Below are positions 1-64,000 of a DNA stretch of 64,000 bases, one piece after another. The notes under the pieces are model-generated. The model was not told where the DNA came from. It was given only the letters and a program-made list of their open reading frames with translations, and made no database searches. This DNA comes from Peredibacter starrii (lineage in GTDB: Bacteria; Bdellovibrionota; Bacteriovoracia; Bacteriovoracales; Bacteriovoracaceae): assembly GCF_034259205.1 (NCBI RefSeq), contig NZ_CP139487.1, forward strand, positions 3,162,001-3,226,000. The letters run 5' to 3'. The position numbers were made by a program, and so were the translations under genes. Positions within the stretch are counted from its first letter, which is position 1. Each line of letters starts with the position of its first letter.

Positions 1-252
1 ACAGGTAAGCGTGGTGCAGATAATGCACGCGTGACATATGGTAAAGAAACGCTGAACTACCTTAATGGTAATAAAACTGCCATGACTCAAGTTCTAACTT
101 TCGGTGGCCAATACGAAACTGCTGATGCTGGTGAATCTGTAACAAACAAAATTCGCTGGCAGGGTCTAGAGCCTGCTCGTCGCTCACCTGCGGCGCCACA
201 GACTTCGACTCTCCGTCAGGCAGAAGAAGAAAGACCTAAGACAAAACGCTAG
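1..252 (+). CDS. C-terminal end of an unknown protein (5' end outside window)
   Basis: The frame is open from the first base to a TAG stop, so this is the last 83 codons of a longer gene. The visible part has no recognisable domain. It ends in a hydrophilic, proline- and charge-rich tail (Arg-Arg-Ser-Pro, Glu-Glu-Glu-Arg, Lys-Thr-Lys-Arg) that looks disordered. An internal GTG could be misread as a start, but nothing supports it. A strong intrinsic terminator follows directly, so this is the end of its transcription unit. Function unknown. Confidence 0.7.
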   Translation, partial: TGKRGADNARVTYGKETLNYLNGNKTAMTQVLTFGGQYETADAGESVTNKIRWQGLEPARRSPAAPQTSTLRQAEEERPKTKR

Positions 253-257
253 TCTCT

Positions 258-290
258 TTAAAGGGCCGCCTGAGGGTGGCCTTTTTTTTT
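258..290 (+). terminator. Intrinsic terminator after the first gene
   Basis: A 7-bp GC-rich stem (GGCCGCC / GGTGGCC, one G-U pair) with a TGAG loop is followed by nine T residues. It lies a few bases after the stop codon. Confidence 0.9.
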
Positions 291-293
291 ATC

Positions 294-566
294 TTATTGG
301 GTTAAGCGACCAAAATACATTCCACCCAAGTAACCTACGGCCAGGATGCAAAAGGTATTCACGAACACAGACAAGATTGAATGAGAAACGACCAGGTGAA
401 AGAGGACAAACGGAACAATAAAAGAAGAAAGTAGATAGAGAGTGATGAAATACTTATTGTAATTCATTTTCAGAGTGGCACCACAAGAACATTTAAACTC
501 TCGTTTAAAGAGATCACTCCATTTGAAAACATATTCGCTTTGGCACTGAGGACAGTGTTTATTCAT
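294..566 (-). CDS. Small zinc-ribbon membrane protein, unknown
   Basis: This is a 90-residue protein. The N-terminus carries a CPxC pair (residues 5-8) and a CxC pair near residues 26-28, resembling a short zinc ribbon. Two hydrophobic segments follow (about 40-60 and 66-84), giving a small inner-membrane protein with a cytoplasmic metal-binding head (inference). It stands alone, with its 3' end against the terminator of the preceding convergent gene. I do not recognise the family. Confidence 0.6.
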   Translation of the reverse strand: MNKHCPQCQSEYVFKWSDLFKREFKCSCGATLKMNYNKYFITLYLLSSFIVPFVLFHLVVSHSILSVFVNTFCILAVGYLGGMYFGRLTQ

Positions 567-642
567 AATAATACTGTCAAATCGTTTGGTTATTTTTGAA
601 AGTCAATTTTTGTTGAACCATAATCTATCGCTCCAAAATTGA

Positions 643-678
643 GGCGGAATGGATGACCTCATAAGATCATTTTCCGCC
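643..678 (-). terminator. Possible terminator hairpin downstream of cheW
   Basis: GGCGGAA and TTCCGCC arms enclose a partly paired interior (ATGA / TCAT), 16 bases beyond the cheW stop. The T-tract that follows on the minus strand is weak, so this may be a processed 3' end rather than a classical terminator. Confidence 0.4.
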
Positions 679-693
679 CCTATGATTTAAATT

Positions 694-1143
694 TTAAGCG
701 GCCTCTTTCACCAGCACAACATCATTTTCAGAAACAAAACAATTCTTGATATCAATCAAAAGCACAAGAGCATCTTCAAGCTTTCCAATGGCCCTTACGA
801 AACCACCGTTCTCTGTCTCATGCAAAGTACTGTCGATTTGACTGTCAGTCAAATCGGTGACTGTGTTAACGGAATCTACGATGAGACCCATTCTGCGAGA
901 ATCGCTTTCTACCACGATGATGCATGTGTCTTTAGTAAATTGAGTCTCTTCGACGCCTAGACGAATTCTCAGATCCATAATCGGAATGATATGGTCCCTC
1001 AAATTGATGACTCCCACCATATAAGGTGGCACATCCGGAAGGGCCGAAACTGGCTGCATGTGCTTAATCTCTCTCACCGAACGAATTTCAAGGCCGTACA
1101 CATTCTGCTTTATTTTGAACGTGAGGTATTGTCCTGCTTTCAT
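694..1143 (-). CDS. cheW: CheW-like chemotaxis coupling protein
   Basis: This 149-residue protein has the CheW beta-barrel pattern: an N-terminal 'YLTFKIKQNVYGLEI' strand, the 'MVGVINLRDHIIPIMDLR' core near residues 42-59, and 'GLIVDSVNTV' near residue 106. CheW links transmembrane receptors to the CheA kinase at the polar array. The start codon overlaps the stop of the upstream receptor gene by one base (TAATG), so the two are probably translationally coupled and work as a dedicated pair. The general cheA/cheR/cheB genes are not in this window. The family assignment is firm; the pairing is inferred from overlap. Confidence 0.92.
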   Translation of the reverse strand: MKAGQYLTFKIKQNVYGLEIRSVREIKHMQPVSALPDVPPYMVGVINLRDHIIPIMDLRIRLGVEETQFTKDTCIIVVESDSRRMGLIVDSVNTVTDLTDSQIDSTLHETENGGFVRAIGKLEDALVLLIDIKNCFVSENDVVLVKEAA

Positions 1144-2750
1144 TAGAATCCCTCCGCTTTACCAACTGATGGAGCATCGTCATCCATTGGGAAGAAATCA
1201 TCTTTAGCTTTCTTAGTGTGGATACTTGAGACTACCTTAAGCTTAGGTGACGATTTAGTTCTTGAAGGCGCCTTGGCAACGACTGTTTCGGCGTCTGAGC
1301 TCTTACCTTCAATGAACTTCTTCATGTCAAATACCAGTTCAGATAAGCAGTCTGCCTGAGAAGACATCTCCGCCGCAGATGAGGCCACTTCTTCAGAAGA
1401 TGAAGCGTTACTTTGGATGGCCTGATCAAGATGATTCATTGCTTTCGAAATTTGTTCAATACCGCTTGCTTGCTCTTGAGAAGCAGCAGCAATTTCTGAG
1501 TTAAGATCGGCCACTTTCTTCACTGAATTTAAGATGTCCTTCAATGATGTTCCTGATGTGTCAGCAATATCCACACCCTCTTCCGTCTTCTCAACGTTTT
1601 CTTTGATAAGAGTATTGATGTCTTTGGCAGCAGAAGCTGAACGCTGAGCGAGGTTTCTTACTGCATCCGCTACGACCGCAAAACCTTTACCTTGTTCACC
1701 TGCACGAGCGGCCTCTACAGCAGCGTTAAGGGCCAGAAGATTCGTTTGGAAGGCAATATCATCAATCACATTGATGATCTCTTCGATCTTCTTAGATGAT
1801 TTTGACATGTCACCCATGGCAGTAATTAAACGAGAAATATCTCTTTCACCTTGTTCGGCCGAAGTCAGTGACTTTTGAGAAAGAGAGTTTGCTTCTTTGG
1901 CGTGATCAGAGTTTAGCTTCACCATCGAAGAAAGCTCTTCAAGTGAGGACACTGTTTCTTCCAATGAGGCCGCTGATTCTGTGGCCCCTTGAGAAAGTTG
2001 TGAAGAAGCTGAAGTTAATTGCTGACTGGCAGAAGCAGTCTGAGTTGAGGAACTCAAAATGTTTTCAGCAATTTTTGAAATGGTATTACTTATGGTTGTA
2101 GAAAAATAAAGACCTACCCCAATGGCAAACACCACACCTGCAACTGAAATCACCAGACTCAGAAGGCTTGCAGTATTGTAAGCGGTCGTTGCAATTTTCG
2201 CGCGCTCCTTTGAGACATTCGACTGGAAGGCCATTAAGTCCTCAAAAGATTTTCGGATATCACCTCTAAGATGTCTTAGATTCTGATTGAGAAAATTTCG
2301 TAATTCATCATCGTTTGATTTCGTGGTTCGGATTTCGTCGAGCTTTTTAAAATATTTATCTGTGGCCTCTTCATATTTTGTCCACGAAGACCAGACCTTA
2401 TCATAAAGAGCCTCTTCTCCCGGCTCAAAAGGAGTTGATCGATATTCTTTGTCGAGTCGAGCAAAGCGAGAAGACTGCTCTTTATAGTCACCAAGAATTT
2501 GATCATAAATAGACTGGTTCGCATGAACATTTATCAGCCCACGAAACAACTGTCGATTTGCTTCCTGGCCAGCATCGTTAAGCTCACTTACCTTTTGAAT
2601 GTTGTCGACTAAGATGTCTGAGATGTAGCTGTACTCTCTTTGAACCTTATTCATCGAAAAGTATCCAACACCGGCCACCACAACTACGAAGAGAGAAACG
2701 AAGGTAAAAGCAAATAGCAATTTACCCTTCAAACTTGAATTTCCAAACAT
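1143..2750 (-). CDS. Methyl-accepting chemotaxis protein, no obvious HAMP domain
   Basis: This 535-residue receptor has a first membrane segment at about 10-30, a helical periplasmic sensor domain of the four-helix-bundle type (about 35-190), a second membrane segment at about 193-215, and a long cytoplasmic coiled coil. The signalling tip is canonical ('[20 protein letters not shown]', then GKGFAVVA and VRNLAQRS near 335-380). After the second membrane helix the sequence runs almost directly into the coiled coil, leaving little room for a normal 50-residue HAMP. The C-terminus is a basic, proline-containing tail with no CheR-tethering pentapeptide. The gene is followed by cheW with a one-base overlap. 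The ligand cannot be told from sequence. Confidence 0.93.
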
Positions 2751-2946
2751 ACACTGCCACCCCTTAAAGCGAAGACTTTTAATTAGGTCAGCTGTATCGG
2801 AATTATACGTAGGGTTCCGTAGAACTACTTACAAATAAATTTTCATTGGTCTAAGTCCTCTGGACCCGTTCAAAATTTCACTGAGATATAAACCGGCCCT
2901 TAATAAACAAATGTTTGAATGGGCCTTTTAGGCGGGAAAGACTAAC

Positions 2947-3360
2947 TTACTTAGGGTTGTCTGTTACGAGCATCGTAATTCTTCCCGATGAAACAAGCTT
3001 CCCATTTTGATTTGTGATGTTCACGTCCCAGATATGGGTCGTTCTACCTAAGTGAATAGGCTCACTTTTGGCCGTGAGAACATCACCCGGACGAGCGATT
3101 GATAGATGATTAGCACTCACTTGGATGCCAAAAGAATTTTGTTTCTTCGAATCAATCAATAAGTATGAACTGAAGCTACCAATGGTCTCAATCAAAACCA
3201 GGGAGACTCCCCCGTTCATGATATTTCCAGGTCGAAGGTGACGATGATCGACAGTCAAAGTTCCAGTAACGGACTTGTCTTCGATTTTTACCATCGAGAT
3301 TCCCAATGCCCCTGAGAGTTGATTTTCTGTTGCCATTTTATTCATTGTTTCTAAATCCAT
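2947..3360 (-). CDS. Hotdog-fold acyl-CoA thioesterase (PaaI/YbdB-like)
   Basis: I place the start at the ATG preceded by AAGGTGG at correct spacing, giving 137 residues; an upstream in-frame ATG would add 13 residues but has no ribosome site. The sequence shows the hotdog thioesterase signature: 'RHLRPGNIMNGGVSLVLIET', with the HGG-like turn appearing as NGG, and 'SANHLSIARPGDVLTAKSEP', followed by a strand ending in 'GRITMLVTDNP'. The family hydrolyses aryl- or acyl-CoA thioesters in the cytoplasm. The substrate is unknown. It is monocistronic, transcribed away from the PEBP gene next to it. Confidence 0.85.
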   Translation of the reverse strand: MDLETMNKMATENQLSGALGISMVKIEDKSVTGTLTVDHRHLRPGNIMNGGVSLVLIETIGSFSSYLLIDSKKQNSFGIQVSANHLSIARPGDVLTAKSEPIHLGRTTHIWDVNITNQNGKLVSSGRITMLVTDNPK

Positions 3361-3456
3361 AATATCCACCTTTGAGACTCGATTATAGAAGACGCTCAAG
3401 GCCTTGTCTAATTTGCTGCTTCGTTATGTAATTCTCCCAATCAAAAAGGAGCTTCT

Positions 3457-3996
3457 ATGAAATTCGTTTTATCACTCACGCTATTACTAAGTACTCAGGT
3501 TGTACTTGCTGCTGGATTTACTCTTAAAACATCTTCGTTTGATGCCAAAAAACCTCTACCTATGAAGCAAGTCTTCAATGGTTTTGGTTGCACAGGAGAG
3601 AACATTTCACCTGCCCTTGAATGGTCTGGTGCTCCGAAAGATACAAAAAGTTTTGCCATCACAGTTTATGATCCGGATGCACCTACAGGTAGCGGTTGGT
3701 GGCATTGGACCGTGGTAAATATTCCGGCCACTGTCACAAAAATTGAGGAAGGAGCGTCTAATAACAAGAAGCTTCCAGAAGGTTCTATTGAAGGCAGAAC
3801 TGATTATGGGAAGCCAGGTTTCGGTGGTGCTTGCCCTCCTCCAGGAGATAAACCTCACCGTTATATTTTCACTGTTTACGCACTTAAAACAGACAAGCTT
3901 GACGTAAATGCAGAGTCTTCAGGAGCTCTAGTTGGATTTAACTTAAATGCCAACTCTCTTGGTAAAGCGACCTTCACAGTTAAGTACGGTCGATAA
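3457..3996 (+). CDS. Exported YbhB/YbcL-type PEBP family protein
   Basis: A cleavable signal peptide (residues 1-18, ending VLAAG) precedes a phosphatidylethanolamine-binding-protein fold. The family hallmarks are present: 'YDPDAPTGSGWWHWTVVNIP' (about 71-90), a GR-TDYGKPGFGGACPPPGDKPHRY loop (about 113-135) and 'FTVYALKTDKLD'. Bacterial members are periplasmic proteins of unknown ligand, related to Raf kinase inhibitor protein. A good ribosome site (AAAGGAG) precedes the ATG. The copper ATPase begins 48 bases later on the same strand, so co-transcription is possible, but no functional link is evident. Confidence 0.92.
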   Translation: MKFVLSLTLLLSTQVVLAAGFTLKTSSFDAKKPLPMKQVFNGFGCTGENISPALEWSGAPKDTKSFAITVYDPDAPTGSGWWHWTVVNIPATVTKIEEGASNNKKLPEGSIEGRTDYGKPGFGGACPPPGDKPHRYIFTVYALKTDKLDVNAESSGALVGFNLNANSLGKATFTVKYGR

Positions 3997-4044
3997 ACTT
4001 TTCTGCCTGCGATGTCTAAGCTATGATCTGAAAAGAGGATCTAT

Positions 4045-6153
4045 ATGCAGAATCTAAGCTTAGACATCAAAGGCATGACTTGTGCCTCTTGTGTTAACCG
4101 AATTGAAAAGGCCCTGAAGAAAAATTCCGGCGTCATTAATGCTTCCGTTAATCTGGCGACAGAAAAGGCCCAGATTGAATTTGATCAGTCCCAACTAAAT
4201 CCAGATCAAATTATCGAGATCGTTTCCAAAGTTGGTTACGAAGCAACACTTCCGACCACTAAACCGGTGGATAAGGAAGATGAAATTCAACGAGAGATGT
4301 TTAAAGTCATTCTAGCGGCCATGCTCTCTTTCCCTCTAATGCTGCCGATGTTTACGCCAGTTCATTTATCCGCTTGGACTCAATTGATCTTGGCGATTCC
4401 GGTTCAGTTTATTCTGGGAGCACGATTCTATATCTCTGGATGGAAAGCAATTAAAGCGATGTCCGGAAACATGGAACTTTTAGTGGCGATTGGAACCAGT
4501 GCCGCTTTTGGTTTAAGCCTTTATCTCATGTCGCAGGATCTTTCGAATCACCTCTACTTTGAAAGTGGATCCATCATCATTACTCTTGTTCTTTTCGGTA
4601 AGTATCTTGAGGCAAGAGCAAAACAGCAGACCACCAAGGCCATCAGGTCTTTAGAGGCCCTGCAGCCATCGAGGGCGCGGGTTATAAGAAACGGTAGTGA
4701 AGTAGAAATCGCTCTTACTGATATCAAGAAAGCAGATGTCGTGATTGTTCGTCCGGGAGAAAGAATTCCCGTGGATGGTAAAGTGCTTAATGGCTCAAGT
4801 GAAGTTGATGAATCCCTTATCACAGGTGAAAGTTTACCAGTGGAAAAGAATCTCTCAGATAAAGTCATTAGCGGATCAATTAATGGTCACGGTCTATTGC
4901 AAATTGAAGTCACTGCCACCGGTTCAGAAACAATGCTTGCTCGAATCATCCGCATGGTGGAAGACGCTCAAGTGAAAAAGGCACCCATCCAACGACTGGT
5001 GGATAAAGTCAGTGCTTATTTTGTTCCCATCGTTTTAGGAATTGCCCTTGTTACAATTCTTGCCACTGGTTTTATTACCGGAGATTGGGAAAAGGCCATC
5101 ATTCACGGAGTAGCAGTTCTCGTGATTGCTTGTCCGTGTGCCCTTGGACTTGCGACTCCAACCTCTATTATGGTGGGAACGGGTGTAGCAGCGAGTGCGG
5201 GTATTCTCATTAAAGACGCTGAGGCCTTAGAAGTTACTCACAAAGTTAATATGGTGGTCTTTGATAAGACCGGGACCCTGACTTCCGGTAAACCATCGGT
5301 TGCTCATTTATCAGATGAAAAACTCCTCCCACTCTTAGCGAGCATTCAATCTGGCAGTGAACATCCTCTGGCACATGCGGTTCTAAGTTTTGCTAAAGAT
5401 AAAAATGTTTCCTTCTCCCCTGCTCGAAATGTCAGAGCAATCGTGGGCCAGGGAGTTGAGGCGACCATTGATGGAGTGACCTACATTCTTGGAAGTAAAA
5501 AAATATTGGATGGCAAGAACTCAAGCAACGCCCAAACTCATGAACAAAAAGGCGAAACCGTTTCTTATCTCGCAAAGAAAGATCCTTTTGAAGTTTTAGG
5601 TTTCATCACTTTTCACGACACCATTAAGCCAGATGCCCAAAGGGCCATTGATAAACTTCATGCACTTGGAATTAAGTCCATGATGCTTTCGGGAGATAAC
5701 CAGGGCAGTGCCGAGGCAGTTGCTCGCTCACTGGGAATTGATAAAGTAAAGGCCGAAGTTCTTCCGGGTGATAAAGCAAGTGTCATTCAGGAATTAAAAA
5801 AAGAAGGTATGACTGTCGCCATGGTTGGTGATGGCATTAATGATGCTCCAGCATTGGCATCCGCAGATGTGGGAATGGCGATGTCGACTGGAACTGACGT
5901 GGCCATGCACACTTCAGGCATTACTCTGATGCGCGGAAATCCTGCGCTCATTGCTGACGCCATTTCGATTTCTCAAAAGACCTATAGCAAGATTCAACAG
6001 AACCTCTTCTGGGCGTTTATCTATAATGTTATTGGAATTCCTCTGGCGGCACTAGGTTACCTAAGTCCGATGGTGGCCGGAGCGGCCATGGCATTAAGTT
6101 CAGTCAGTGTGGTGACAAACTCTTTACTTTTAAAACGTTGGAAACCAGAATAG
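4045..6153 (+). CDS. copA: Copper(I)-exporting P1B-type ATPase
   Basis: This 702-residue pump has one N-terminal heavy-metal-associated domain with the CxxC motif (Cys13, Cys16 in MTCASC). Then come membrane helices, the TGES actuator loop, the intramembrane CPC motif (Cys363-Pro-Cys365) diagnostic of Cu+/Ag+ transport, the phosphorylated DKTGT (Asp407), the nucleotide-binding SEHPLA motif and the GDGINDAPALA hinge near 595-605. Eight membrane helices are expected. It moves monovalent copper from cytoplasm to periplasm. A TetR-family gene starts four bases after its stop, implying a two-gene operon. Length and all catalytic residues are normal. Confidence 0.96.
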   Translation: MQNLSLDIKGMTCASCVNRIEKALKKNSGVINASVNLATEKAQIEFDQSQLNPDQIIEIVSKVGYEATLPTTKPVDKEDEIQREMFKVILAAMLSFPLMLPMFTPVHLSAWTQLILAIPVQFILGARFYISGWKAIKAMSGNMELLVAIGTSAAFGLSLYLMSQDLSNHLYFESGSIIITLVLFGKYLEARAKQQTTKAIRSLEALQPSRARVIRNGSEVEIALTDIKKADVVIVRPGERIPVDGKVLNGSSEVDESLITGESLPVEKNLSDKVISGSINGHGLLQIEVTATGSETMLARIIRMVEDAQVKKAPIQRLVDKVSAYFVPIVLGIALVTILATGFITGDWEKAIIHGVAVLVIACPCALGLATPTSIMVGTGVAASAGILIKDAEALEVTHKVNMVVFDKTGTLTSGKPSVAHLSDEKLLPLLASIQSGSEHPLAHAVLSFAKDKNVSFSPARNVRAIVGQGVEATIDGVTYILGSKKILDGKNSSNAQTHEQKGETVSYLAKKDPFEVLGFITFHDTIKPDAQRAIDKLHALGIKSMMLSGDNQGSAEAVARSLGIDKVKAEVLPGDKASVIQELKKEGMTVAMVGDGINDAPALASADVGMAMSTGTDVAMHTSGITLMRGNPALIADAISISQKTYSKIQQNLFWAFIYNVIGIPLAALGYLSPMVAGAAMALSSVSVVTNSLLLKRWKPE

Positions 6154-6157
6154 TTTC

Positions 6158-6811
6158 ATGCACGAACGTCTGGAACAAAAACAACGAACCCGCAGAAACT
6201 TAATTGAAGCGGCCTTAAAGCTCAGTGGTGAGCAAGGCTTCTCTTCCATTAGCTTGCGTGAAGTTGCCAAGGTTGCAGGGATCACTCCTGCCGGCTTCTA
6301 TCGTCACTTCCATGATATGGAAGAACTTGGTCTGGCCCTGATTGATGAAGTAGGACTTTCACTTCGACATCTCTTACGTGAAGCTCGTCGAAACATTGAT
6401 AAGGAAGGCAGTGCCGTTCGTTCATCAGTTGAGACCTTCATTGAATACATTACCGAGAACGCGAACCTCTTTCGCCTACTTCAAGGTGAAAGACAAGGCA
6501 GCTCACTCGCTTTCAGAAAGGCCCTGTTCGCCGAAATTAACCGTTTCATTGAGGAAGTAACTGAAGATCTTGATCGTGGTTCAAAACTTCTGGATCAACC
6601 TCTGATGGATGTAGGTCTCGCGGCCGAGGCGATTGTGGCAGTCGCCTTCACTGTGGGTGCAGAGGCGATTGATTTGCCTAAGCATCGTCGACAGGAACTC
6701 ATTGAAAGACTTATTAAAGAAGTAAAAATGATTCTTCGAGGTGCCCGCATTCAGGAACGACCTAAAAAGAAAGTCAGTAAGAAAAGTTCCCGCCGTAAAT
6801 CACAGCGATAA
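6158..6811 (+). CDS. FabR-like TetR-family transcriptional regulator
   Basis: The N-terminal helix-turn-helix (about 10-55) reads 'SLREVAKVAGITPAGFYRHF' and continues into 'EELGLALIDEVGLSLRHLLR'. This is very close to the conserved N-terminal half of FabR, the repressor of unsaturated fatty acid synthesis genes in gamma-proteobacteria. The middle (GSAVRSSVETFIEYITENANLFRLLQGERQG) also follows FabR. The last 25 residues form a highly basic Lys/Ser/Arg tail. It lies directly behind copA, an unexpected partner. The 3' end overlaps the convergent hemolysin III gene by 38 bases. The FabR resemblance is seen in sequence; its actual targets are unknown. Confidence 0.85.
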   Translation: MHERLEQKQRTRRNLIEAALKLSGEQGFSSISLREVAKVAGITPAGFYRHFHDMEELGLALIDEVGLSLRHLLREARRNIDKEGSAVRSSVETFIEYITENANLFRLLQGERQGSSLAFRKALFAEINRFIEEVTEDLDRGSKLLDQPLMDVGLAAEAIVAVAFTVGAEAIDLPKHRRQELIERLIKEVKMILRGARIQERPKKKVSKKSSRRKSQR

Positions 6812-7412
6812 AATGAAAAATACTACCGAGTAAAACGAAGAGATGCCAAATGGCATGAGTGTAGCGGTATTTCTTCGCAAGATAAAATATTGTACCTAGC
6901 GTATAAGTCAGTCCTCCCACTAAGAGCCACGTCATTCCTTCAGGTCGAAGAGTTTCCTTCAGTGGGACATAAGCAAAGATAATGATCCAACCCATTCCCA
7001 CATAGAACAAAGTTGAAAGGACCTTGAAGCGTCCGGTAAAGAAGACCTTGAAGATAATTCCTAAAATTGCAAGCGACCAGATGACCGCAAGCAAGGTGTA
7101 ACCAAAACTGCCTTTTAAATTCAAAATGAGAAAAGGCGTATAAGTGCCAGCGATTAATAGATAGATGGCCGAGTGGTCAAAGATTTTAAACAGGCTTTTT
7201 ACTTTTGGAGACGGAAGCGCATGATAAAGAGTTGAAGAAGTATAGAGAAGGATGAGTGAGAATCCGTAAATCAAATAACTAATGATATGCGAGAGGCTAC
7301 CAAAGTAACTTCCGAGAACACAGAGCACTGATAGGGCTGAAATCCCGAAGATGACCCCAAGTCCGTGAGTAATCGAATTAAATACTTCTTCTTTGAGTGT
7401 GTACCCTTTCAT
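6774..7412 (-). CDS. Hemolysin III / PAQR-family membrane protein
   Basis: I use the ATG that starts MKGYTLKEEVFN, giving 212 residues; an upstream ATG would add 17 residues that do not look like the family's N-terminus. It has seven predicted membrane helices and the family's conserved 'NSITHGLGVIFG' (near the start), 'STLYHALPSPKVKSLFKIFD' with the following HSAIYLLIAGTYTP, and a C-terminal 'THAIWHLFVLLGSIFHFIAV'. The conserved Asp, Ser and His residues thought to bind metal in this fold are present. The name comes from Bacillus cereus hemolysin III; most bacterial members have no proven haemolytic role. It lies downstream of the nitrilase gene in the same direction. Confidence 0.9.
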   Translation of the reverse strand: MKGYTLKEEVFNSITHGLGVIFGISALSVLCVLGSYFGSLSHIISYLIYGFSLILLYTSSTLYHALPSPKVKSLFKIFDHSAIYLLIAGTYTPFLILNLKGSFGYTLLAVIWSLAILGIIFKVFFTGRFKVLSTLFYVGMGWIIIFAYVPLKETLRPEGMTWLLVGGLTYTLGTIFYLAKKYRYTHAIWHLFVLLGSIFHFIAVIYGGNFSY

Positions 7413-7453
7413 GCTTTTGAGTATACACTCGTTTACCGAAAGGGGCAAACCGG

Positions 7454-8305
7454 TTAACGGCAACTTACCCTTAATTGTGGCTTAATACGCTCGTGGAAAG
7501 GTTTCGTCTCAGAACTTCTTTCCTTTAATTTCTTTAACATAGGAATATTTAACTCATACTGAGCGACTACGTGTTTACTGGTTGAATATTCCGAATAAAC
7601 TTCCTGCTTCACTGTAATATCTTCCTGAGCAGGCAGAAATACCCCAGACTTTCCTTCATTGTGATCAATGAGCTCAACCACCGAGTCCCCTACTAAAAGT
7701 GCTGTCACGACAGCCGCTCCTAGCTCAATCGAGCGGGCCGAAGCGCAACGGTTCACTCGTTGACTTCCATTGGTATTGGTTGTTGCAGAAGGAACAAGAA
7801 CAAGATCAACGCCCTCTTCTTTAAGCTTCACTGAGAGATCGGGCTGCTCGCTATCAAAACAAATCACAACCGCAGTTTTCAGACCTTTGAATTCGAAAAC
7901 ACCCAACTCTTCACCTGGAGTAAAATCCGTCTCCCAAGGAGTAAGATATAACTTGTCTTGAAAGAGCCACTGGCCTTTATGAAGAATGGGTGCTGAGTTA
8001 AAAATTTTCCCGTTGCTCTTGCGAGGAGCAGAACCTAAAACAAGCAGAACCTCTTTCTGAGGAAGATGTTTCTTCACATCTGGAAGCAGATCATTGGTAA
8101 CGTAATCCGCTACCTTCTCAATCTGATCTTTTGGATCAAGGCCCGGGAAATACTTCCCTAGACCCATGATGAAGAACTCAGGATAGAGAATGATCTCGCT
8201 GCCACTCAGAACACATTTTTCGATCTCGCCCAAAAGCTTACTTTTCCATTCGAGAATGGAGTCAGGATCGTGGGACAAGGAGTAACTTATGACTGAAATT
8301 TTCAT
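7454..8305 (-). CDS. Carbon-nitrogen hydrolase (nitrilase superfamily)
   Basis: The start chosen (MKISVISYSL) overlaps the stop of the GNAT gene as ATGA. The protein has 283 residues. The catalytic triad is visible: Glu43 in LYPEFF, Lys118 in QDKLYLTPWE and Cys149 in VVICFDSEQPD. These enzymes hydrolyse amides or nitriles, or transfer the acyl group, through a cysteine thioester. In some bacteria a nitrilase of this type is fused behind a GNAT acetyltransferase (the YhcX arrangement, from memory). Here the two are separate but overlapping genes in the same order. The natural substrate is unknown. Confidence 0.88.
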   Translation of the reverse strand: MKISVISYSLSHDPDSILEWKSKLLGEIEKCVLSGSEIILYPEFFIMGLGKYFPGLDPKDQIEKVADYVTNDLLPDVKKHLPQKEVLLVLGSAPRKSNGKIFNSAPILHKGQWLFQDKLYLTPWETDFTPGEELGVFEFKGLKTAVVICFDSEQPDLSVKLKEEGVDLVLVPSATTNTNGSQRVNRCASARSIELGAAVVTALLVGDSVVELIDHNEGKSGVFLPAQEDITVKQEVYSEYSTSKHVVAQYELNIPMLKKLKERSSETKPFHERIKPQLRVSCR

Positions 8306-8889
8306 AGATCTTTCATCCAAAATTGCATGTTCTTGGTTGTCGGTGAAGATTCATTTCTATCCTGCCACTCATATCGAGTGACAAGCCCTGGTACTTTTTT
8401 AAAGCCTTGTGAATGCCAAAATGTATCAAGGGGTTCGTAGTCTTTAGGTCTCAAAGCATGATCGACCGGCCTTTCTACTGCACAAAAAGATAGTCTTTCA
8501 ATAAAAGGTAGTGAACGAGCATAGGCCTCACGTTCCTGAAAGAATTTCTTCCCAATTCCTTTACCGCGATATTCGTTTAAGAGAACTGATTCTCCAAAGT
8601 AGAAGACCTTCGAAGGATCAAAGCCTGCATCCATAAATGGTTTGCGAAAACTTTCCTCTTCTTCCTGGGCCCAAATTCCCGTCGTGGCACCAACGATCAT
8701 GTCACCGTCCTGAACCAGGAAGATGAAAGAGTGACGTGCTTTGAAGTAAGTTTCGAGGTAATTTTTTTCGTACTCGAGTGTCCCTTCATAGAGATAAGGA
8801 AAATCCCAGAATACTTTTAAACGGAGGGCGGCCAGCTCATTTACGAAAGCTCGTGCTTCCTCTCCTGATAGACGAAGATAGTTTAGCAT
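8302..8889 (-). CDS. GNAT-family N-acetyltransferase
   Basis: This 195-residue protein has the GNAT fold pattern: 'FIFLVQDGDMIVGATTGIWA' as the central strands and 'LLNEYRGKGIGKKFFQERE' as the acetyl-CoA-binding motif (R/Q-x-x-G-x-G/A, about 107-122). The C-terminal part contains 'DTFWHSQGFKKVPGLVTRYEW', typical of the last GNAT strand. It transfers an acyl group from acyl-CoA to an amine; the substrate is unknown. The stop overlaps the start of the nitrilase gene by four bases, suggesting the two act on the same metabolite or as a complex. Confidence 0.87.
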   Translation of the reverse strand: MLNYLRLSGEEARAFVNELAALRLKVFWDFPYLYEGTLEYEKNYLETYFKARHSFIFLVQDGDMIVGATTGIWAQEEEESFRKPFMDAGFDPSKVFYFGESVLLNEYRGKGIGKKFFQEREAYARSLPFIERLSFCAVERPVDHALRPKDYEPLDTFWHSQGFKKVPGLVTRYEWQDRNESSPTTKNMQFWMKDL

Positions 8890-8907
8890 GAGCTGAGTAT
8901 AGTTGAA

Positions 8908-9486
8908 TTAAGGCTGAAATTCGACTTTTTTAAATGTTCCATCCCAAGACAAAAAGCTAACTCCCGGCGATAGAACCATCTTCTTAAATTCTTTACCGTT
9001 AGCAGCAACTTTCGGAGAAACATATGTCGAATCGAAATTGAGATTCACATTGCTGAGCTTGTCAGGCTTCACAGATGAGCGATATCCAAGTTTGAATTTG
9101 AAATCATCGCCATCATTAAATGGTTCGCCACGAGAAAGCACGATCGCTTTGCCAGGAATATCTTTGTTTTCATAGATAAGCTCTTTGCCTTGAGCAAGTT
9201 CTTCAAATGTGATGGTCTTTGTTACTTCACCATTTTTATTTTTATAAGAAAGTTTCAAGATCTTTGGTTCACCTTTTTCATAGTAAACTGCGATCTTCCC
9301 ATCCCCGTCCATGTTCACTTTCATATCGAAAATGTTTTTATACATTCCATTTTCAACTTTCTTATAGGCATCAATGAATTGAGAAACTGGACCAGGTTCA
9401 GTCTGACAATCCGTAGGATCAAGAGCTAAGGCCCCTGCCGAAGAGAAAAGTGTGACAGCAACAAATATGAGTTTGAAGTTTTTCAT
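8908..9486 (-). CDS. Exported protein of unknown function
   Basis: A 192-residue protein begins with a clear signal peptide (MKNFKLIFVAVTLFSSAGALA, cleavage about 21/22). The mature part is rich in beta-strand-like segments with lysine and glycine turns and has a single cysteine near the mature N-terminus. No family is recognised. The gene lies 18 bases upstream of the GNAT-nitrilase pair in the same direction and may head that transcription unit, though no functional link is seen. Confidence 0.7.
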   Translation of the reverse strand: MKNFKLIFVAVTLFSSAGALALDPTDCQTEPGPVSQFIDAYKKVENGMYKNIFDMKVNMDGDGKIAVYYEKGEPKILKLSYKNKNGEVTKTITFEELAQGKELIYENKDIPGKAIVLSRGEPFNDGDDFKFKLGYRSSVKPDKLSNVNLNFDSTYVSPKVAANGKEFKKMVLSPGVSFLSWDGTFKKVEFQP

Positions 9487-9661
9487 GCCTTACTTTTCGA
9501 CTGCTGACTAAAAAACTTGAACTCACGAGCATGACTGACAAGAGCAATCAGGAAAGCGACTTTTTTCTCCCTTCGGGACACATTGCCTCAGCAGATCACC
9601 TATTAATACCGCATTTGGATTGGCCCATTTTTTGAAGATTTAACATGCCAGGGGGTCTCAT

Positions 9662-10651
9662 ATGGAAATCAAAAAGAATTTGAGCCATGCGGAAGAAAAG
9701 GAGCAAAGTGAGCGTGACTTCTACGATCACAACCTTAGTGACCTTTCTGAACTCAACCGAGTTCTCTTCACCACTATTGAAACCTTAGAAAAGAGTTCAA
9801 TCCCCTATGCCATTATTGGTGGTGTGGCCGTAAAAAGCCTGGGTAGACCTCGAGTCACTCATGACATTGATCTTTTCGTAAGACCTGACGATGCAGAAAA
9901 GGTTCTTGAGGTCCTGGAGGCCAAAGGCTTCACCACTCAAAAGCGAGATCCTTTTTGGCTCTTTAAAGCGTGGCAAGATGAGATTCTGGTGGATGTGATT
10001 TTTAAGTCCAGTGGAGATATTTATTTTGATGAAGAAGTACGGGCCCACGTAAGACGCGTTCCATATTTAGGAAGTTACGTGAATGCCATTAGTCCTGAGG
10101 ATTTTCTTGTCATCAAAGCGGCCGCCCATCAGGAACACAACCCTCATCATTGGCATGATGCCCTCGCTGTACTGAAACAAGGAAATCTCGATTGGGATTA
10201 TCTCCTAAAGCGTGCCAAGCATGCTCCACGAAGAATTCTCGCCCTTTTGATTTACGGCCAGTCTAATGACATTGCGGTTCCAAATGAAGTCATCCAAAAG
10301 CTCTACCGCGGAGTTTTCGAATCACCTGTATATATGCCGGAGTCCATAGTCTATCCATATCGGCACGATCTTGCTCACATGAGTGCCACCTCTGAAGAAG
10401 GTACTGAGTCCCCTATATACGTGAAAGGTAAAATTATGGAGGCGCTTACTACAGATGAAAGAATTGCTGAGCATGACGTAAAAGTCGTGGTCTCAGATAA
10501 AACCATCGTGGCCAAGGGTGAGGTCTTCACCGAAGAACAAAAAGATGCTGTGAATGAAGTGATTCATGAAATTGCTCCAAGTTACGAATGCAAAAATTTG
10601 GTCAACGTCAGAATTCTTCATGCACCCGAAGGAAGTGAGGCGATCAAATGA
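9662..10651 (+). CDS. Nucleotidyltransferase domain fused to a BON-like domain
   Basis: Residues about 35-110 form a minimal nucleotidyltransferase: 'YAIIGGVAVKSLGRPRVTHD' with the catalytic D-x-D (DIDLFV) and a further acidic residue in ILVDVIF. This pattern is common in AbiEii-like and MNT-like proteins. After a helical middle with 'HQEHNPHHWHDAL', the C-terminal 75 residues (starting near VKGKIMEALTTDERI) look like a BON domain, with the pattern 'VKVVVSDKTIVAKGEVFTEE'. The next gene, a phosphoesterase, overlaps it by four bases (ATGA). No antitoxin-like partner is visible. Substrate and role are unknown. Confidence 0.75.
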   Translation: MEIKKNLSHAEEKEQSERDFYDHNLSDLSELNRVLFTTIETLEKSSIPYAIIGGVAVKSLGRPRVTHDIDLFVRPDDAEKVLEVLEAKGFTTQKRDPFWLFKAWQDEILVDVIFKSSGDIYFDEEVRAHVRRVPYLGSYVNAISPEDFLVIKAAAHQEHNPHHWHDALAVLKQGNLDWDYLLKRAKHAPRRILALLIYGQSNDIAVPNEVIQKLYRGVFESPVYMPESIVYPYRHDLAHMSATSEEGTESPIYVKGKIMEALTTDERIAEHDVKVVVSDKTIVAKGEVFTEEQKDAVNEVIHEIAPSYECKNLVNVRILHAPEGSEAIK

Positions 10652-11418
10652 TCAGAATAGCTGCTGCCGGAGATGTTCACTTTGACCGGAAGTCACACAA
10701 TCGTCTGGCCCAACATTTCACGGGTCTCAATGAAAAGGCCGATGTCTTTCTTCTCGCGGGCGATCTCACACAAACCGGTCATCCGGAAGAGATGAAGGTC
10801 CTGGCCGAAGATTTAAAGAAATGTCCCATACCTATCGTGGCAGTCCTTGGAAATCATGACTATCATGTGGACCAGGTCGAAACCGTATTGAGTATTTTAA
10901 AAGACGCAGGAGTTACTGTTCTTGAAGGAAACTCTGTCACTCTCAATATCGGCGGTTATACAGTCGGAATTGCCGGGGCCAAGGGATTCGGTGGGGGCTT
11001 TGTTGGAGCGTGTGGTTCAGATTTTGGAGAGCCTGAGATGAAGGCCTTCATGAGACATTCAAAAAATCATGCTCGAACCTTAGAGAACACCATTAAGGAA
11101 ATGGAGACAGATTATAAAATTGTTCTTCTCCACTACTCACCAACGGCCCAAACCTTAGTGGGAGAGAAAAAAGAAATTTACCCATTTCTTGGTTGTTACT
11201 ATCTTGCTGAGGCCATCGATTACGGGAAGGCCGATATCGCTTTTCATGGTCATGCTCATGGAGGAGTTGAGAAAGGAGAAACTCCAGGTGGAGTTCCGGT
11301 GAGAAATGTGGCCCAACCGGTTATCCGTCACGCCTTTAATATCTATACGCTGGAAAAGAACATTGAACTCATCGTTTCTGAGAAGAAACACATGAGTTTC
11401 AATCCTGCCATGTCATAA
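10648..11418 (+). CDS. Calcineurin-like metallophosphoesterase
   Basis: This 256-residue protein carries the complete dimetal phosphoesterase motif series: AAGDVHFD (D-x-H), 'LLAGDLTQTG' (G-D), 'AVLGNHDYH' (G-N-H-D), 'ILLHYSP'-like HY and 'AFHGHAHGG' (G-H-x-H). There is no signal peptide, so it is cytoplasmic. Family members cleave phosphomono- or diesters, including cyclic nucleotides and nucleotidylated products. The ATGA overlap with the nucleotidyltransferase suggests the pair adds and removes a nucleotide or phosphate group on a shared target (inference). Confidence 0.9.
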   Translation: MIRIAAAGDVHFDRKSHNRLAQHFTGLNEKADVFLLAGDLTQTGHPEEMKVLAEDLKKCPIPIVAVLGNHDYHVDQVETVLSILKDAGVTVLEGNSVTLNIGGYTVGIAGAKGFGGGFVGACGSDFGEPEMKAFMRHSKNHARTLENTIKEMETDYKIVLLHYSPTAQTLVGEKKEIYPFLGCYYLAEAIDYGKADIAFHGHAHGGVEKGETPGGVPVRNVAQPVIRHAFNIYTLEKNIELIVSEKKHMSFNPAMS

Positions 11419-11448
11419 ACAACCCTACACTAAAATATTGAGCAATTG

Positions 11449-11479
11449 TGGAATCTGGAGACTAAAAATCCAGATTCCA
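11449..11479 (+). terminator. Hairpin after the phosphoesterase gene
   Basis: Perfect 11-bp arms (TGGAATCTGGA / TCCAGATTCCA) flank a nine-base A-rich loop. There is no long T-tract, only TAAATTCTT, so it may be a weak terminator or an mRNA-stabilising hairpin. Confidence 0.5.
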
Positions 11480-11595
11480 TAAATTCTTCGCACTTAGATT
11501 TCTCCGATAATTTTTCTTCGGAAACTCTTACCTCCTTTTGAGAGCAAAATCCTTCGTGGCAACATCAACATCCGATGTTGACCAAGGAAGGTTAG

Positions 11596-12237
11596 ATGAA
11601 GAAGTTGACGGTACTCATACTTTTGATGTCGCTCATGAGTACGGCCTGTAATAAATCAGATGGAAGCGATGATGCAGGGACATTTTACGATGCAAGCATC
11701 TACGGTGAGTACACAGTAGATGACCCGGTCCCAACTGAGGCCCTGAATTTCGAGACCAATGTCACTTTGGTGAATTTCACGGACGCCCAGAGAGATAAAA
11801 TGAACAAGGCCATCGAGATCGTTAAATTAGTCGTGGCCACAGATGAATTCAAAAATCGCATCTTAAACTACACTTATGATGGCAAAAAACAGTTTGTAGA
11901 TAATGGTGGCTACACTAATGGTCAGATCTATCAATTGATCCTGAACGCTGCAGAGACTCTTCAACCCTCCAAAAACAATGTCATGGACGCAGAAGTACAG
12001 CTCTATTATGAGGCAACCAATGTTGTGGGCTACACCTATCCCAACACAAAACGGATTTGGGTGAATACCAAATACTTCAATAGCTATACGCCGGCGGGGG
12101 TGGCCCACAATCTATTTCATGAATGGCTTCACAAGATTGGTTTCACACACGCCGTGAACTATTCGAGCAGTCGTGATTCATCTGTACCTTATGCAATCGG
12201 CAGGATCGTGGGTGATATCGGAAGGAATTTTTTATGA
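11596..12237 (+). CDS. Lipoprotein with metzincin-type zinc protease motif
   Basis: A 213-residue lipoprotein: the signal ends in a lipobox (LMSTAC, Cys18), so the mature protein is anchored to a membrane. Near the C-terminus is HEWLHKIGFTH (His175, Glu176, His179, Gly182, His185), which matches the extended metzincin zinc motif HExxHxxGxxH including its third ligand. The first 150 mature residues match no family I know. Metzincins are extracellular zinc endopeptidases, so a surface protease is likely. A 'Met-turn' is not obvious downstream, so activity is not certain. The stop overlaps a small exported protein gene by four bases. Confidence 0.75.
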   Translation: MKKLTVLILLMSLMSTACNKSDGSDDAGTFYDASIYGEYTVDDPVPTEALNFETNVTLVNFTDAQRDKMNKAIEIVKLVVATDEFKNRILNYTYDGKKQFVDNGGYTNGQIYQLILNAAETLQPSKNNVMDAEVQLYYEATNVVGYTYPNTKRIWVNTKYFNSYTPAGVAHNLFHEWLHKIGFTHAVNYSSSRDSSVPYAIGRIVGDIGRNFL

Positions 12238-12494
12238 GATTTTTATTCATCATGATTTTGAGTTTTTCACTAAATGCCCTGGCAGATATGGAACACATCT
12301 CGGGACAAGGAAGCATGCCACCGAGTAAAGAACTCAGTGCTTCTCGCTCTTGTTTTCAGGAGATTGCAGAGGAAGGCTGCGGTCACCCTATCGAAGATCA
12401 AGAGTATTTCCACACTTGCTTATCAGACAAAATCTCTGAGTTAAGCAGTAACTGTCAGAACTTTTTCGGACGCCTTTATGGAAAGAAGAAATAA
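12234..12494 (+). CDS. Small exported cysteine-containing protein, partner of the metzincin-like lipoprotein
   Basis: An 86-residue protein with a signal peptide (residues 1-17, ending ALA). The mature part of about 69 residues contains four cysteines, enough for two disulphides in the periplasm. Its start codon overlaps the protease-like gene (ATGA), so the two are translated together. It could be an inhibitor, chaperone or cofactor of that protein, but there is no direct evidence. No family recognised. Confidence 0.65.
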   Translation: MRFLFIMILSFSLNALADMEHISGQGSMPPSKELSASRSCFQEIAEEGCGHPIEDQEYFHTCLSDKISELSSNCQNFFGRLYGKKK

Positions 12495-12569
12495 CAACAC
12501 CGGAGCTAAGAAGTTTTTTAGTTGTTCTTATGGTGACAACCTGTAAACATTCACACCCTAGGAGAATAA

Positions 12570-13244
12570 ATGCCAAAAATTTTAATTGTAGAAGACGATC
12601 CTCAAATCACAAAAATCCTTAAACTCAATCTAAAACTAAGTGGCTTCGAAACTGATAATGCAATGACCTTCCAGGATGCCTGGCAGAAGATCAACGCCGA
12701 TCATTTCGACCTTTTGTTATTAGACATAGGCCTTCCGGATGGAAACGGTCTCGATCTTTGTCAGAAGGTTCGCGAAAGCGGAAATGATGTTCCTATCGTT
12801 TTCCTTAGTGCCCTGACTGATGAAGCGACCGTTGTTAAAGGAATCAAAAACGGAGCGGACGATTATCTTCGTAAACCATTTGGTCTTGAAGAGCTAAAAG
12901 TTCGTGTGAATAAATTCGTGAAGAAGATCGCCCCTCACCTTCAAGTGGTGAAGTTCGGTGATCTCACAATTGATCCTGTAAAACGAGTGGTTACAGTGAT
13001 GGGAGAGATGATTACTTTAGGAAGAAAAGAGCTGGATATTCTGACTCTTCTGGCCCGTAAGTCAGGAGACATCGTGACTCGCGAGAATATTCTTTCAACT
13101 CTTTATGAAAACGCGGATCTTTATGACCGTACAGTGGACTCACATATGAGTCACTTACGTCGTAAAATTCGTGAAGTGGCAGGGCAGACCTTACAGATCA
13201 GCTCTGTTTATGGATTAGGATATCGACTGGAATGGAAGGCATAA
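12570..13244 (+). CDS. OmpR/PhoB-family response regulator
   Basis: Residues 1-120 are a receiver domain: the acidic pair in VEDDPQITK, the phospho-acceptor Asp in LLLLDIGLPDGNG (about Asp53), Thr/Ser in VFLSALTDE and Lys in YLRKPFG. Residues 125-222 form a winged-helix DNA-binding domain ending in 'ISSVYGLGYRLEW'. The gene overlaps the following histidine kinase by 13 bases, so it is a cognate two-component pair. The target genes are not evident. Confidence 0.95.
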   Translation: MPKILIVEDDPQITKILKLNLKLSGFETDNAMTFQDAWQKINADHFDLLLLDIGLPDGNGLDLCQKVRESGNDVPIVFLSALTDEATVVKGIKNGADDYLRKPFGLEELKVRVNKFVKKIAPHLQVVKFGDLTIDPVKRVVTVMGEMITLGRKELDILTLLARKSGDIVTRENILSTLYENADLYDRTVDSHMSHLRRKIREVAGQTLQISSVYGLGYRLEWKA

Positions 13245-14725
13245 AGAAAACCGGATTCTATTTAAAGCTGTTCTTTTGGAGCGTCATGGGCGCTCTGATG
13301 ATCAGTTTAATTTCACTCTACACCCTCGTGAGAATTTCTGACGTGGCGGTGGGTGATTATCGTTTGGGATATCTTCTTTATATCGGGCGTTCTATCGAAA
13401 AATCGAATAACTATCGTCCAGTTTCTAAAATCAATGTAAATAAAGTGAAGGATCCCCCGCTTCCTCAGGGGGACACACTTAATCTCTTAAAGCTAACGGA
13501 GTTTGGCCCGGACTTGGGTGAATCAGCAACCATGACCGAGAAAAGAACCCGTCCTCTTCTGTGGCTTGCGTCCCAGGAAGGAATTATTCTTTCAAGTAAT
13601 ACCGATGCTCCTCTGCCGATTGATTGGCGAGATCTAAAACTTCCCAAAAAAATTCACGGGATGGAATCTAATGAGTCCAATATTCTGGAACCGAAGACCT
13701 TTGTCGTAAAACTAAACACGACTCCGACTACTTATTTGATTTCCCACAACGAAAGAACCTTGTTTCAAGGTCCTTATCTTTTGATCCAAGGGACACATAC
13801 ATTCACAACAGCAGCGTTGGCGGTCTTTCTCGCGCTTTCAATCAGCTTTTATTATCTTCGTCGTAAATCGAATGAAGCGAGAAAGGTTTTGGCACGTCTT
13901 GAATCAGGTGATTTAAAGGCCCGTTTTGAAATTAATCGCTATGATGAATTCGGTAACCTCATTCTTGACTTCAATCGAATGGCCGATGAAATCGAAAAAC
14001 TCGTGAAGCGCGTTCAGGACACTGAAGTCTCCCGCTCAAATCTTCTGCAGGAGCTTGGACATGATCTTCGTACTCCGATGACAAGTCTTACCACTGCCTT
14101 TGAAACCCTGAAACTCCATGGTGATCAGCTTTCTTCGGATGACTGCCAGGAGATCTTTGCCATGATCACGACGGATATTCGTTACTTCAAAGAACTGCTG
14201 GATAAACTTACTCTGGTGGCAACCATTGATGGCCCTCACTACAAGGCCTCAACTGAGACCATTGATTTGAATTCACTTCTTCAAACTGAGCTCTACTCCC
14301 GTCAAATCGCCGCGGGCCATGCCCTAAGCTGGAACCTGATCCACACGGATGAGATGACACCTTATATCTTGGGCGACTCTCACTTGATCACACGCTTGTT
14401 CCGCAATGCTTTTGACAATGCCTCTCGCTATGCCTCGAATAACATTACAGTAAAGATCAATGTACAGAAAGAAAGAGTTGAAGTTCTTGTGATGGATGAT
14501 GGTCCAGGTCTAACTCCAGAATCTATTCAATCATTCGGTAAACGTCGTGAACGTCGTCAGCGTAAAGAGAAAGATCCAAATGATTTTTCACTTGGACTTG
14601 GCTCAGTCATCATGAAGACCATTACGCAAGTTCATGGAGGAACGATTGAAATGATGAATGTTATCTCGCAGGAACAAATCAAAGGCGCTTGTCTTAAAGT
14701 TACTTTTCAGAAGATGCAGGCATAA
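13232..14725 (+). CDS. Membrane sensor histidine kinase
   Basis: This 497-residue kinase has two membrane helices (about 10-35 and 185-208) that enclose a periplasmic sensor of about 150 residues. A HAMP domain follows (about 210-262, 'GDLKARFEINRYDEFGNL'). The dimerisation/phosphoacceptor motif is 'LLQELGHDLRTPMTSL' (His near 278). The ATPase domain has the N box (FRNAFDNASRYA), the G1 box (VMDDGPGL) and a G2-like 'FSLGLGSVIMKTI'. It phosphorylates the response regulator encoded just upstream. The periplasmic sensor resembles nothing I recognise. Confidence 0.94.
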   Translation: MEGIKKTGFYLKLFFWSVMGALMISLISLYTLVRISDVAVGDYRLGYLLYIGRSIEKSNNYRPVSKINVNKVKDPPLPQGDTLNLLKLTEFGPDLGESATMTEKRTRPLLWLASQEGIILSSNTDAPLPIDWRDLKLPKKIHGMESNESNILEPKTFVVKLNTTPTTYLISHNERTLFQGPYLLIQGTHTFTTAALAVFLALSISFYYLRRKSNEARKVLARLESGDLKARFEINRYDEFGNLILDFNRMADEIEKLVKRVQDTEVSRSNLLQELGHDLRTPMTSLTTAFETLKLHGDQLSSDDCQEIFAMITTDIRYFKELLDKLTLVATIDGPHYKASTETIDLNSLLQTELYSRQIAAGHALSWNLIHTDEMTPYILGDSHLITRLFRNAFDNASRYASNNITVKINVQKERVEVLVMDDGPGLTPESIQSFGKRRERRQRKEKDPNDFSLGLGSVIMKTITQVHGGTIEMMNVISQEQIKGACLKVTFQKMQA

Positions 14726-14803
14726 ATTTCCAACACAGAGATTCCACAGTCAATCAACATTCATTTCATAAAGTCATGACAAGGCAAAAACAAGGAGCTT
14801 GTT

Positions 14804-14917
14804 ATGATGAGGAACTACCAATATACATATAACGTACTAAGAGTCATTTCCTACATCATACGTCCAATGTTTATCAAAGGATGGATGAGATTCTATCGGT
14901 TCCTCCACCCTCCATAG
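14804..14917 (+). CDS. Candidate 37-residue basic small protein
   Basis: A short frame starts at an ATG seven bases after a strong ribosome site (CAAGGAG) and ends just before the convergent esterase gene. The product has a hydrophobic, aromatic centre (VISYIIRPMFI) and several arginines, so it could be a membrane-active or membrane-associated peptide. The ribosome site is the main support. There is no homology evidence. It may belong to the two-component operon 78 bases upstream. Confidence 0.4.
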   Translation: MMRNYQYTYNVLRVISYIIRPMFIKGWMRFYRFLHPP

Positions 14918-14924
14918 GTTGGTT

Positions 14925-15920
14925 TTATTTTCCAAAAGATTTTTGTAATTTCAGTGATGCTTCATTCTGCGCTTCTTGCGCTTCTTTCAAAACTCCGGTC
15001 ATTCCAAAAAATTCGTGAGTCACTCCTTCGTAATTTCGATAAGTCACTTCCACCCCTTGCCTCTCCATCTTTTCTGCAAGTTCTCTTCCTTCGACCTGTA
15101 AAGGATCAATCTCTGCAGTAATGATGGTCGCCGGTGAAAGGCCCCTGAAACTTGCTTTTAATAAATCAATACGTGGATCTTCTTTATCCTGAGGTGAGCG
15201 CAGATATTTTGAGAAGTACCAATTCATCTTCGCCTTATTAAGTGGTTTTGCATCGCCGTTAATTTTGTAAGATGATGTATTCATCTTGGTTGAGGCAACG
15301 GGATAAATGAGGAGTTCATGGATCGGAATTTGAAGACTTTGATCCCGCGCCATGATCGCCACATTGAGCGCAAGATTTCCTCCTGTACTCTCACCCGCGA
15401 CCGCGATTTTTTTCGGATCCCCATCAAAGGTCATAGCATTTTTTAAGACCCACTGATAGGCGGCGAATGCATCATCATGAGCGGCAGGAAAGCGGTCCTC
15501 AGGGGCCCGACGATATTCGACTGCAATAAAAATTGCGTTGGTTTTTGCCGCAAGTGATCTGGGAGTGGCGTCATAAGTATCAATATCTGATAAGACCCAT
15601 CCTCCACCATGATAATAAACCACTACGGGAAAGGGCCCCTTACCTTTCGGACGATAAAGCCGCGCTTTCAGCTTTCCATCTGCTCCCTGAATCTTTATAT
15701 CTTTTACTTCAGCAAGATTATCTTTTGGTTTTGGTGCGATGGCCTTGACTGCTTCAGGTGCACTTGGTTGTTCTCTCGCTTCTTCTACTGACAAATGCTC
15801 AACAGGCCTCGCACCTTTCTCATCGAGCTTATCCAGAACTTTCTTCATCTGAGGATTGGGAGTCAGGGCCGCAAAGACAGTGCTTGAGAAAAGAGAAACA
15901 ATCAGGATGCTCTTCACCAT
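14925..15920 (-). CDS. Exported alpha/beta-hydrolase, hormone-sensitive-lipase type
   Basis: I place the start at the ATG preceded by GGAGG, which gives 331 residues and a clean signal peptide (MVKSILIVSLFSSTVFAA). The mature protein has the HSL-family oxyanion motif 'VYYHGGGWVLSD', the nucleophile elbow GESTGGN (Ser), and the acid and histidine in 'ITAEIDPLQVEG' and 'GVTHEFFGM'. All catalytic residues are present. It probably hydrolyses short-chain esters or lipids outside the cytoplasm. An upstream in-frame ATG would add eight residues but spoil the ribosome-site spacing. It is monocistronic. Confidence 0.92.
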   Translation of the reverse strand: MVKSILIVSLFSSTVFAALTPNPQMKKVLDKLDEKGARPVEHLSVEEAREQPSAPEAVKAIAPKPKDNLAEVKDIKIQGADGKLKARLYRPKGKGPFPVVVYYHGGGWVLSDIDTYDATPRSLAAKTNAIFIAVEYRRAPEDRFPAAHDDAFAAYQWVLKNAMTFDGDPKKIAVAGESTGGNLALNVAIMARDQSLQIPIHELLIYPVASTKMNTSSYKINGDAKPLNKAKMNWYFSKYLRSPQDKEDPRIDLLKASFRGLSPATIITAEIDPLQVEGRELAEKMERQGVEVTYRNYEGVTHEFFGMTGVLKEAQEAQNEASLKLQKSFGK

Positions 15921-16009
15921 GTGTGCCTCCAAAAGAAATGACAATTCATTGAAACCTTTTGAGGCAAGTCATGTCATTTGGAGTGCATTAGACACATTGT
16001 TTCTGGTAT

Positions 16010-17107
16010 GTGTTCGTGCATCACAGTTATGATATTGAGATGCAAGCGCGAGAATATCTCAACAAACTCAGAAGCTTTCCAATTTACAAATATCTTCTCA
16101 CGCTGATGATTGTTTCATTCACAGCGCTAGTTCAACACTTACTCTGGCCACTATTAGAACCCGCCCCTTTTGTATTATTCTTTCCGGCTGTTTTATTTTG
16201 CTGCTTCTATGGGAACGGGACCTTTTCAATAATTTTATCGGCCATATTTTCACAATTCTTTTTTGTTCCACCTTACGATGCCATTCGACTCGTCTGGCCC
16301 AATGATCATTTCAGATTATTGTGTTTTTGTCTTGCGGCCATGCTGATTGAAAAGGTGGCAAAGAAACAGATTAAGGCCAAAAAAGAAGTTGAATATGTTC
16401 TGGAGCAACTCCTTGAAGAAAAATCGGCCAGGGAAAATTTTGTTTCGGCACTCTCTCATGATCTCCAAACTCCTCTGACCGCCATCCGCCTTTCGACTCA
16501 ATTACTCGAGAGAAAGCCCGAAGACCTCGCTAAAAACCGCGAGAGAATCATTCATAATGTCACTCGAATCGAAAAGATGGTGCAAGATATTCTCGACGCG
16601 AATAAACTTCGTGCCGGAGTTCCCCTACCACTAGAGGTCACAGAATTTAATCTGATTGATTGTATTCAGAATGTTGCCAGTGAAATGAACCTCATTCATC
16701 ACAATCGTATTGTATTATCTGCTCCCCAAAAAATCATGGGCTTCTGGAGTTTGGACGCCGTGAGGAGGATTGCCGAAAACCTCTGCACCAATGCCATTAA
16801 ATATGGTGAGGAGAATAAGCCTGTATCAATCGTAGTGAAAGAATTGGACGCAAAAGTCGAAATCGAAGTCCACAATGAAGGACAACCAATTCCATCCAAT
16901 GAGCAGGATTATTTATTCAATCTTTATAAGCGTGCCCTCTCCGCCAAAAAAAGTGGCAAGAAAGGATGGGGTCTTGGTCTAACTTTGGTAAAAGGTTTCG
17001 CCACATCCATGGGTGGAGATGTGAGAGTAAAAAGTCTCCAAGGCTTTGGGACGAGCTTTATCGTGACACTTCCAAAAGATGTGAGATCCAAAATTCAAGC
17101 TGACTAA
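16010..17107 (+). CDS. Orphan sensor histidine kinase with DUF4118 (KdpD-like) membrane domain
   Basis: A 365-residue protein. Residues about 25-115 form the compact multi-helix DUF4118 membrane module found in KdpD ('PFVLFFPAVLFCCFYGNGTF' and 'FVPPYDAIRLV'). A short coiled coil and a HisKA domain ('FVSALSHDLQTPLTAIRLS', His near 147) come next, then an ATPase domain (LCTNAIKYG, 'KGWGLGLTLVKGFATSMGG'). The first codon used is GTG; an ATG ten codons on is an equal alternative, and neither has a strong ribosome site. No response regulator is adjacent. The stop interlocks with that of the convergent gene. The sensed signal is unknown. Confidence 0.9.
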   Translation: MFVHHSYDIEMQAREYLNKLRSFPIYKYLLTLMIVSFTALVQHLLWPLLEPAPFVLFFPAVLFCCFYGNGTFSIILSAIFSQFFFVPPYDAIRLVWPNDHFRLLCFCLAAMLIEKVAKKQIKAKKEVEYVLEQLLEEKSARENFVSALSHDLQTPLTAIRLSTQLLERKPEDLAKNRERIIHNVTRIEKMVQDILDANKLRAGVPLPLEVTEFNLIDCIQNVASEMNLIHHNRIVLSAPQKIMGFWSLDAVRRIAENLCTNAIKYGEENKPVSIVVKELDAKVEIEVHNEGQPIPSNEQDYLFNLYKRALSAKKSGKKGWGLGLTLVKGFATSMGGDVRVKSLQGFGTSFIVTLPKDVRSKIQAD

Positions 17108-17931
17108 GAAAGAAGTCCTTCCGGAATTGAGTCTTCACTTAAACAAACCGAAAGCAATGAAGCTGTGCTGTACTTGAAGCCCTTATAAACAATCTGAGGC
17201 CTGTCACCAGCAATGGAAGTTCCCATGATGAAAATCAGAGGCATAAGCCCCGCCGAAGTTGGGTTGGCAAAATCAGAGTGAGGAGCGGCCTTTCTGTAGT
17301 CCAGAATATTTTCAATGTCCGCAGACATTAGTTTTTCTTCAAGCCATTGATTAAATTCCTTGCTCTTCGGATGAATATCTTCTCCGCGAGCGTGCCAGAC
17401 AAGCTTACCGGTATTAAGAGCGGCGGCCCCACTTCCTAAAACCAGAATCCCCTGCTCTCTCAGTGACGATAAAGCATGCCCCAATTTCAAAAGCATTCTT
17501 GGATCATCAATCATCGGAATCGAAATTTGAACAACTGGAATATCTGCTTCCGGCCTGATCAATCGTAGCGGCATCCAAACACCATGATCAAAACCATAGT
17601 GCTCATTATAGGTCGTCTCAAAGTTCTGCTTTTCTAAAAGTTCTGCCACAATCGCTTCCAGCTCAAATGAAACTGGCGGCTCGTAAGTCATCTCGTACAG
17701 TTCCTGCTGAAAACCTTGGAAGTTATACTGAATCGAAGACTGGGCCATGGTCGTGATCTGCACTGGTCCCGGTGTTGTCCATTGTGAAGAAACGCAAACT
17801 ATTCCCTTCAGAGAACTTCCCAAATAGCGTCCAAAATTCACCAACGAAGTGTTGTAAGGATCATCCTGCAGCGCTAAAGGGGGCAATTCGTAACTCACAA
17901 ATAAACTGGGAATAGCTTTCATAACCCTCAT
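17104..17931 (-). CDS. DODA/LigB-family extradiol dioxygenase homologue lacking the metal ligands
   Basis: Over its full 275 residues the protein follows the YgiD/DODA class of extradiol dioxygenases, including 'FQGFQQELYEMTYEPPVS', 'YGFDHGVWMPLRLIRPEADI' and the C-terminal LMPLIFIMG region. Yet each position where the family has a metal-binding histidine is changed. The HGSP motif reads SYELP, the SAHW motif reads SSQW, SGNxVHN reads SGAAALN, and PTPEHxLPL reads PTSAGLMPL. It therefore probably does not bind the usual iron or zinc and may be a pseudoenzyme with a binding role. A second ATG three codons in, with GAGGGTT before it, is an alternative start. It is convergent with the orphan kinase. 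Confidence 0.85.
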   Translation of the reverse strand: MRVMKAIPSLFVSYELPPLALQDDPYNTSLVNFGRYLGSSLKGIVCVSSQWTTPGPVQITTMAQSSIQYNFQGFQQELYEMTYEPPVSFELEAIVAELLEKQNFETTYNEHYGFDHGVWMPLRLIRPEADIPVVQISIPMIDDPRMLLKLGHALSSLREQGILVLGSGAAALNTGKLVWHARGEDIHPKSKEFNQWLEEKLMSADIENILDYRKAAPHSDFANPTSAGLMPLIFIMGTSIAGDRPQIVYKGFKYSTASLLSVCLSEDSIPEGLLS

Positions 17932-17976
17932 TATACCATTATTTTATTTAGTTAACTAATATTAATGAGAGGAAGT

Positions 17977-18006
17977 TTGACAGAAGTTCTTCCGATTAAC
18001 TATTGT
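17977..18006 (+). promoter_or_regulatory. Sigma-70-type promoter of the exported nuclease gene
   Basis: A perfect TTGACA -35 is followed after 18 bases by TATTGT (four of six matches to TATAAT). It ends 33 bases before the ATG, which leaves a short leader with a purine-rich ribosome site (AAGGAC). Confidence 0.55.
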
Positions 18007-18039
18007 GTTGCCTCAACACATTTTAATTAAGGACTGAAG

Positions 18040-18519
18040 ATGAAAATCCTCTTTCTCGGTTTACTCCTCACCACAGGTCTATTTGCCGGTGTAATCTACA
18101 AAGCTGATTTTCCAATGGGTCCGGACGTTTCTATCACTCCAGGTTCTCTTTGCTCAAATCCAGATGCTTACCGTTACCCTGAACACATCCCTTATTGTAA
18201 CCGCAACGTTAGCGGTGATCTAAAAGACGATGTATTCCGCGAATACCGCGATCTTGGCTACCGTCTTGATCCAAAACAACGTAAGCAATATAAGATCGAT
18301 CACTTGATCCCTCTTTGCGCTGGCGGAAGCAATCGTTCAGATAATCTATGGCCTCAACACGAGTCGATCTACGCTCTAACAGATCCTCTTGAACCACTAG
18401 CATGTGACAAACTTAAAGCCGGTGTAATTAAGCAAGCTGAGCTTGTTGAGCTTATTCGCCAAGCAAAGTTTGATACAAGACTTGTTCCTAAAGTCATGCA
18501 GTATCTAAGAAGTTTATAA
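18040..18519 (+). CDS. Exported HNH endonuclease
   Basis: A 159-residue protein with a signal peptide (residues 1-16, ending LFAG). The mature protein has the HNH/His-Me core 'KIDHLIPLCAGGSNRSDNLW' (Asp87-His88, with the Asn residues at the second and third positions), followed by 'KLKAGVIKQAEL', typical of small secreted HNH nucleases. Three or more cysteines in the N-terminal part could form disulphides. It should cut DNA outside the cytoplasm, for defence, nutrient use or breakdown of prey DNA (inference from the likely lifestyle). It has its own promoter and terminator. Confidence 0.9.
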   Translation: MKILFLGLLLTTGLFAGVIYKADFPMGPDVSITPGSLCSNPDAYRYPEHIPYCNRNVSGDLKDDVFREYRDLGYRLDPKQRKQYKIDHLIPLCAGGSNRSDNLWPQHESIYALTDPLEPLACDKLKAGVIKQAELVELIRQAKFDTRLVPKVMQYLRSL

Positions 18520-18526
18520 TCTCTAG

Positions 18527-18555
18527 GCCCCTCCTTTGTGAGGGGCTTTTTTTTG
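18527..18555 (+). terminator. Intrinsic terminator of the nuclease gene
   Basis: A 7-bp stem (GCCCCTC / GAGGGGC) with a six-base loop is followed by a run of eight T residues, eight bases after the stop codon. Confidence 0.92.
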
Positions 18556-18568
18556 CCCCACTATTTTT

Positions 18569-18804
18569 ACTTTCGCCAGCGGAAGTGGATTTCTCTTAAA
18601 ACTCACTCAGTTAACTTCATTCTACTTTCGCCAGCGGAAGTAATTTCTCTTAAAACTCACTCAGTTAACTTCAGTCTACTTTCGCCAGCGGAAGTAATTT
18701 CTCTTAAAACTCACTCAGTTAACTTCAGTCTACTTTCGCCAGCGGAAGTGGATTTCTATTAAAACTCACTCGCTTCACTTCATTCCCCTTTCTCCAGCGG
18801 AAGT
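18569..18804 (+). repeat. Tandem 54-55 bp repeat, five hairpin cores
   Basis: Five copies of the near-palindromic 18-mer ACTTTCGCCAGCGGAAGT start at 18569, 18624, 18678, 18732 and about 18787 (the last with one arm degraded). The interval is 55, 54, 54 and 55 bases. Each core can fold as an 8-bp stem with a two-base CA turn and one G-U pair. The spacer TTAAAACTCACTCAGTTAACTTCA is also conserved. Because 54 is divisible by three, a reading frame stays open through the array, but it starts inside the terminator and has no ribosome site. The array lies between the nuclease terminator and that of the isocitrate lyase gene. Confidence 0.9.
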
Positions 18805-18965
18805 AATTTTGAATCATCAAAATTATCAACTTGACAATTCCGTACATTTTCCGTATTTTGTTTTTATAAAAGTTTCGCTGAACTTGCAAATGAAATTTTT
18901 GAATACTAACAAAAATGAAAATTGATGAATTGCTCTCAACGAAATTAAAAGCTTAACTTGATTTT
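18805..18965. other. AT-rich gene-free spacer
   Basis: This stretch between the tandem repeats and the isolated repeat copy is AT-rich with no frame, no clear promoter and no structured RNA that I can recognise. It contains weak local inverted words (AATTTTGA / TCAAAATT around 18806-18823). Confidence 0.5.
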
Positions 18966-18983
18966 ACTTCCGCCAGCGAAAGT
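18966..18983 (-). repeat. Isolated inverted copy of the hairpin core
   Basis: ACTTCCGCCAGCGAAAGT matches the reverse complement of the tandem core except for the two central bases. It sits immediately beside the isocitrate lyase terminator. Confidence 0.8.
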
Positions 18984-19008
18984 AAAAAGCGGAGCCGAAT
19001 GACTCCGC
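18984..19008 (-). terminator. Intrinsic terminator of the aceB-aceA operon
   Basis: On the minus strand GCGGAG and CTCCGC arms with an eight-base loop are followed by five T residues. The hairpin is about 11 bases beyond the aceA stop. Confidence 0.88.
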
Positions 19009-19018
19009 CATTAAAATC

Positions 19019-20305
19019 TCAGTGTTGAGCAAACTGTTGGCGTTCAGTTGAACCTTCGTAAGCAAGTGTAGAAGATTGACCGTTACAAATCACTGTACTC
19101 ACCATATCGAAGTAACCTGTCCCTACTTCGCGTTGGTGTTTAGTGGCTGTGTAACCGAATTTTTCACTCGCGAACTCGCGTTCCTGAAGTTTTGAATAGG
19201 CGGTCATGCCACGCTCTTTGTAATCCATAGCAAGTTCATACATGCCATGGTTTAAAGAATGGAAACCGGCCAGAGTTACGAATTGAAACTTGTAGCCCAT
19301 TGAACCCAACTCTTTTTGGAAGCGAGCGATTTGATCCTCACTCAAATTTTTCTTCCAATTAAATGAAGGAGAACAGTTATAGGCCAGAGCTTTGCCTGGA
19401 TACTTTTTACGAATCGCCTCAGCGAAATGGCGGGCCTGATCGATATCGGGAGTGGATGTCTCACACCACACGAGATCGGCAAACGGCGCGTACGCAAGAC
19501 CACGAGCAATCGCGGCCTCAAGGCCCGATTTGATTTTATAAAAGCCTTCTGAAGTACGTTCGCCGGTCATGAACTGACGATCGCGCTCATCAACGTCAGA
19601 AGTTAAAAGCTGAGCGCCCTGAGCATCAGTTCGAGCGATAAGAAAAGTTGGAACTCCCATCACGTCCGCAGCTAAACGAGCGGCAGTGAGGGTGCGAATA
19701 AATTGTGAAGAAGGAATTAAAACCTTTCCACCTAAGTGACCGCATTTTTTCTCTGAAGCGAGTTGATCCTCGAAGTGAACACCGGCGGCACCGGCCTCGA
19801 TCATGCTTTTCATGAGTTCGTAGGAATTGAGTGGTCCACCGAAGCCTGCTTCGGCATCTGCGATGATTGGGGCCATCCAGTGGCGGGAGACCTTTCCTTC
19901 AGAAAACTCAATCTGATCGGCGCGCATGAGAGCTCGGTTGATTTTTTGAACCACGGCCGGAACAGAGTTTGAAGGATACAAACTTTGATCTGGATACATG
20001 TTACCGGATAAATTTGCGTCGGCGGCGACTTGCCAGCCGCTCAGATAAATCGCCTCAAGACCTGCGCGGACTTGTTGCACGGCCTGATTACCAGTCAAAG
20101 CTCCGAGAGCGTGAATGTAATCTTCCTTTTGCATGAGTTCCCACAAACGCTCGGCACCCATTTGAGCGAGAGTGTGTTGAACTTGAATTGAGCCCCGAAG
20201 TTTTAGGACATCTTCCGGGGAGTAAGTGCGGGTCACTCCTTTCCAGCGTGGATCAGAGGCCCAGTTGGATTTCATTTCACTCGCGGCTTTCATCATTGCA
20301 TCCAT
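19019..20305 (-). CDS. aceA: Isocitrate lyase
   Basis: A 428-residue enzyme that splits isocitrate into glyoxylate and succinate, the first step of the glyoxylate shunt. The active-site signature KKCGHLGGK is intact (Cys is the catalytic base), as are '[20 protein letters not shown]' and '[10 protein letters not shown]'. The ATG used has AAAGGA seven bases upstream; a TTG two codons earlier is a poorer start. It follows aceB by 14 bases in the same operon and ends at a strong terminator. Length is normal for the bacterial class. Confidence 0.97.
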
Positions 20306-20319
20306 GCACAATTCCTTTT

Positions 20320-21936
20320 TTAATATTCAACTGGTTCACTAGTCGTTGTTAAGAAATCGCTAAGTTCATCCTGTGTAAAAATCCGTAAGGCCATATCTCT
20401 CGCCTCTTCTAATTCAACAAAAAGCTCGCGGTGGCGATTCTCCGGAGTTTCATGCTTCATCTCTTCGAGAATTTTCTGAAACTCATCCGCAAAAATGGAA
20501 GCGACCAAACTCTTAGTCACCTGCACTCCGTCATCCAGAGTGATCTGGTGATGAAGCCATTGCCATACCTGCGCTCGAGAAATCTCCAAGGTCGCGAGAT
20601 CCTCCATCAAATTATCAAAGGCAACACACCCAATGTCCTTCATCCAACCGTGCATGTAAGCAATCCCCACACGCACATTGGTTCGAAGTCCGCCAATAGT
20701 ATGCGGTCCTTCGCTTCGAGGAAGGATGTCTGAGTATTTATCAAAATCCGGCAAGGTCTCTTTCAGCTGATTCTCATTTTTAAAGGCATTCATAGCAACG
20801 CCAATAAAGTATGGGTGAGAGACCCAACAACCATCATGGCCCCAATCGGCCTCGCGCTTTTTATCAGCACTCACTTTTTGAGTTTGTTCAAGGCGAAGTT
20901 CCGGACTTTTCCCGGGAGTAAAGGCCGACATCCCGCCCATGGCAAAGGCCCCTCGTGAGTGACAAATCTTAATCACCCGCTTGGCATAATTTTCCATCCA
21001 CGAGCGTTCCATATTAATGGAACTTCGATCGGCCATGATTCGCTCTGGATGATTGCGAAGAACTTTGATGTCACTAAAAATTTTGTCCCAACGGCCAACG
21101 TTTAATCCAACCGCGTGATCACGAAGCTCATACAAGATCTCTTCGACTTGAAAAGTCGCCGGCAAGGTCTCAATCAAGAAGGTCGCTCGCAAAGTTCCGA
21201 TTGGAAACTTAGTAGCACGTTCCAACTCCACAAAAAGATTGTTCCACCAACGGGCCTCAAGATAATGCTCGCATTTAGGAACATAGTACTTAGGAGTTTT
21301 ATTCTGAAGACGATACTGTCGGGCAGTATGAAAGAAACAAACAGCCAAATCCAAAAGACCCGCAGAAATTTCTTCACCATTAATCTTGATATTGGTCTCA
21401 TTCAGATGAAGTCCACGGCAACGAACCATTACATAGGCCATGTCATTGGGATTTAATTGATACTTTTTATCTTCGGTGAAATACGTGAGCTTCCCAGGAA
21501 CCGCGAGAATCACATTCTTATAACCATCGAGCACGTTCTGAAAACTCGGCTTCATCGAGTCTTCAAAATCGAGCATCGCCATATCCGCGCGCTCCCCCTT
21601 TTCATTCCGGGAGAGCATATTGATCACCATCTTAGGAACATTCACGGGTCCTGTGATTTCAACTCGACGACAAAGTAATTCGCGAGGTATGGGTGCGACC
21701 TTCCAGCTGCCTTTTACCGCCTCTGAATTGCGATCCAGAAACTCTGGCACCTCACCACGATCATAGTGCTCCTGGCGCACCTTACGGGCCTCTAGAAGCC
21801 TTAGCCTCTCGGGGTTTAATCGTTCATGTAAATTTTTGAGGAGTTTTATTAATTCCGGGGGAAAGAGTTCTTGATAGTCGCTTTCCCAGAATTTTTTTGG
21901 GAACGAGAAGCCCTCGCCGATGTTGATCGTACTCAT
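20320..21936 (-). CDS. aceB: Malate synthase A
   Basis: A 538-residue malate synthase of the A form. It condenses glyoxylate with acetyl-CoA to give malate. Conserved blocks include 'RREITGP'-type [10 protein letters not shown], '[16 protein letters not shown]' (near 130), '[20 protein letters not shown]' and '[13 protein letters not shown]'. The catalytic Arg and the Asp/Glu metal ligands are visible in these blocks. A ribosome site GGAGG precedes the ATG. aceA follows directly, so the two glyoxylate-shunt enzymes are made together and allow growth on acetate or fatty acids. Confidence 0.97.
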
Positions 21937-21953
21937 AGAAAACCTCCGTGTTC

Positions 21954-21982
21954 ATTAACGGACGAGTCTACTTTTCAGTCAA
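21954..21982 (-). promoter_or_regulatory. Sigma-70-type promoter of aceB-aceA
   Basis: Read on the minus strand, TTGACT, a 17-base spacer and GTTAAT lie just upstream of aceB, giving a leader of about 20 bases. The short palindrome GCACGTGC (22000-22007) upstream of the -35 box could be an operator, but that is speculative. Confidence 0.5.
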
Positions 21983-22011
21983 GCTGCGAGGGCCTTGTTG
22001 CACGTGCTGAA

Positions 22012-22614
22012 TTAAACTGAATAACGAGTGTTAAGATCTCTTACGATGGTCTCAACTAACTGCCTGATGTAAATCGGGAATGCCGCTTTACCTTGAGGCA
22101 GAAACTTATTTATGTGCTCCTTACCTACAACCGAAGCTGACATGACAGCAACGTGCATAATGTAAGTAAAGATAACACTGCTTGCCCAGATCATCTCTGA
22201 GTCAGGAACATTGGTACCAAGTTCTTTTTTAAGATAATACGACAAATGCTCCCAACCGATCGGAGAAGTATCTAACTCGTGGCAGGGAGTACCTGCCCCG
22301 AGAAAGAGTTTGAAGTGATTCAAAAATTTGATCTCGTCTTCTGTCATTGTTTCATAAATCGACAATGCAAATTCCGAGGCAGATTGATCTTTGTTCTCAG
22401 CAAGCTTTTGAACCTTGTCTTTAAATTCTGCAATAACACAACCTGTGACTTCTTCCAGGATACCTTGCTTACTTTTGAAGTGATAATTTAACGAAGCAAT
22501 ATTCACTCCCGCTCTTTGAGCAATTTCTCGAGTTGAAGTGGCGTCATACCCCTTCAACCCGAATAGATAAGTGCTGGCCTCGATAATTCTACTTCTTGTG
22601 TCTTGTTCTGACAT
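22012..22614 (-). CDS. TetR-family regulator of the efflux operon
   Basis: A 200-residue protein with a TetR helix-turn-helix (about 8-55: 'TSTREIAQRAGVNIASLNYH'), of the type seen in the YbiH/CecR group, and a variable ligand-binding C-terminus. It is the last gene of the operon, beginning three bases after the RND pump stop, and is therefore likely an autoregulating local repressor. A good palindromic operator lies at the operon promoter. The ligand is probably a pump substrate (inference). Confidence 0.9.
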   Translation of the reverse strand: MSEQDTRSRIIEASTYLFGLKGYDATSTREIAQRAGVNIASLNYHFKSKQGILEEVTGCVIAEFKDKVQKLAENKDQSASEFALSIYETMTEDEIKFLNHFKLFLGAGTPCHELDTSPIGWEHLSYYLKKELGTNVPDSEMIWASSVIFTYIMHVAVMSASVVGKEHINKFLPQGKAAFPIYIRQLVETIVRDLNTRYSV

Positions 22615-22616
22615 AA

Positions 22617-25600
22617 CTACTCTACCTTCTGTACGTTAGTATCTGCTCCTGTCAGTTTGGAAAAAATTCTGTTCACAAAAAGACGGAAACGTTCAATGTA
22701 AGTATAGGCGGCAGGTACGATGATTAGAGTCAGAAGAGTCGAACTGATTAGACCACCAATCAAGGCAATACCCATACTTGTTCTTTGAGCTGAAGCTTCG
22801 TTCAGACCAACTGCAATTGGCACGAAACCAGCAATCAACGCAAATGAAGTCATAAGAATCGGACGAAGACGGTTTTTACCGGCAAGTAAGATCGCATCAC
22901 GAAGAGACATACCGTGGTTCTCCATCTGCTGGTTGGTATAGTCCACCAGGATAATGGAGTTCTTAGTCGCAACACCAAGAAGCATGATACATCCGATCAT
23001 CGAGAAGAGATCCAGAGAAGCACCAGTTAGAGCAAGAGCAAAGAAAGCACCACACATCGCAAGTGGAAGTACGAGCATGATCGTAAACGGAGTCACAAAT
23101 GATTCATATAGAGACGCTAGAACCAGATAGATGAAAAGAATACCCAGACCAGAAGCGATCGCCATACTCTCAATCATTTCTCCAAAGTTTTCAGCTTGTC
23201 CTACGAACTTGTAGCTCATGCCTTCAGGAAGCTTGATGTCTTCTTTGAAAATACGGGCCACTTCTGTCATCGCACCACCCATACCTGGACCATTTGGAGC
23301 AATATCCGCCGAGATCTGGTAATAACGGGCACGGTCCTGACGAGTAATGTTTGCTGGACCAGTTGTCTCAACACCTTCAACCACGGTCTTAAGCGGGATC
23401 ATACGGCCGTTGATGTTTGGAATAGAGATGTTGTTAAACTCTTTCTGAAGATTACGTTGGTCTTCACGAAGACGAACACGGATGTCGTACTCCTCACCTT
23501 TCAGACGATATACTGCTGGAGTTTGACCTTCCATCAGCGTACGAAGCTCCATACCAAGAACGTTTGTCGAGATACCAAGTCTTTCAGCTTGTAGACGCTC
23601 AGGAATTACCTGGAACTCTGGCTTACCTGGACGGTAAGAAAGATCCACACCAAGAAGTGCCGGATGATTTTTCATCTTCTCGAACACCTGAGTAGAAATT
23701 TCTGCCAGTTGTTTTTCGTCGTTACCCTGAATGTTTACGTTGAATGGACGCTGACCGGCACCAACCTGGTCAAAGTCACTTACTTGAACGTTAGCATAAG
23801 AGAACGGTTGAAGCTCTTTACGAACGATGTCTTTGAATTGAATGGTGTTAACTTTTCTTTCTTTAGCACCAACGAGACGAACGTAGAAGTTAGCTTTGTT
23901 CGCTTCACCATCTTTCGTACCAACAGTCAGAAGGCTTACCGCAACTTCTTTGTGGCCACGAATAACAGTATCAACTTCTTTCGCAACACGCTCCATCTCA
24001 CGAAGGCTGGTTCCAGGAGGTAGATCCAGGTTCACGGAGAATTCACCGTTATCTTGAGCGGCAAGGAAGGTCTTAGGAACGAATTTAAGAGTATAAATAC
24101 TGAATGCGAAAATCAGGATACCACCAAGAATCATCTTAATTGGGTTATTAAGAGTTACTTTTAGAATCCAAACATATAAGTCTTCCAGTTTACCTTGGAA
24201 ACGGTCGAACCATGCGAGCATTTTACCAACTGTTCTGTCGTAAAAGCCTGTGCCTTGACCTGGTTTCACGTGTCCACCTTTACCAGCAAAGTATGCTGAC
24301 ATCATTGGAGCAATTGTGATCGCATCGAACATCGAAATGATGAGGGCGAAACACACTGTCATACCGAACTGCTTAAGGAACTGACCTACTACACCTGAAA
24401 TGAAGGCAATCGGACCGAACACGGCGATAACTGTAAACGTCGTTGCAATAACCGCGAGCATCACCTCTTGAGTACCATGAAGTGCCGCTGTACGAGCGTC
24501 TTTACCCATTTCCATGTGACGGAAAATGTTTTCTCGAACCACGATCGCATCATCGATAAGTAGACCTACCGCTAATGAAAGGGCAAGAAGTGACATTACG
24601 TTAATGGTATAACCAGCAACCGCTAGAAGCACGAAGGCACCTAGAAGTGAGTTAGGAAGAGCAAGAGATGTAATAACTGTTGAACGGAACGAAGCAAGGA
24701 AGAAGAAAACCACAATGATCGTTAGAATAATACCGATGGTAATTGACTCTTGTACGTCGAAAAGGTTGTCCTTAATTGCTTTTGAACCGTCACGAACAAC
24801 TGTAAGTTCGGCCTTGTTAGATCCTTTAGCAAGATTGGCATTCAATAGACCAACTTGTTTAACCACGTTATCGGCCACGGCCACTGTGTTAGCACCAGTC
24901 TGACGATAAACAGAAACAAGAAGTGAACGCTTACCGTTTACATAACCAATGTTCTTCTCGTCTTCAAGACCTTCACGAACTGTTGCAACGTCACTTAGAA
25001 CGATAGGAACATCGTTACCAAGGAATTGAACGATTGTGTTCTTCATCTCATCAATCGTCTGGAACTCACCTAGTGTTCTGAATACTGTTTCTTGTTTAGC
25101 AGAAACGTCGATCTTACCAGATGGAATGTTTGAACCCGCCTTACCTAGAGCGTCTGCAACCTGAATCGCAGAAACCTGACGGAACTTCATCTTATTTAAA
25201 TCAAGGTCCACACGGATTTCACGCTCACGACCACCCATAATTTCTACGAGACCAACGTTGTTGACCTGTTCGATTTTTGGCTTCACTGTGAGGTTGGCCA
25301 AGTCGTAAAGCTCGGCCTCTGTCATATCGGCCGTCAAAGCGATCGTTACAATCGGCTGATCGGAAGGGTCCACACGACGAATCACCGGCTCTTCGATATC
25401 ATCAGGAAGATCAGCTTTCGCTGAGCTCACCTTATCTCGAACCTGTTGTTCGGCGTATTTAATATCAGTAGAGAACGTAAATTCTGCTACCACAATCGAT
25501 ACACCCTCTTGGTTAATAGAACGGATGGTTTTTACACCAGAAATAGTTGAGAACTCTTCCTCGAAAATTTTCGAGATAAGCATCTCTGTTTCACGAGGAC

Positions 25601-25808
25601 CAGCACCAGGGTACTGAGTCGTTACTGTTACTACCGGGAACGTTACGTCCGGGAACAAGTCCACCGGAAGTGTTCTCATTGAGAGATATCCGGTGATCAT
25701 CGTTACAAGGACCACGCAGGTAATGAAAATGGGACGGTTAATAGAGAGCTTGGCAAATGACCAACCACCCTTATCAACGTAGGTATCTTTCAGGTCATTA
25801 TTACTCAT
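22617..25808 (-). CDS. RND-family (HAE1) multidrug efflux transporter
   Basis: A 1063-residue inner-membrane pump with the AcrB/MexB architecture: twelve membrane helices and two large periplasmic loops. Proton-relay residues are present: the Asp-Asp pair in 'AVGLLIDDAIVVREN' (TM4) and Lys in 'GVATKNSIILVDYTNQ' (TM10). The N-terminus reads 'FAKLSINRPIFITCVVLVTM', typical of HAE1. It overlaps the upstream outer-membrane factor gene by eight bases. No adaptor (membrane-fusion protein) gene is found next to it, although HAE1 pumps normally need one. Substrates cannot be told from sequence. Confidence 0.95.
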   Translation of the reverse strand: MSNNDLKDTYVDKGGWSFAKLSINRPIFITCVVLVTMITGYLSMRTLPVDLFPDVTFPVVTVTTQYPGAGPRETEMLISKIFEEEFSTISGVKTIRSINQEGVSIVVAEFTFSTDIKYAEQQVRDKVSSAKADLPDDIEEPVIRRVDPSDQPIVTIALTADMTEAELYDLANLTVKPKIEQVNNVGLVEIMGGREREIRVDLDLNKMKFRQVSAIQVADALGKAGSNIPSGKIDVSAKQETVFRTLGEFQTIDEMKNTIVQFLGNDVPIVLSDVATVREGLEDEKNIGYVNGKRSLLVSVYRQTGANTVAVADNVVKQVGLLNANLAKGSNKAELTVVRDGSKAIKDNLFDVQESITIGIILTIIVVFFFLASFRSTVITSLALPNSLLGAFVLLAVAGYTINVMSLLALSLAVGLLIDDAIVVRENIFRHMEMGKDARTAALHGTQEVMLAVIATTFTVIAVFGPIAFISGVVGQFLKQFGMTVCFALIISMFDAITIAPMMSAYFAGKGGHVKPGQGTGFYDRTVGKMLAWFDRFQGKLEDLYVWILKVTLNNPIKMILGGILIFAFSIYTLKFVPKTFLAAQDNGEFSVNLDLPPGTSLREMERVAKEVDTVIRGHKEVAVSLLTVGTKDGEANKANFYVRLVGAKERKVNTIQFKDIVRKELQPFSYANVQVSDFDQVGAGQRPFNVNIQGNDEKQLAEISTQVFEKMKNHPALLGVDLSYRPGKPEFQVIPERLQAERLGISTNVLGMELRTLMEGQTPAVYRLKGEEYDIRVRLREDQRNLQKEFNNISIPNINGRMIPLKTVVEGVETTGPANITRQDRARYYQISADIAPNGPGMGGAMTEVARIFKEDIKLPEGMSYKFVGQAENFGEMIESMAIASGLGILFIYLVLASLYESFVTPFTIMLVLPLAMCGAFFALALTGASLDLFSMIGCIMLLGVATKNSIILVDYTNQQMENHGMSLRDAILLAGKNRLRPILMTSFALIAGFVPIAVGLNEASAQRTSMGIALIGGLISSTLLTLIIVPAAYTYIERFRLFVNRIFSKLTGADTNVQKVE

Positions 25809-27222
25809 ATTCTTCTCCAGAGAAGAGTTTCAGTTCGTTGTAAACGAGAATGAGATCACGCTCGTAACGAAGTCTAATTAGCTCAGTGTTGGCAAGATCT
25901 TGTTCAAACTGCACCACTTGGAAGGTCGTTGTACGACCTTGTTGGTAGCGGCGTTGTTCAGTTTTATATTTTTTGTCCTGTACTTCCACAAACTTGATGG
26001 CAAGTTTCAGACGCTTTTTGAAATCTTCAAAACGCTGACTAAGGATTTCGTAGTTACGGTCAACTTCATACAGGCGACGTTGATAAGTCAGTTCTGCTGC
26101 CTTTGATTCCTGAGCGTAGGCCTTTCTGTATTCACTCTGAGCACCAAAATCTAGCGGAGCTGAGAAACGAACACCTACGATTGAATAAGGACGAGTTGCT
26201 CCGAAGGCCTGATCTGTCGCCTCTGAGTAAAACTTGTCACGACCGTTGATTGAGTATTGCCCGTAAAGCTCTAAAGTTGGACGGTTTCTTTCAACACCTA
26301 AAGCTGAGTTCGCTTGAGCGGCCTTTGTATTTGCAAGAGCGGCACGAACGTCTTCTCTCATCTTCATCTTTGTTGGAAGAGTTGCATCTAAAATGTATGA
26401 GCTACTTTTTCCTTTAGTACCTTCAAGATTCACTTCTCCTTCCGACTGGCGAAGAGAGTTGAATTCTTTTTGAGCGGCATTGATATCAGAAAGAGTGTCC
26501 TGATATTCAATCTCACGGTTTTGAAGGTTTGCTTCTGATTGAATCAAATCTGATTCATCAATCAGGTTGCTTGAGAAACGGCCTTTGTTCCAGTCACGGA
26601 GCTTACGCGCACGTGCCAAAGATTCTTCCTGAACTCTCAAAGTCGTTTGAGCAAAGTACAAACGCCAGTAAGCGTTCTCGGCCTGCATGCTCAATTGTTT
26701 ATAAGTAAACTGATCATTCAGACGCTGGGCCTCAACTTGCGCAAGTTGAACAGCTTCATTTGCTTCGAACTCTTTACCTAAAAAGTTTCTCCACAAACTC
26801 TGAGTCACCTCGAGCGTTGGTGCCACATCGAAGAACTTCGGAGTTCTTACAAGCCCACCCTCAGTTCCATTGATTTTGGTCTGATAGTAGTTGTACGAAA
26901 TGGCGGCCTTCGTACCGGTTCTAAAATTCTGAGAGAGACCACCACGCAGTGTGTGTCTCATGGTCTGCTGACCTTGAAACGCAGGGGCCAGAGTTGGTCT
27001 CTGGTCATCTGAGTACTCGCCCGTCAAAAAGAATGACGGCTTGAAGAATAAAGTCGCCTCATCCTTACGACTTTCTTTGGCCTTCACAGAGATATTTAAT
27101 CCCTTGAAGTTGCCGTTTCTCTCGCGTACTTCGGTTAGGTATTCCTCCAAAGTGAGCGCTTGAGCTACGGGGATGCTAGACAATAGCAGTAGTGCAGGTA
27201 ATCCAAGTCTTTGAAATCTCAT
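25801..27222 (-). CDS. TolC-family outer-membrane efflux protein
   Basis: With the ATG preceded by GAGG and a six-base spacer, the product has 473 residues and a signal peptide (MRFQRLGLPALLLLSSIPVAQA). Upstream in-frame ATGs lie at or before the predicted transcription start. The mature part has the duplicated helical-barrel pattern of outer-membrane efflux proteins, with long amphipathic helices ('RARKLRDWNKGRFSSNLIDE' and 'RRYQQGRTTTFQVVQFEQD' are the paired signature turns). It forms the exit duct for the RND pump encoded next. Confidence 0.93.
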   Translation of the reverse strand: MRFQRLGLPALLLLSSIPVAQALTLEEYLTEVRERNGNFKGLNISVKAKESRKDEATLFFKPSFFLTGEYSDDQRPTLAPAFQGQQTMRHTLRGGLSQNFRTGTKAAISYNYYQTKINGTEGGLVRTPKFFDVAPTLEVTQSLWRNFLGKEFEANEAVQLAQVEAQRLNDQFTYKQLSMQAENAYWRLYFAQTTLRVQEESLARARKLRDWNKGRFSSNLIDESDLIQSEANLQNREIEYQDTLSDINAAQKEFNSLRQSEGEVNLEGTKGKSSSYILDATLPTKMKMREDVRAALANTKAAQANSALGVERNRPTLELYGQYSINGRDKFYSEATDQAFGATRPYSIVGVRFSAPLDFGAQSEYRKAYAQESKAAELTYQRRLYEVDRNYEILSQRFEDFKKRLKLAIKFVEVQDKKYKTEQRRYQQGRTTTFQVVQFEQDLANTELIRLRYERDLILVYNELKLFSGEEYE

Positions 27223-27247
27223 ATAAATCCTCATGGTCAATCGCATG

Positions 27248-27276
27248 ATTAAATCGATTGATTAAATCTAAATCAA
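27248..27276 (-). promoter_or_regulatory. Promoter of the TolC-RND-TetR operon
   Basis: On the minus strand TTGATT, a 17-base spacer and TTTAAT form a good sigma-70 promoter. The predicted start of transcription lies about 18 bases before the chosen ATG. Confidence 0.6.
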
Positions 27277-27288
27277 ACGCTCGTTTAA
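27273..27288. promoter_or_regulatory. Probable TetR operator
   Basis: The 16-mer TCAAACGCTCGTTTAA is a near-perfect inverted repeat (AAACG-CT-CGTTT core). It overlaps the -35 box, where a bound TetR dimer would block RNA polymerase. The regulator is presumably the one encoded at the end of the operon. Confidence 0.6.
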
Positions 27289-27354
27289 CGCAACATCGTT
27301 TTCCAAAATGTGACAAATGCTAGGAATTTCTAGGGGTTCAATCTTAAGAAAATT

Positions 27355-27657
27355 TTATCTGCGATTTGAACTGGCAACTTTTGTCCGCGTTTGTTCATCT
27401 CCGAAGGCTTCCCGTTCATAGGAGATATTCCGGTAGGCCTCAAAGTGGGACAACCCCAATCGCCTTCCCTTCCAGTACTGCCAAAGGTAGCGAGCATAGA
27501 ACTTCCAGAAGCCGTCACGCCTAATCTGTTCAATGTGAACATGCTCATGCCGTTTTAAATCATCATCGGGGTGTTTATCACAATAGAGGATAAAAGGGTA
27601 AAGGACGATGGCATTAATACGAAGTGGTTTTAAGAACCGACAGTTGTAGATATTCAT
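27355..27657 (-). CDS. Small HExxH-type protein of unknown function
   Basis: A 100-residue protein with the motif HEHVHIEQIRRDGFWKFYARY (near 37-57). HEHVH fits HExxH, the zinc-binding helix of many peptidases, and the following Glu could act as a third ligand. The short length and lack of a signal peptide suggest a minimal cytoplasmic domain of the kind seen as hypothetical proteins in many bacteria. It is separated from neighbours by a terminator on one side and the efflux promoter on the other. Protease activity is not established. Confidence 0.65.
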   Translation of the reverse strand: MNIYNCRFLKPLRINAIVLYPFILYCDKHPDDDLKRHEHVHIEQIRRDGFWKFYARYLWQYWKGRRLGLSHFEAYRNISYEREAFGDEQTRTKVASSNRR

Positions 27658-27663
27658 AGTTTT

Positions 27664-27688
27664 AAAAAAAGGGGACCCGAAGGCCCCC
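27664..27688 (-). terminator. Intrinsic terminator after the OmpA-like lipoprotein gene
   Basis: On the minus strand GGGGGCC and GGTCCCC arms enclose a TTCG tetraloop and are followed by seven T residues. Confidence 0.92.
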
Positions 27689-27700
27689 TGGTCTCTCGAC

Positions 27701-28246
27701 CTACTCTTCTTCCTTGATGAAAATCACAATGGATTTCGACGCCTTCCCTGGCACCTTAACGGCTGTATCGGTGTTCGGAATTCCAGCTGACTCGAGAGAA
27801 ACTTTGATGTTTTCATCGGTCGAAATTTTATTAACTGCGGCAGATCGTTCCGCCATATTAAACATTTCAATATTTTCATTCTCGGTGAGCTTCTTTAAAT
27901 ATGTTCCAAGCTCCATGTTTCGCTTCACAACGAGTGTCGTGTCGTCCTCGATGTCTTTACTATTATGCACAGAGGGATATTCTAAATCTCCCCATGTCAC
28001 GGCCTTGACCTTGCTCACTCCATCGTGATTGAACTTTTCATAGAGGCGCTCCAACTCTTTCTTCGCCTGTGGAGTTAAGTCACCACTTCCTTTCTTAAAA
28101 GCAATCTCTGTCGACTCTTGTTTTGTTATGGCCGACTGCTCGGATGGCGGCGTCATCGTATCATCGGCCGGTTGATCCGAGACCTTCTTTCCGCTTCCAC
28201 AGGAGACCATCATGATCACGATAAAAAAAAACCAAAACAAACGCAT
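27701..28246 (-). CDS. Lipoprotein, possible OmpA-like C-terminal domain
   Basis: A 181-residue lipoprotein with a short signal and lipobox MVSC (Cys16). The mature part begins with a disordered Ser/Thr/Pro stretch. A segment near 47-75 then reads 'EIAFKKGSGDLTPQAKKELE', resembling the start of an OmpA-type peptidoglycan-binding domain ('F..GS..L...A...L'). The later NxxL-xxxR motif of OmpA domains is not clear, so the domain may be divergent. It is the last gene of the egtB-egtD-SOUL run, eight bases after the SOUL gene. Confidence 0.75.
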   Translation of the reverse strand: MRLFWFFFIVIMMVSCGSGKKVSDQPADDTMTPPSEQSAITKQESTEIAFKKGSGDLTPQAKKELERLYEKFNHDGVSKVKAVTWGDLEYPSVHNSKDIEDDTTLVVKRNMELGTYLKKLTENENIEMFNMAERSAAVNKISTDENIKVSLESAGIPNTDTAVKVPGKASKSIVIFIKEEE

Positions 28247-28254
28247 GCTGATCC

Positions 28255-28797
28255 TTAAATAATGTCCAAATGAACTTCATTAGGACGAAAAAAAGGAAAC
28301 TGTAATAAGAAATCATTTCGTGAAACTCGAAGAGGTCCTTGAAAGTTAAATCCTCTTTTTTTAATCCAACGTTTTAGCTCTTCACCTTTTCGTTGAAAGA
28401 TCTCCGGAGTGACTCCTCCTCTAAATCGAAGCACACCTACGGTGCATGGGGCCCATTCTTCTATCTTAATGAAACGAGAAATCGGTTTCGGAACATTCAG
28501 AATATCCATCTCTGGCGGAAGTATCATTCCCACGTCCCATTGATCTACTTTATTCAAATGAAAGCAAGGTCCAGCGTGAAGAATCTTTTCTACCTTAAAG
28601 TTTGTTCCTTCAAGATACTCCGTAATATGTCTCATCCCATTTTTTATGGCCTCTTCAAAACTCCCTTCCAGAGAGACCCTGGCGCAAAGGAGTTTTTGAT
28701 AGAGCCTTACCTCAAAAGGTCCCTGGGACATCATGAGAGTAAATCTCGCTTCCTCTTGGGCCTTCCAATTTAAGAGAGACAATAAAACTGAATTCAT
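28255..28797 (-). CDS. SOUL-family haem-binding-like protein
   Basis: This 180-residue protein has the SOUL/HEBP pattern: 'FEVRLYQKLLCARVSLEGSF' at the start, 'FRGGVTPEIFQRKGEELKRW' near the C-terminus and 'LLQFPFFRPNEVHLDI' at the end, matching the 'PFxRRNEV' closure of the family. SOUL proteins bind haem or other hydrophobic tetrapyrroles. It is encoded six bases after egtD, which ties it to the redox operon. There is no signal peptide, so it is cytoplasmic. Haem binding here is inferred from family only. Confidence 0.85.
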   Translation of the reverse strand: MNSVLLSLLNWKAQEEARFTLMMSQGPFEVRLYQKLLCARVSLEGSFEEAIKNGMRHITEYLEGTNFKVEKILHAGPCFHLNKVDQWDVGMILPPEMDILNVPKPISRFIKIEEWAPCTVGVLRFRGGVTPEIFQRKGEELKRWIKKRGFNFQGPLRVSRNDFLLQFPFFRPNEVHLDII

Positions 28798-28803
28798 ACG
28801 TCC

Positions 28804-29775
28804 TCACTCTTTTTCAAAGTAATAAACGCAAAACAAATTCTTAGAGTCCTTCCAGCATTTTCTAAGTACCAGTCCCGCATGAGCACAAAGCTCAGCGAAT
28901 TCATCCTCAGAATATTTATATGAGTTTTCAGTGTGAATGGTTTCACCTTCATTGAAGCGGAAAACCGTGCGATTGATTCGTACCAGTTGAGGGACCTTAC
29001 TCTTAAGATGCATCTCGACTCGGCCCATATCTTCGTTATAGAAGGCCTCGTGTTCAAAATTATTCAGATCAAAGGACGCACCTACTTCACGGTTGAGACG
29101 TCTTAAAAGATTCATATTAAATTCGGCAGTGACACCTTCCGAATCATCATAGGCCCGTTTCAAAGTTGCACTGTCTTTTTTTAGATCGGCCCCAATTAAA
29201 AAGCCACCACCAGTTGAGAGCATCTCACCGTACTGAGTGAGAAAATCAATTGCCTCTTCAGGGGAAAGATTTCCAATGGTTGATCCCGGGAAGAAAATGA
29301 CCTTCTTACCGTTTTTCATGCCCACCGTAATGGGAAGTTGTAACATTTGGGTGAAATCTGCACAGACAGGAGTAATATTGAGATCAGGAAACTCTTCAAT
29401 CAATTCACTGGTCATGCGAAGAAGAATTTCTCTTTCTATTTCGATGGGAACAAATCCAGATGGGTCTTGAAGTTCTTTTAAAAGATAGCGGACTTTTTCT
29501 CCTGCCCCGCTTCCCGGTTCAATGATGAGGGCACCAGGTCCGATCATCTCTGCCATTTCACCCGCATAGGTCTGTAAAATTTCTTTCTCAGCACGAGTCG
29601 GATAATAATCGCGAAGATCGCAGATCTTCTCAAAGATCTCTGATCCTGCCTTATCATAAAGAAATTTCGGGGGAATGCTCTTCTGATGCTTAGACAGTCC
29701 AACCAGAACTTCAGAAAGAAGCGTACTACTTTGAGGGGCAAGGTCCATGTAAGAGGAATCAAATTCTGTCTTCAT
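28804..29775 (-). CDS. egtD: L-histidine N-alpha-methyltransferase
   Basis: The start used overlaps the egtB stop as ATGA and gives 323 residues, normal for the family. The sequence shows 'PPKFLYDKAGSEIFEKICDL', 'YYPTRAEKEIL', the SAM-binding 'LIIEPGSGAGEKVRYLL' and 'KVIFFPGSTIGNLSPEEA', all diagnostic of EgtD. It trimethylates histidine to hercynine, the first step of ergothioneine synthesis. With EgtB just upstream, the core of the pathway is complete. An upstream ATG exists but would overlap egtB further. Confidence 0.95.
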   Translation of the reverse strand: MKTEFDSSYMDLAPQSSTLLSEVLVGLSKHQKSIPPKFLYDKAGSEIFEKICDLRDYYPTRAEKEILQTYAGEMAEMIGPGALIIEPGSGAGEKVRYLLKELQDPSGFVPIEIEREILLRMTSELIEEFPDLNITPVCADFTQMLQLPITVGMKNGKKVIFFPGSTIGNLSPEEAIDFLTQYGEMLSTGGGFLIGADLKKDSATLKRAYDDSEGVTAEFNMNLLRRLNREVGASFDLNNFEHEAFYNEDMGRVEMHLKSKVPQLVRINRTVFRFNEGETIHTENSYKYSEDEFAELCAHAGLVLRKCWKDSKNLFCVYYFEKE

Positions 29776-31061
29776 GCTAAATCCTTTGCAAGTCGTATTC
29801 CTGAATACTGCCAACGCATATGAGGGTAATAGAAGTTTCGATAAGTCACCCGATAGTGAGACCTCGGTGTGATCGAACTACCTCCACGAAGAACGAACTG
29901 ATTACACATAAACTTTTCATTATATTCGGCAAGACCGTGCTGAAATTTCTCATAACGAGGATAAGGAAGATATGCACTCTGAGTCCATTCCCAGACCGAA
30001 CCATGAATCTGAGAATACAATTCATGATCATCACGTGATGGCTCGGGCTCAAAGTATCCATCTTCTAGAAACGTACATTCACTCGGTTCTGATCTGGCGG
30101 CGACTTCCCATTCAAATTCTGTCGGAAGCCTGCATCCTTTCCAGTGAGCAAAGGCCATGGCCTCATAGAAACTCACGTGCACAACTGGCGCGGCAAGATC
30201 CAAAGGCATCATTCCACCTAAAGTAAATGACCACCAGTTTTGCCCATCTCTTTCCCAATATAAAGGTGCTGACCACTTCTCTCTTTCTTTAACGTCCCAA
30301 CCGTCGGACAACCACAGGAGAGGATTATCGTAACCACCGTCTTCAATAAAACTCAAAAACTCATCGTTTGTGACCAAATGAGAGGAAAGCATACAACTTT
30401 CAATCCACTGATTATGGAGGTCCTTCTCATTATCAAAAGCGAACTCATGGGTGTTTCGATCCACTCCGATTTTCGCAAGCCCTGAGGCCAGATTATGCCA
30501 TTTCACATCAAAGGACTCATATGGCCCATGTGAATGATCTGGATGATACCTGGGCCTGATCGGATTCTCATAAAAGTTTCGTTTAATATCCATCAGGAGA
30601 AGTTCCTGATGTTGCTGCTCATGCTGAATTCCGAGTTCCAGACACTCTTTAATCTCTTTAAACTTCTCATCTGAAAGTCTCATCACTTCCATCATCACTT
30701 CTTTCGTGATGGCCCGGCGATATTCCTGAACTTCATGAACGGTAGGTCTCGATAAGACCCCACGCTTGACCTTAGGCAGGTAATAGCCAAGAGATTTATA
30801 ATAAGAATTAAACAGGAAATGAAATTCGTTTCGAAATGGCTCATACTGAGGATCAATTTTCTTCAACACGAAGTTTTCAAAAAACCAGGTGGTATGAGCA
30901 AGATGCCATTTAGGTGGACTTGTATCATCAGTAACAGAGATCACAAAATCCTCATGGGTCAGCGGAAGACATAAGTCTTCGGTCGCCTTTCTCACGGCCT
31001 CAAAACGACGAACCATTGCCTCACGTTCTGAAAACCTTTCCTGACTTCTCAAAAGATCCAT
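29772..31061 (-). CDS. egtB: Ergothioneine biosynthesis sulfoxide synthase
   Basis: A 429-residue non-haem iron enzyme. The N-terminal DinB-like part has 'KWHLAHTTWFFE' and the HX3HXE iron motif (HEQQHQE, near 145). The C-terminal FGE-sulfatase-like domain has 'FYEAMAFAHWKGCRLPTEFE' and 'QIHGSVWEWTQSAY' followed by VLRGGSSITP. It joins hercynine to cysteine or gamma-glutamylcysteine with oxygen. No C-terminal methyltransferase is fused, so it is EgtB rather than OvoA. egtA, egtC and egtE are absent from this window. Confidence 0.95.
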   Translation of the reverse strand: MDLLRSQERFSEREAMVRRFEAVRKATEDLCLPLTHEDFVISVTDDTSPPKWHLAHTTWFFENFVLKKIDPQYEPFRNEFHFLFNSYYKSLGYYLPKVKRGVLSRPTVHEVQEYRRAITKEVMMEVMRLSDEKFKEIKECLELGIQHEQQHQELLLMDIKRNFYENPIRPRYHPDHSHGPYESFDVKWHNLASGLAKIGVDRNTHEFAFDNEKDLHNQWIESCMLSSHLVTNDEFLSFIEDGGYDNPLLWLSDGWDVKEREKWSAPLYWERDGQNWWSFTLGGMMPLDLAAPVVHVSFYEAMAFAHWKGCRLPTEFEWEVAARSEPSECTFLEDGYFEPEPSRDDHELYSQIHGSVWEWTQSAYLPYPRYEKFQHGLAEYNEKFMCNQFVLRGGSSITPRSHYRVTYRNFYYPHMRWQYSGIRLAKDLA

Positions 31062-31080
31062 GGTCGCTCCGTGAATCTAA

Positions 31081-31102
31081 CCGGGAGAGGAAACTCTCCC
31101 GG
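31081..31102 (-). terminator. Strong hairpin between DUF4383 gene and egtB
   Basis: A perfect 9-bp stem (CCGGGAGAG / CTCTCCCGG) closes on a four-base loop (GAAA on the plus strand). It lies 16 bases beyond the DUF4383 stop and 20 bases before egtB. The T-tract is short, so read-through into egtB is possible. Confidence 0.65.
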
Positions 31103-31117
31103 TTTGGTCTAATAAGC

Positions 31118-31657
31118 TTATACTCTTCTTTCCGAGTCTGAACGACGGTTTAGGTCACGATCAACGCGGGCCTGAGTTTTGATAATGCCGCTTGTGCCAT
31201 CGTCAACATCTCGATGCTTAATCCAGTTGTATGCGCTGAGAAGTAACACTGCCGCAATTGCAATGTGTACAATATGATCGACTGTTCCTAACTCAAGTAC
31301 ATTAGGAATGACTCGCATTAGATTCTCATCCGCCTCCATGTGACCTACTCCTGGATAACCAGGTTCACCGATTAAGAAACCGGCCAAACCTAAAATTCCG
31401 TAGACCACACCAAAGCCGAAGGCAAAACTATAGGCCTTCTTCGGATCATCAGAGTAACCACACCACAAGGCAAGTGCCCCTGAAGCGAGGTGAATGATGT
31501 TATGAGCGAGGCTTAGATGCATGGCCATGAGACCTGGGAACACAATACCTAACAATCCGGCCGCTACGAAAGCAATACCAACACCGATACAAACTTTTTG
31601 AGTTAAGCTTCTAGGTGCCACCAGATGATGTGACCCCGGATGCATTGTTGTTGCCAT
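31118..31657 (-). CDS. DUF4383-type membrane protein
   Basis: A 179-residue protein with four hydrophobic segments. It matches the DUF4383 pattern 'HNIIHLASGALALWCGYSDD' followed by a second copy-like block (TVDHIVHIAIAAVLL), which gives paired membrane histidines. The function of the family is unknown. It begins 24 bases after the hemerythrin gene and is probably co-transcribed with it. Histidines facing each other in the membrane might bind metal or haem (inference). Confidence 0.8.
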   Translation of the reverse strand: MATTMHPGSHHLVAPRSLTQKVCIGVGIAFVAAGLLGIVFPGLMAMHLSLAHNIIHLASGALALWCGYSDDPKKAYSFAFGFGVVYGILGLAGFLIGEPGYPGVGHMEADENLMRVIPNVLELGTVDHIVHIAIAAVLLLSAYNWIKHRDVDDGTSGIIKTQARVDRDLNRRSDSERRV

Positions 31658-31681
31658 AACTCCTCCTTGTTTACGGGAGAA

Positions 31682-32278
31682 CTAGTGCTGTAAGTTCTCC
31701 ACGAATTTGTCCATCTTGGTCAAAAACTCGCTTGAAACTTTTTGTATAGAGTCTTTCCACTCGATAAGCTCATCCTGCAGCTGAGGATAATCTTGTAAAT
31801 CGCGAGGGGAAAATTTTCTTAACTTCATATAATGAATACCAAGCTCGGTAAGAGTAGCGTCGTCTACCGCTTCCATGATCTTTGGTAAAATTTCCGATTC
31901 TTCCTCGATGATGTGTTTCTTAATGAGTTCGGCCAATACTTTCAATTCGGCCTCATGCTCGTCTCTTAAGACCCGGGCCCGGGCCATTTTCGCTTTAATG
32001 GAACGAATTTTTTGATCAATAATTCCATGTTCAATTTCGGCCTCAAGAATATTGAAATGGAGTTCTTCATTACTAACTAATGGGGCGTAGATCGCCTTTT
32101 TCTCAGTCTGAGAATGAATATGGACCGCTTCCAAAAAACCTTTGGCGAGAGACATTTTTTGGCGCTTATCCGCCTTCTCATCAATCATGACTTCAACGCA
32201 TTCTTTAATGTATCGGTGATCAATCAGGATCAAATCAATCACGTTTATATCCTGAATTCCCACACTCTCATTTTTCAT
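31682..32278 (-). CDS. Hemerythrin HHE-domain protein
   Basis: The ATG nine bases after AAGGAG gives 198 residues. The four-helix hemerythrin pattern is present: 'LILIDHRYIKECVEVMID' (His), 'AVHIHSQTEKKAIYAPLV' (HxxxE), 'AEIEHGIIDQKI' (His) and 'LIKKHIIEEESEILPKI' (HxxxE). These residues hold a di-iron centre that binds or senses O2, NO or redox state. It is divergent from the universal stress protein gene and heads the hemerythrin-DUF4383 unit. Confidence 0.9.
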   Translation of the reverse strand: MKNESVGIQDINVIDLILIDHRYIKECVEVMIDEKADKRQKMSLAKGFLEAVHIHSQTEKKAIYAPLVSNEELHFNILEAEIEHGIIDQKIRSIKAKMARARVLRDEHEAELKVLAELIKKHIIEEESEILPKIMEAVDDATLTELGIHYMKLRKFSPRDLQDYPQLQDELIEWKDSIQKVSSEFLTKMDKFVENLQH

Positions 32279-32487
32279 AGTCAACTACTCCTTATCTCGC
32301 ATTGAGGCATCTATTTAAATTGCATGTAGCTTGCCAATGTCGCAGTTAACGAAGTTATGGAAAGTTGGGAGTGAAGCAGTGATTCACCTATTACCTGAGG
32401 GAGGTTTGCCCCAATACAAGACTCATTAGCTTACGCTGTTTTTTGTTTTGATAACTAGTGAGATAATACTGCTTTCAGGAGGTCTCT

Positions 32488-32976
32488 ATGCGTCCTCAAA
32501 GAATTGTAGTGGCACTTCCCCTCGAAGAAGAATTACTGGCGCCGATGCATGAATGGGGCAGAAAGTTTGATTTCTCCCACGTCGAAAGCGTTCACTTTTT
32601 ACACATCGTAAAAAAGAACATTACACCCCTCGAATTTGGCCTGATTGAAACACCAGATGAGGAGACTTATCACGACATGATGCCGGCGTTAGAAAAGTTC
32701 TTACGAGAAGAGTCCCGAAAAATCCTTCCTGCGGATTTTCGCGGAGAAACGTCATTTCAGCTGACCAAAGATTTTCATCCGGAGGAAGAAGTTATCGACA
32801 TTTTGAAAAACCGGAATGCGTCCCTGGTGGTGGTGGCCACGAGAGGAAAACATGGATTTGAAGGGCTATTCCACAGTTCCTTCACCGATTACATGGTGAA
32901 ATTCGCACCCTGTGATGTGTTTGTGGTCAGACCTGAAGCAAAAGCAGAGACAAGGCCGCTTAAGAAATCTGCTTAA
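32488..32976 (+). CDS. Universal stress protein (UspA family)
   Basis: A 162-residue single-domain Usp. The ATP-loop region reads 'LVVVATRGKHGFEGLFHSSF' followed by 'MVKFAPCDVFVVRP', close to the G2xG9xG(S/T) motif of ATP-binding Usps, with FHSSF in place of the usual GS. A strong ribosome site (CAGGAGG) precedes the ATG. It is divergent from hemerythrin, and its end overlaps the convergent REC-cNMP gene by 17 bases. It likely acts in starvation or oxidative stress. Confidence 0.88.
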   Translation: MRPQRIVVALPLEEELLAPMHEWGRKFDFSHVESVHFLHIVKKNITPLEFGLIETPDEETYHDMMPALEKFLREESRKILPADFRGETSFQLTKDFHPEEEVIDILKNRNASLVVVATRGKHGFEGLFHSSFTDYMVKFAPCDVFVVRPEAKAETRPLKKSA

Positions 32977-33673
32977 CTCCGGCATCAATCCGACGGCTCA
33001 TGCTTTCGAGCATGAGCTTGATCCATTTGGGTTGCCCTTCTACGATAGACAAAATTTTCGTAGAAGGAATGATCACCAATTCAGTTTTTTCTATCGCCTC
33101 TACTCTCAAGATTCTGGGGGTGCCATTAATGACTGAAGTGTCACCAATCAAGTCGCCCGTCCCATGCTGAAAGAGTTCTTTATAAGAACCATCACTGATT
33201 TTCTTTGAGGCCTTCATCACGCCACTCACGATGAAGTAAATGCTATTGGCCTCATCACCTTCATCAAAAAGTATTTCTCCCGGATTTAGAATCAACTTAT
33301 CCGATTTAACCGGAGCTCCTATACCTAGGAGCTTATTCACCTTTTGCAGGAGGGCCGATGCTTCATATGGCTTCTCGACAACTTCATATTTTTCCCATTT
33401 GAGACCTTTCTGCTTCATCTCTTCAACGTAGGCTGTGGTGAAAAGCATGGGAGTATCGTCACCGCGCTCTCGAATCTGTTGATAGAACCTAAGCCCATCC
33501 AATCTCGGCATCTGATAGTCCAGGATGATGAGGTCAAATTCTTCATTTCGACACTTCTGAAGTCCCTCGACTCCATCTTGAGCAGCAATCACTCGAAACT
33601 GATCTTTCGGAAATAGTTTTAGAATCACAGATTGAAGTTCTTTCTCTTCCTCGATAAACAGAATCTTTTTCAT
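32960..33673 (-). CDS. Receiver domain fused to cyclic-nucleotide-binding domain
   Basis: Residues 1-115 are a response-regulator receiver (EEEK acidic cluster, phospho-acceptor Asp in LIILDYQMPRLDG, Thr in LFTTAYVEE, Lys in VVEKPYE). Residues about 125-235 are a cNMP-binding fold ('LFDEGDEANSIYFIVSGVMK' and a PBC-like 'LIGDTSVINGTPRILRVEAI'). No DNA-binding or catalytic domain follows, so it must signal by protein contacts or by binding a nucleotide. The canonical Arg that contacts the cyclic phosphate is present only as 'TPRIL', so ligand binding is uncertain. No kinase gene is adjacent. Confidence 0.88.
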   Translation of the reverse strand: MKKILFIEEEKELQSVILKLFPKDQFRVIAAQDGVEGLQKCRNEEFDLIILDYQMPRLDGLRFYQQIRERGDDTPMLFTTAYVEEMKQKGLKWEKYEVVEKPYEASALLQKVNKLLGIGAPVKSDKLILNPGEILFDEGDEANSIYFIVSGVMKASKKISDGSYKELFQHGTGDLIGDTSVINGTPRILRVEAIEKTELVIIPSTKILSIVEGQPKWIKLMLESMSRRIDAGVKQIS

Positions 33674-33836
33674 GCACCCTCTTTCGGCACCTTATTTAAA
33701 AATCCCTAATTTTTTCATGAGTGATTTAATCGGCCGAACCCCTCAATTTCTGGTTTAAGTCGACTAAAAACATCCTGTTTAATCTCATTCAGAAAGACAT
33801 GCAAATAGCCGATAGGACTAAGAGGACGATCTATCT

Positions 33837-35975
33837 ATGCGGATTGGATTTTTTATTGTGATGTTCCTCGCCTTTGGTTGTGTGAAAGACGAAGGTAACA
33901 TCACAAAACCAAATTTCGGCTCAGGAGAAACTTCCGGCAGTAGTGGCGGTAGTACGACTGGCAATGCAAGTACGGGAACTGAAGATCCCCTGGCCACCTA
34001 TGCCTGGCATTTAGAAAATCGCGGACAGTCTTCATTCAGTGGTAGCGGTGGTAAGGCCGGCGAAGATATCAAAGTTAAAACAGTTCACAGCTCTCTCAAT
34101 ATCAAAGGTAAGAATGTTCGCATCGCAGTTTCAGATACCGGTGTGGATATTGATCACGCAGATTTAAGCGGGAACACCTTAAGTACTGAACACCGAAACT
34201 ATGTCTTCACTCAGCCTTCTCGTTGGGCGGGAGCTTCTCCTTATCCATCAGATGGCGAGGCCCATGGTACTGCCACATCAGGCCTTATTGCGGCAATTGG
34301 ATGGAATGGAATTGGTTCCCGCGGTATTGCTCCTTCAGCAAAATTTGCGGGCTTCAGATATATATTTGAATACTCTTCGAGTGAAACTGACGCTTCCATG
34401 CTCGCACGAGAACTGGACCAGATGTCCGGTAGTTTTGATGTTTTTAATTACAGCTATGGTTACAGCGGAACAGACTTTATCAATGTTGATCCAAAAATCT
34501 TCACTCAGCTTGAATATGGGGCGACGACTCAGAGATCCGGCAAGGGATCAATCTACGTTCAATCCGCAGGTAACAGTTATACCGATTACTATGATCTTTG
34601 TTCAGGTCCGGCGATTAGCTGTGAAATGAAGGTCTCAGGTAATTCCAACTCAAGTGAAGATCAAGCAAGCCCTCATAAGATTTTAGTGGGAGCAGTGAAT
34701 GCACTTGGACTTAGTTCAAGCTACTCTACTCCAGGAAGTGGTCTTTGGGTAAGTGCCCCAGGTGGCGAATTTGGTATTGATGAACCGGCCATGATCACAA
34801 CCGACATCGCTGGTTGTAGTTCTGGAGACAGTTATCGTAACTACAACTATAGTTATTTTAACTTTGGTTCTCATGCCCTGAATCCTTATTGTGATTATAC
34901 CAGTCTCTTCAACGGAACTTCTTCTGCAGCTCCAGTGGTTTCAGGAGTCGTGGCACTGATGTTAGAGGCGAACCCTAATCTTAATTGGCGCGAAATTAAA
35001 CATATCCTCGCTCTGACTTCTGATCCCATAGATTATGATCCTCTCAACAATTCAATTGCTCATCCGTGGGGATTTAATCTATTAAATTACGTGTACGATT
35101 ATAAATGGACTCGCAACGCTGCCGGTTTCTATTTCTCTAACTGGTATGGTTTTGGTCGTGTGAATGCTCTTCGTGCAGTTCAAACTGCTCAGGCCTTTGC
35201 CACTAACTCTCTCGGAACTTACGAAAAGACCCTCAATACTGTTCCTAATCCGGATCAATGGTATTACGACTCAGGCGCAATCAATCTTGCCATTCCTGAT
35301 GAAGACGCTAATGGTGTCGAAGACAGAATCTGGGTGGGACATAACTTTCTTATTGAAGCGATTCAAATTCAAATTACGACTAACCACACTTGGCCCGGTG
35401 ACTTGGCCGTGCATCTGGTGTCTCCGAGTGGAACTGAAAGTAGACTACTTAATACGAACAGTAACATCTATTCGCTTGGCCTTAATGCCAACACTCTCCT
35501 TCTCTCAAACGCCTTTTACGGCGAACGTTCTCTGGGTTACTGGAGAATTAAAATCGTGGATGGTAGTAGCGCGATCACGACTAAGGACGATGGAACAATT
35601 ACCGGAACTGGTAGTCTCTTAAATTGGAAAATTCTGGTTCATGGTCACCAAAGTAGCTCGGACCTTTTAAAGCCTTATCCTGTGACGATGCTTTCAATGC
35701 CGAGTGGTTCAACATCGGCCACGACCTCACCAGTCTTCTCATTTGCTGACACGATTTCAAAATCAAATCTTAATCGCTACGAAGTGGCGGTAGGAACGAC
35801 TCCAGGGGGGTCAGATACCAAGGCCTGGTACTCAATTGGAACCGCCAATACGACTCTTCAAGTAACAGGTCTTACTCTTGAGGACGCCAAGACATATTAC
35901 CTCAGCGTTCGCGCGGTAAGTAATCAGGGTTATTCGTCTACGGTGCAAGTGAAGAGCTGGGTGCCGGACTACTGA
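33837..35975 (+). CDS. Subtilisin-like serine protease lipoprotein with P-domain
   Basis: A 712-residue protein. The signal ends in a lipobox (LAFGC, Cys15), then a Gly/Ser/Thr-rich linker. The S8 catalytic domain carries Asp100 (VSDTGVD), His143 (GEAHGT) and Ser362 (FNGTSSAAP). Residues about 475-605 form a proprotein-convertase P domain ('NHTWPGDLAVHLVSPSGTES'), and the C-terminal 90 residues resemble a fibronectin type III domain. It lacks an I9 propeptide between the lipid anchor and the catalytic domain. It should be an exposed membrane-anchored protease. The next gene starts at its stop codon. Confidence 0.93.
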   Translation: MRIGFFIVMFLAFGCVKDEGNITKPNFGSGETSGSSGGSTTGNASTGTEDPLATYAWHLENRGQSSFSGSGGKAGEDIKVKTVHSSLNIKGKNVRIAVSDTGVDIDHADLSGNTLSTEHRNYVFTQPSRWAGASPYPSDGEAHGTATSGLIAAIGWNGIGSRGIAPSAKFAGFRYIFEYSSSETDASMLARELDQMSGSFDVFNYSYGYSGTDFINVDPKIFTQLEYGATTQRSGKGSIYVQSAGNSYTDYYDLCSGPAISCEMKVSGNSNSSEDQASPHKILVGAVNALGLSSSYSTPGSGLWVSAPGGEFGIDEPAMITTDIAGCSSGDSYRNYNYSYFNFGSHALNPYCDYTSLFNGTSSAAPVVSGVVALMLEANPNLNWREIKHILALTSDPIDYDPLNNSIAHPWGFNLLNYVYDYKWTRNAAGFYFSNWYGFGRVNALRAVQTAQAFATNSLGTYEKTLNTVPNPDQWYYDSGAINLAIPDEDANGVEDRIWVGHNFLIEAIQIQITTNHTWPGDLAVHLVSPSGTESRLLNTNSNIYSLGLNANTLLLSNAFYGERSLGYWRIKIVDGSSAITTKDDGTITGTGSLLNWKILVHGHQSSSDLLKPYPVTMLSMPSGSTSATTSPVFSFADTISKSNLNRYEVAVGTTPGGSDTKAWYSIGTANTTLQVTGLTLEDAKTYYLSVRAVSNQGYSSTVQVKSWVPDY

Positions 35976-36619
35976 TGAAAAAATATTTCTTCCTCACCTT
36001 AAGTCTCGCAGTGATCTATCTCGCCCTTAAAGAACAAGGGCCGGTGGTAGAAACCGAATTTCCGGCGCCAGTAAGAAAGATCGCCAGTCAGGCAACGCCA
36101 CCGACTCCTAAAAAAGAAACAGTCCTTCTTCCGGCCAAGCAAAATACTTCATACAAACAAGTCGAAAGAAAAGTTCGTGAGCGAGTCTCTCCTCGAACTG
36201 CAGAAGATTTTCAACAAGACCCCAGCTATAAACTGACTCGCGGTCATGTGTTTATTTCAAATGTCGGGGCCATACCAAAAGAAAACTACAAGAGCACGAT
36301 GGGAGAGATTCTTTATCAAGACAGCGTCTTTGTTTTTGTGCGTTCAAATGGTGATAAGGCCCTTCTACCAGTTGCTTACTCTCCTTCAACTGGAAAGCTT
36401 CACCCTATTTCATCTATTCTTCATGTTGATAACGCCACTGAGTCCGTCCGTTCAGAAGTAAAAGGCCTGGGCTTTCAGGAATACTACTACTCCCCTGGAG
36501 CGAAGTTATTAAGCGTCCAAAGTACCCAAACCGAGGTTTTAGAGGTCTATTCAGACTTAAAGGATCGTGGATTTGAGGTCCAACTCGAGGTGGTTCGCCC
36601 TCATCAGCAAGGTATTTAA
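35975..36619 (+). CDS. Signal-anchored partner protein of the subtilase, unknown
   Basis: A 214-residue protein begins within the stop codon of the protease gene (TGATG). An N-terminal hydrophobic segment (residues 1-18) is either a signal peptide or a membrane anchor. A proline/lysine-rich linker follows (about 25-60), then a globular C-terminal domain of about 130 residues that ends in 'SDLKDRGFEVQLEVV'. No family recognised. Tight coupling to a subtilase without its own propeptide suggests an inhibitor, foldase or activator acting in trans (inference). Confidence 0.7.
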   Translation: MKKYFFLTLSLAVIYLALKEQGPVVETEFPAPVRKIASQATPPTPKKETVLLPAKQNTSYKQVERKVRERVSPRTAEDFQQDPSYKLTRGHVFISNVGAIPKENYKSTMGEILYQDSVFVFVRSNGDKALLPVAYSPSTGKLHPISSILHVDNATESVRSEVKGLGFQEYYYSPGAKLLSVQSTQTEVLEVYSDLKDRGFEVQLEVVRPHQQGI

Positions 36620-36719
36620 GCTTTTCTGCCAATAAACGCGGCGCACATCCTCGACAAATTCCCGTTTTTTCCACAAAATAGAAGCCACTTCCAATTCACT
36701 CGTTCCCTTGGAGAATCCT

Positions 36720-37946
36720 ATGGCAAAAATTAAAGTGGCAAACCCTGTCGTTGAGCTAGACGGCGATGAAATGACTCGCATCATCTGGTCATTCATTAAG
36801 CAACAACTAATCCTTCCTTACCTTGATCTTGATATTAAGTATTTCGATCTAGGCATGGAACACCGTGATGCTACTGACGATAAAGTTACTGTTGAAGCTG
36901 CTGAAGCTATCAAAAAGTATAACGTTGGTATCAAGTGCGCGACTATCACTCCAGATGAAAAGCGCGTAGAAGAATTCAAACTTAAGCAAATGTGGAAATC
37001 ACCAAACGGTACAATCAGAAACATTCTTGATGGTACAGTTTTCCGTGAACCAATCATCATTAAGAACATCCCTCGTCTTGTTCCAGGGTGGACTCAACCG
37101 ATCGTAATCGGTCGTCACGCTTTCGGTGACCAGTACCGTGCTACTGACACTGTTATCCCAGGTAAAGGGACTCTAAAAATGAGTTTCATTGGCGAAGATG
37201 GCAAAACTCAAGAGTGGGAAGTTTATAACTTCAAAGGTCCAGGTGTTGCTCTATCTATGTACAACACTGACGAGTCTATCCGCGGTTTCGCTGAGTCATG
37301 TTTCAACATGGCGCTTGTAAAAGGCTGGCCTCTTTACCTTTCTACTAAAAACACAATCCTTAAGAAGTACGATGGTCGCTTCAAAGATATCTTCAATGAA
37401 ATCTACGAAAAAGATTACAAGAAGAAATTCGAAGCTAAAGGCATCGTGTACGAACACCGCCTTATCGATGATATGGTTGCTGCTTGTATGAAGTGGTCTG
37501 GTGGATTTGTTTGGGCATGTAAAAACTACGACGGTGACGTTCAGTCAGATACAGTTGCTCAAGGTTTCGGTTCACTAGGTCTTATGACTTCAGTTCTTAT
37601 GACTCCAGATGGGAAGACAATTGAAGCAGAAGCTGCTCACGGAACAGTGACTCGTCACTACCGTATGCACCAGCAAGGTAAGCCAACTTCAACTAACCCA
37701 ATGGCTTCTATCTTCGCTTGGACACGTGGTCTTCACCACCGTGGAAAACTTGATGGTAACAAAGAACTTCAAACTTTCTGTGAAACACTTGAAGCTGTAT
37801 GTATCCAAACTGTTGAAGAAGGCAAAATGACAAAAGATCTTGCTGCTTGTATTCACGGTGATAAAGTAACTGCTGACAAGTATTTAACGACTGAGCAGTT
37901 CCTTGAAGCTATCAATCAGAATCTTCAAAAGAAACTTAAAGCTTAA
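36720..37946 (+). CDS. icd: NADP-dependent isocitrate dehydrogenase, type II
   Basis: The ATG after GGAG gives 408 residues, starting [20 protein letters not shown]; an in-frame TTG four codons upstream overlaps the ribosome site. The sequence is of the eukaryote-like homodimeric class: '[20 protein letters not shown]' for isocitrate binding, then '[20 protein letters not shown]' and '[20 protein letters not shown]' for metal and NADP. It oxidises isocitrate to 2-oxoglutarate and makes NADPH. It competes with AceA at the glyoxylate branch. Codon choice is strongly uniform, as in highly expressed genes. A strong terminator follows. Confidence 0.97.
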
Positions 37947-37960
37947 TTGCTGAAAGCATA

Positions 37961-37988
37961 AGGCCCTCGCAAGAGGGCCTTTTTTTTA
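37961..37988 (+). terminator. Intrinsic terminator of icd
   Basis: An 8-bp stem (AGGCCCTC / GAGGGCCT) with a GCAA loop is followed by eight or more T residues. Confidence 0.94.
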
Positions 37989-37997
37989 TCTGAACTC

Positions 37998-38288
37998 TTA
38001 AATACGCTTACAAGACCCACCCATGACGGACCTTAGTAACACTTTTACTTCCTGTTGACTTTGTTTCGTTTCACCACAAAACCAAACATACTTGTAAGGG
38101 TTCAATTTGCGGGAATCAATCCCACAAACACGGATTGAGCCCAACATAAAAGTTTCATTCAGTTTATGAGCTTCGTAATTTAGTGCCGCAATTGCTGGAA
38201 AAACACAGCGATCAACAAGCCTGTCATCTCTAGTTGCAAAAGAAGACATACTGAAGGCCAACACGAATAAGATCATCATCCATTTCAT
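37998..38288 (-). CDS. Small exported protein, paralogue of the 40978-41280 product
   Basis: The ATG preceded by AAAGGAG gives 96 residues with a signal peptide (about 1-18, ending SSFA). The mature protein is about 77 residues and has four cysteines. It shares with the product of 40978-41280 the layout 'RKLNPYKYVWFCG' against 'RALNPFKYVWFKG', a preceding 'SI+V..ID+R' strand and a C-terminal GG-x-C. The family is unknown to me; the short mature form suggests a periplasmic protein or an inhibitor-like fold. Confidence 0.75.
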   Translation of the reverse strand: MKWMMILFVLAFSMSSFATRDDRLVDRCVFPAIAALNYEAHKLNETFMLGSIRVCGIDSRKLNPYKYVWFCGETKQSQQEVKVLLRSVMGGSCKRI

Positions 38289-38390
38289 AATAACTCCTTT
38301 ATTTTTGGGAACTTTAACATTCACAAACATAAAGGGTGTGCATTTGAAAATACTTCAAAGAGGAAGTGCTGACTGACTAAATTTTAGACA

Positions 38391-38416
38391 AAAAAAGGGG
38401 CCCCATTCGGGACCCC
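38391..38416 (-). terminator. Terminator after the 38445-39011 gene
   Basis: On the minus strand GGGGTCC and GGGCCCC arms with a six- to seven-base loop are followed by about seven T residues. Confidence 0.85.
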
Positions 38417-38444
38417 AATCATACTGTGAGAGTATTGGCGCTAA

Positions 38445-39011
38445 TTACTTAGCGTTTACAGTTACTTCACGAACTCTTGTAGAAGCAGTTCTGTAACGGA
38501 TGTCTTCAACACAACCAGGAACTGTTGTACCTGCTTCAGTTGTAGGACAGATTGTAGAGTTACGAACATCTACAACTTGGATTGATCTTGTAACAAGAGC
38601 AGTTGCTAGAGAAAGATTCTTAGCGGCCCATGCTTTACGAGCTGAGAAACGAGCGTTCTCAAGAGCAGCAAGATCAGCACCAGAGAAAGCAGCTGGATCT
38701 AAATTTAGAGTTGTATAACCTTCTTGGATATCTGGAGACTGGTTAACACCGTCACGGAAAGAAACAGTAACTTGAACAGCTGGAGCTGTTTCAAGAACAA
38801 CAACTTCTGTACATACTCTTGTGATTTCGCCATTTGGGTTACAACCAGGAATTTCTCTTACTTCAGTTTTAGAAGGAAGGTTCACGAAACGAACGTCTGA
38901 AAGACGGATGTTTGAGTGAGCTGTAGAGATGTCAGTTGTGTTTGAGTAGCTGATTCCAGCGAAAGCTGAAGAAGCAAGCATCATAAGTGAAAGTGCGAGA
39001 GTTGATTTCAT
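38445..39011 (-). CDS. Abundant-looking exported protein, unknown
   Basis: A 188-residue protein with a classical signal peptide (MKSTLALSLMMLASSAFAG). The mature protein has two cysteine pairs (GCNPNGEITRVC and 'CPTTEAGTTVPGC'), probably two disulphide hairpins that look like repeats of each other, separated by an Ala-rich helical part. Codon use is restricted, as in well-expressed genes. It has its own terminator and an upstream inverted repeat. No family recognised. Confidence 0.75.
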   Translation of the reverse strand: MKSTLALSLMMLASSAFAGISYSNTTDISTAHSNIRLSDVRFVNLPSKTEVREIPGCNPNGEITRVCTEVVVLETAPAVQVTVSFRDGVNQSPDIQEGYTTLNLDPAAFSGADLAALENARFSARKAWAAKNLSLATALVTRSIQVVDVRNSTICPTTEAGTTVPGCVEDIRYRTASTRVREVTVNAK

Positions 39012-39108
39012 AAGATCTCCTGTTGGTTAATTCTCTTCCGAGAACTTGGTTGGTAAGTGCACATTAACCAAAGGCGACCCATTCTCTCAATAGAATTTGC
39101 AACGATCC

Positions 39109-39136
39109 GTTTCAAAGCGTTTCACTTCTTTGAAAC
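39109..39136. promoter_or_regulatory. Inverted repeat upstream of the 38445-39011 gene
   Basis: GTTTCAAAG and CTTTGAAAC are perfect 9-bp arms separated by ten bases that contain a further GTTTCA. The half-site TGAAACAC also occurs in the palindrome before the TIGR02147 gene. It could be an operator or a hairpin. Confidence 0.4.
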
Positions 39137-39153
39137 ACCTAAAAATTACACAC

Positions 39154-39181
39154 AAATAAAAAGGGCCGCATAAAGCGGCCC
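39154..39181 (-). terminator. Terminator of the TIGR02147 / exported-protein operon
   Basis: On the minus strand a 7-bp stem (GGGCCGC / GCGGCCC) with a five-base loop is followed by TTTTTATTT. The hairpin starts about 29 bases past the stop. Confidence 0.9.
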
Positions 39182-39209
39182 TTTCATAGGTAACTCTTTA
39201 ATTTAATGA

Positions 39210-40064
39210 TTAATCGCAGGCGCCTTGAGATGCATACTTCTCCCAGAAAAGCTTCATGGCACCATTAAAATTCGGTTCAAGGGTGATGATGTTCTGACGA
39301 CCAACCATGATAGTCACTCCTTCGCGGCTTGATTCATCATGAGAAGGGATATTCATTTTAATTTTACACAGCCCTTTCTCACCGAATGTTCTGTATTTTC
39401 CATCAACCAGGATTTGAAGATTCTTATTCGAGAAGAGCATCGACACTTCGAAATAATTTTTCACGTTCTGAAGATAGTTCGCGTGAAGAGCAGAATTAAA
39501 ATAACGAGTGCTTCGAGAAGAAAGCTCACCCATGGCAATCATGTGCTCATAAACCACTTCATGAAGGATCAAAGACGTTTGTACGTCGGTATCAAGTGAC
39601 ATCCAGATGTTCTTTTGAAACGTAAACTTCACTTCCCCCGGGAAAGGTTTTTGGTTCTGAGTGGCAGCTTGAACGATTTCACAACCAGGCGGAAGTTCAG
39701 CAATACCTTCGTCAGCAATATTAATGAGATTATTAGTCGTAAATTTCACAAGTTTTGAGCGTCTAAGAGGAGACTTCTCGAGACTCATAATTTCTTTCTC
39801 CATCTCTAGAGCACGATCAAGAAGCTTCGAGGCGATCACTGGATCAACTGCAGAAAAGGACTTAAGCGTTTCAGAGATGATTTGAGTTCTTGATCCTTCC
39901 CTCATGATTGGTTCAAATCCCCAATCTACACTTCCTTGAAAGATATCGAGAACCACAGTTCTGGAATTTGGACAAACGATGACGTCCCCACCATTCCCTA
40001 CTCTATCGCCGGCATGAACAAAGAGACTTGTTGTGAGGGCCATGATGCCAATGAGTTTTTTCAT
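39210..40064 (-). CDS. Exported 'GNGGD' protein paired with a TIGR02147 regulator
   Basis: A 284-residue protein with a signal peptide (residues 1-18, ending VHAG) followed at once by 'DRVGNGGDVIVCPNSRTVVL', a mature N-terminus I associate with a family common in Bdellovibrionota. A His-containing 'LILHEVVYEHMIAMGEL' segment sits near 175-190; HEVVYEH resembles, but does not match, HExxH. Its start overlaps the end of the TIGR02147 gene (ATGA), so the two form a unit. Function unknown; a role in envelope or prey contact is speculation. Confidence 0.78.
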   Translation of the reverse strand: MKKLIGIMALTTSLFVHAGDRVGNGGDVIVCPNSRTVVLDIFQGSVDWGFEPIMREGSRTQIISETLKSFSAVDPVIASKLLDRALEMEKEIMSLEKSPLRRSKLVKFTTNNLINIADEGIAELPPGCEIVQAATQNQKPFPGEVKFTFQKNIWMSLDTDVQTSLILHEVVYEHMIAMGELSSRSTRYFNSALHANYLQNVKNYFEVSMLFSNKNLQILVDGKYRTFGEKGLCKIKMNIPSHDESSREGVTIMVGRQNIITLEPNFNGAMKLFWEKYASQGACD

Positions 40065-40870
40065 TGTAAGTTGTCCTTTGAGAGATTCTGTTGGGTCAAT
40101 TTAGTTAGCGGGAAAAACTGAACTGCCAGGCGATAAACTTCTTTTTTCTCGCCTGACTCCAAGACGTCTGAGAGTTCGTCTTGAAATTTTCGGATCATTT
40201 CTTTTGCTTGTGCCATCTTAGATGGATCAACAGGCATCGTGATATAAGTAAAGTCTCGTTCTTGAATCGAATCACGGTGAAGTGATTCTTTAGCAAGTTC
40301 CAAATTTTCTTCGTGGCTCTTTCTGACTGATAAACTTACGGTATCATCGGATGACCTGATCTTCGCCTGCACGCGGACAAGCTCGCCTTTCCTGATTTCA
40401 AGAAAACCTAAATCGAGAAGACGCTCAACCACTTCTTGAGAGCGATACTTTGAAATACCGAGGCGACTGGCAATCCATCCATAGTCATTGATGAAATCAT
40501 CGGTTTTGATGAGAGATAAGACAGCGAAGTGTTCCCACTCGGCCATGAGCTTAAAAGTTGAGGCCTCAATTTCAAGATACTTCGGTGCCGCTTCGTCTTG
40601 CTCCATCTCTTCAACTGTTCGGTATTTTCTTTTTTCCGGGAAGAGATTCAGGATCTCATTACGAGACTGAGGATCGATTAAAAGTTTACGCGTGATTTTT
40701 TCGGCCAGGTCTTTTGAAACATTTCGTTTGCCATTCATGATGGCAGAAAGAGCTCCATGATGAATGCCGACCTTGCGTGAGTACGAGCGAAGAGAAAACT
40801 TCGGATTCTTGCTTTGAGCAGCAAGGAGATGACTTCTTAAAAGTTTTTGAATCGCTAATTGCTCGTCCAT
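40061..40870 (-). CDS. TIGR02147-family regulatory protein
   Basis: A 269-residue protein that begins with a helix-turn-helix-like region ('FSLRSYSRKVGIHHGALSAI', about 25-60). It then has the DUF4423-type C-terminal region ('WEHFAVLSLIKTDDFINDYG', 'ERDFTYITMPVDPSKMAQAK') typical of TIGR02147 proteins, best known from Fibrobacter and Bdellovibrio relatives. The family is thought to be regulatory, but ligands and targets are not established. The exported protein gene overlaps its 3' end. A long perfect palindrome lies upstream and may be its own operator. Confidence 0.85.
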   Translation of the reverse strand: MDEQLAIQKLLRSHLLAAQSKNPKFSLRSYSRKVGIHHGALSAIMNGKRNVSKDLAEKITRKLLIDPQSRNEILNLFPEKRKYRTVEEMEQDEAAPKYLEIEASTFKLMAEWEHFAVLSLIKTDDFINDYGWIASRLGISKYRSQEVVERLLDLGFLEIRKGELVRVQAKIRSSDDTVSLSVRKSHEENLELAKESLHRDSIQERDFTYITMPVDPSKMAQAKEMIRKFQDELSDVLESGEKKEVYRLAVQFFPLTKLTQQNLSKDNLQ

Positions 40871-40921
40871 GGTTTATAGGACAATAGGATGAAATTACAG
40901 GCAAAACAAGATTATTTGAAA

Positions 40922-40951
40922 CGATGTGTTTCATTTACATGAAACACATCG
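40922..40951. promoter_or_regulatory. Perfect 13-bp inverted repeat upstream of the TIGR02147 gene
   Basis: CGATGTGTTTCAT and ATGAAACACATCG are exact inverted copies around a TTAC centre, 52 bases before the start codon. The T-poor flank makes it a poor terminator for the upstream small-protein gene, so an operator is equally likely. Confidence 0.5.
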
Positions 40952-40977
40952 GGCCTGATATAATTTCAGTGACTTAA

Positions 40978-41280
40978 TTAACGGTAAAAAGTCGAATAAG
41001 CGCGACATTCGCCACCAATCGGCTTCTGCATAAGAAGAATGATTTCTTCACCAGTTTTCACAGTATTTCCTTTGAACCACACATATTTAAAAGGGTTTAA
41101 GGCGCGAGCATCAACTTCATCAACCTTGATACTTTCAACAATCATTTCGTCACCTAGCTTTTCAGCTCTTTCTTGAAGAATATCAATAGCAGCACCTTCA
41201 CAGGCCTTAATCAGTTTCTCGTGTTTAGCGAAAGAAGAGACACTGAAAGTTAGAGCAAGAGCGATTAGCACGAATTTCAT
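40978..41280 (-). CDS. Small exported protein, paralogue of the 37998-38288 product
   Basis: A 100-residue protein with a good ribosome site (AAGGAG) and a signal peptide (MKFVLIALALTFSVSSFA). The mature protein has about 82 residues and two cysteines. It shares 'ALNPFKYVWFKG', the preceding 'VDEVDARALN'-like strand and a C-terminal GG-x-C with the product 3 kb away, but is less cysteine-rich. The two appear to be diverged duplicates. No family recognised. Confidence 0.75.
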   Translation of the reverse strand: MKFVLIALALTFSVSSFAKHEKLIKACEGAAIDILQERAEKLGDEMIVESIKVDEVDARALNPFKYVWFKGNTVKTGEEIILLMQKPIGGECRAYSTFYR

Positions 41281-41395
41281 AAGAACTCCTTAGCGGTTGA
41301 ATGATCAGGAGGAGTTTATCAGTACAAGTATTATTTATGGGTTCGATTGAAATAAATTCCAAAGGACATGAGGGCATTGTCTAAATTCTAAACAG

Positions 41396-42757
41396 TTAAA
41401 AGAAAATGTCGGTTGAAAGGGCCACCGTCTCCCCGGTTTGACCGGCGGTATAGAACCCAAAGAAGCTTCCCAGTGGTGTCTGTTCAACGTGGTTCACCAT
41501 TACATTCAAACGCCAATTTCTGGTATTTCTAGGATAGTAGTTAAATCCCCCCACCACTTCCCAAGGGTTATTAAACTCCCCCCAGATATAAGTATAGGCA
41601 CTATAGATCTCCCATTTACGAGGCACAATCTGATAGGCCGTTTGCATCATGAAGCCGTGATCAAAAATATTATCCTGTGGAGTTGGACCATTTTTTTTGA
41701 ATCCATCTAACCAGCGCCAATAGTAGTTAACATCGAAAAAGAAACCGCGATACTTAACGGCAGCATCCGCCGAAAGAATCGAATAGTTCGCTCTCTGAAT
41801 TGTCACTCCTGGAGCCAGTGAACCTTCGGAAAAGAGGTTCACACCATCCGAAAGATTAATCTGGGTGTTGTTAGGATTATCATTGATATCCGGTTGAGCA
41901 AATCTATCTTCTCTACTTTGAGTGGCCGAAACACCAAAACGTGTGGTGATCTTTTCATGCATTTCATAGTCACCATATCCACCGCGAGGTCCGAACTCTC
42001 CAGTCGGAAGTACCCAAACACTTCCGCCGTAGGCCATATTACGCGTGAATTGCGAGGCCTTAATACCAACCTCACTCAGAGCGTTCCCCACCATTAAACG
42101 ATAAAATAAGATGTCTGTGAGCTGTCCCCGGGCCGTAAGTCCCATGGTGAAGCCCGGTTTGAAAAACTCATCACCCATAAAGCGGTCACCACTTAAGAAA
42201 TATGGGTGTTGACCATTGAGTGAACGAGCACCTGGCAATCCATCAATCCCCGCTTGCAGTACAAATTTTTTGTCGAAGTTATAAGCAATGGAACCAATGA
42301 TGTTTATGGTCTTGGATGTATTCACTGTCCAAAATTGCAGGACATAATCAAGTTTCGGATCATAGGCCCAACCACGAAGCCACATAATAGCACGGTGAAG
42401 TTCGATATCATTTCGGGTATCAACATTTCGTTTATTACCTAAGTGATCATGGTAGCTCTGACTGGGAGGCTGCTGATTCATATAACGGGCCAACATGTAG
42501 AAACTTAGGTTGATACTGCCTGCCTCATTCTTCCCCAGAAGCACACCCTTCCCAGGATCAATCGCTCCCCAAGTTTCAAGTTGTCGATCCTCATGCTTGC
42601 GGAGTTCCTTAACATCCTGCTGCTCAGGGGATTCTTCCTGCTCCTGCATGTCCAATGGATCCGTCATGTTTCGTAACATGCGAGGTGGTTGCAACATGGA
42701 TGATTGCGCAAAGGAATTGAGGCTCAGAAAGATGCAGAGGACAAGGATTTTATGCAA
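41396..42757 (-). CDS. Outer-membrane beta-barrel, porin-like
   Basis: The most convincing start is a TTG seven bases after AAAGGAG. It gives 453 residues with a clean signal peptide (HKILVLCIFLSLNSFAQ). A disordered Glu/Gln-rich stretch (about 25-70) precedes many alternating amphipathic strands with aromatic belts ('YRGFFFDVNYYWRWLDGFKK', 'WEIYSAYTYIWGEFNNP'), and the protein ends in Phe, the outer-membrane insertion signal. The pattern is like phosphate-selective porins (O/P type), but the substrate is unknown. An ATG 16 codons upstream would spoil the signal peptide. Confidence 0.8.
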   Translation of the reverse strand: MHKILVLCIFLSLNSFAQSSMLQPPRMLRNMTDPLDMQEQEESPEQQDVKELRKHEDRQLETWGAIDPGKGVLLGKNEAGSINLSFYMLARYMNQQPPSQSYHDHLGNKRNVDTRNDIELHRAIMWLRGWAYDPKLDYVLQFWTVNTSKTINIIGSIAYNFDKKFVLQAGIDGLPGARSLNGQHPYFLSGDRFMGDEFFKPGFTMGLTARGQLTDILFYRLMVGNALSEVGIKASQFTRNMAYGGSVWVLPTGEFGPRGGYGDYEMHEKITTRFGVSATQSREDRFAQPDINDNPNNTQINLSDGVNLFSEGSLAPGVTIQRANYSILSADAAVKYRGFFFDVNYYWRWLDGFKKNGPTPQDNIFDHGFMMQTAYQIVPRKWEIYSAYTYIWGEFNNPWEVVGGFNYYPRNTRNWRLNVMVNHVEQTPLGSFFGFYTAGQTGETVALSTDIFF

Positions 42758-42837
42758 CACTGACTCCTTTAATGACTCGGAAGTCAGATGCAGATTGAAT
42801 GCCATTAAAATTGATTAAGTTCGGGGAGAATCACCCC

Positions 42838-42865
42838 AAAAAGAAAGGCCCTCGTGAGAGGGCCT
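42838..42865 (-). terminator. Terminator after the 42874-43203 gene
   Basis: On the minus strand AGGCCCTC and GAGGGCCT arms with a four-base loop are followed by TTCTTTTT. Confidence 0.88.
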
Positions 42866-42873
42866 GTAGATTT

Positions 42874-43203
42874 TTAACTCAGTTTGATGACTCTTCGGAT
42901 TTCGACATCATTGGGAAACTTCAGATGCAGAAGCATTAGCTTCTCACGACCGCGGCCAATGGAGGTTTTCATCTTCTGGATAGTAAAGCCCTGATCTTCC
43001 TTGAGCTTATTGATAATACTCGTGAGTTGACCCTCGGTGCCCTCGAAATAGAGCGAATGAATTTTATTGGTTAAATACTGGAAGAAGATCTCACTGTCGT
43101 CCTGGCTTAGAGGAATAATACAGGTTCCCACGCGAGGATTTACCACCTTCAATGTTGGGCGCTTCACTAGTGAGTATCGCTCAAGGAGCTTCATCCATCT
43201 CAT
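42874..43203 (-). CDS. Small cytoplasmic protein of unknown function
   Basis: A 109-residue basic protein with GAGG eight bases before the ATG. It has no signal peptide and no membrane segment. The centre reads as alternating strands and one helix ('EGQLTSIINKLKEDQGFTIQ'), suggesting a small alpha/beta fold. It is monocistronic with its own terminator. I do not recognise the family. Confidence 0.6.
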   Translation of the reverse strand: MRWMKLLERYSLVKRPTLKVVNPRVGTCIIPLSQDDSEIFFQYLTNKIHSLYFEGTEGQLTSIINKLKEDQGFTIQKMKTSIGRGREKLMLLHLKFPNDVEIRRVIKLS

Positions 43204-43210
43204 AACTTCA

Positions 43211-43256
43211 TCCTCTAAACTTTATAGAAGCTTAATAAAGTAGCTTTGAGTTTTTT
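43211..43256. repeat. Direct repeat, copy A (upstream of the small-protein gene)
   Basis: The first 46 bases match copy B (43351-43396) at 39 positions, including CTTTATA-AAGCTTAA and CTTTGAGTTTTTT. Similarity fades after that. Copy A keeps a promoter-like TTGAGT and TGTAAA pair. Confidence 0.75.
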
Positions 43257-43350
43257 TCCAGAGCGTATGTAAACTCTTCATCCAGATTAATAACCGTTAA
43301 GCTCTTTCCCTTGGAACTGGAATAAAGACCCATTTATCTCACGTACTTAA

Positions 43351-43396
43351 TCCTGTGAACTTTATACAAGCTTAACAAGGTTTCTTTGAGTTTTTT
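43351..43396. repeat. Direct repeat, copy B (upstream of ppx)
   Basis: This copy lies 140 bases after copy A in the same orientation and runs into the ppx promoter. Confidence 0.75.
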
Positions 43397-43413
43397 CTGG
43401 GAGTGTGTACTAT
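43386..43413 (+). promoter_or_regulatory. Promoter of ppx, possibly giving a leaderless message
   Basis: TTGAGT, a 16-base spacer and TACTAT place the transcription start within about three bases of the ppx ATG. No ribosome site precedes that ATG. Confidence 0.45.
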
Positions 43414-43421
43414 TAGCTTGT

Positions 43422-44369
43422 ATGCCAAGCTACTTAAACAAAGTCCTGAACCAGGAAACCATTGCGGCCATCGACCTGGGCTCTAACGCCCTCCGGGCGA
43501 TTATCGTCCGTAAAAATGGAAGTGCGGTTGAGGTCATCAAAAACTTTCGTGAACCTCTTCGCCTAGGCGAGGATGTTTTTAACACTGGTTTTATCTCTCC
43601 TGCCAAAATGGAACTGACTGAAGAGGCCTTCATTAAGCTCTTCCATGTCTTCGCTGAATATAATGTGACTGATACTCGTGCGATGGCGACATCTGCCATG
43701 AGAGACTCAAGTAATGGTCCTGCTCTGGCAGAAAGGATTGCTCATACCACCGGAATTGAAATTCAAACCATTCGTGGTAACGAAGAAGCGCGTCTCATCT
43801 TCGAGGCGGTCAGAGGTCAAGTTAACCTCAAAAAGAAGACCGCGGTCCTGATGGACATTGGCGGCGGAAGTACAGAACTCATTATCGTAAAGAATGAAGA
43901 AGTTGTAGCAGTAGAAAGTTTTAATGTCGGAACGGTCCGCCTCCTTCGCTACAACCAGGAAGACCTGGAAGAAGTCATCGCTGAGCAAATGGATAAAATG
44001 CTCGCCTTTATCGCCACTCATTTAAAAAATAAAAAACCAAATCTCTTTATAGGTACTGGCGGAAACCTTCGTCGAATTGGAAAAATCAGAAAGAAGATAT
44101 TGGGTAAATCCACTTCTCAACTTGCTCTCTTCTCTGAGATTTCTCACATGGAAGAGGCCATCCTCTCTATGAGTTATGTGGATCGTATTCGTCGACTTGA
44201 GCTGGATCAAAACCGCGCGGATGTGATCTTGCCGGCAATCATGCTCACTCATCACTTAATGGAAAAATTGAAACTAAAAGAAATTCATCTTCCGAAAGTG
44301 GGACTAAAAGAAGGCATCATTCTCTCGATGCTTCCAAAAGCACCCAAGAAATTTATCCTGAAAGATTAA
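43422..44369 (+). CDS. Exopolyphosphatase / guanosine pentaphosphatase family protein
   Basis: With the ATG starting MPSYLNKV the product has 315 residues, the length of short Ppx/GppA proteins. The ASKHA-fold motifs are clear: 'TIAAIDLGSNALRAIIVRKN', 'LMDIGGGSTELIIVKNEEVV' and 'LFIGTGGNLRRIG'. It removes terminal phosphate from polyphosphate, or 5'-phosphate from pppGpp. It is convergent with sixA-ppk, so synthesis and breakdown genes lie side by side. Choice of Ppx or GppA cannot be made from sequence alone. Confidence 0.92.
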   Translation: MPSYLNKVLNQETIAAIDLGSNALRAIIVRKNGSAVEVIKNFREPLRLGEDVFNTGFISPAKMELTEEAFIKLFHVFAEYNVTDTRAMATSAMRDSSNGPALAERIAHTTGIEIQTIRGNEEARLIFEAVRGQVNLKKKTAVLMDIGGGSTELIIVKNEEVVAVESFNVGTVRLLRYNQEDLEEVIAEQMDKMLAFIATHLKNKKPNLFIGTGGNLRRIGKIRKKILGKSTSQLALFSEISHMEEAILSMSYVDRIRRLELDQNRADVILPAIMLTHHLMEKLKLKEIHLPKVGLKEGIILSMLPKAPKKFILKD

Positions 44370-44860
44370 TCGGTAATGGTTCTCAAAAACTTTGGGCTAA
44401 CGAGAAGTTCCATTGTGAACCCCTTCCACATGCCACCTTCTAGAACACAAATCCCGCCCTTCTTAATCGTCATGAATTCATGCTCTGGATGAAGTGCGAG
44501 AAGTGCTGCAATTACCTTTGTGATGTGCGGGTCATGTCCCACAAAAACGTAAGTACCATCAGTTGGAAGAAACGAGATGTACTCAACTAAATGTCGAGGG
44601 TCATCCAGAATATCAAGATCGGCCATCATCTCCAGATCAGAGTCCTGATAATAACTCCAGAAAAGCTCCGCCGTCTGAATCGCTCGTGCCAGAGGTGACG
44701 AGAAAATCACATCGATATTCGATTCAACTTTTCTAAATTGCTTAAAGGTCTGATGCAGACGCTTAATTCCTTCCGCAGTCAGTTCACGCTCAAAATCCGC
44801 GTCCTGATCAAAAGAGAAATGACCTTCGGCCAGACCGTGGCGAAGAAAAATCAGTCTCAT
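44366..44860 (-). CDS. sixA: SixA-like phosphohistidine phosphatase
   Basis: A 164-residue histidine phosphatase with RHG near the start (MRLIFLRHGLAEG), a second catalytic Arg in 'IFSSPLARAIQTAELF' and His in 'VFVGHDPHITKVIAALL'. The short size and lack of a large insert fit SixA, which removes phosphate from histidine residues of proteins. It overlaps the ppk stop by four bases (ATGA) and so is made together with Ppk1, itself a phosphohistidine enzyme. Whether it acts on Ppk1 is an inference worth testing. Confidence 0.88.
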   Translation of the reverse strand: MRLIFLRHGLAEGHFSFDQDADFERELTAEGIKRLHQTFKQFRKVESNIDVIFSSPLARAIQTAELFWSYYQDSDLEMMADLDILDDPRHLVEYISFLPTDGTYVFVGHDPHITKVIAALLALHPEHEFMTIKKGGICVLEGGMWKGFTMELLVSPKFLRTITD

Positions 44861-46983
44861 GTGAGGGCCTTTTCACGTTGAATGGTTTTATTCATGAGAA
44901 GAGTATGCGTTCCACGCTCGTCTTCCCCGTCCTGAGGCGTCTTCTGAGAATAAGTTCCATCCGGATTTAAGATCCACGCCTGACGGTTGTCATTCAGCAT
45001 GATGTCTACAAACTCCCAAAGCTTGTCCTTAAGTCTTGATTCATAGATTGGCGCAATCAACTCCACGCGATTGTGAAGGTTACGGTGCATCCAATCCGCC
45101 GAGCCAATAAAGAACTCACCATCTTGATAGTTCTCTGAGCCATTGGCGAAATAGAAAACACGCGAGTGCTCCAGGAAGCGGCCAATGATAGAAATCACTT
45201 TGATGTTATCAGAAAGTCCAGGTTGACCCGGACGAAGACAACAGAAGCCGCGAACGATAAGAGTGATGTCCACTCCCATCTGGCTTGCTTCATAGAGGGC
45301 CTCAGTAATAACTTCGTCCTCCATTGAATTCATCTTAGCGATGATGCGAGCTGGTTTCCCTGCCTTCTTATTTTTAATTTCCTGTTGGATCTTATTCATG
45401 AAAGTCGACTTCATGTTAATCGGAGCAACCAGGATCTCTTGGTAATCAGTCTTTAGAGAACTACCAGTTAGATAGTTGAATACTTCAACCACTTCATCAC
45501 AGATTTTCTTATTACATGTCAGAAGACCCAAGTCCGTATAAAGGTTTGAAGTCTGAGAGTGGTAGTTACCGGTACCAATGTGAGCATAACTCATGATCTC
45601 GCCATCATGTTCCTGACGGATAATGAGAGCGGTCTTAGTATGGGTCTTAAGTCCCAGTACTCCATACACCACATGAACCCCGGCATCTTCAAGCTTCTGG
45701 GCCCAAACGATGTTTCGTTGTTCATCAAAGCGCGCTTTAAGTTCCACCAGACATACCACCTGCTTCCCCTTCTCAGCTGCCTTAATCAGCGAGCGGATAA
45801 ATGGTGAGTTATCTCCAGTACGATAAAGAGTCATCTTGATAGTAAGAACATTTGGATCATCGGCCGCATTGGCGATGAATTTCTCCACTGTTCCTGAGAA
45901 GCTCTCATATGGGTGATGAAGAAGAACGTCACCCTGACGAATTAAACTGAAGAAGTTGTTATTCTCAAAGAATGCCTTCGGAATAATCGGGGCCCAAGGT
46001 TTGAACTTAAGTTCAGGCAGATCCAGATCCACAATTGATTTCAAAATCATGAAATCAATTGGGAAGTCCATGAGATAAATATCTTCATCCACAATCTCTA
46101 ACGAATCTTTCAGGAAGCTCGTCATACTCGGATCAGTGTCTTTGTGAATTTCCAAACGCACGCAATCCGCGAGACGTCTTTCTTTAATTCCCTCTTCCAC
46201 CAGGATCAGTAGATCTTGTGCTTCATCTTCACGGTGATCAACATCAGCGTTACGAGAAACTCGGAACGGAACTGTTTGTTGAATCTCCATGCCGGGATAA
46301 AGCATATGAAGATTTGATCTCACTAGCGTAACTGTTGTAACGAAACGAAACTTCTTGTCCCCTTCCTGACGAGGAAGTTGAATGAGTCCTGGAATCACTT
46401 CCGGAATCTTCACACGAGAGAAAAGCACAGTTTCTGTTTGAGGATTTCTAAGAATCATCCCCAATGAATAAGATAGGTTTGAAATAAATGGAAACGGGTG
46501 ACCAGGATCCACTGAAAGCGGAGTCAGAACCGGAAACATCTTTCGTCTGAAATATCCGTTAAGATAATCCTGATCTTCAGTCCCTAAATCATCAAAGTCG
46601 TAAATGTAAATGTCATGACGTTGAAGTTCTCCCACGAGACCCACATAAATCCCACGCTGACGTTCCAGGTCTTCATTAATGTGACGGCGAATATTGGCCA
46701 GTTGCTCTTCAGCGGTTTGACCATCAACTGATCTATGAGTAAAGCCAGAAGAGATTTGGTGCTTTAAGTAGCCCACACGCTTCATCACGAACTCATCTAA
46801 GTTGGATGAAAAAATAATAAGAAAACGAAGACGCTCGAGTAGCGGGTTTCTTTTATCAGCGGCCTCGGCCAATACGCGACGATTGAAGTGAAGCCATGAG
46901 ATATCACGGTTCAAGAAGTGCGTAGGATCAACATTGAAGTTGATCTTTTTTGGTTGGCGAGCGGCACTCCGGCGTTTACGCAT
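44857..46983 (-). CDS. ppk1: Polyphosphate kinase 1
   Basis: A 708-residue enzyme with all Ppk1 blocks: 'FLNRDISWLHFNRRVLAEA' (N domain), 'DGHFPF'-like PGHPFPFISNLS, the autophosphorylated His448 in 'LGLKTHTKTALIIRQE', 'YAHIGTGNYHSQTSNLYTDL' and the C-terminal 'FIGSADWMHRNLHNRVE'. It makes polyphosphate from ATP, reversibly, at the membrane or in the cytoplasm. sixA follows in the same operon. The N-terminal Arg-rich extension (MRKRRSAARQPKK) is short and may be mild basic decoration. Confidence 0.97.
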   Translation of the reverse strand: MRKRRSAARQPKKINFNVDPTHFLNRDISWLHFNRRVLAEAADKRNPLLERLRFLIIFSSNLDEFVMKRVGYLKHQISSGFTHRSVDGQTAEEQLANIRRHINEDLERQRGIYVGLVGELQRHDIYIYDFDDLGTEDQDYLNGYFRRKMFPVLTPLSVDPGHPFPFISNLSYSLGMILRNPQTETVLFSRVKIPEVIPGLIQLPRQEGDKKFRFVTTVTLVRSNLHMLYPGMEIQQTVPFRVSRNADVDHREDEAQDLLILVEEGIKERRLADCVRLEIHKDTDPSMTSFLKDSLEIVDEDIYLMDFPIDFMILKSIVDLDLPELKFKPWAPIIPKAFFENNNFFSLIRQGDVLLHHPYESFSGTVEKFIANAADDPNVLTIKMTLYRTGDNSPFIRSLIKAAEKGKQVVCLVELKARFDEQRNIVWAQKLEDAGVHVVYGVLGLKTHTKTALIIRQEHDGEIMSYAHIGTGNYHSQTSNLYTDLGLLTCNKKICDEVVEVFNYLTGSSLKTDYQEILVAPINMKSTFMNKIQQEIKNKKAGKPARIIAKMNSMEDEVITEALYEASQMGVDITLIVRGFCCLRPGQPGLSDNIKVISIIGRFLEHSRVFYFANGSENYQDGEFFIGSADWMHRNLHNRVELIAPIYESRLKDKLWEFVDIMLNDNRQAWILNPDGTYSQKTPQDGEDERGTHTLLMNKTIQREKALT

Positions 46984-47153
46984 AATTCTTCCAGTGTCTA
47001 AAGTTTAGGCAGTTTCCAGAACCAGTGTGAAAGTCTTAGTCGGTTCCCTCTTCTAATTTTCGAGGATAAAGGCACCCTTTGCAAGGGAATAACCCTCCGA
47101 AATTAGGGCATTTTTTGCCCTTTTGGGTCAATCCCTCCTCCCTTTACGCTCCT

Positions 47154-47169
47154 TGGCACAGAACTTGGA
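47154..47169 (+). promoter_or_regulatory. Possible sigma-54-type promoter of the Lys/Glu-rich protein gene
   Basis: TGGCAC-N5-TTGGA resembles the -24/-12 element with correct GG spacing, but the -12 pair is GG in place of GC. The predicted leader before the ATG is about 25 bases. Confidence 0.3.
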
Positions 47170-47205
47170 GTATCAGGGGTAGATCAATAACTCTGAGGGG
47201 GGTTT

Positions 47206-48345
47206 ATGAAACACATTATTCGTTATTCAATGGCAGTTTTGCCGCTTTTATCATTACTCGCAATGTCTCCATCTGATATCCAGGTGAAGACTCAATCAAA
47301 TTACAGAAGCATTGCTTCAGCTCTACCTGAAGGCAAAACTTTTGAAAAAGAACTTCCTAAATTAGGACATCATCCAATTCCTAAACATATGCTTGAAGGT
47401 GGACCAAAAGAGGTCAAACCCGAAGATAAAAAAGAAGATAAGCCAGTGGTGGCCGAAGAGATAAAAGACGAAGTGAAACCGGAAGACAAAAAAGAAGAGA
47501 AACCGGTTGTTGCTGAAGAAAAGAAAGAAGACAAAAAACCAGAAGACGTAAAACCTGAAGACAAGAAGGAAGAAAAGCCTGTTGTCGCTGATTGCGAAGA
47601 GAAAAAACCAGAAGATAAAAAAGAGGATAAAACAATTGAACATCCTCTAATCAAGCAAGCTCTAGAGGAAGGTGAAAAGGCCGCGGTCGCTGCTTGTAAG
47701 CCAAAAGAAGAGAAAAAGCCTGAAGAGAAGAAAGAAGAAACCAAGAAAGAAGAACAAATCGTTGTAAAAGACGAGAAGAAACCAGAAGACAAAAAAGAAG
47801 AGAAGAAAGAAGTTTGTGAGCAGGACGAGAAAGTTCAGGCCCTGACTAAACAAGTGGAACAACTTCTCGCTGATCAAAGACAGATCATGCTTACTATGAT
47901 GAGCATGACTCAAGGTATGATGACGATGATTCAGAATCAACAGAATCAAAATCCTTGGGCACCTTATATGAACTCAATGGGTATGCAGTCACCTTACCAA
48001 TATCAGTCTCCAGTGACTGCTGGTAACTGGGTATACTACCCACAAGGTTTCCAACCGAACCAGATCAACATCTTTGCTCAGCCGCAAATGCAAGCTCAGC
48101 AACCGATGATGCAACAACAAGGTGGAGTTTTCCCGGACCAGATGCACATGCAACAATCAAGCTGGGGACTACAACCACAGCAATATAACTTCGGTCAGGC
48201 ACAGCCAATGCAACCGCAACAGGCGATGATGCCACAGCAAATGCAAGCTCAACCTATGCAACCGGTGCAAGGAACTTTCGGAGCAACTAACGGCGCAATG
48301 GGATTCAATATGTCGCCAGGCACTCCGGTATCAAGCATGTTCTAA
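47206..48345 (+). CDS. Low-complexity exported Lys/Glu/Pro- and Gln/Met-rich protein
   Basis: A 379-residue protein. The first 22 residues form a signal peptide or anchor. Residues about 65-205 consist of repeated acidic/basic blocks of the type KPEDKKEEKPVVAEE, interrupted by a few cysteines. A coiled coil (about 208-240, 'KVQALTKQVEQLLADQRQIM') follows, and the last 130 residues are rich in Gln, Met, Pro and Tyr. The composition is that of an extended, intrinsically disordered envelope protein. The upstream region has a hairpin and a sigma-54-like element. No family can be assigned. Confidence 0.8.
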   Translation: MKHIIRYSMAVLPLLSLLAMSPSDIQVKTQSNYRSIASALPEGKTFEKELPKLGHHPIPKHMLEGGPKEVKPEDKKEDKPVVAEEIKDEVKPEDKKEEKPVVAEEKKEDKKPEDVKPEDKKEEKPVVADCEEKKPEDKKEDKTIEHPLIKQALEEGEKAAVAACKPKEEKKPEEKKEETKKEEQIVVKDEKKPEDKKEEKKEVCEQDEKVQALTKQVEQLLADQRQIMLTMMSMTQGMMTMIQNQQNQNPWAPYMNSMGMQSPYQYQSPVTAGNWVYYPQGFQPNQINIFAQPQMQAQQPMMQQQGGVFPDQMHMQQSSWGLQPQQYNFGQAQPMQPQQAMMPQQMQAQPMQPVQGTFGATNGAMGFNMSPGTPVSSMF

Positions 48346-48360
48346 ATGTAAGATTATCAA

Positions 48361-48387
48361 GGCCACTCGAAAGGGTGGCCTTTTTTA
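48361..48387 (+). terminator. Terminator of the Lys/Glu-rich protein gene
   Basis: GGCCACTC and GGGTGGCC arms (one G-U pair) with a GAAA-type loop are followed by six T residues. The convergent gene ends within it. Confidence 0.88.
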
Positions 48388-49281
48388 TTTTCCGCTAAAA
48401 AAAGCGTTTCTGATTTTCTGACCGCATTCAACTGATGTTAAGTAGGCCTCGTGATCTGCACTCTTTCTTCCTACTACCCCGTAGAGACCATTTGTCTTAT
48501 CCATCCAAGGATAAAAACCAAACTTACCCGGGCTACTGAAAACACCATCTGATTCCACCCAGTGGCCATAAGAATATTCCCACCCCATCGGAGCAGGACT
48601 AGATACAACTGACAGAGGACATGAACTCTCAGTCGTACAAACAGGATTCACACCAAGGAAATTTGAAAGTTGAAGTTTATTGTTTAAGAGTTTTCTAAGA
48701 AAAAAACCGTAGTCTTGCGCAGTCATTTCCATTCCCCCAGCGGGTTGTGGAGACGAGTAACTGCTTTTGATTCCTAAGGTTGAGTTCACTTCCACAGCAA
48801 GACCTGAACTGGTTAAATCACCCAATCCCATCCCCACGGCAAGCTTCTGCATGTGACCACCGCCATAAGCAAATTTGCCAATGGAAGAAATGGTCTGATC
48901 ATTATTTGAACCTGATTGAAAACATCCATCAACAGTTTGAGAACCAAGACAACTTGTGAACTGATCGTAACCGGTAAGAAAGCGAAGATGATTTTTATCA
49001 CTGACAGTGAGTTGACCAGATCTCTTCTGGGCAACATAAGCGCTGAAAATCCACTTCGAAGCTGAAGCAATTTCTAATTCAGTTTTAGCAGTTGGCGCGC
49101 CAATGCCTGCTGAGCCAGAAACAAGTGCAGAAAGACCATCACCAATTTCCCAATAGAATGGCCTGATCGCAACACAACTAGGATCAGTGTTGGCGATTTT
49201 CTTGGCCGCATTTACTTGTTCAGATAAGGTGGCCCCCACAGCGTTGAAACTCAAAAGGCCCAATAGAAAAAAAGTTTTCAT
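48385..49281 (-). CDS. Exported beta-lactamase-fold serine hydrolase
   Basis: A 298-residue protein with a signal peptide (MKTFFLLGLLSFNAVGA). The SxxK motif of penicillin-recognising enzymes is at Ser73-Ala-Ser-Lys76 ('IASASKWIFSAY'). A tyrosine motif (FAYGGGHM) near 138 may replace the class C YxN. The C-terminal KTG-like motif is not clear; the segment 'GKFGFYPWMDKTNGLYGVVG' corresponds in position. Four to six cysteines suggest disulphides. It may be a peptidase or esterase of the class C type; beta-lactam hydrolysis is not implied. Confidence 0.7.
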   Translation of the reverse strand: MKTFFLLGLLSFNAVGATLSEQVNAAKKIANTDPSCVAIRPFYWEIGDGLSALVSGSAGIGAPTAKTELEIASASKWIFSAYVAQKRSGQLTVSDKNHLRFLTGYDQFTSCLGSQTVDGCFQSGSNNDQTISSIGKFAYGGGHMQKLAVGMGLGDLTSSGLAVEVNSTLGIKSSYSSPQPAGGMEMTAQDYGFFLRKLLNNKLQLSNFLGVNPVCTTESSCPLSVVSSPAPMGWEYSYGHWVESDGVFSSPGKFGFYPWMDKTNGLYGVVGRKSADHEAYLTSVECGQKIRNAFFSGK

Positions 49282-49444
49282 ATATTCACTCGCACAGTAC
49301 TTCCCTAGTGATCCTATCGCAACCTTTGCAAACTTTAATTAGGCATAAGTGACCGGTCCAGTATCCGACCGAAACACTTTTACCTTTAAGAAATAAATTC
49401 CCTACCCGAAGAGACCTTTAGAGCACCCAACCTGCAGGGAAAAT

Positions 49445-49687
49445 ATGAAAGAGCTAAGAGCTAAAACTAAAGAAAAACTACTTATACGTGTCTGCCACTC
49501 ATGCCTCAAGCTAAATGAATCTCATCGTGAGCTTGAACGCTGTCAGCACTGCAGCAAATCTTTCCTACCACTTCGTTATTTCGATAAGATTCACCATGAA
49601 AAAGACGCAAAGTGGGAGAATCACTTCTCAATGAGTGACACTCTTGAGGATGAAGATCTTATCAAAGGACTCTTTGTTTTGTGGTGA
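49445..49687 (+). CDS. Small zinc-ribbon protein, unknown
   Basis: An 80-residue protein with two CxxC pairs (CHSC near 17-20 and CQHC near 33-36), typical of a four-cysteine zinc knuckle. The C-terminal part is acidic. It lies 30 bases before recJ on the same strand and is probably co-transcribed with it. I do not recognise the family; it may be lineage-specific. Confidence 0.7.
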   Translation: MKELRAKTKEKLLIRVCHSCLKLNESHRELERCQHCSKSFLPLRYFDKIHHEKDAKWENHFSMSDTLEDEDLIKGLFVLW

Positions 49688-49717
49688 AAGCGAGAGGCAC
49701 TATGTTAGTTTCAAAGA

Positions 49718-51427
49718 ATGGAATTAACAGCACAGGCCTCTACAGAACTTAACCCAGTTATTGTTCGTCTTTTCAAAAAACGTGGTTTCTCTCCTCTAGA
49801 AGTTCAGGACATGTTGTCCTGGAACTTGAAAGACATCCCAGAACTTACAAACATGATTGATCTTGAGAAGGCCTCTAAGCGCCTGATCCAGGCCATTTCA
49901 GAAAATGAAACCATTGGGATCTATGGTGATTACGATGTAGATGGCACAACTTCATGTGCCCTTCTCTGGCACTTCTTCAAAATGCTGGGAGTGATGGCCG
50001 AAGTTTTCCAGCCAAGCCGATTTGTTGAAGGCTACGGCGTTCATAATTCTTCTATCGATGCAGCAGTTGAAAAGAACGTGAAAGTTCTTATCACCGTAGA
50101 CTGTGGGATCACGAACGTGGCCACCGCCGAATACGCCAAAGGCAAATTAGATCTTATCATCACAGACCACCACCGAGATGCGGCCCCCACAATTCCGGAG
50201 GCCTATGCAGTGGTGAATCCAAGTCGTCGTGATGAACCGGAGAACTCTCCCCTAAAACCTCTGGCAGGTGTGGGTGTGGCCTTTGCTCTTGCTCTTCAAA
50301 TTAAAAATGATCTCGCAAAACAAGGCACCGAAACTCCATCGCTCTACCCACTTCTGCAATTTGTGGCGATCGGAACCATTTCAGATCTTGCTCGTATGAG
50401 CCCGCTAAACTTAAGACTTACTCGTCACGGATTAAAACAAATCCCGACCTCAGGTTACCCGGGAATCAAGGCCTTCTTCCAACCGGAAGAACTTAAAGTG
50501 CCAATGATCGCAAGTGAGAAGATTTCTTTCCACGTGGGCCCGCATATCAACTCTAAGGGACGTCTGGATCACCCGGATCGTGCTCTTAAACTTTTAATTG
50601 CTGATACATTCGCTGAATGTCGTGAGCATTACACTCACCTTGAAGTTGCTAACCGGGATCGTCGTATGATTCAGGCGGAAGTTTTTGATGAGGCCAAACA
50701 GGACGTTATCAAAACTCTTAACGGACAGGATCTTCTGATCAACATCATGTACCAGCCACACTGGCATGAAGGTGTGATTGGAATTGTTGCTTCTAAGCTT
50801 GTTGAGACTTTTGAAGTTCCGGCGATTGTATTCACCAACGCTGAAGAAGAAGGTGTGATTAAAGCAAGCTGCCGCTCGGCGGGTGAGCTAAATATCTTCG
50901 AGCTTCTCGATCAGTGTAAAGACCTCTTCATTAAGTTCGGAGGCCACAAGGCCGCTGCCGGACTATCGATGAAAAAAGAAAACTTTCATGAGTTTAAAAA
51001 GCGCATGAACGAGTTACTAAAACCAATTCCAGCAAGTCTTCGCACGAAAACTAAAACATTCGATGTTGAAGTTGGAATCGAAGAAATTAGCTCTCACCTT
51101 CTGAAAGATCTGGATAAGCTTGAACCATTTGGTCCGGGCCATGAGAAGCCAGTGTTCCGCATGAAGAACGCTGTTATTCAGTCTTACCGAATCATGAAAG
51201 ACGCTCACGTTCGTTGGACCTTCACTGGGAGAAATTCAAAAATTTCAGTTCAGGGAATTAGTTTCAATTATCTTGGTAAGTGGAATGAAATGACTCCAGA
51301 AGAGCTCTTTGAGCTACAGGGTAAGTCAGGTCTAACGGTTCAATTTACTCTTGGGGTTAATCGTTTCAATGGTAATGAAACGATTCAGCTGATGGTTGAG
51401 AAAGTGATGCCGGGGCAGATTAATTAA
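49718..51427 (+). CDS. recJ: Single-stranded-DNA-specific exonuclease RecJ
   Basis: A 569-residue enzyme with the DHH-family motifs in order: 'IGIYGDYDVDGTTSCALLWH' (motif I), 'VLITVDCGIT' (motif II), 'LIITDHHRD' (motif III DHH), 'FVAIGTISDLARM' (motif IV) and the DHHA1 part ('LFIKFGGHKAAAGLSM'). It degrades single-stranded DNA 5' to 3' in recombination and repair. The C-terminal OB-type region is present, so the length is normal. The stop interlocks with that of the convergent membrane protein gene. Confidence 0.97.
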   Translation: MELTAQASTELNPVIVRLFKKRGFSPLEVQDMLSWNLKDIPELTNMIDLEKASKRLIQAISENETIGIYGDYDVDGTTSCALLWHFFKMLGVMAEVFQPSRFVEGYGVHNSSIDAAVEKNVKVLITVDCGITNVATAEYAKGKLDLIITDHHRDAAPTIPEAYAVVNPSRRDEPENSPLKPLAGVGVAFALALQIKNDLAKQGTETPSLYPLLQFVAIGTISDLARMSPLNLRLTRHGLKQIPTSGYPGIKAFFQPEELKVPMIASEKISFHVGPHINSKGRLDHPDRALKLLIADTFAECREHYTHLEVANRDRRMIQAEVFDEAKQDVIKTLNGQDLLINIMYQPHWHEGVIGIVASKLVETFEVPAIVFTNAEEEGVIKASCRSAGELNIFELLDQCKDLFIKFGGHKAAAGLSMKKENFHEFKKRMNELLKPIPASLRTKTKTFDVEVGIEEISSHLLKDLDKLEPFGPGHEKPVFRMKNAVIQSYRIMKDAHVRWTFTGRNSKISVQGISFNYLGKWNEMTPEELFELQGKSGLTVQFTLGVNRFNGNETIQLMVEKVMPGQIN

Positions 51428-52005
51428 AGAAAAAGCATCAACGGAACTACGGGATAGATCATCAAATTTGATAAATAGTAAAATATGGGTCGTAAGACAG
51501 GTTGAATGGATTTCCCTTCGTTTGTAATGATGTTTTTATAATTGTCACTTACTGTGATGAGACTGTTTTCATATTTTAATTTTAAAAAGAATTCTGATTT
51601 CAAACTTACAGAATTGCTATTGCTTACTGAATCAACTTCGTAGTGACTTCCTTTATTTAATTTACGTATTTTTCCGTCGGAAGCAGTTAGATTTTTACAA
51701 TCGCTTTCCAAGTACCACTGCTGAGCTTTTTCTCCGAAAGGAGTAATACAGGCATCTTGATTAATAACCACCTTATTACCGATCAGAGGAAAATATAATT
51801 TTGGGTATACATACTGAGATACGAATAGAGCTAAGCTAACCACATAAACAATGATCACTGCTCGGTAGAAGTTTTTTCCCCAATCTAGCATGTAAATTTG
51901 GAAACAAAACATCGGAAGCGCAGGCAATATCGAAAAATTACCTAAGTTACAACTTCCACCAATCAAAAATAGAGCATTGAGAACGAAGAGAAAAATTTTG
52001 GGCAT
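51424..52005 (-). CDS. Membrane protein of unknown function, AT-rich
   Basis: A 193-residue protein with two or three hydrophobic segments at the start (about 3-25, 28-40 and 48-67) and one at the C-terminus (170-192). A soluble middle region is rich in Ser, Asn and Lys. Its base composition is visibly more AT-rich than its neighbours, which may mark recent acquisition or weak constraint. No family recognised. Confidence 0.55.
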   Translation of the reverse strand: MPKIFLFVLNALFLIGGSCNLGNFSILPALPMFCFQIYMLDWGKNFYRAVIIVYVVSLALFVSQYVYPKLYFPLIGNKVVINQDACITPFGEKAQQWYLESDCKNLTASDGKIRKLNKGSHYEVDSVSNSNSVSLKSEFFLKLKYENSLITVSDNYKNIITNEGKSIQPVLRPIFYYLSNLMIYPVVPLMLFL

Positions 52006-52057
52006 TCATTGATTGTATCAGTGAGGGCACTAGGAACAACTTAAGAAAACTTAACGC

Positions 52058-52085
52058 GAGTTTACTACGCCGGCGTAGTAAACTC
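52058..52085. repeat. Perfect 28-bp palindrome
   Basis: GAGTTTACTACGCC and its exact reverse complement are joined with no loop. It lies 14 bases beyond the cyclophilin stop. It could be that gene's terminator hairpin (weak T-tract) or a protein-binding site. Confidence 0.8.
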
Positions 52086-52098
52086 ACGTCACAAATAA

Positions 52099-52638
52099 TT
52101 ACGAACGCTTAATTGTAACAGATTCCATCACAACATCAGTACGCGGACGATCCATCGCACCTGTTGGAGTATCACCAATCTTCTTCACAACATCCATTCC
52201 ACGAGTCACTTTACCGAATACAGTGTGGCGACCATCAAGGTGCGGAGTTGGGCCTAGAGTGATGAAGAACTGAGAACCGTTTGTTCCTGGACCAGCATTG
52301 GCCATAGAAAGAACGCCTTCAGAATCGTGACGACGGTTAGCTTTGAACTCATCACCGAAACGGTAACCAGGACCACCGCGACCAGAACCTTCAGGACATC
52401 CACCTTGAATCATGAATCCACGAATCACACGGTGAAAAATAAGACCATCGTAGAAGTTACCTTCTTTATTTGTCTTCTGTCTGCCTTCAGCAAGGTTCAC
52501 GAAGTTCCATACTGTCTCAGGGGCATCTTTTACGAATAGTTCGATTTCGAACTCGCCCATTGATGTTTTGAAAACGGCCGATAGACCATTAACATCTTCT
52601 TTGTAGTTTGATTTGTCTTGTTTCATCATTCCGAACAT
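52099..52638 (-). CDS. Cyclophilin-type peptidyl-prolyl isomerase
   Basis: A 179-residue cyclophilin. The family core is intact: 'LIFHRVIRGFMIQGGCPEGS' (Arg and Phe of the active site), 'GVLSMANAGPGTNGSQFFIT' and 'PHLDGRHTVFGKVTRGMDVV'. It has no signal peptide, so it acts in the cytoplasm as a proline isomerase and folding helper. AAGGAG precedes the ATG. It ends the long minus-strand run that includes murI. Confidence 0.95.
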   Translation of the reverse strand: MFGMMKQDKSNYKEDVNGLSAVFKTSMGEFEIELFVKDAPETVWNFVNLAEGRQKTNKEGNFYDGLIFHRVIRGFMIQGGCPEGSGRGGPGYRFGDEFKANRRHDSEGVLSMANAGPGTNGSQFFITLGPTPHLDGRHTVFGKVTRGMDVVKKIGDTPTGAMDRPRTDVVMESVTIKRS

Positions 52639-52650
52639 ATGTACTCCTTC

Positions 52651-53379
52651 TTAAAGAACGATTTCTGTAGGTAAGATAATTTCGTTAGGGATAAGGAATT
52701 TTACTTTCACGTTATCACCCATTAGTTTTTTGATTTCAACACGAAGACCTGGTTTCATTGATAGATCTGATGAATAGGGATTCAACCATTCAGCAGTCAA
52801 TGAATGAAAACCCACTTGATCAAGATCGTTTTCCACTAACCACTGATTCAAATCCTGCTTAGATAAACAAGAAGAGAAAATCACCGGAAGTCTTTCATCA
52901 AAACGGCTCGTTTGTGCCATCTGCTTAATCTGATCCACTTTATTTGAAGCGATGTAACCATCCAGCCAAATCACTTCCACTTCACGAACACCGTTTGGAA
53001 TCTTAAAGTGCTTAACGCCTCCACGAACGTTCTCAAGTGTGTTTGAGAAGAACGCCGCCTCTTCCACTGGCTTCACAAAACGAACCGCAGTAGAACGGAA
53101 ATAAGACTCAAGGCGCTCATTATACTGGGCCTGAAGTTCTACCAGCTCCGGATACTTCAACTGATAAGTCGAAGATAATTTACTAAAATCCAGATACTGA
53201 AAGTTGTGTTTTTTAAAACACTGCCCAGAGGCAGATGTGTTGGCCCATGTCGGAAGCTCAGGCAGAAAGAACTGCTCTAAACCTGAAGTCCTATAAGGAG
53301 CATCATCCACGTCCTGGCGAACAGGTCCATTAGTACAACTAATGAGAATCAGCAGGAGAGAAAAGCTTAAAAATTTCAT
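52651..53379 (-). CDS. Lipoprotein of unknown function
   Basis: The ATG gives 242 residues with a lipobox (LILISC, Cys near 15); a TTG two codons upstream is the alternative start. The gene begins inside the 3' end of the Rossmann-fold gene, a 41-base overlap in another frame, so translation is likely coupled. The mature sequence has charged alpha-beta features and no recognisable domain. It is followed by cyclophilin after 12 bases. Confidence 0.7.
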   Translation of the reverse strand: MKFLSFSLLLILISCTNGPVRQDVDDAPYRTSGLEQFFLPELPTWANTSASGQCFKKHNFQYLDFSKLSSTYQLKYPELVELQAQYNERLESYFRSTAVRFVKPVEEAAFFSNTLENVRGGVKHFKIPNGVREVEVIWLDGYIASNKVDQIKQMAQTSRFDERLPVIFSSCLSKQDLNQWLVENDLDQVGFHSLTAEWLNPYSSDLSMKPGLRVEIKKLMGDNVKVKFLIPNEIILPTEIVL

Positions 53380-54619
53380 CTTCAATACCTTTTACTTTTT
53401 CTAGATCGCTGATCCAAGAATCTCTCACATTCGGCCTTGACGGAGTTAGAGCAAAATACCCTGGCTCAATTGGATCAAGCTGAATGAAAGACACATCCTT
53501 CTTTCCATGGGCGACCAGGATATGATCCACACCAATGGTCTTAAGATCCTGATAATTATTTTCAGGATGTTTTTTTCCGTTACGGAACTCCGGACGCTCA
53601 AGCGTCAGGAACATTCTTTTCTTATCAATCAGTTCATCAATCGCAGAGACGTTGTGACCAGAGAAATAAACCAGGCGCGGAATTGGCTCCGCTGGCTTTG
53701 GAATTTTCACCTGAACAAAATCATCCAGCTGCTGCCACTCATGAAGCTTCTTAGTGAAGACATTAATCTCACTCAAAAACTCTTCATCAATGTATTTAAA
53801 AAGATTCGTAAGTTTCTCTGCGGTCATGGGATGAGCAGTCTTCAAATATTCTGAAAAAGGCTCTTCTTCCGTCGTCACGATAAATAAGCGTGAGCGAGTT
53901 TCTTTTAACCACTCTTCAAGATGAAGGAGCATCTCGGCCGCTAAAGAATCAGAACCAATAAGTGCTAGTTCGCGCAGATCTGGATTGGGTTTAAACTTCG
54001 AAGCGTTCGCAAGTGCATTCAGCGCGTAGCTCGCCTTATCTGTCGGGCGACTCTCCCCTAAAGCGCGCCCAGAGGCCGCCGCAGAAGATTTCCCCAGATC
54101 ACTTCTAAGATCCAATACCAGATCATAGTCCTGATACATCTCAATCGAACTCGCCAGAGAGTTTACAAACTCTTCTGTGAGACGCTGATAGGTCTCAGGA
54201 TTCGTTTCTCTCTGCTCTTCAATGAAGTCCTTCGGATTCACTTTAAAGATCACACGGAAAAGATCCAGGAAACGCGAACGTCCTTCGATCTTCTCACCGG
54301 GAGCAAGAAAACGTTTCGTGACTGAGATCACTTCATCAGCTTTTAGTTCCTGATGGGCCCTTAGATAATTCATCAAAGGTGCCGCGTAGTTTTCAGTCCA
54401 CTCTTTCCAGCTAAAAGTTGCAGGAGTGTATGTGCGACCAATTTCTTTCAGAACACCAAGTCCCAGATCACTGGTGAAATGCATGCTCGGAAGATTCGCC
54501 GATGTAAAATGTTCGAGATTATCTTGGTCTACATACCAAGTAAGTGCCGCTCCATGGAGATGAAATCTCAATGCAGTTTCAAGTGCGAGCGGAGAATGGC
54601 CAATGATAGCTAGCTTCAT
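53339..54619 (-). CDS. Rossmann-fold NAD(P)/FAD-binding-like protein, unknown
   Basis: With the ATG the product has 426 residues and opens with 'MKLAIIGHSPLALETALRFH', an N-terminal dinucleotide-binding pattern in which GxGxxG is altered to GHSPLA. A second region (near 200-235) reads 'LRELALIGSDSLAAEMLLHL', like a second Rossmann strand-turn. It is probably an oxidoreductase-like protein, but no substrate domain is recognised. Its ribosome site lies inside the terminator stem of the PilZ gene upstream. Confidence 0.65.
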   Translation of the reverse strand: MKLAIIGHSPLALETALRFHLHGAALTWYVDQDNLEHFTSANLPSMHFTSDLGLGVLKEIGRTYTPATFSWKEWTENYAAPLMNYLRAHQELKADEVISVTKRFLAPGEKIEGRSRFLDLFRVIFKVNPKDFIEEQRETNPETYQRLTEEFVNSLASSIEMYQDYDLVLDLRSDLGKSSAAASGRALGESRPTDKASYALNALANASKFKPNPDLRELALIGSDSLAAEMLLHLEEWLKETRSRLFIVTTEEEPFSEYLKTAHPMTAEKLTNLFKYIDEEFLSEINVFTKKLHEWQQLDDFVQVKIPKPAEPIPRLVYFSGHNVSAIDELIDKKRMFLTLERPEFRNGKKHPENNYQDLKTIGVDHILVAHGKKDVSFIQLDPIEPGYFALTPSRPNVRDSWISDLEKVKGIEDEIFKLFSPADSH

Positions 54620-54622
54620 AAT

Positions 54623-54647
54623 AAAAAAGACCTCCAAAGGAGGTCTT
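54623..54647 (-). terminator. Terminator of the PilZ gene, overlapping the next ribosome site
   Basis: AAGACCTCC and GGAGGTCTT arms with a three-base loop are followed by about five T residues on the minus strand. The GGAGG of the second arm is also the ribosome site for the gene at 54619. Confidence 0.85.
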
Positions 54648-54681
54648 GATCATAACAAAAACTGTTTAAAAAAGCTTGAAT

Positions 54682-55146
54682 TTAAAGGAAGAAGACCTTG
54701 CTCTCGCCCTTATCCAGGCATGAGAACTCAGCGTATTGGTAAATGAAGTCAATAAAGTGAGAAATCGCCTTGAAACTTGGAAGAGATGTGTCGAATTCTC
54801 CCCCTAAACGTAACCATGCATCACCATCTTTATCGATATATTCAGAGGCGTGTCGAACTGTCACAACCGCTGGAACATAAGAACCTTTCGTGAAATACAG
54901 TTTTAGCGTCACTTCTGTGCCAGACTTAAATTGGTTTTTGGCCTTAAGACTGAATGGAAGTTGGAACTGGCAACCATCTTTCGAAATATCCACAAGCTTA
55001 ATTGGGAAATTTGAACCTTGATCATCTACCACTGTATATACGCCCAGGAACTCCTGGAAAACCACACGTTCAAACGTACGGCGCTTCTGCTCGATTGATT
55101 GCTTTCTTTTTTCGTTAAAATCTACAACTTTTTTATCATCAGACAT
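54682..55146 (-). CDS. PilZ-domain protein
   Basis: With the ATG preceded by GGGAG the product has 154 residues. The C-terminal part resembles PilZ: 'IKLVDISKDGCQFQLP' (D/NxSxxG region) and 'WLRLGGEFDTS'. The N-terminal RxxxR motif that binds c-di-GMP appears only as KRRTFERV (near 20-27), so ligand binding is plausible but not certain. It lies between murI and the Rossmann gene in the same run. Confidence 0.75.
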   Translation of the reverse strand: MSDDKKVVDFNEKRKQSIEQKRRTFERVVFQEFLGVYTVVDDQGSNFPIKLVDISKDGCQFQLPFSLKAKNQFKSGTEVTLKLYFTKGSYVPAVVTVRHASEYIDKDGDAWLRLGGEFDTSLPSFKAISHFIDFIYQYAEFSCLDKGESKVFFL

Positions 55147-55208
55147 GGGTTCTCCCTTGAACTCTTTCAAATGACCTATCGGAGTTAAGGGAGGGATTAT
55201 TAGGAAAA

Positions 55209-56000
55209 TTAAAGAACTACTTTTTCCAGGGGTCCAATTGGCTCAGGATGCATTAAAACACGGGCCAAGCGCTCGAAATGATCAGTCAGATCAGTAATAC
55301 AGATGCGAATTTGTCGGGTACCTGTATCTCTTTCAAGCACTTTTTGTTGATAGAGATTTTCCAACTGCTGGGCCAGAACTTCGCCGCTTTCAACCAGGTG
55401 AACGTCGTCCCCCAGGACTTTACGAAGATCAGGTTTGAGAACCGGATAATGAGTACAGCCTAAAATGACGGTTTTGATTTCTTCTTTTTTAATCTCATGG
55501 AGGTAGCGCTCGGCCACAAGTTGTGTCACTGGATCATGCACCCACCCTTCTTCCACCAGTGGAACCAAAAGCGGACAGGCCTGCTCATAAACTTCCGCAG
55601 AAGCATCTAAGCGTTTTAAAGTTTCCAGATAAGCATGAGAGCGAACAGTGGCCGATGTTCCAAGGACCGCAATCTTTTTGTCCTGTGATACTTTTAAGGC
55701 CGCAGCTGAACCGGGTTCAATCACATTTAAAAGTGGAATGCCTTCAAACTCATTCTCACCTAGGAACACTGTTGAGGCAGAGTTACAGGCAATGATTAGA
55801 GCTTTTACATTTTGTTCTTTCAAGAATTTCAGGATCTGCATACCGTAACGACGAATGGTCTCTGGAGATTTATTTCCATATGGCAGTCTCGCGATGTCAC
55901 CCAAGTAACAAAAAGATTCATTCGGAAACCGGGTTGAGAGTTCTTTTAAAACCGTGAGTCCACCAAGTCCAGAATCAAAAATACCAATAGATTTCGTCAT
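55209..56000 (-). CDS. murI: Glutamate racemase
   Basis: A 263-residue enzyme with the two catalytic cysteines in 'ALIIACNSASTVFL' (near 70) and 'VILGCTHYPVLKPDL' (near 182), and the N-terminal 'IGIFDSGLGGLTVLKEL'. It interconverts L- and D-glutamate to supply peptidoglycan synthesis. It starts one base before the upstream NAD-binding gene's stop region, in a long co-directional run. Length and motifs are normal. Confidence 0.97.
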   Translation of the reverse strand: MTKSIGIFDSGLGGLTVLKELSTRFPNESFCYLGDIARLPYGNKSPETIRRYGMQILKFLKEQNVKALIIACNSASTVFLGENEFEGIPLLNVIEPGSAAALKVSQDKKIAVLGTSATVRSHAYLETLKRLDASAEVYEQACPLLVPLVEEGWVHDPVTQLVAERYLHEIKKEEIKTVILGCTHYPVLKPDLRKVLGDDVHLVESGEVLAQQLENLYQQKVLERDTGTRQIRICITDLTDHFERLARVLMHPEPIGPLEKVVL

Positions 56001-56001
56001 A

Positions 56002-57036
56002 TCATTTTCTCGTAAGAATCGCTTTTATCTTTCCAACCCGTTCAAGGTTTCGAAGAAGCTCAGGAGTAAGAAGTCCCGATTGAGTTAAGATCTTATCGGA
56101 CAGGAGCATCTTCAGGAAATCTTTTTCCCATATTGGGGCATAATAAGTCTTCGAACCCGCTCGGGCAATATCCATGGCGACCCGAAGTTCTTTTGGTTTG
56201 ATCTCCGGGAAGGCATCGAGGGCCCTTTCATTGGTCACAACTGTCGAGTGCTCAAGACTCTCAGTAAGCTTTTTACCGATCTGGGAATGTTCAGGAATGG
56301 CATAATCCAGGGCCTTCATCAGAACTTTCACATCGACTTCCGGAAGTTTAATCACCCGACGGTTTAACCCAGCAAGTTCGCAATACAGATCAATCAGCTC
56401 CCCATAAGTTTTTACGTCCGGACCACCAATCTCAAAGATCTGATGACCGTCTTTTGGTAACTCCAATGCGGCCACGAGATAATCTAAAAGATCACTTAAG
56501 GCCAGTGGTTGTGAGGGGTGATTTAAAAGAGAGATATCAGGTCTAAAAGGAAAACGTTCCGCCATTGCCTTAATAATCTCAAACGAAAGTGAGCCCTCAC
56601 CAAGGATAATGCTCGCACGAAACTCAACCATGGAAAGACCACTTGATCCAAGAATTGCACCTGTGAGATGTCTGCTTCTAAGATGCGGAGAAAGCTTATC
56701 CGAATCGGGCCCAAGTCCACCAAGATAAATCACTCCCGCCTCTGTGGGACGGAGCCAATTGATAAAATTCACAGCGGCCATTGATTCTTGATACTCAAAG
56801 AATCTATCTTCGCCTTGAAGACCATGGACTAGATAGTAGGCCCGATCAAATTTTTTAAGTTCGGGCAGGGTCTCAGGCTTTAAGAGATCCCCTTCCAGCC
56901 ATTTTACTTTGTCGTGATGTTTTTTAATTTTATGTTTGTGCCTAACCAGTGCAGAAACATGATGCCCCTCATCGAGTAGTCGATCAATCAAGGCAGTTCC
57001 CACAAAACCATTAGCACCAGTTACTAAGACTTTCAT
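56002..57036 (-). CDS. NAD(P)-binding NmrA/SDR-type protein
   Basis: A 344-residue protein opening with 'MKVLVTGANGFVGTALIDRL', a classic atypical-SDR Rossmann motif (GxxGFxG). It contains 'KFDRAYYLVHGLQGEDRFFE' and 'GVIYLGGLGPD', which it shares with its upstream neighbour, so the two are tandem paralogues that have diverged. The catalytic YxxxK of true SDRs is not obvious, so it may be a binding or regulatory member (NmrA-like). It overlaps the upstream gene by four bases. Confidence 0.85.
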   Translation of the reverse strand: MKVLVTGANGFVGTALIDRLLDEGHHVSALVRHKHKIKKHHDKVKWLEGDLLKPETLPELKKFDRAYYLVHGLQGEDRFFEYQESMAAVNFINWLRPTEAGVIYLGGLGPDSDKLSPHLRSRHLTGAILGSSGLSMVEFRASIILGEGSLSFEIIKAMAERFPFRPDISLLNHPSQPLALSDLLDYLVAALELPKDGHQIFEIGGPDVKTYGELIDLYCELAGLNRRVIKLPEVDVKVLMKALDYAIPEHSQIGKKLTESLEHSTVVTNERALDAFPEIKPKELRVAMDIARAGSKTYYAPIWEKDFLKMLLSDKILTQSGLLTPELLRNLERVGKIKAILTRK

Positions 57037-58412
57037 GCTTCAACCTTTTTACCTGAGATCACGTGCCATTTTAAATATTCGCTGAAGGCATGCATGACCA
57101 TCAAGTGAACAATTGCTTGCGAGTAACGATAAATATACCAAGGCAGGGCCGGCCTGAATTCATGGAGTGCCGCCATTACATAGCGACGATTTAAAACCTC
57201 ACGAAACTCTAGTCGTCCGCGATCTTGAATGCCAGAAAGAAGTCCTCCTACAACGTAAAGTAATTGTCTGTCGGAAGAGCTTCGCTCATGACTTCTTTCT
57301 AGAATGAGGATCTTAATTGAAGGATCAAAAAAATAGAATGTACAACGATCCCCTTCCAACTGAACTTTAATAAGCGTTGAAAAAAAAGTCGGAAGCCAAC
57401 TGAAGTATTCACTCGCTACCCATTCCGCATTTCTTCCTGGTGGAAGAACCAATCTTTGAATTGAGCGAACGTCTTTTTCAACCGGCCGGTATCCTTTGAA
57501 ATCACCTTTATTACTTGTGACTAAAGCGCTTTTAAGTGCTTCATCAAGACTCGTTTGCAGATCCTCTTTATAGGGCCAAGACTGCATTGGATTAGGTAGC
57601 ATTTCATGGCGCAGACTCAAAACAAGGGGGTAAACGAGATTCTTCGGGACCCTCGTAACGAGAGTCACCCAAAAACGAGAAAGCACTAGTGGAATAATGT
57701 TCAAAGTAAAGACTTTGGTACTCTTACGAATGATCTTTGCCGTTCGGACAATGAGGTCCTGATAAGTCAAAAGCTCAGGCCCCGCAACGTCATAAATTTG
57801 TCCTTGAACTTTTTCATCCACGAGGCATTTATGAAGTACAGTCACGACATCCTGAAGACTCACCGGCTGAGATCGAGTTTTGGTCCAGGTCGGACAAACC
57901 ATCACAGGCAAACGTTCAACTAATCTTTCAAGAATCGTAAATGATGAACCGTTAGGTCCTATGATTAGACCAGCACGAAGAACCGTTGTTTTAATCTTTG
58001 ATTCGCGAAGTGTTGTCTCAACTTCTAAACGACTCCTTAAATGCCAGGAAAGCTCCTCACCCTCCGGGATCATTCCTCCCAGATAAACGATATGCCGTAA
58101 TTTGTGGAATCTTCCTGCACGGATAAAGTTGTCCGCCATGATAAGATCAAAATCATAGAAGGTTCCTTGCGACAATGAAGCGGAAGGAAGCATTGAGTGA
58201 ACCAGGTAATAAGCGCTCTCGCATCCCTCCATGGCCACTGTAATATCTTTTAAGGAAAAGAGATCACACTTCTTCCACTGAAGACGCGGGTGATGAGACT
58301 CACGTACTCCACGAGAGAGCCCTACAATCTCAACATCTTCTGATTTTAGTAACCGGTCTATTAACGCACGTCCAATAAATCCACTGGCACCTGCGATAAG
58401 GATTTTTCTCAT
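57033..58412 (-). CDS. NAD(P)-binding protein with C-terminal DUF2867-like domain
   Basis: A 459-residue protein. Residues 1-300 match the downstream paralogue ('MRKILIAGASGFIGRALIDR', 'SAYYLVHSMLPSASLSQGTF', 'HIVYLGGMIPEGEELSWHLR'). The last 160 residues resemble DUF2867, a START-like fold ('ILILERSHERSSSDRQLLYV', 'ALPWYIYRYSQAIVHLMVMH'). This architecture is widespread in bacteria and of unknown substrate; a lipid- or quinone-like ligand is possible. It begins the minus-strand run that contains murI. Confidence 0.85.
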   Translation of the reverse strand: MRKILIAGASGFIGRALIDRLLKSEDVEIVGLSRGVRESHHPRLQWKKCDLFSLKDITVAMEGCESAYYLVHSMLPSASLSQGTFYDFDLIMADNFIRAGRFHKLRHIVYLGGMIPEGEELSWHLRSRLEVETTLRESKIKTTVLRAGLIIGPNGSSFTILERLVERLPVMVCPTWTKTRSQPVSLQDVVTVLHKCLVDEKVQGQIYDVAGPELLTYQDLIVRTAKIIRKSTKVFTLNIIPLVLSRFWVTLVTRVPKNLVYPLVLSLRHEMLPNPMQSWPYKEDLQTSLDEALKSALVTSNKGDFKGYRPVEKDVRSIQRLVLPPGRNAEWVASEYFSWLPTFFSTLIKVQLEGDRCTFYFFDPSIKILILERSHERSSSDRQLLYVVGGLLSGIQDRGRLEFREVLNRRYVMAALHEFRPALPWYIYRYSQAIVHLMVMHAFSEYLKWHVISGKKVEA

Positions 58413-58456
58413 ACAAATCCCTGTGAATGTTTTTACGAGTGTAGCATAATGTCCGT

Positions 58457-59224
58457 ATGATCTTAATGAGAATCTTACCAGGGGTTTTGAAAGAGTTAGC
58501 GAAACACGTTCCTACCGTGCTTTTTCAAACCGTTGAGTGGAATGAACTTGCTCACGAGCTGCCCAAAATTTCCCGACGCATAATTCAAAAAGAAGGTTAC
58601 TCCGAGTTACTCGCAAAGCAAAAAGAGATGCTGGCGCCACTCGGTATTTTTGTGAGTGAAGAAGCAGTCAATGGAACTCTCAACATGAACAAAGAGGCCG
58701 GGATAAAATGGCTTACTTTGTATTTCGCGCAGATTTTTTCAGAAGATGGTTTCTTCTTAGATATTCGCTCCCATCACTTCAAAAGTGATGGAGATAATCT
58801 GATCTGGCACCCTTCTCCACTTTGGACCAGATTCGACGAGACCTTCAGACAAGGTGTGCTCAAAGTTTATGAAGGCTTCTACACAGACAATAATGACCTC
58901 TATTTTGAAGGTCTGAAAATGATTGGCCTCATTCAACCTGATTGGTCATCTGAGGACAAAAACAAATTGGCAGAACTCTTCCGTTCACAATTTGGCTCAG
59001 CTTTAACTGAAGAAATGAATTTTGATTTGGATCACTTTAAGACTTCTATCATTAAGCTTTCTGATTTTATGCTGAAGAAGAAAGTCAAAATCCCCAAGGA
59101 TTTTTTATATCTGGGCATTTATCTCGTGACTCTCTACTCAAGTCTTGAAGAGACTCATTCAAAGCTTCCCGTAAGAGACATTTACCTCAAGGTCAGAGAC
59201 CTAAAAGCTTCTTCGCCTCAGTAA
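58457..59224 (+). CDS. Protein of unknown function
   Basis: A 255-residue soluble protein, largely helical, with no signal peptide, membrane segment or recognisable motif. The middle region 'LNMNKEAGIKWLTLYFAQIF' and 'LYFEGLKMIGLIQPDW' are the most distinctive parts. It is divergent from the SDR-like run (44-base spacer) and ends with a 32-base overlap into the convergent HAD phosphatase gene. I do not know its family. Confidence 0.6.
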   Translation: MILMRILPGVLKELAKHVPTVLFQTVEWNELAHELPKISRRIIQKEGYSELLAKQKEMLAPLGIFVSEEAVNGTLNMNKEAGIKWLTLYFAQIFSEDGFFLDIRSHHFKSDGDNLIWHPSPLWTRFDETFRQGVLKVYEGFYTDNNDLYFEGLKMIGLIQPDWSSEDKNKLAELFRSQFGSALTEEMNFDLDHFKTSIIKLSDFMLKKKVKIPKDFLYLGIYLVTLYSSLEETHSKLPVRDIYLKVRDLKASSPQ

Positions 59225-59837
59225 AATCATGAATGATGAGACTTGTTTTGCCTTCTAACTCATAGGCCTCATGAGAAGTGGCCACACCAACAATCGTGCA
59301 ACCTGCTCTTTCACCGGATTCAAGTCCCGCGAGTGAATCTTCAAAGACCACACACTCTTTCGCTTCTAGTCCAAGCTTCGCACAACAAAGCTGATAAACC
59401 TCAGGATCAGGTTTTCCTTTCTTCACTTGAGTTCCGTCGACAATGACATCAAAGAACTGACGAAGTTTTAAAGGATCCAGGACGAAATCAACATTTCCCG
59501 GAGGAGCAGAAGTTCCAAGCGCAATTTTGATTCGATACTTTTTAAGAAGTTCCAGAAAATCAATCAGACCAGTGTGGGCCTTCATGACCGGAGCATAGAG
59601 CTCCTTGTACATCCCCTCTTTTTCATCAGCATATCTTTTCATCTCTTCCTGAGAAGGATTAGCAAAGATCATTGGAAATAAATCTGCATTGGTTTTGCCA
59701 TTGAACTTATCGCGATAGATTTGTTCATTAAGTTCGAACTTATACTTTTTCGCAAAATGCATCCAGGCCTTGAAGTGGTACTCATGATTGTCCACGACCA
59801 CGCCATCCATATCAAAAATAACACCTTTAATTTTCAT
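59193..59837 (-). CDS. HAD-family phosphatase, beta-phosphoglucomutase-like
   Basis: A 214-residue haloacid-dehalogenase phosphatase: the nucleophile motif 'GVIFDMDGVVVDNHEYHFKA', a C1 cap (about 17-85), 'IKIALGTSAPPGNVDFVL' (motif II) and 'KPDPEVYQLCCAKLGLEAKE' with 'CVVFEDSLAGLESGERAGC' (motifs III and IV). All catalytic residues are present. The group covers sugar-phosphate phosphatases and beta-phosphoglucomutases; the exact substrate is unknown. Confidence 0.92.
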   Translation of the reverse strand: MKIKGVIFDMDGVVVDNHEYHFKAWMHFAKKYKFELNEQIYRDKFNGKTNADLFPMIFANPSQEEMKRYADEKEGMYKELYAPVMKAHTGLIDFLELLKKYRIKIALGTSAPPGNVDFVLDPLKLRQFFDVIVDGTQVKKGKPDPEVYQLCCAKLGLEAKECVVFEDSLAGLESGERAGCTIVGVATSHEAYELEGKTSLIIHDFTEAKKLLGL

Positions 59838-59911
59838 GCAGGCATCTTATCTCTTTTCAGAGACTTAAGGAAGGACTCAAGAAAAACCATCGAATCTCCG
59901 ACAAGAACACT

Positions 59912-60517
59912 ATGATTAAAATGATAACAGTTGTTACTCTCATGTCTTTGAGTTCAACCCTCCTGGCAGAATCCTGCTGGCCTTTGTACCAAAATAAGGC
60001 GGATGAGATCGAAAAAAAAGATGGGTATGACACTTATGTCGGCGGACAACTCTTCGTCGTGCATGGGCAGCTAGGCTACGATCCAGGTATTAAAGTTCCG
60101 GCCAGAATTGATAACTGGGCCCGTGATTTTGTGGACGCCATTAAATGGGGTCCCTATTCTATTTCATTTAGTTCGGAAGACCCTCGAGAAGAATGGTTAA
60201 AAACTCTCTACAAATCCATCAATAAGGAATGTCCAAATTCTTCTGAAAAGGAGTATGAATCTCTTCGTGCCATGATGAAGGAATTAATGGACGACGGTTC
60301 ACTCTGTCCTCAGAATAAAATTTTCGAACCGAAGTTTTTAGGTGGGAAGAAAGATTTCAAAAAAGTCCTCTCTGAAGCGGTAAAAGACCAAAGATTCCCT
60401 CAGTATTGTAACCATCAGGCCGTAGCAAATGATGGCCGAGAATCTGTCGACAAAGCTGGAAGAAGTCCTTCCGTCATTGAAAGGACTCCCCTTAGAAACA
60501 GAGCAACTAAACAATAG
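59912..60517 (+). CDS. Exported protein of unknown function
   Basis: A 201-residue protein with a signal peptide (about 1-19, ending LLAES). The mature protein has five cysteines and no known domain. A second in-frame ATG lies two codons in. It ends two bases from the stop of the convergent small exported gene. The lack of a strong ribosome site leaves the start uncertain. Confidence 0.6.
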   Translation: MIKMITVVTLMSLSSTLLAESCWPLYQNKADEIEKKDGYDTYVGGQLFVVHGQLGYDPGIKVPARIDNWARDFVDAIKWGPYSISFSSEDPREEWLKTLYKSINKECPNSSEKEYESLRAMMKELMDDGSLCPQNKIFEPKFLGGKKDFKKVLSEAVKDQRFPQYCNHQAVANDGRESVDKAGRSPSVIERTPLRNRATKQ

Positions 60518-60519
60518 TT

Positions 60520-60840
60520 CTAATAGAATGTGATCTTTGTTCTGCGATAACTCACATGTTCTGACTCACAAAAAGCCGTCATGTCCACCCGGGCCTTTGC
60601 AAAAAGCCCACCAGTAGAATTATAACAATTCGCCCAACATACACTCAGGTGATAACGAGTAACATCGCACTTAATGCCTGGATACTGAGACGCAAACAAA
60701 GATAATTTTTCATCACACATCGCCCTCGACTGAGCAAACGTTCGTTCAATTTCACCAATGGTACAACGATCAGTTCCGGGGAAGTTTTGGGCGAAGGCCA
60801 TGGTACTAGATAAAGCAATGCATGAGAGTAGAAATTTCAT
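60520..60840 (-). CDS. Small exported cysteine-rich protein
   Basis: A 106-residue protein with a ribosome site (AGGAG) and a signal peptide (MKFLLSCIALSSTMAFAQ). The mature part, about 88 residues, has six cysteines (three in 'CDVTRYHLSVCWANC'), so it is probably a disulphide-knit periplasmic or secreted protein. No family recognised. It faces the kinase gene from the other strand. Confidence 0.7.
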   Translation of the reverse strand: MKFLLSCIALSSTMAFAQNFPGTDRCTIGEIERTFAQSRAMCDEKLSLFASQYPGIKCDVTRYHLSVCWANCYNSTGGLFAKARVDMTAFCESEHVSYRRTKITFY

Positions 60841-60977
60841 AAAAACTCCTGTTGGGGTTAAAGCATAACAAGGCTAGCAGAGGCATGAGGAGTTGTTCAT
60901 CTTAAGATTAAAGTAACGCGCCCTAGAATAAGTAAAATTGAGTAGCATTTGAGACGTATTCATTTGAAAATTATTGA

Positions 60978-62717
60978 ATGATGCCTGATCTCAAAAAATA
61001 TAAAAACCTGATTTCATTTTATGGATGGTTAACACTCCTCATCGGGCTGGGAATCACAGGCATGATTTCCTATTACATTTATTCAAAAAACTATCATGAA
61101 GATCAGATGCGTTTTGAATATGAGGCCGATGAAATTTGGAAGCGTATCCAATTTCGAATGGATCGGTATGAAGGCGCACTCATTCAGGCCCGCGCCTTTT
61201 TCTTAAGTTCTGATAATGTCTCGAGAACAGAGTTTCATCGATATTTCGAGAAGACCAAACTTACGGAAAGGTACCCAGGCATTCAGGCATTAGGACTTGC
61301 GGTTCGTATCAAGAAAGATGATCTGAAAAGTCATGTCAAAAATATTCGTAAAGAACTGCCGCACTATACTGTCTGGCCAGAAGATCATAGAAACGAATAT
61401 TACTCCATTCTCTATATTGAACCAATGGATTGGAGGAATCAGCGTGCTATTGGATACGATATGTACAGCGAGCCCGTTCGCCATGAGGCCATGAAAAAGG
61501 CCATGCTCTCGGGGCTGCCTACGGTAAGTGGGATGGTGACATTGATTCAAGAGGCAGGTTCTCGTCAACAACCAGGTTTTAATCTCTACGTCCCTTATTA
61601 CAAAGAAAATGTTCCCCTTAAAACTCCAACTGAAAGGGCCAATGCTCTTATCGGCTTCATCTATGCACCTTTTCGGGCCAATGATTTATTCACATCCATC
61701 TTATCAGAGAGCAAGCTCAACATTGATGTAGAGATTTTTGAAAATGGAGAAATGAAGGCCGAAAATCTCATTTTCGATTTTGACGGTAAACCGAACTTCA
61801 TCCACTCTGAGAAGGTCAATAAGTTCCGAATCGTTAAACATGTGACGCTGAATGGCCACGATTTCATTCTCCATTTTGTGCCCTTGCCATCTTTTAGAAC
61901 AACTTCTGATCTGGCCTATCCATCAATGGCCGCGATTATTGGACTTGTCATCTCATTCCTGATTTTCAGAATCTTCATGCTTACGAAGAAAACTCAAGAT
62001 GTTCTTCAAGAGGCCATCAATGCCCGCGATGAATTCTTCTCAATTGCTTCCCATGAACTTAAAACACCTCTGACTTCCCTGAAACTTCAGGCGCAGTTGA
62101 TGAAACGTACGTTAGATAAAAATCCTCCAAACTTCAGGGAGAAGATTTTTAATCTTTCAGATCAAAGTGAAAAGCAGACTCAGCGACTAGAGCGTTTAGT
62201 AGATGACATGTTGGACATCTCCCGCATTAGGACAGGTCGTTTAACGATTCAAACTGAGCGTTTTAATCTTTGTGATATGGTGACCGATGTTGTGGGCAGG
62301 ATGAAAGAACAGTTCAGTGTGATCCCAGGTGGTGCGCCCCAAACAAATTACATTTCATGTGAGAATGCCGTCGGTGAATGGGACAAGATGAGACTCGAGC
62401 AAGTGGTCACCAATCTTCTGTCAAACGCCATTAAGTATGGAAGTGAAAAAGAGATCTCCATCGAAGTCCAGGCAACTAGCGACCGCGTCTATATCAAGGT
62501 AAAGGACAATGGAATAGGAATTCCTCTGGAATTCCGTAATAAAATTTTCGAACGTTTTGAACGTGCCAGCGGAACCGCCAAAAGCATTACTGGCCTTGGT
62601 CTTGGTCTCTACATCAGTGAGCAAATCGTACGCTCACATGGTGGACGTATTTGGGTCGAAAGTGAAGTCGGTAAAGGCTCTACCTTTACTGTTGAGCTTC
62701 CGACGATCGCTGGTTAA
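60978..62717 (+). CDS. CHASE-domain sensor histidine kinase
   Basis: A 579-residue kinase. A membrane helix (about 12-34) precedes a CHASE extracytoplasmic domain (about 75-260, 'YPGIQALGLAVRIKKDD', 'MDWRNQRAIGYDMYSEPVRH'), then a second helix (about 312-332). The HisKA domain has 'FFSIASHELKTPLTSLKLQA'. The ATPase domain has 'VVTNLLSNAIKYGS', 'VKDNGIGIP' and 'ITGLGLGLYISEQIVRSHGG'. No response regulator is adjacent, so it is an orphan. CHASE domains bind small molecules, such as cytokinin-like ligands in plants; the ligand here is unknown. Its end overlaps the convergent Rieske gene by 32 bases. Confidence 0.94.
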   Translation: MMPDLKKYKNLISFYGWLTLLIGLGITGMISYYIYSKNYHEDQMRFEYEADEIWKRIQFRMDRYEGALIQARAFFLSSDNVSRTEFHRYFEKTKLTERYPGIQALGLAVRIKKDDLKSHVKNIRKELPHYTVWPEDHRNEYYSILYIEPMDWRNQRAIGYDMYSEPVRHEAMKKAMLSGLPTVSGMVTLIQEAGSRQQPGFNLYVPYYKENVPLKTPTERANALIGFIYAPFRANDLFTSILSESKLNIDVEIFENGEMKAENLIFDFDGKPNFIHSEKVNKFRIVKHVTLNGHDFILHFVPLPSFRTTSDLAYPSMAAIIGLVISFLIFRIFMLTKKTQDVLQEAINARDEFFSIASHELKTPLTSLKLQAQLMKRTLDKNPPNFREKIFNLSDQSEKQTQRLERLVDDMLDISRIRTGRLTIQTERFNLCDMVTDVVGRMKEQFSVIPGGAPQTNYISCENAVGEWDKMRLEQVVTNLLSNAIKYGSEKEISIEVQATSDRVYIKVKDNGIGIPLEFRNKIFERFERASGTAKSITGLGLGLYISEQIVRSHGGRIWVESEVGKGSTFTVELPTIAG

Positions 62718-64000
62718 CTTCCCCTATTTTAGGTTCGTGAACAGTTTCCAGCCCCTTCAATGCTGGTCCTTCTATCACATGGCCCAAACGATCGAATCGG
62801 CTTCCGTGACAAGGACAATCCCAAGTTCGCTCGCCCTCATTCCAATGCACAATACATCCCAAGTGAGGACAAACTGCAGAGCAGACGTGGAGATGTCCTT
62901 CCTCGTCTTTATTGATGGCATATCGTCTACCATCTTCATTAACGACCATGCCTTGATCAACGCCCAGATCTTTAATTTCTTCGCGGTGAAGATAATCTTC
63001 GGCGTATTTCTGAGCAACATTCATGTTCTCTTTAATGAATTTATAGGCCGATTTTAATGGGGTAATACGATTTGAGCGATAAAGCTCAGCATATGAATTT
63101 TGAATCCCAAGGATTTCATCCTTGATAATGAGTGCTGCAAGCGTTCCATAAACCAACCCGTCAGTAGAAAAACCTGTGGCCACAAAAGAGTTAGACCCCA
63201 TTCTTCTACCGATGTAAGGAAGTAGATCCGCAGGTCGGTAGTGTTGTCCGCCCCATTCAAATTGATATTCTTCTAGGGCAAACATTTTCTGTCCAAACTC
63301 CTTCAAGTGTTCGATTCCTTCCAGGCTGCTCCCTTGTCCTACTTTATGAGGTTGTCCAATGATCAAAAGATGGTCCTTGTAGTGGCGAACAGAAAACTTT
63401 TTATCGACATCATATCGTCCCCAGAAGATTCCATCTTCAACAAGGGGTCTGGTCGTTTTACTGGCGACTCCATACTCTCGATAAGGACCAAGAACTGTTT
63501 GAAGAGCGGAAAAACCAATTGGAGTATGTGTGGCCTCAATTAAGTGCTTTGTAATCAAGGTACCTTGATCAGTGGTGAGAGAAAATAGATCTCCGTCCTT
63601 ATCAATTTCAAGAACTCTACTTCCTTCATGGATGGAGCAACCTTGCTGAGAGAGAATTCGTGCCACTCCCAGAACGTAATCATACGGATTAAACTGCGCC
63701 TGATGATCTAATTTAAGACCCACTCTTCCTTTAAGAGGTCTTAAAAGCTCATGTCCTTTATCAAGCCACTCTACTTTGAGACCAAGCTCCATAGCATGGG
63801 CATATTCTTTTTCAATTTTTTTATCTACTTCCTCGGCCCCTGAAAACAAGACCCAAGGCACGCGTTTGAAATCACAATCAATCTTTAAAGTCTGTATGGT
63901 CTTTTCGATGAAATTGATTGCTTCTTCTCTACTTTGAAGAACTTTAAGGATGGTGTTGCTATCGTATTTAGAAAGCAGATCCTGAAATAAAACATCCATC
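62686..64000 (-). CDS. FAD-dependent oxidoreductase with C-terminal Rieske domain (5' end outside window)
   Basis: The frame reaches the window edge and lacks the N-terminal GxGxxG of the FAD domain, so the gene continues beyond. What is visible is the DAO-type middle and substrate region ('GVASKTTRPLVEDGIFWGRY', 'RPADLLPYIGRRMGSNSFVA') and a C-terminal Rieske [2Fe-2S] domain with the ligands C-x-H (AVCPHLGC) and C-x-x-H (CPCHG). Fusions of this kind oxidise small amines or similar substrates in other bacteria; the substrate here is unknown. Confidence 0.9.
   Translation of the reverse strand, partial: MDVLFQDLLSKYDSNTILKVLQSREEAINFIEKTIQTLKIDCDFKRVPWVLFSGAEEVDKKIEKEYAHAMELGLKVEWLDKGHELLRPLKGRVGLKLDHQAQFNPYDYVLGVARILSQQGCSIHEGSRVLEIDKDGDLFSLTTDQGTLITKHLIEATHTPIGFSALQTVLGPYREYGVASKTTRPLVEDGIFWGRYDVDKKFSVRHYKDHLLIIGQPHKVGQGSSLEGIEHLKEFGQKMFALEEYQFEWGGQHYRPADLLPYIGRRMGSNSFVATGFSTDGLVYGTLAALIIKDEILGIQNSYAELYRSNRITPLKSAYKFIKENMNVAQKYAEDYLHREEIKDLGVDQGMVVNEDGRRYAINKDEEGHLHVCSAVCPHLGCIVHWNEGERTWDCPCHGSRFDRLGHVIEGPALKGLETVHEPKIGEVNQRSSEAQQ

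Follow-up and report, generated by a model that had tools for sequence, protein, structure and literature searches.

We found that the 64,000-nucleotide stretch of DNA analyzed here (the window) encodes a homologue of the LigB-type extradiol dioxygenases in which none of the three metal ligands and only one of the two catalytic histidines is retained. The iron site is the defining feature of LigB-type extradiol dioxygenases; the protein described here belongs to a free-standing, maintained lineage without one. Taken together, the results make it reasonably probable that the protein is a maintained, metal-free pseudoenzyme restricted to a single clade, perhaps acting as a stand-alone binder of a small molecule.

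The open reading frame starts with ATG and runs without interruption (Table 1). A Pfam profile search matched the protein to LigB (PF02900, E=1.1e-20). The closest NCBIfam entry was PRK10628 (E=4.4e-41), i.e., the YgiD/DODA branch of LigB, although the score of 140.9 bits did not reach the equivalog cut-off of this entry (233 bits). Sequence searches of the PDB retrieved Beta vulgaris DODA (8in2, E=7e-33) and Escherichia coli YgiD (2pw6, E=9e-29). The match to the YgiD/DODA branch is significant over the full length, which places the protein within it. An AlphaFold model built from five sequences (pLDDT 67.5, pTM 0.73) superseded an earlier model from three sequences (pLDDT 51.6). This model superimposed on 8IN2 over 256 residues (Z 27.1, 2.6 A), corresponding to a full-length LigB fold, and on E. 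coli YgiD with a Z of 23.6; the 3vsh/8ihg family was among the matches of the structure searches, which included Foldseek. Confidence was low in the pocket loops 169-182 and 251-268, where L172 and the substrate residues of the C-terminal part are located, and a metal site rebuilt from other residues is conceivable. Of the checks that the initial annotation had proposed, the alignment with YgiD and DODA proteins showed the metal-ligand positions replaced, and the structure prediction gave a full fold.

Table 1. Features of the window discussed in the text
Feature	Position	Strand	Basis or remark
YgiD/DODA-type LigB homologue without ligands, 275 aa	17104..17931	-	family searches, predicted fold
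Tyr14 (TAC), replaces metal ligand His15 of 8IN2	17890..17892	-	alignments
Gln50 (CAA), replaces metal ligand His53	17782..17784	-	alignments
His116, kept, equivalent to catalytic His119	17584..17586	-	alignments
Leu172 (CTT), replaces catalytic His175	17416..17418	-	alignments
Gly228 (GGG), replaces metal ligand His229	17248..17250	-	alignments
DUF4118 histidine kinase, convergent, 4-base overlap with the LigB gene	16010..17107	+	domain search, genome comparison; linkage not conserved
HNH-like small protein, divergent neighbor	18040..18519	+	apparent signal peptide, weak HNH-nuclease match
Calcineurin-like metallophosphoesterase	10648..11418	+	orthologue directly convergent to the LigB gene in three sister genomes

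In the crystal structure 8IN2, iron is coordinated by His15, His53, and His229, while His119 and His175 touch the catechol hydroxyls and form the catalytic pair; changing either of the latter to alanine (H119A or H175A) causes a considerable loss of activity (PMC11926856). The motifs of the window protein at the corresponding sites are SYELP, SSQW, GFDHGVW, SGAAALN, and PTSAGLMPL. Reading the open reading frame confirmed the description in the initial annotation, according to which GFDHGVW is kept and the other four stand in place of the standard motifs. The accompanying claim that every metal ligand is replaced also held, as H15/H53/H229 of 8IN2 align with Y14/Q50/G228. The histidine retained in GFDHGVW (H116) is not a ligand. 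Moreover, Tyr14 is followed by Glu15 at a position where the homologues have an invariant glycine. As no metal ligand is left and the second catalytic histidine (H175) is lost, neither the metal site nor the catalytic pair of a DODA enzyme is complete.

All five active-site histidines were present in each of the 53 aligned homologues from outside the clade, which were drawn from the same genome, genus, family, and phylum and from Rhizobiaceae. At the 28 positions that are at least 98% invariant in the homologues, the window protein alters 4/5 histidines and 5/23 other residues (one-sided Fisher p=0.026, descriptive given the small sample). Motif misalignment or chance was ruled out, as pairwise and multiple alignments agree at all five positions. 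Thus, the conserved catalytic motifs of the family are missing, as is characteristic of a pseudoenzyme. Because the three iron ligands and the equivalent of H175 are replaced, the protein cannot work as the known iron-dependent extradiol dioxygenases do, and it is very likely that it no longer functions as an extradiol dioxygenase. An annotation as "DOPA dioxygenase" based on similarity would be incorrect for this gene.

We searched for orthologues in three overlapping genome sets, covering the genus (26 genomes), the family (129), and the phylum (369). Orthologues were detected in three genomes only (G002, G008, and G011), all of the same genus and 54 to 59% identical to the window protein; the next relatives beyond the four carriers share about 40% identity or less. 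At the positions of H15/H53/H119/H175/H229, the window protein reads Y/Q/H/L/G, G008 reads H/Q/H/F/T, G011 reads H/H/H/F/S, and G002 reads H/H/H/F/T. H175 and H229 are therefore missing in all four clade members, while H15 is missing in the window species only. H53 is missing in the window species and in G008, which are not sisters, and G011, the sister of G008, retains it; H53 was probably lost twice. As judged from these alignments, the loss across the clade is stepwise and not simultaneous, and no member has a complete metal site.

These states modify the initial annotation, which described a pseudoenzyme that had lost all sets of ligands at once. The pseudoenzyme part stands, with an intact fold and no complete site anywhere in the clade, but simultaneity does not, given the graded ligand states of the orthologues. 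A look for the same substitutions in orthologues had been proposed as a check: the loss of H175 and H229 is common to all three, whereas H15 is retained in three and H53 in two. Likewise, orthologues keeping the standard ligands had been named as counterevidence; those detected retain one or two of the three ligands, never all. In the LigB-fold protein MEMO1, replacing a single ligand, as in C244S or H49A, is enough to abolish the binding of iron (PMC11081632). Since such single-ligand mutants lose iron, the orthologues that retain H15 and H53 (G002 and G011, with two histidine ligands left) probably have little or no affinity for iron. The living intermediates with two, one, or no iron ligands form a natural series on the order in which a metal site is shed and on what the LigB fold can do after its loss.

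Maximum-likelihood analysis of 57 proteins placed those of the four carriers in a single clade (support 100/100). The stem of this clade measured 1.47 changes per site, compared with 0.07 to 0.41 for its tips. The closest kin were not the canonical paralogues of the same genome; they were canonical proteins of another family in the phylum (L139 and L140, in G354 and G355), with about 40% identity and all five histidines present. We used gyrB as the species marker, as rpoB was unusable in most genomes. The carriers all belonged to one group of ten genomes, moderately supported (85/86), in which they were interleaved with non-carriers; this suggests one gain followed by two losses. The lineage would thus have a single origin before the four species of the genus split. 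H229 and H175 would have gone first, on the long, fast stem branch; H53 and H15 were lost afterwards in some descendants, presumably when the metal no longer mattered. Two scans of viral contigs retrieved no relatives, and a third retrieved two canonical ones. A match in Mucilaginibacter (L006) was discarded as false because it covered a short stretch only.

The four reading frames are uninterrupted, which rules out a broken gene. Among the carriers, dN ranged from 0.10 to 0.38, well below dS, which is saturated and hence gives no measure of the strength of selection. As the frames are intact and protein change is moderate at saturated synonymous sites, we conclude that the protein has been maintained over evolution. 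The protein could alternatively be a relic that became inactive in the ancestor and is now drifting toward loss, with the window species most advanced. The graded loss of ligands, with two further ones gone from the window species, would fit such a course, as would the patchy occurrence of the gene, apparently lost from sister species, and the small size of the later substitutions (H to Y and H to Q). However, drift to loss is hard to reconcile with four intact frames at saturated synonymous sites, a mean column identity of 77% inside the clade, and the retention of structural invariants, and we regard this alternative as improbable. A tblastn search next to the HNH-like gene in non-carriers detected no remnants of a LigB gene. 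Selection may be relaxed in the window species. A maintained, non-catalytic protein remains the likely reading.

The clade has newly fixed residues at 27 positions, R126, E184, K189, R213, and K214 among them, and such residues point to a new constraint. It is conceivable, if doubtful, that the clade represents a metal-free enzyme or a dedicated small-molecule sensor in which these five residues form a new functional site. A new enzyme would use the DODA pocket for another reaction, either by iron-free catalysis or with a metal on migrated residues (H116 with H180 and E184). Within the clade, conservation is strong for H116 and the run YGFDHGVWMPLRLIRPEAD, and H180, E184, and D211 are invariant in all four members, E184 and D211 being rare elsewhere. 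Migrated residues are a recognized pitfall (PMC10211241), and a metal-free subclass of ribonucleotide reductase with lost ligands has been described (PMC11846895). Nevertheless, H180 also occurs in the closest canonical kin, which have a normal site, and so does not by itself indicate a new ligand; in addition, the positions beside the old ligands (172 and 228) are variable in the clade. We consider a new enzyme unlikely, if somewhat less so than a relic. In the favored reading, the gene encodes a stable, soluble, non-catalytic protein whose former substrate pocket, with H116 in place and the new charged residues, may bind a small molecule without turnover, perhaps an aromatic or anionic one. 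Small-molecule binding as the specific role of the window protein is our tentative guess. The aromatic ligand and sensor function suggested in the initial annotation are likewise guesses, and no result favors any specific sensor partner.

Heteromeric precedent exists in the LigB fold. The alpha subunit of 2-aminophenol 1,6-dioxygenase is a LigB-fold chain without a metal site, complexed with an active beta subunit, and the 3vsh/8ihg family appeared among the structure matches. The window protein could similarly pair, as a subunit without catalytic activity, with a canonical LigB paralogue, and its own genome encodes two of these (L001 and L002), with five histidines each. Neither paralogue is operon-adjacent to the ligand-less gene. 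Moreover, no further PF02900 protein was found in G002, G008, and G011 (genome completeness 81 to 92%, so that a gene may have been missed). Since no other LigB protein was found there, a partner-subunit role is disfavored in these three sister genomes, and pairing with a paralogue seems very unlikely. A stand-alone binding or regulatory protein would agree better with these genomes than a chain paired with an active dioxygenase. One of the canonical paralogues (L001:1423-2217) lies about 0.6 to 1.4 kb before base 1 of the window and about 18 kb from the ligand-less gene; it adjoins and overlaps a quinone-oxidoreductase-like gene.

No neighboring gene at the locus points to a ligand or pathway. 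In G002, G008, and G011, the convergent neighbor of the LigB gene is the metallophosphoesterase, preceded by a nucleotidyltransferase. Because both have counterparts at 9662-11418 in the window, we consider the locus to be the same (syntenic) in the sister genomes. The conserved order is nucleotidyltransferase, metallophosphoesterase, LigB, and HNH-like gene, occupying 9662-11418 and 17104-18519 in the window. In the window, the syntenic pairs are separated by extra genes, namely, an esterase, a response regulator, and two histidine kinases; the syntenic genes are followed there by isocitrate lyase, malate synthase, and efflux genes. The convergent position of the DUF4118 kinase, pointed out in the initial annotation, is correct, but there is no evolutionary linkage to the LigB gene. 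The kinase is missing from the other three carriers and is present in G003, G009, G012, and G018, all without the ligand-less LigB gene. In G003, G009, and G012, the kinase and the HNH-like gene are direct neighbors, not separated by a LigB gene. This distribution rules out a functional tie between the LigB gene and the kinase.

The HNH-like gene adjoins the LigB gene in all four carriers, yet it occurs in 24/26 genomes of the genus, also where LigB is absent; a functional tie was ruled out on these grounds. In a tree of the HNH-like proteins, the four carriers grouped weakly (58/43). The HNH-like protein carries the motif DHLIPLCAGGSN, its Pfam matches are all below threshold, and three copies occur in its own genome; it possibly represents an uncatalogued nuclease family. 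The divergent LigB/HNH promoter region contains a perfect 12-base palindrome, TTAGTTAACTAA, at 17948-17959; the orthologous intergenic regions of the sister genomes do not conserve it. Elsewhere in the window (28804-31061), two adjacent genes resemble, by eye, an EgtD-type methyltransferase and an EgtB-type enzyme of an ergothioneine-like pathway. An EgtB-like gene adjoins the HNH gene in G011.

A limited literature search returned no account of a lineage in the DODA branch that lacks the ligands and stands alone. The window protein resembles YgiD and plant DODA (BvDOD, 8IN2) in its full-length homology, its fold, the GFDHGxW motif with His119, and most structural invariants, but differs from them in the replacement of the three iron ligands and His175. 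In addition, Thr17 of BvDOD, which is needed for L-DOPA, is a leucine in the window protein. The relatives in G354 and G355 share with it the SGxAxxN motif and the WH surroundings; unlike the window protein, they keep the five active-site histidines. Non-catalytic LigB-fold proteins are already known, namely, MEMO1 and the alpha subunit of 2-aminophenol 1,6-dioxygenase. The alpha subunit works together with beta, whereas three sister genomes of the clade described here yielded no other LigB protein. MEMO1 shares the LigB fold and showed no detected dioxygenase activity on the substrates tried, but it binds iron or copper via H49, H81, and C244 (PMC11081632), and it is distant from the window protein, with 7% identity over the structural match.
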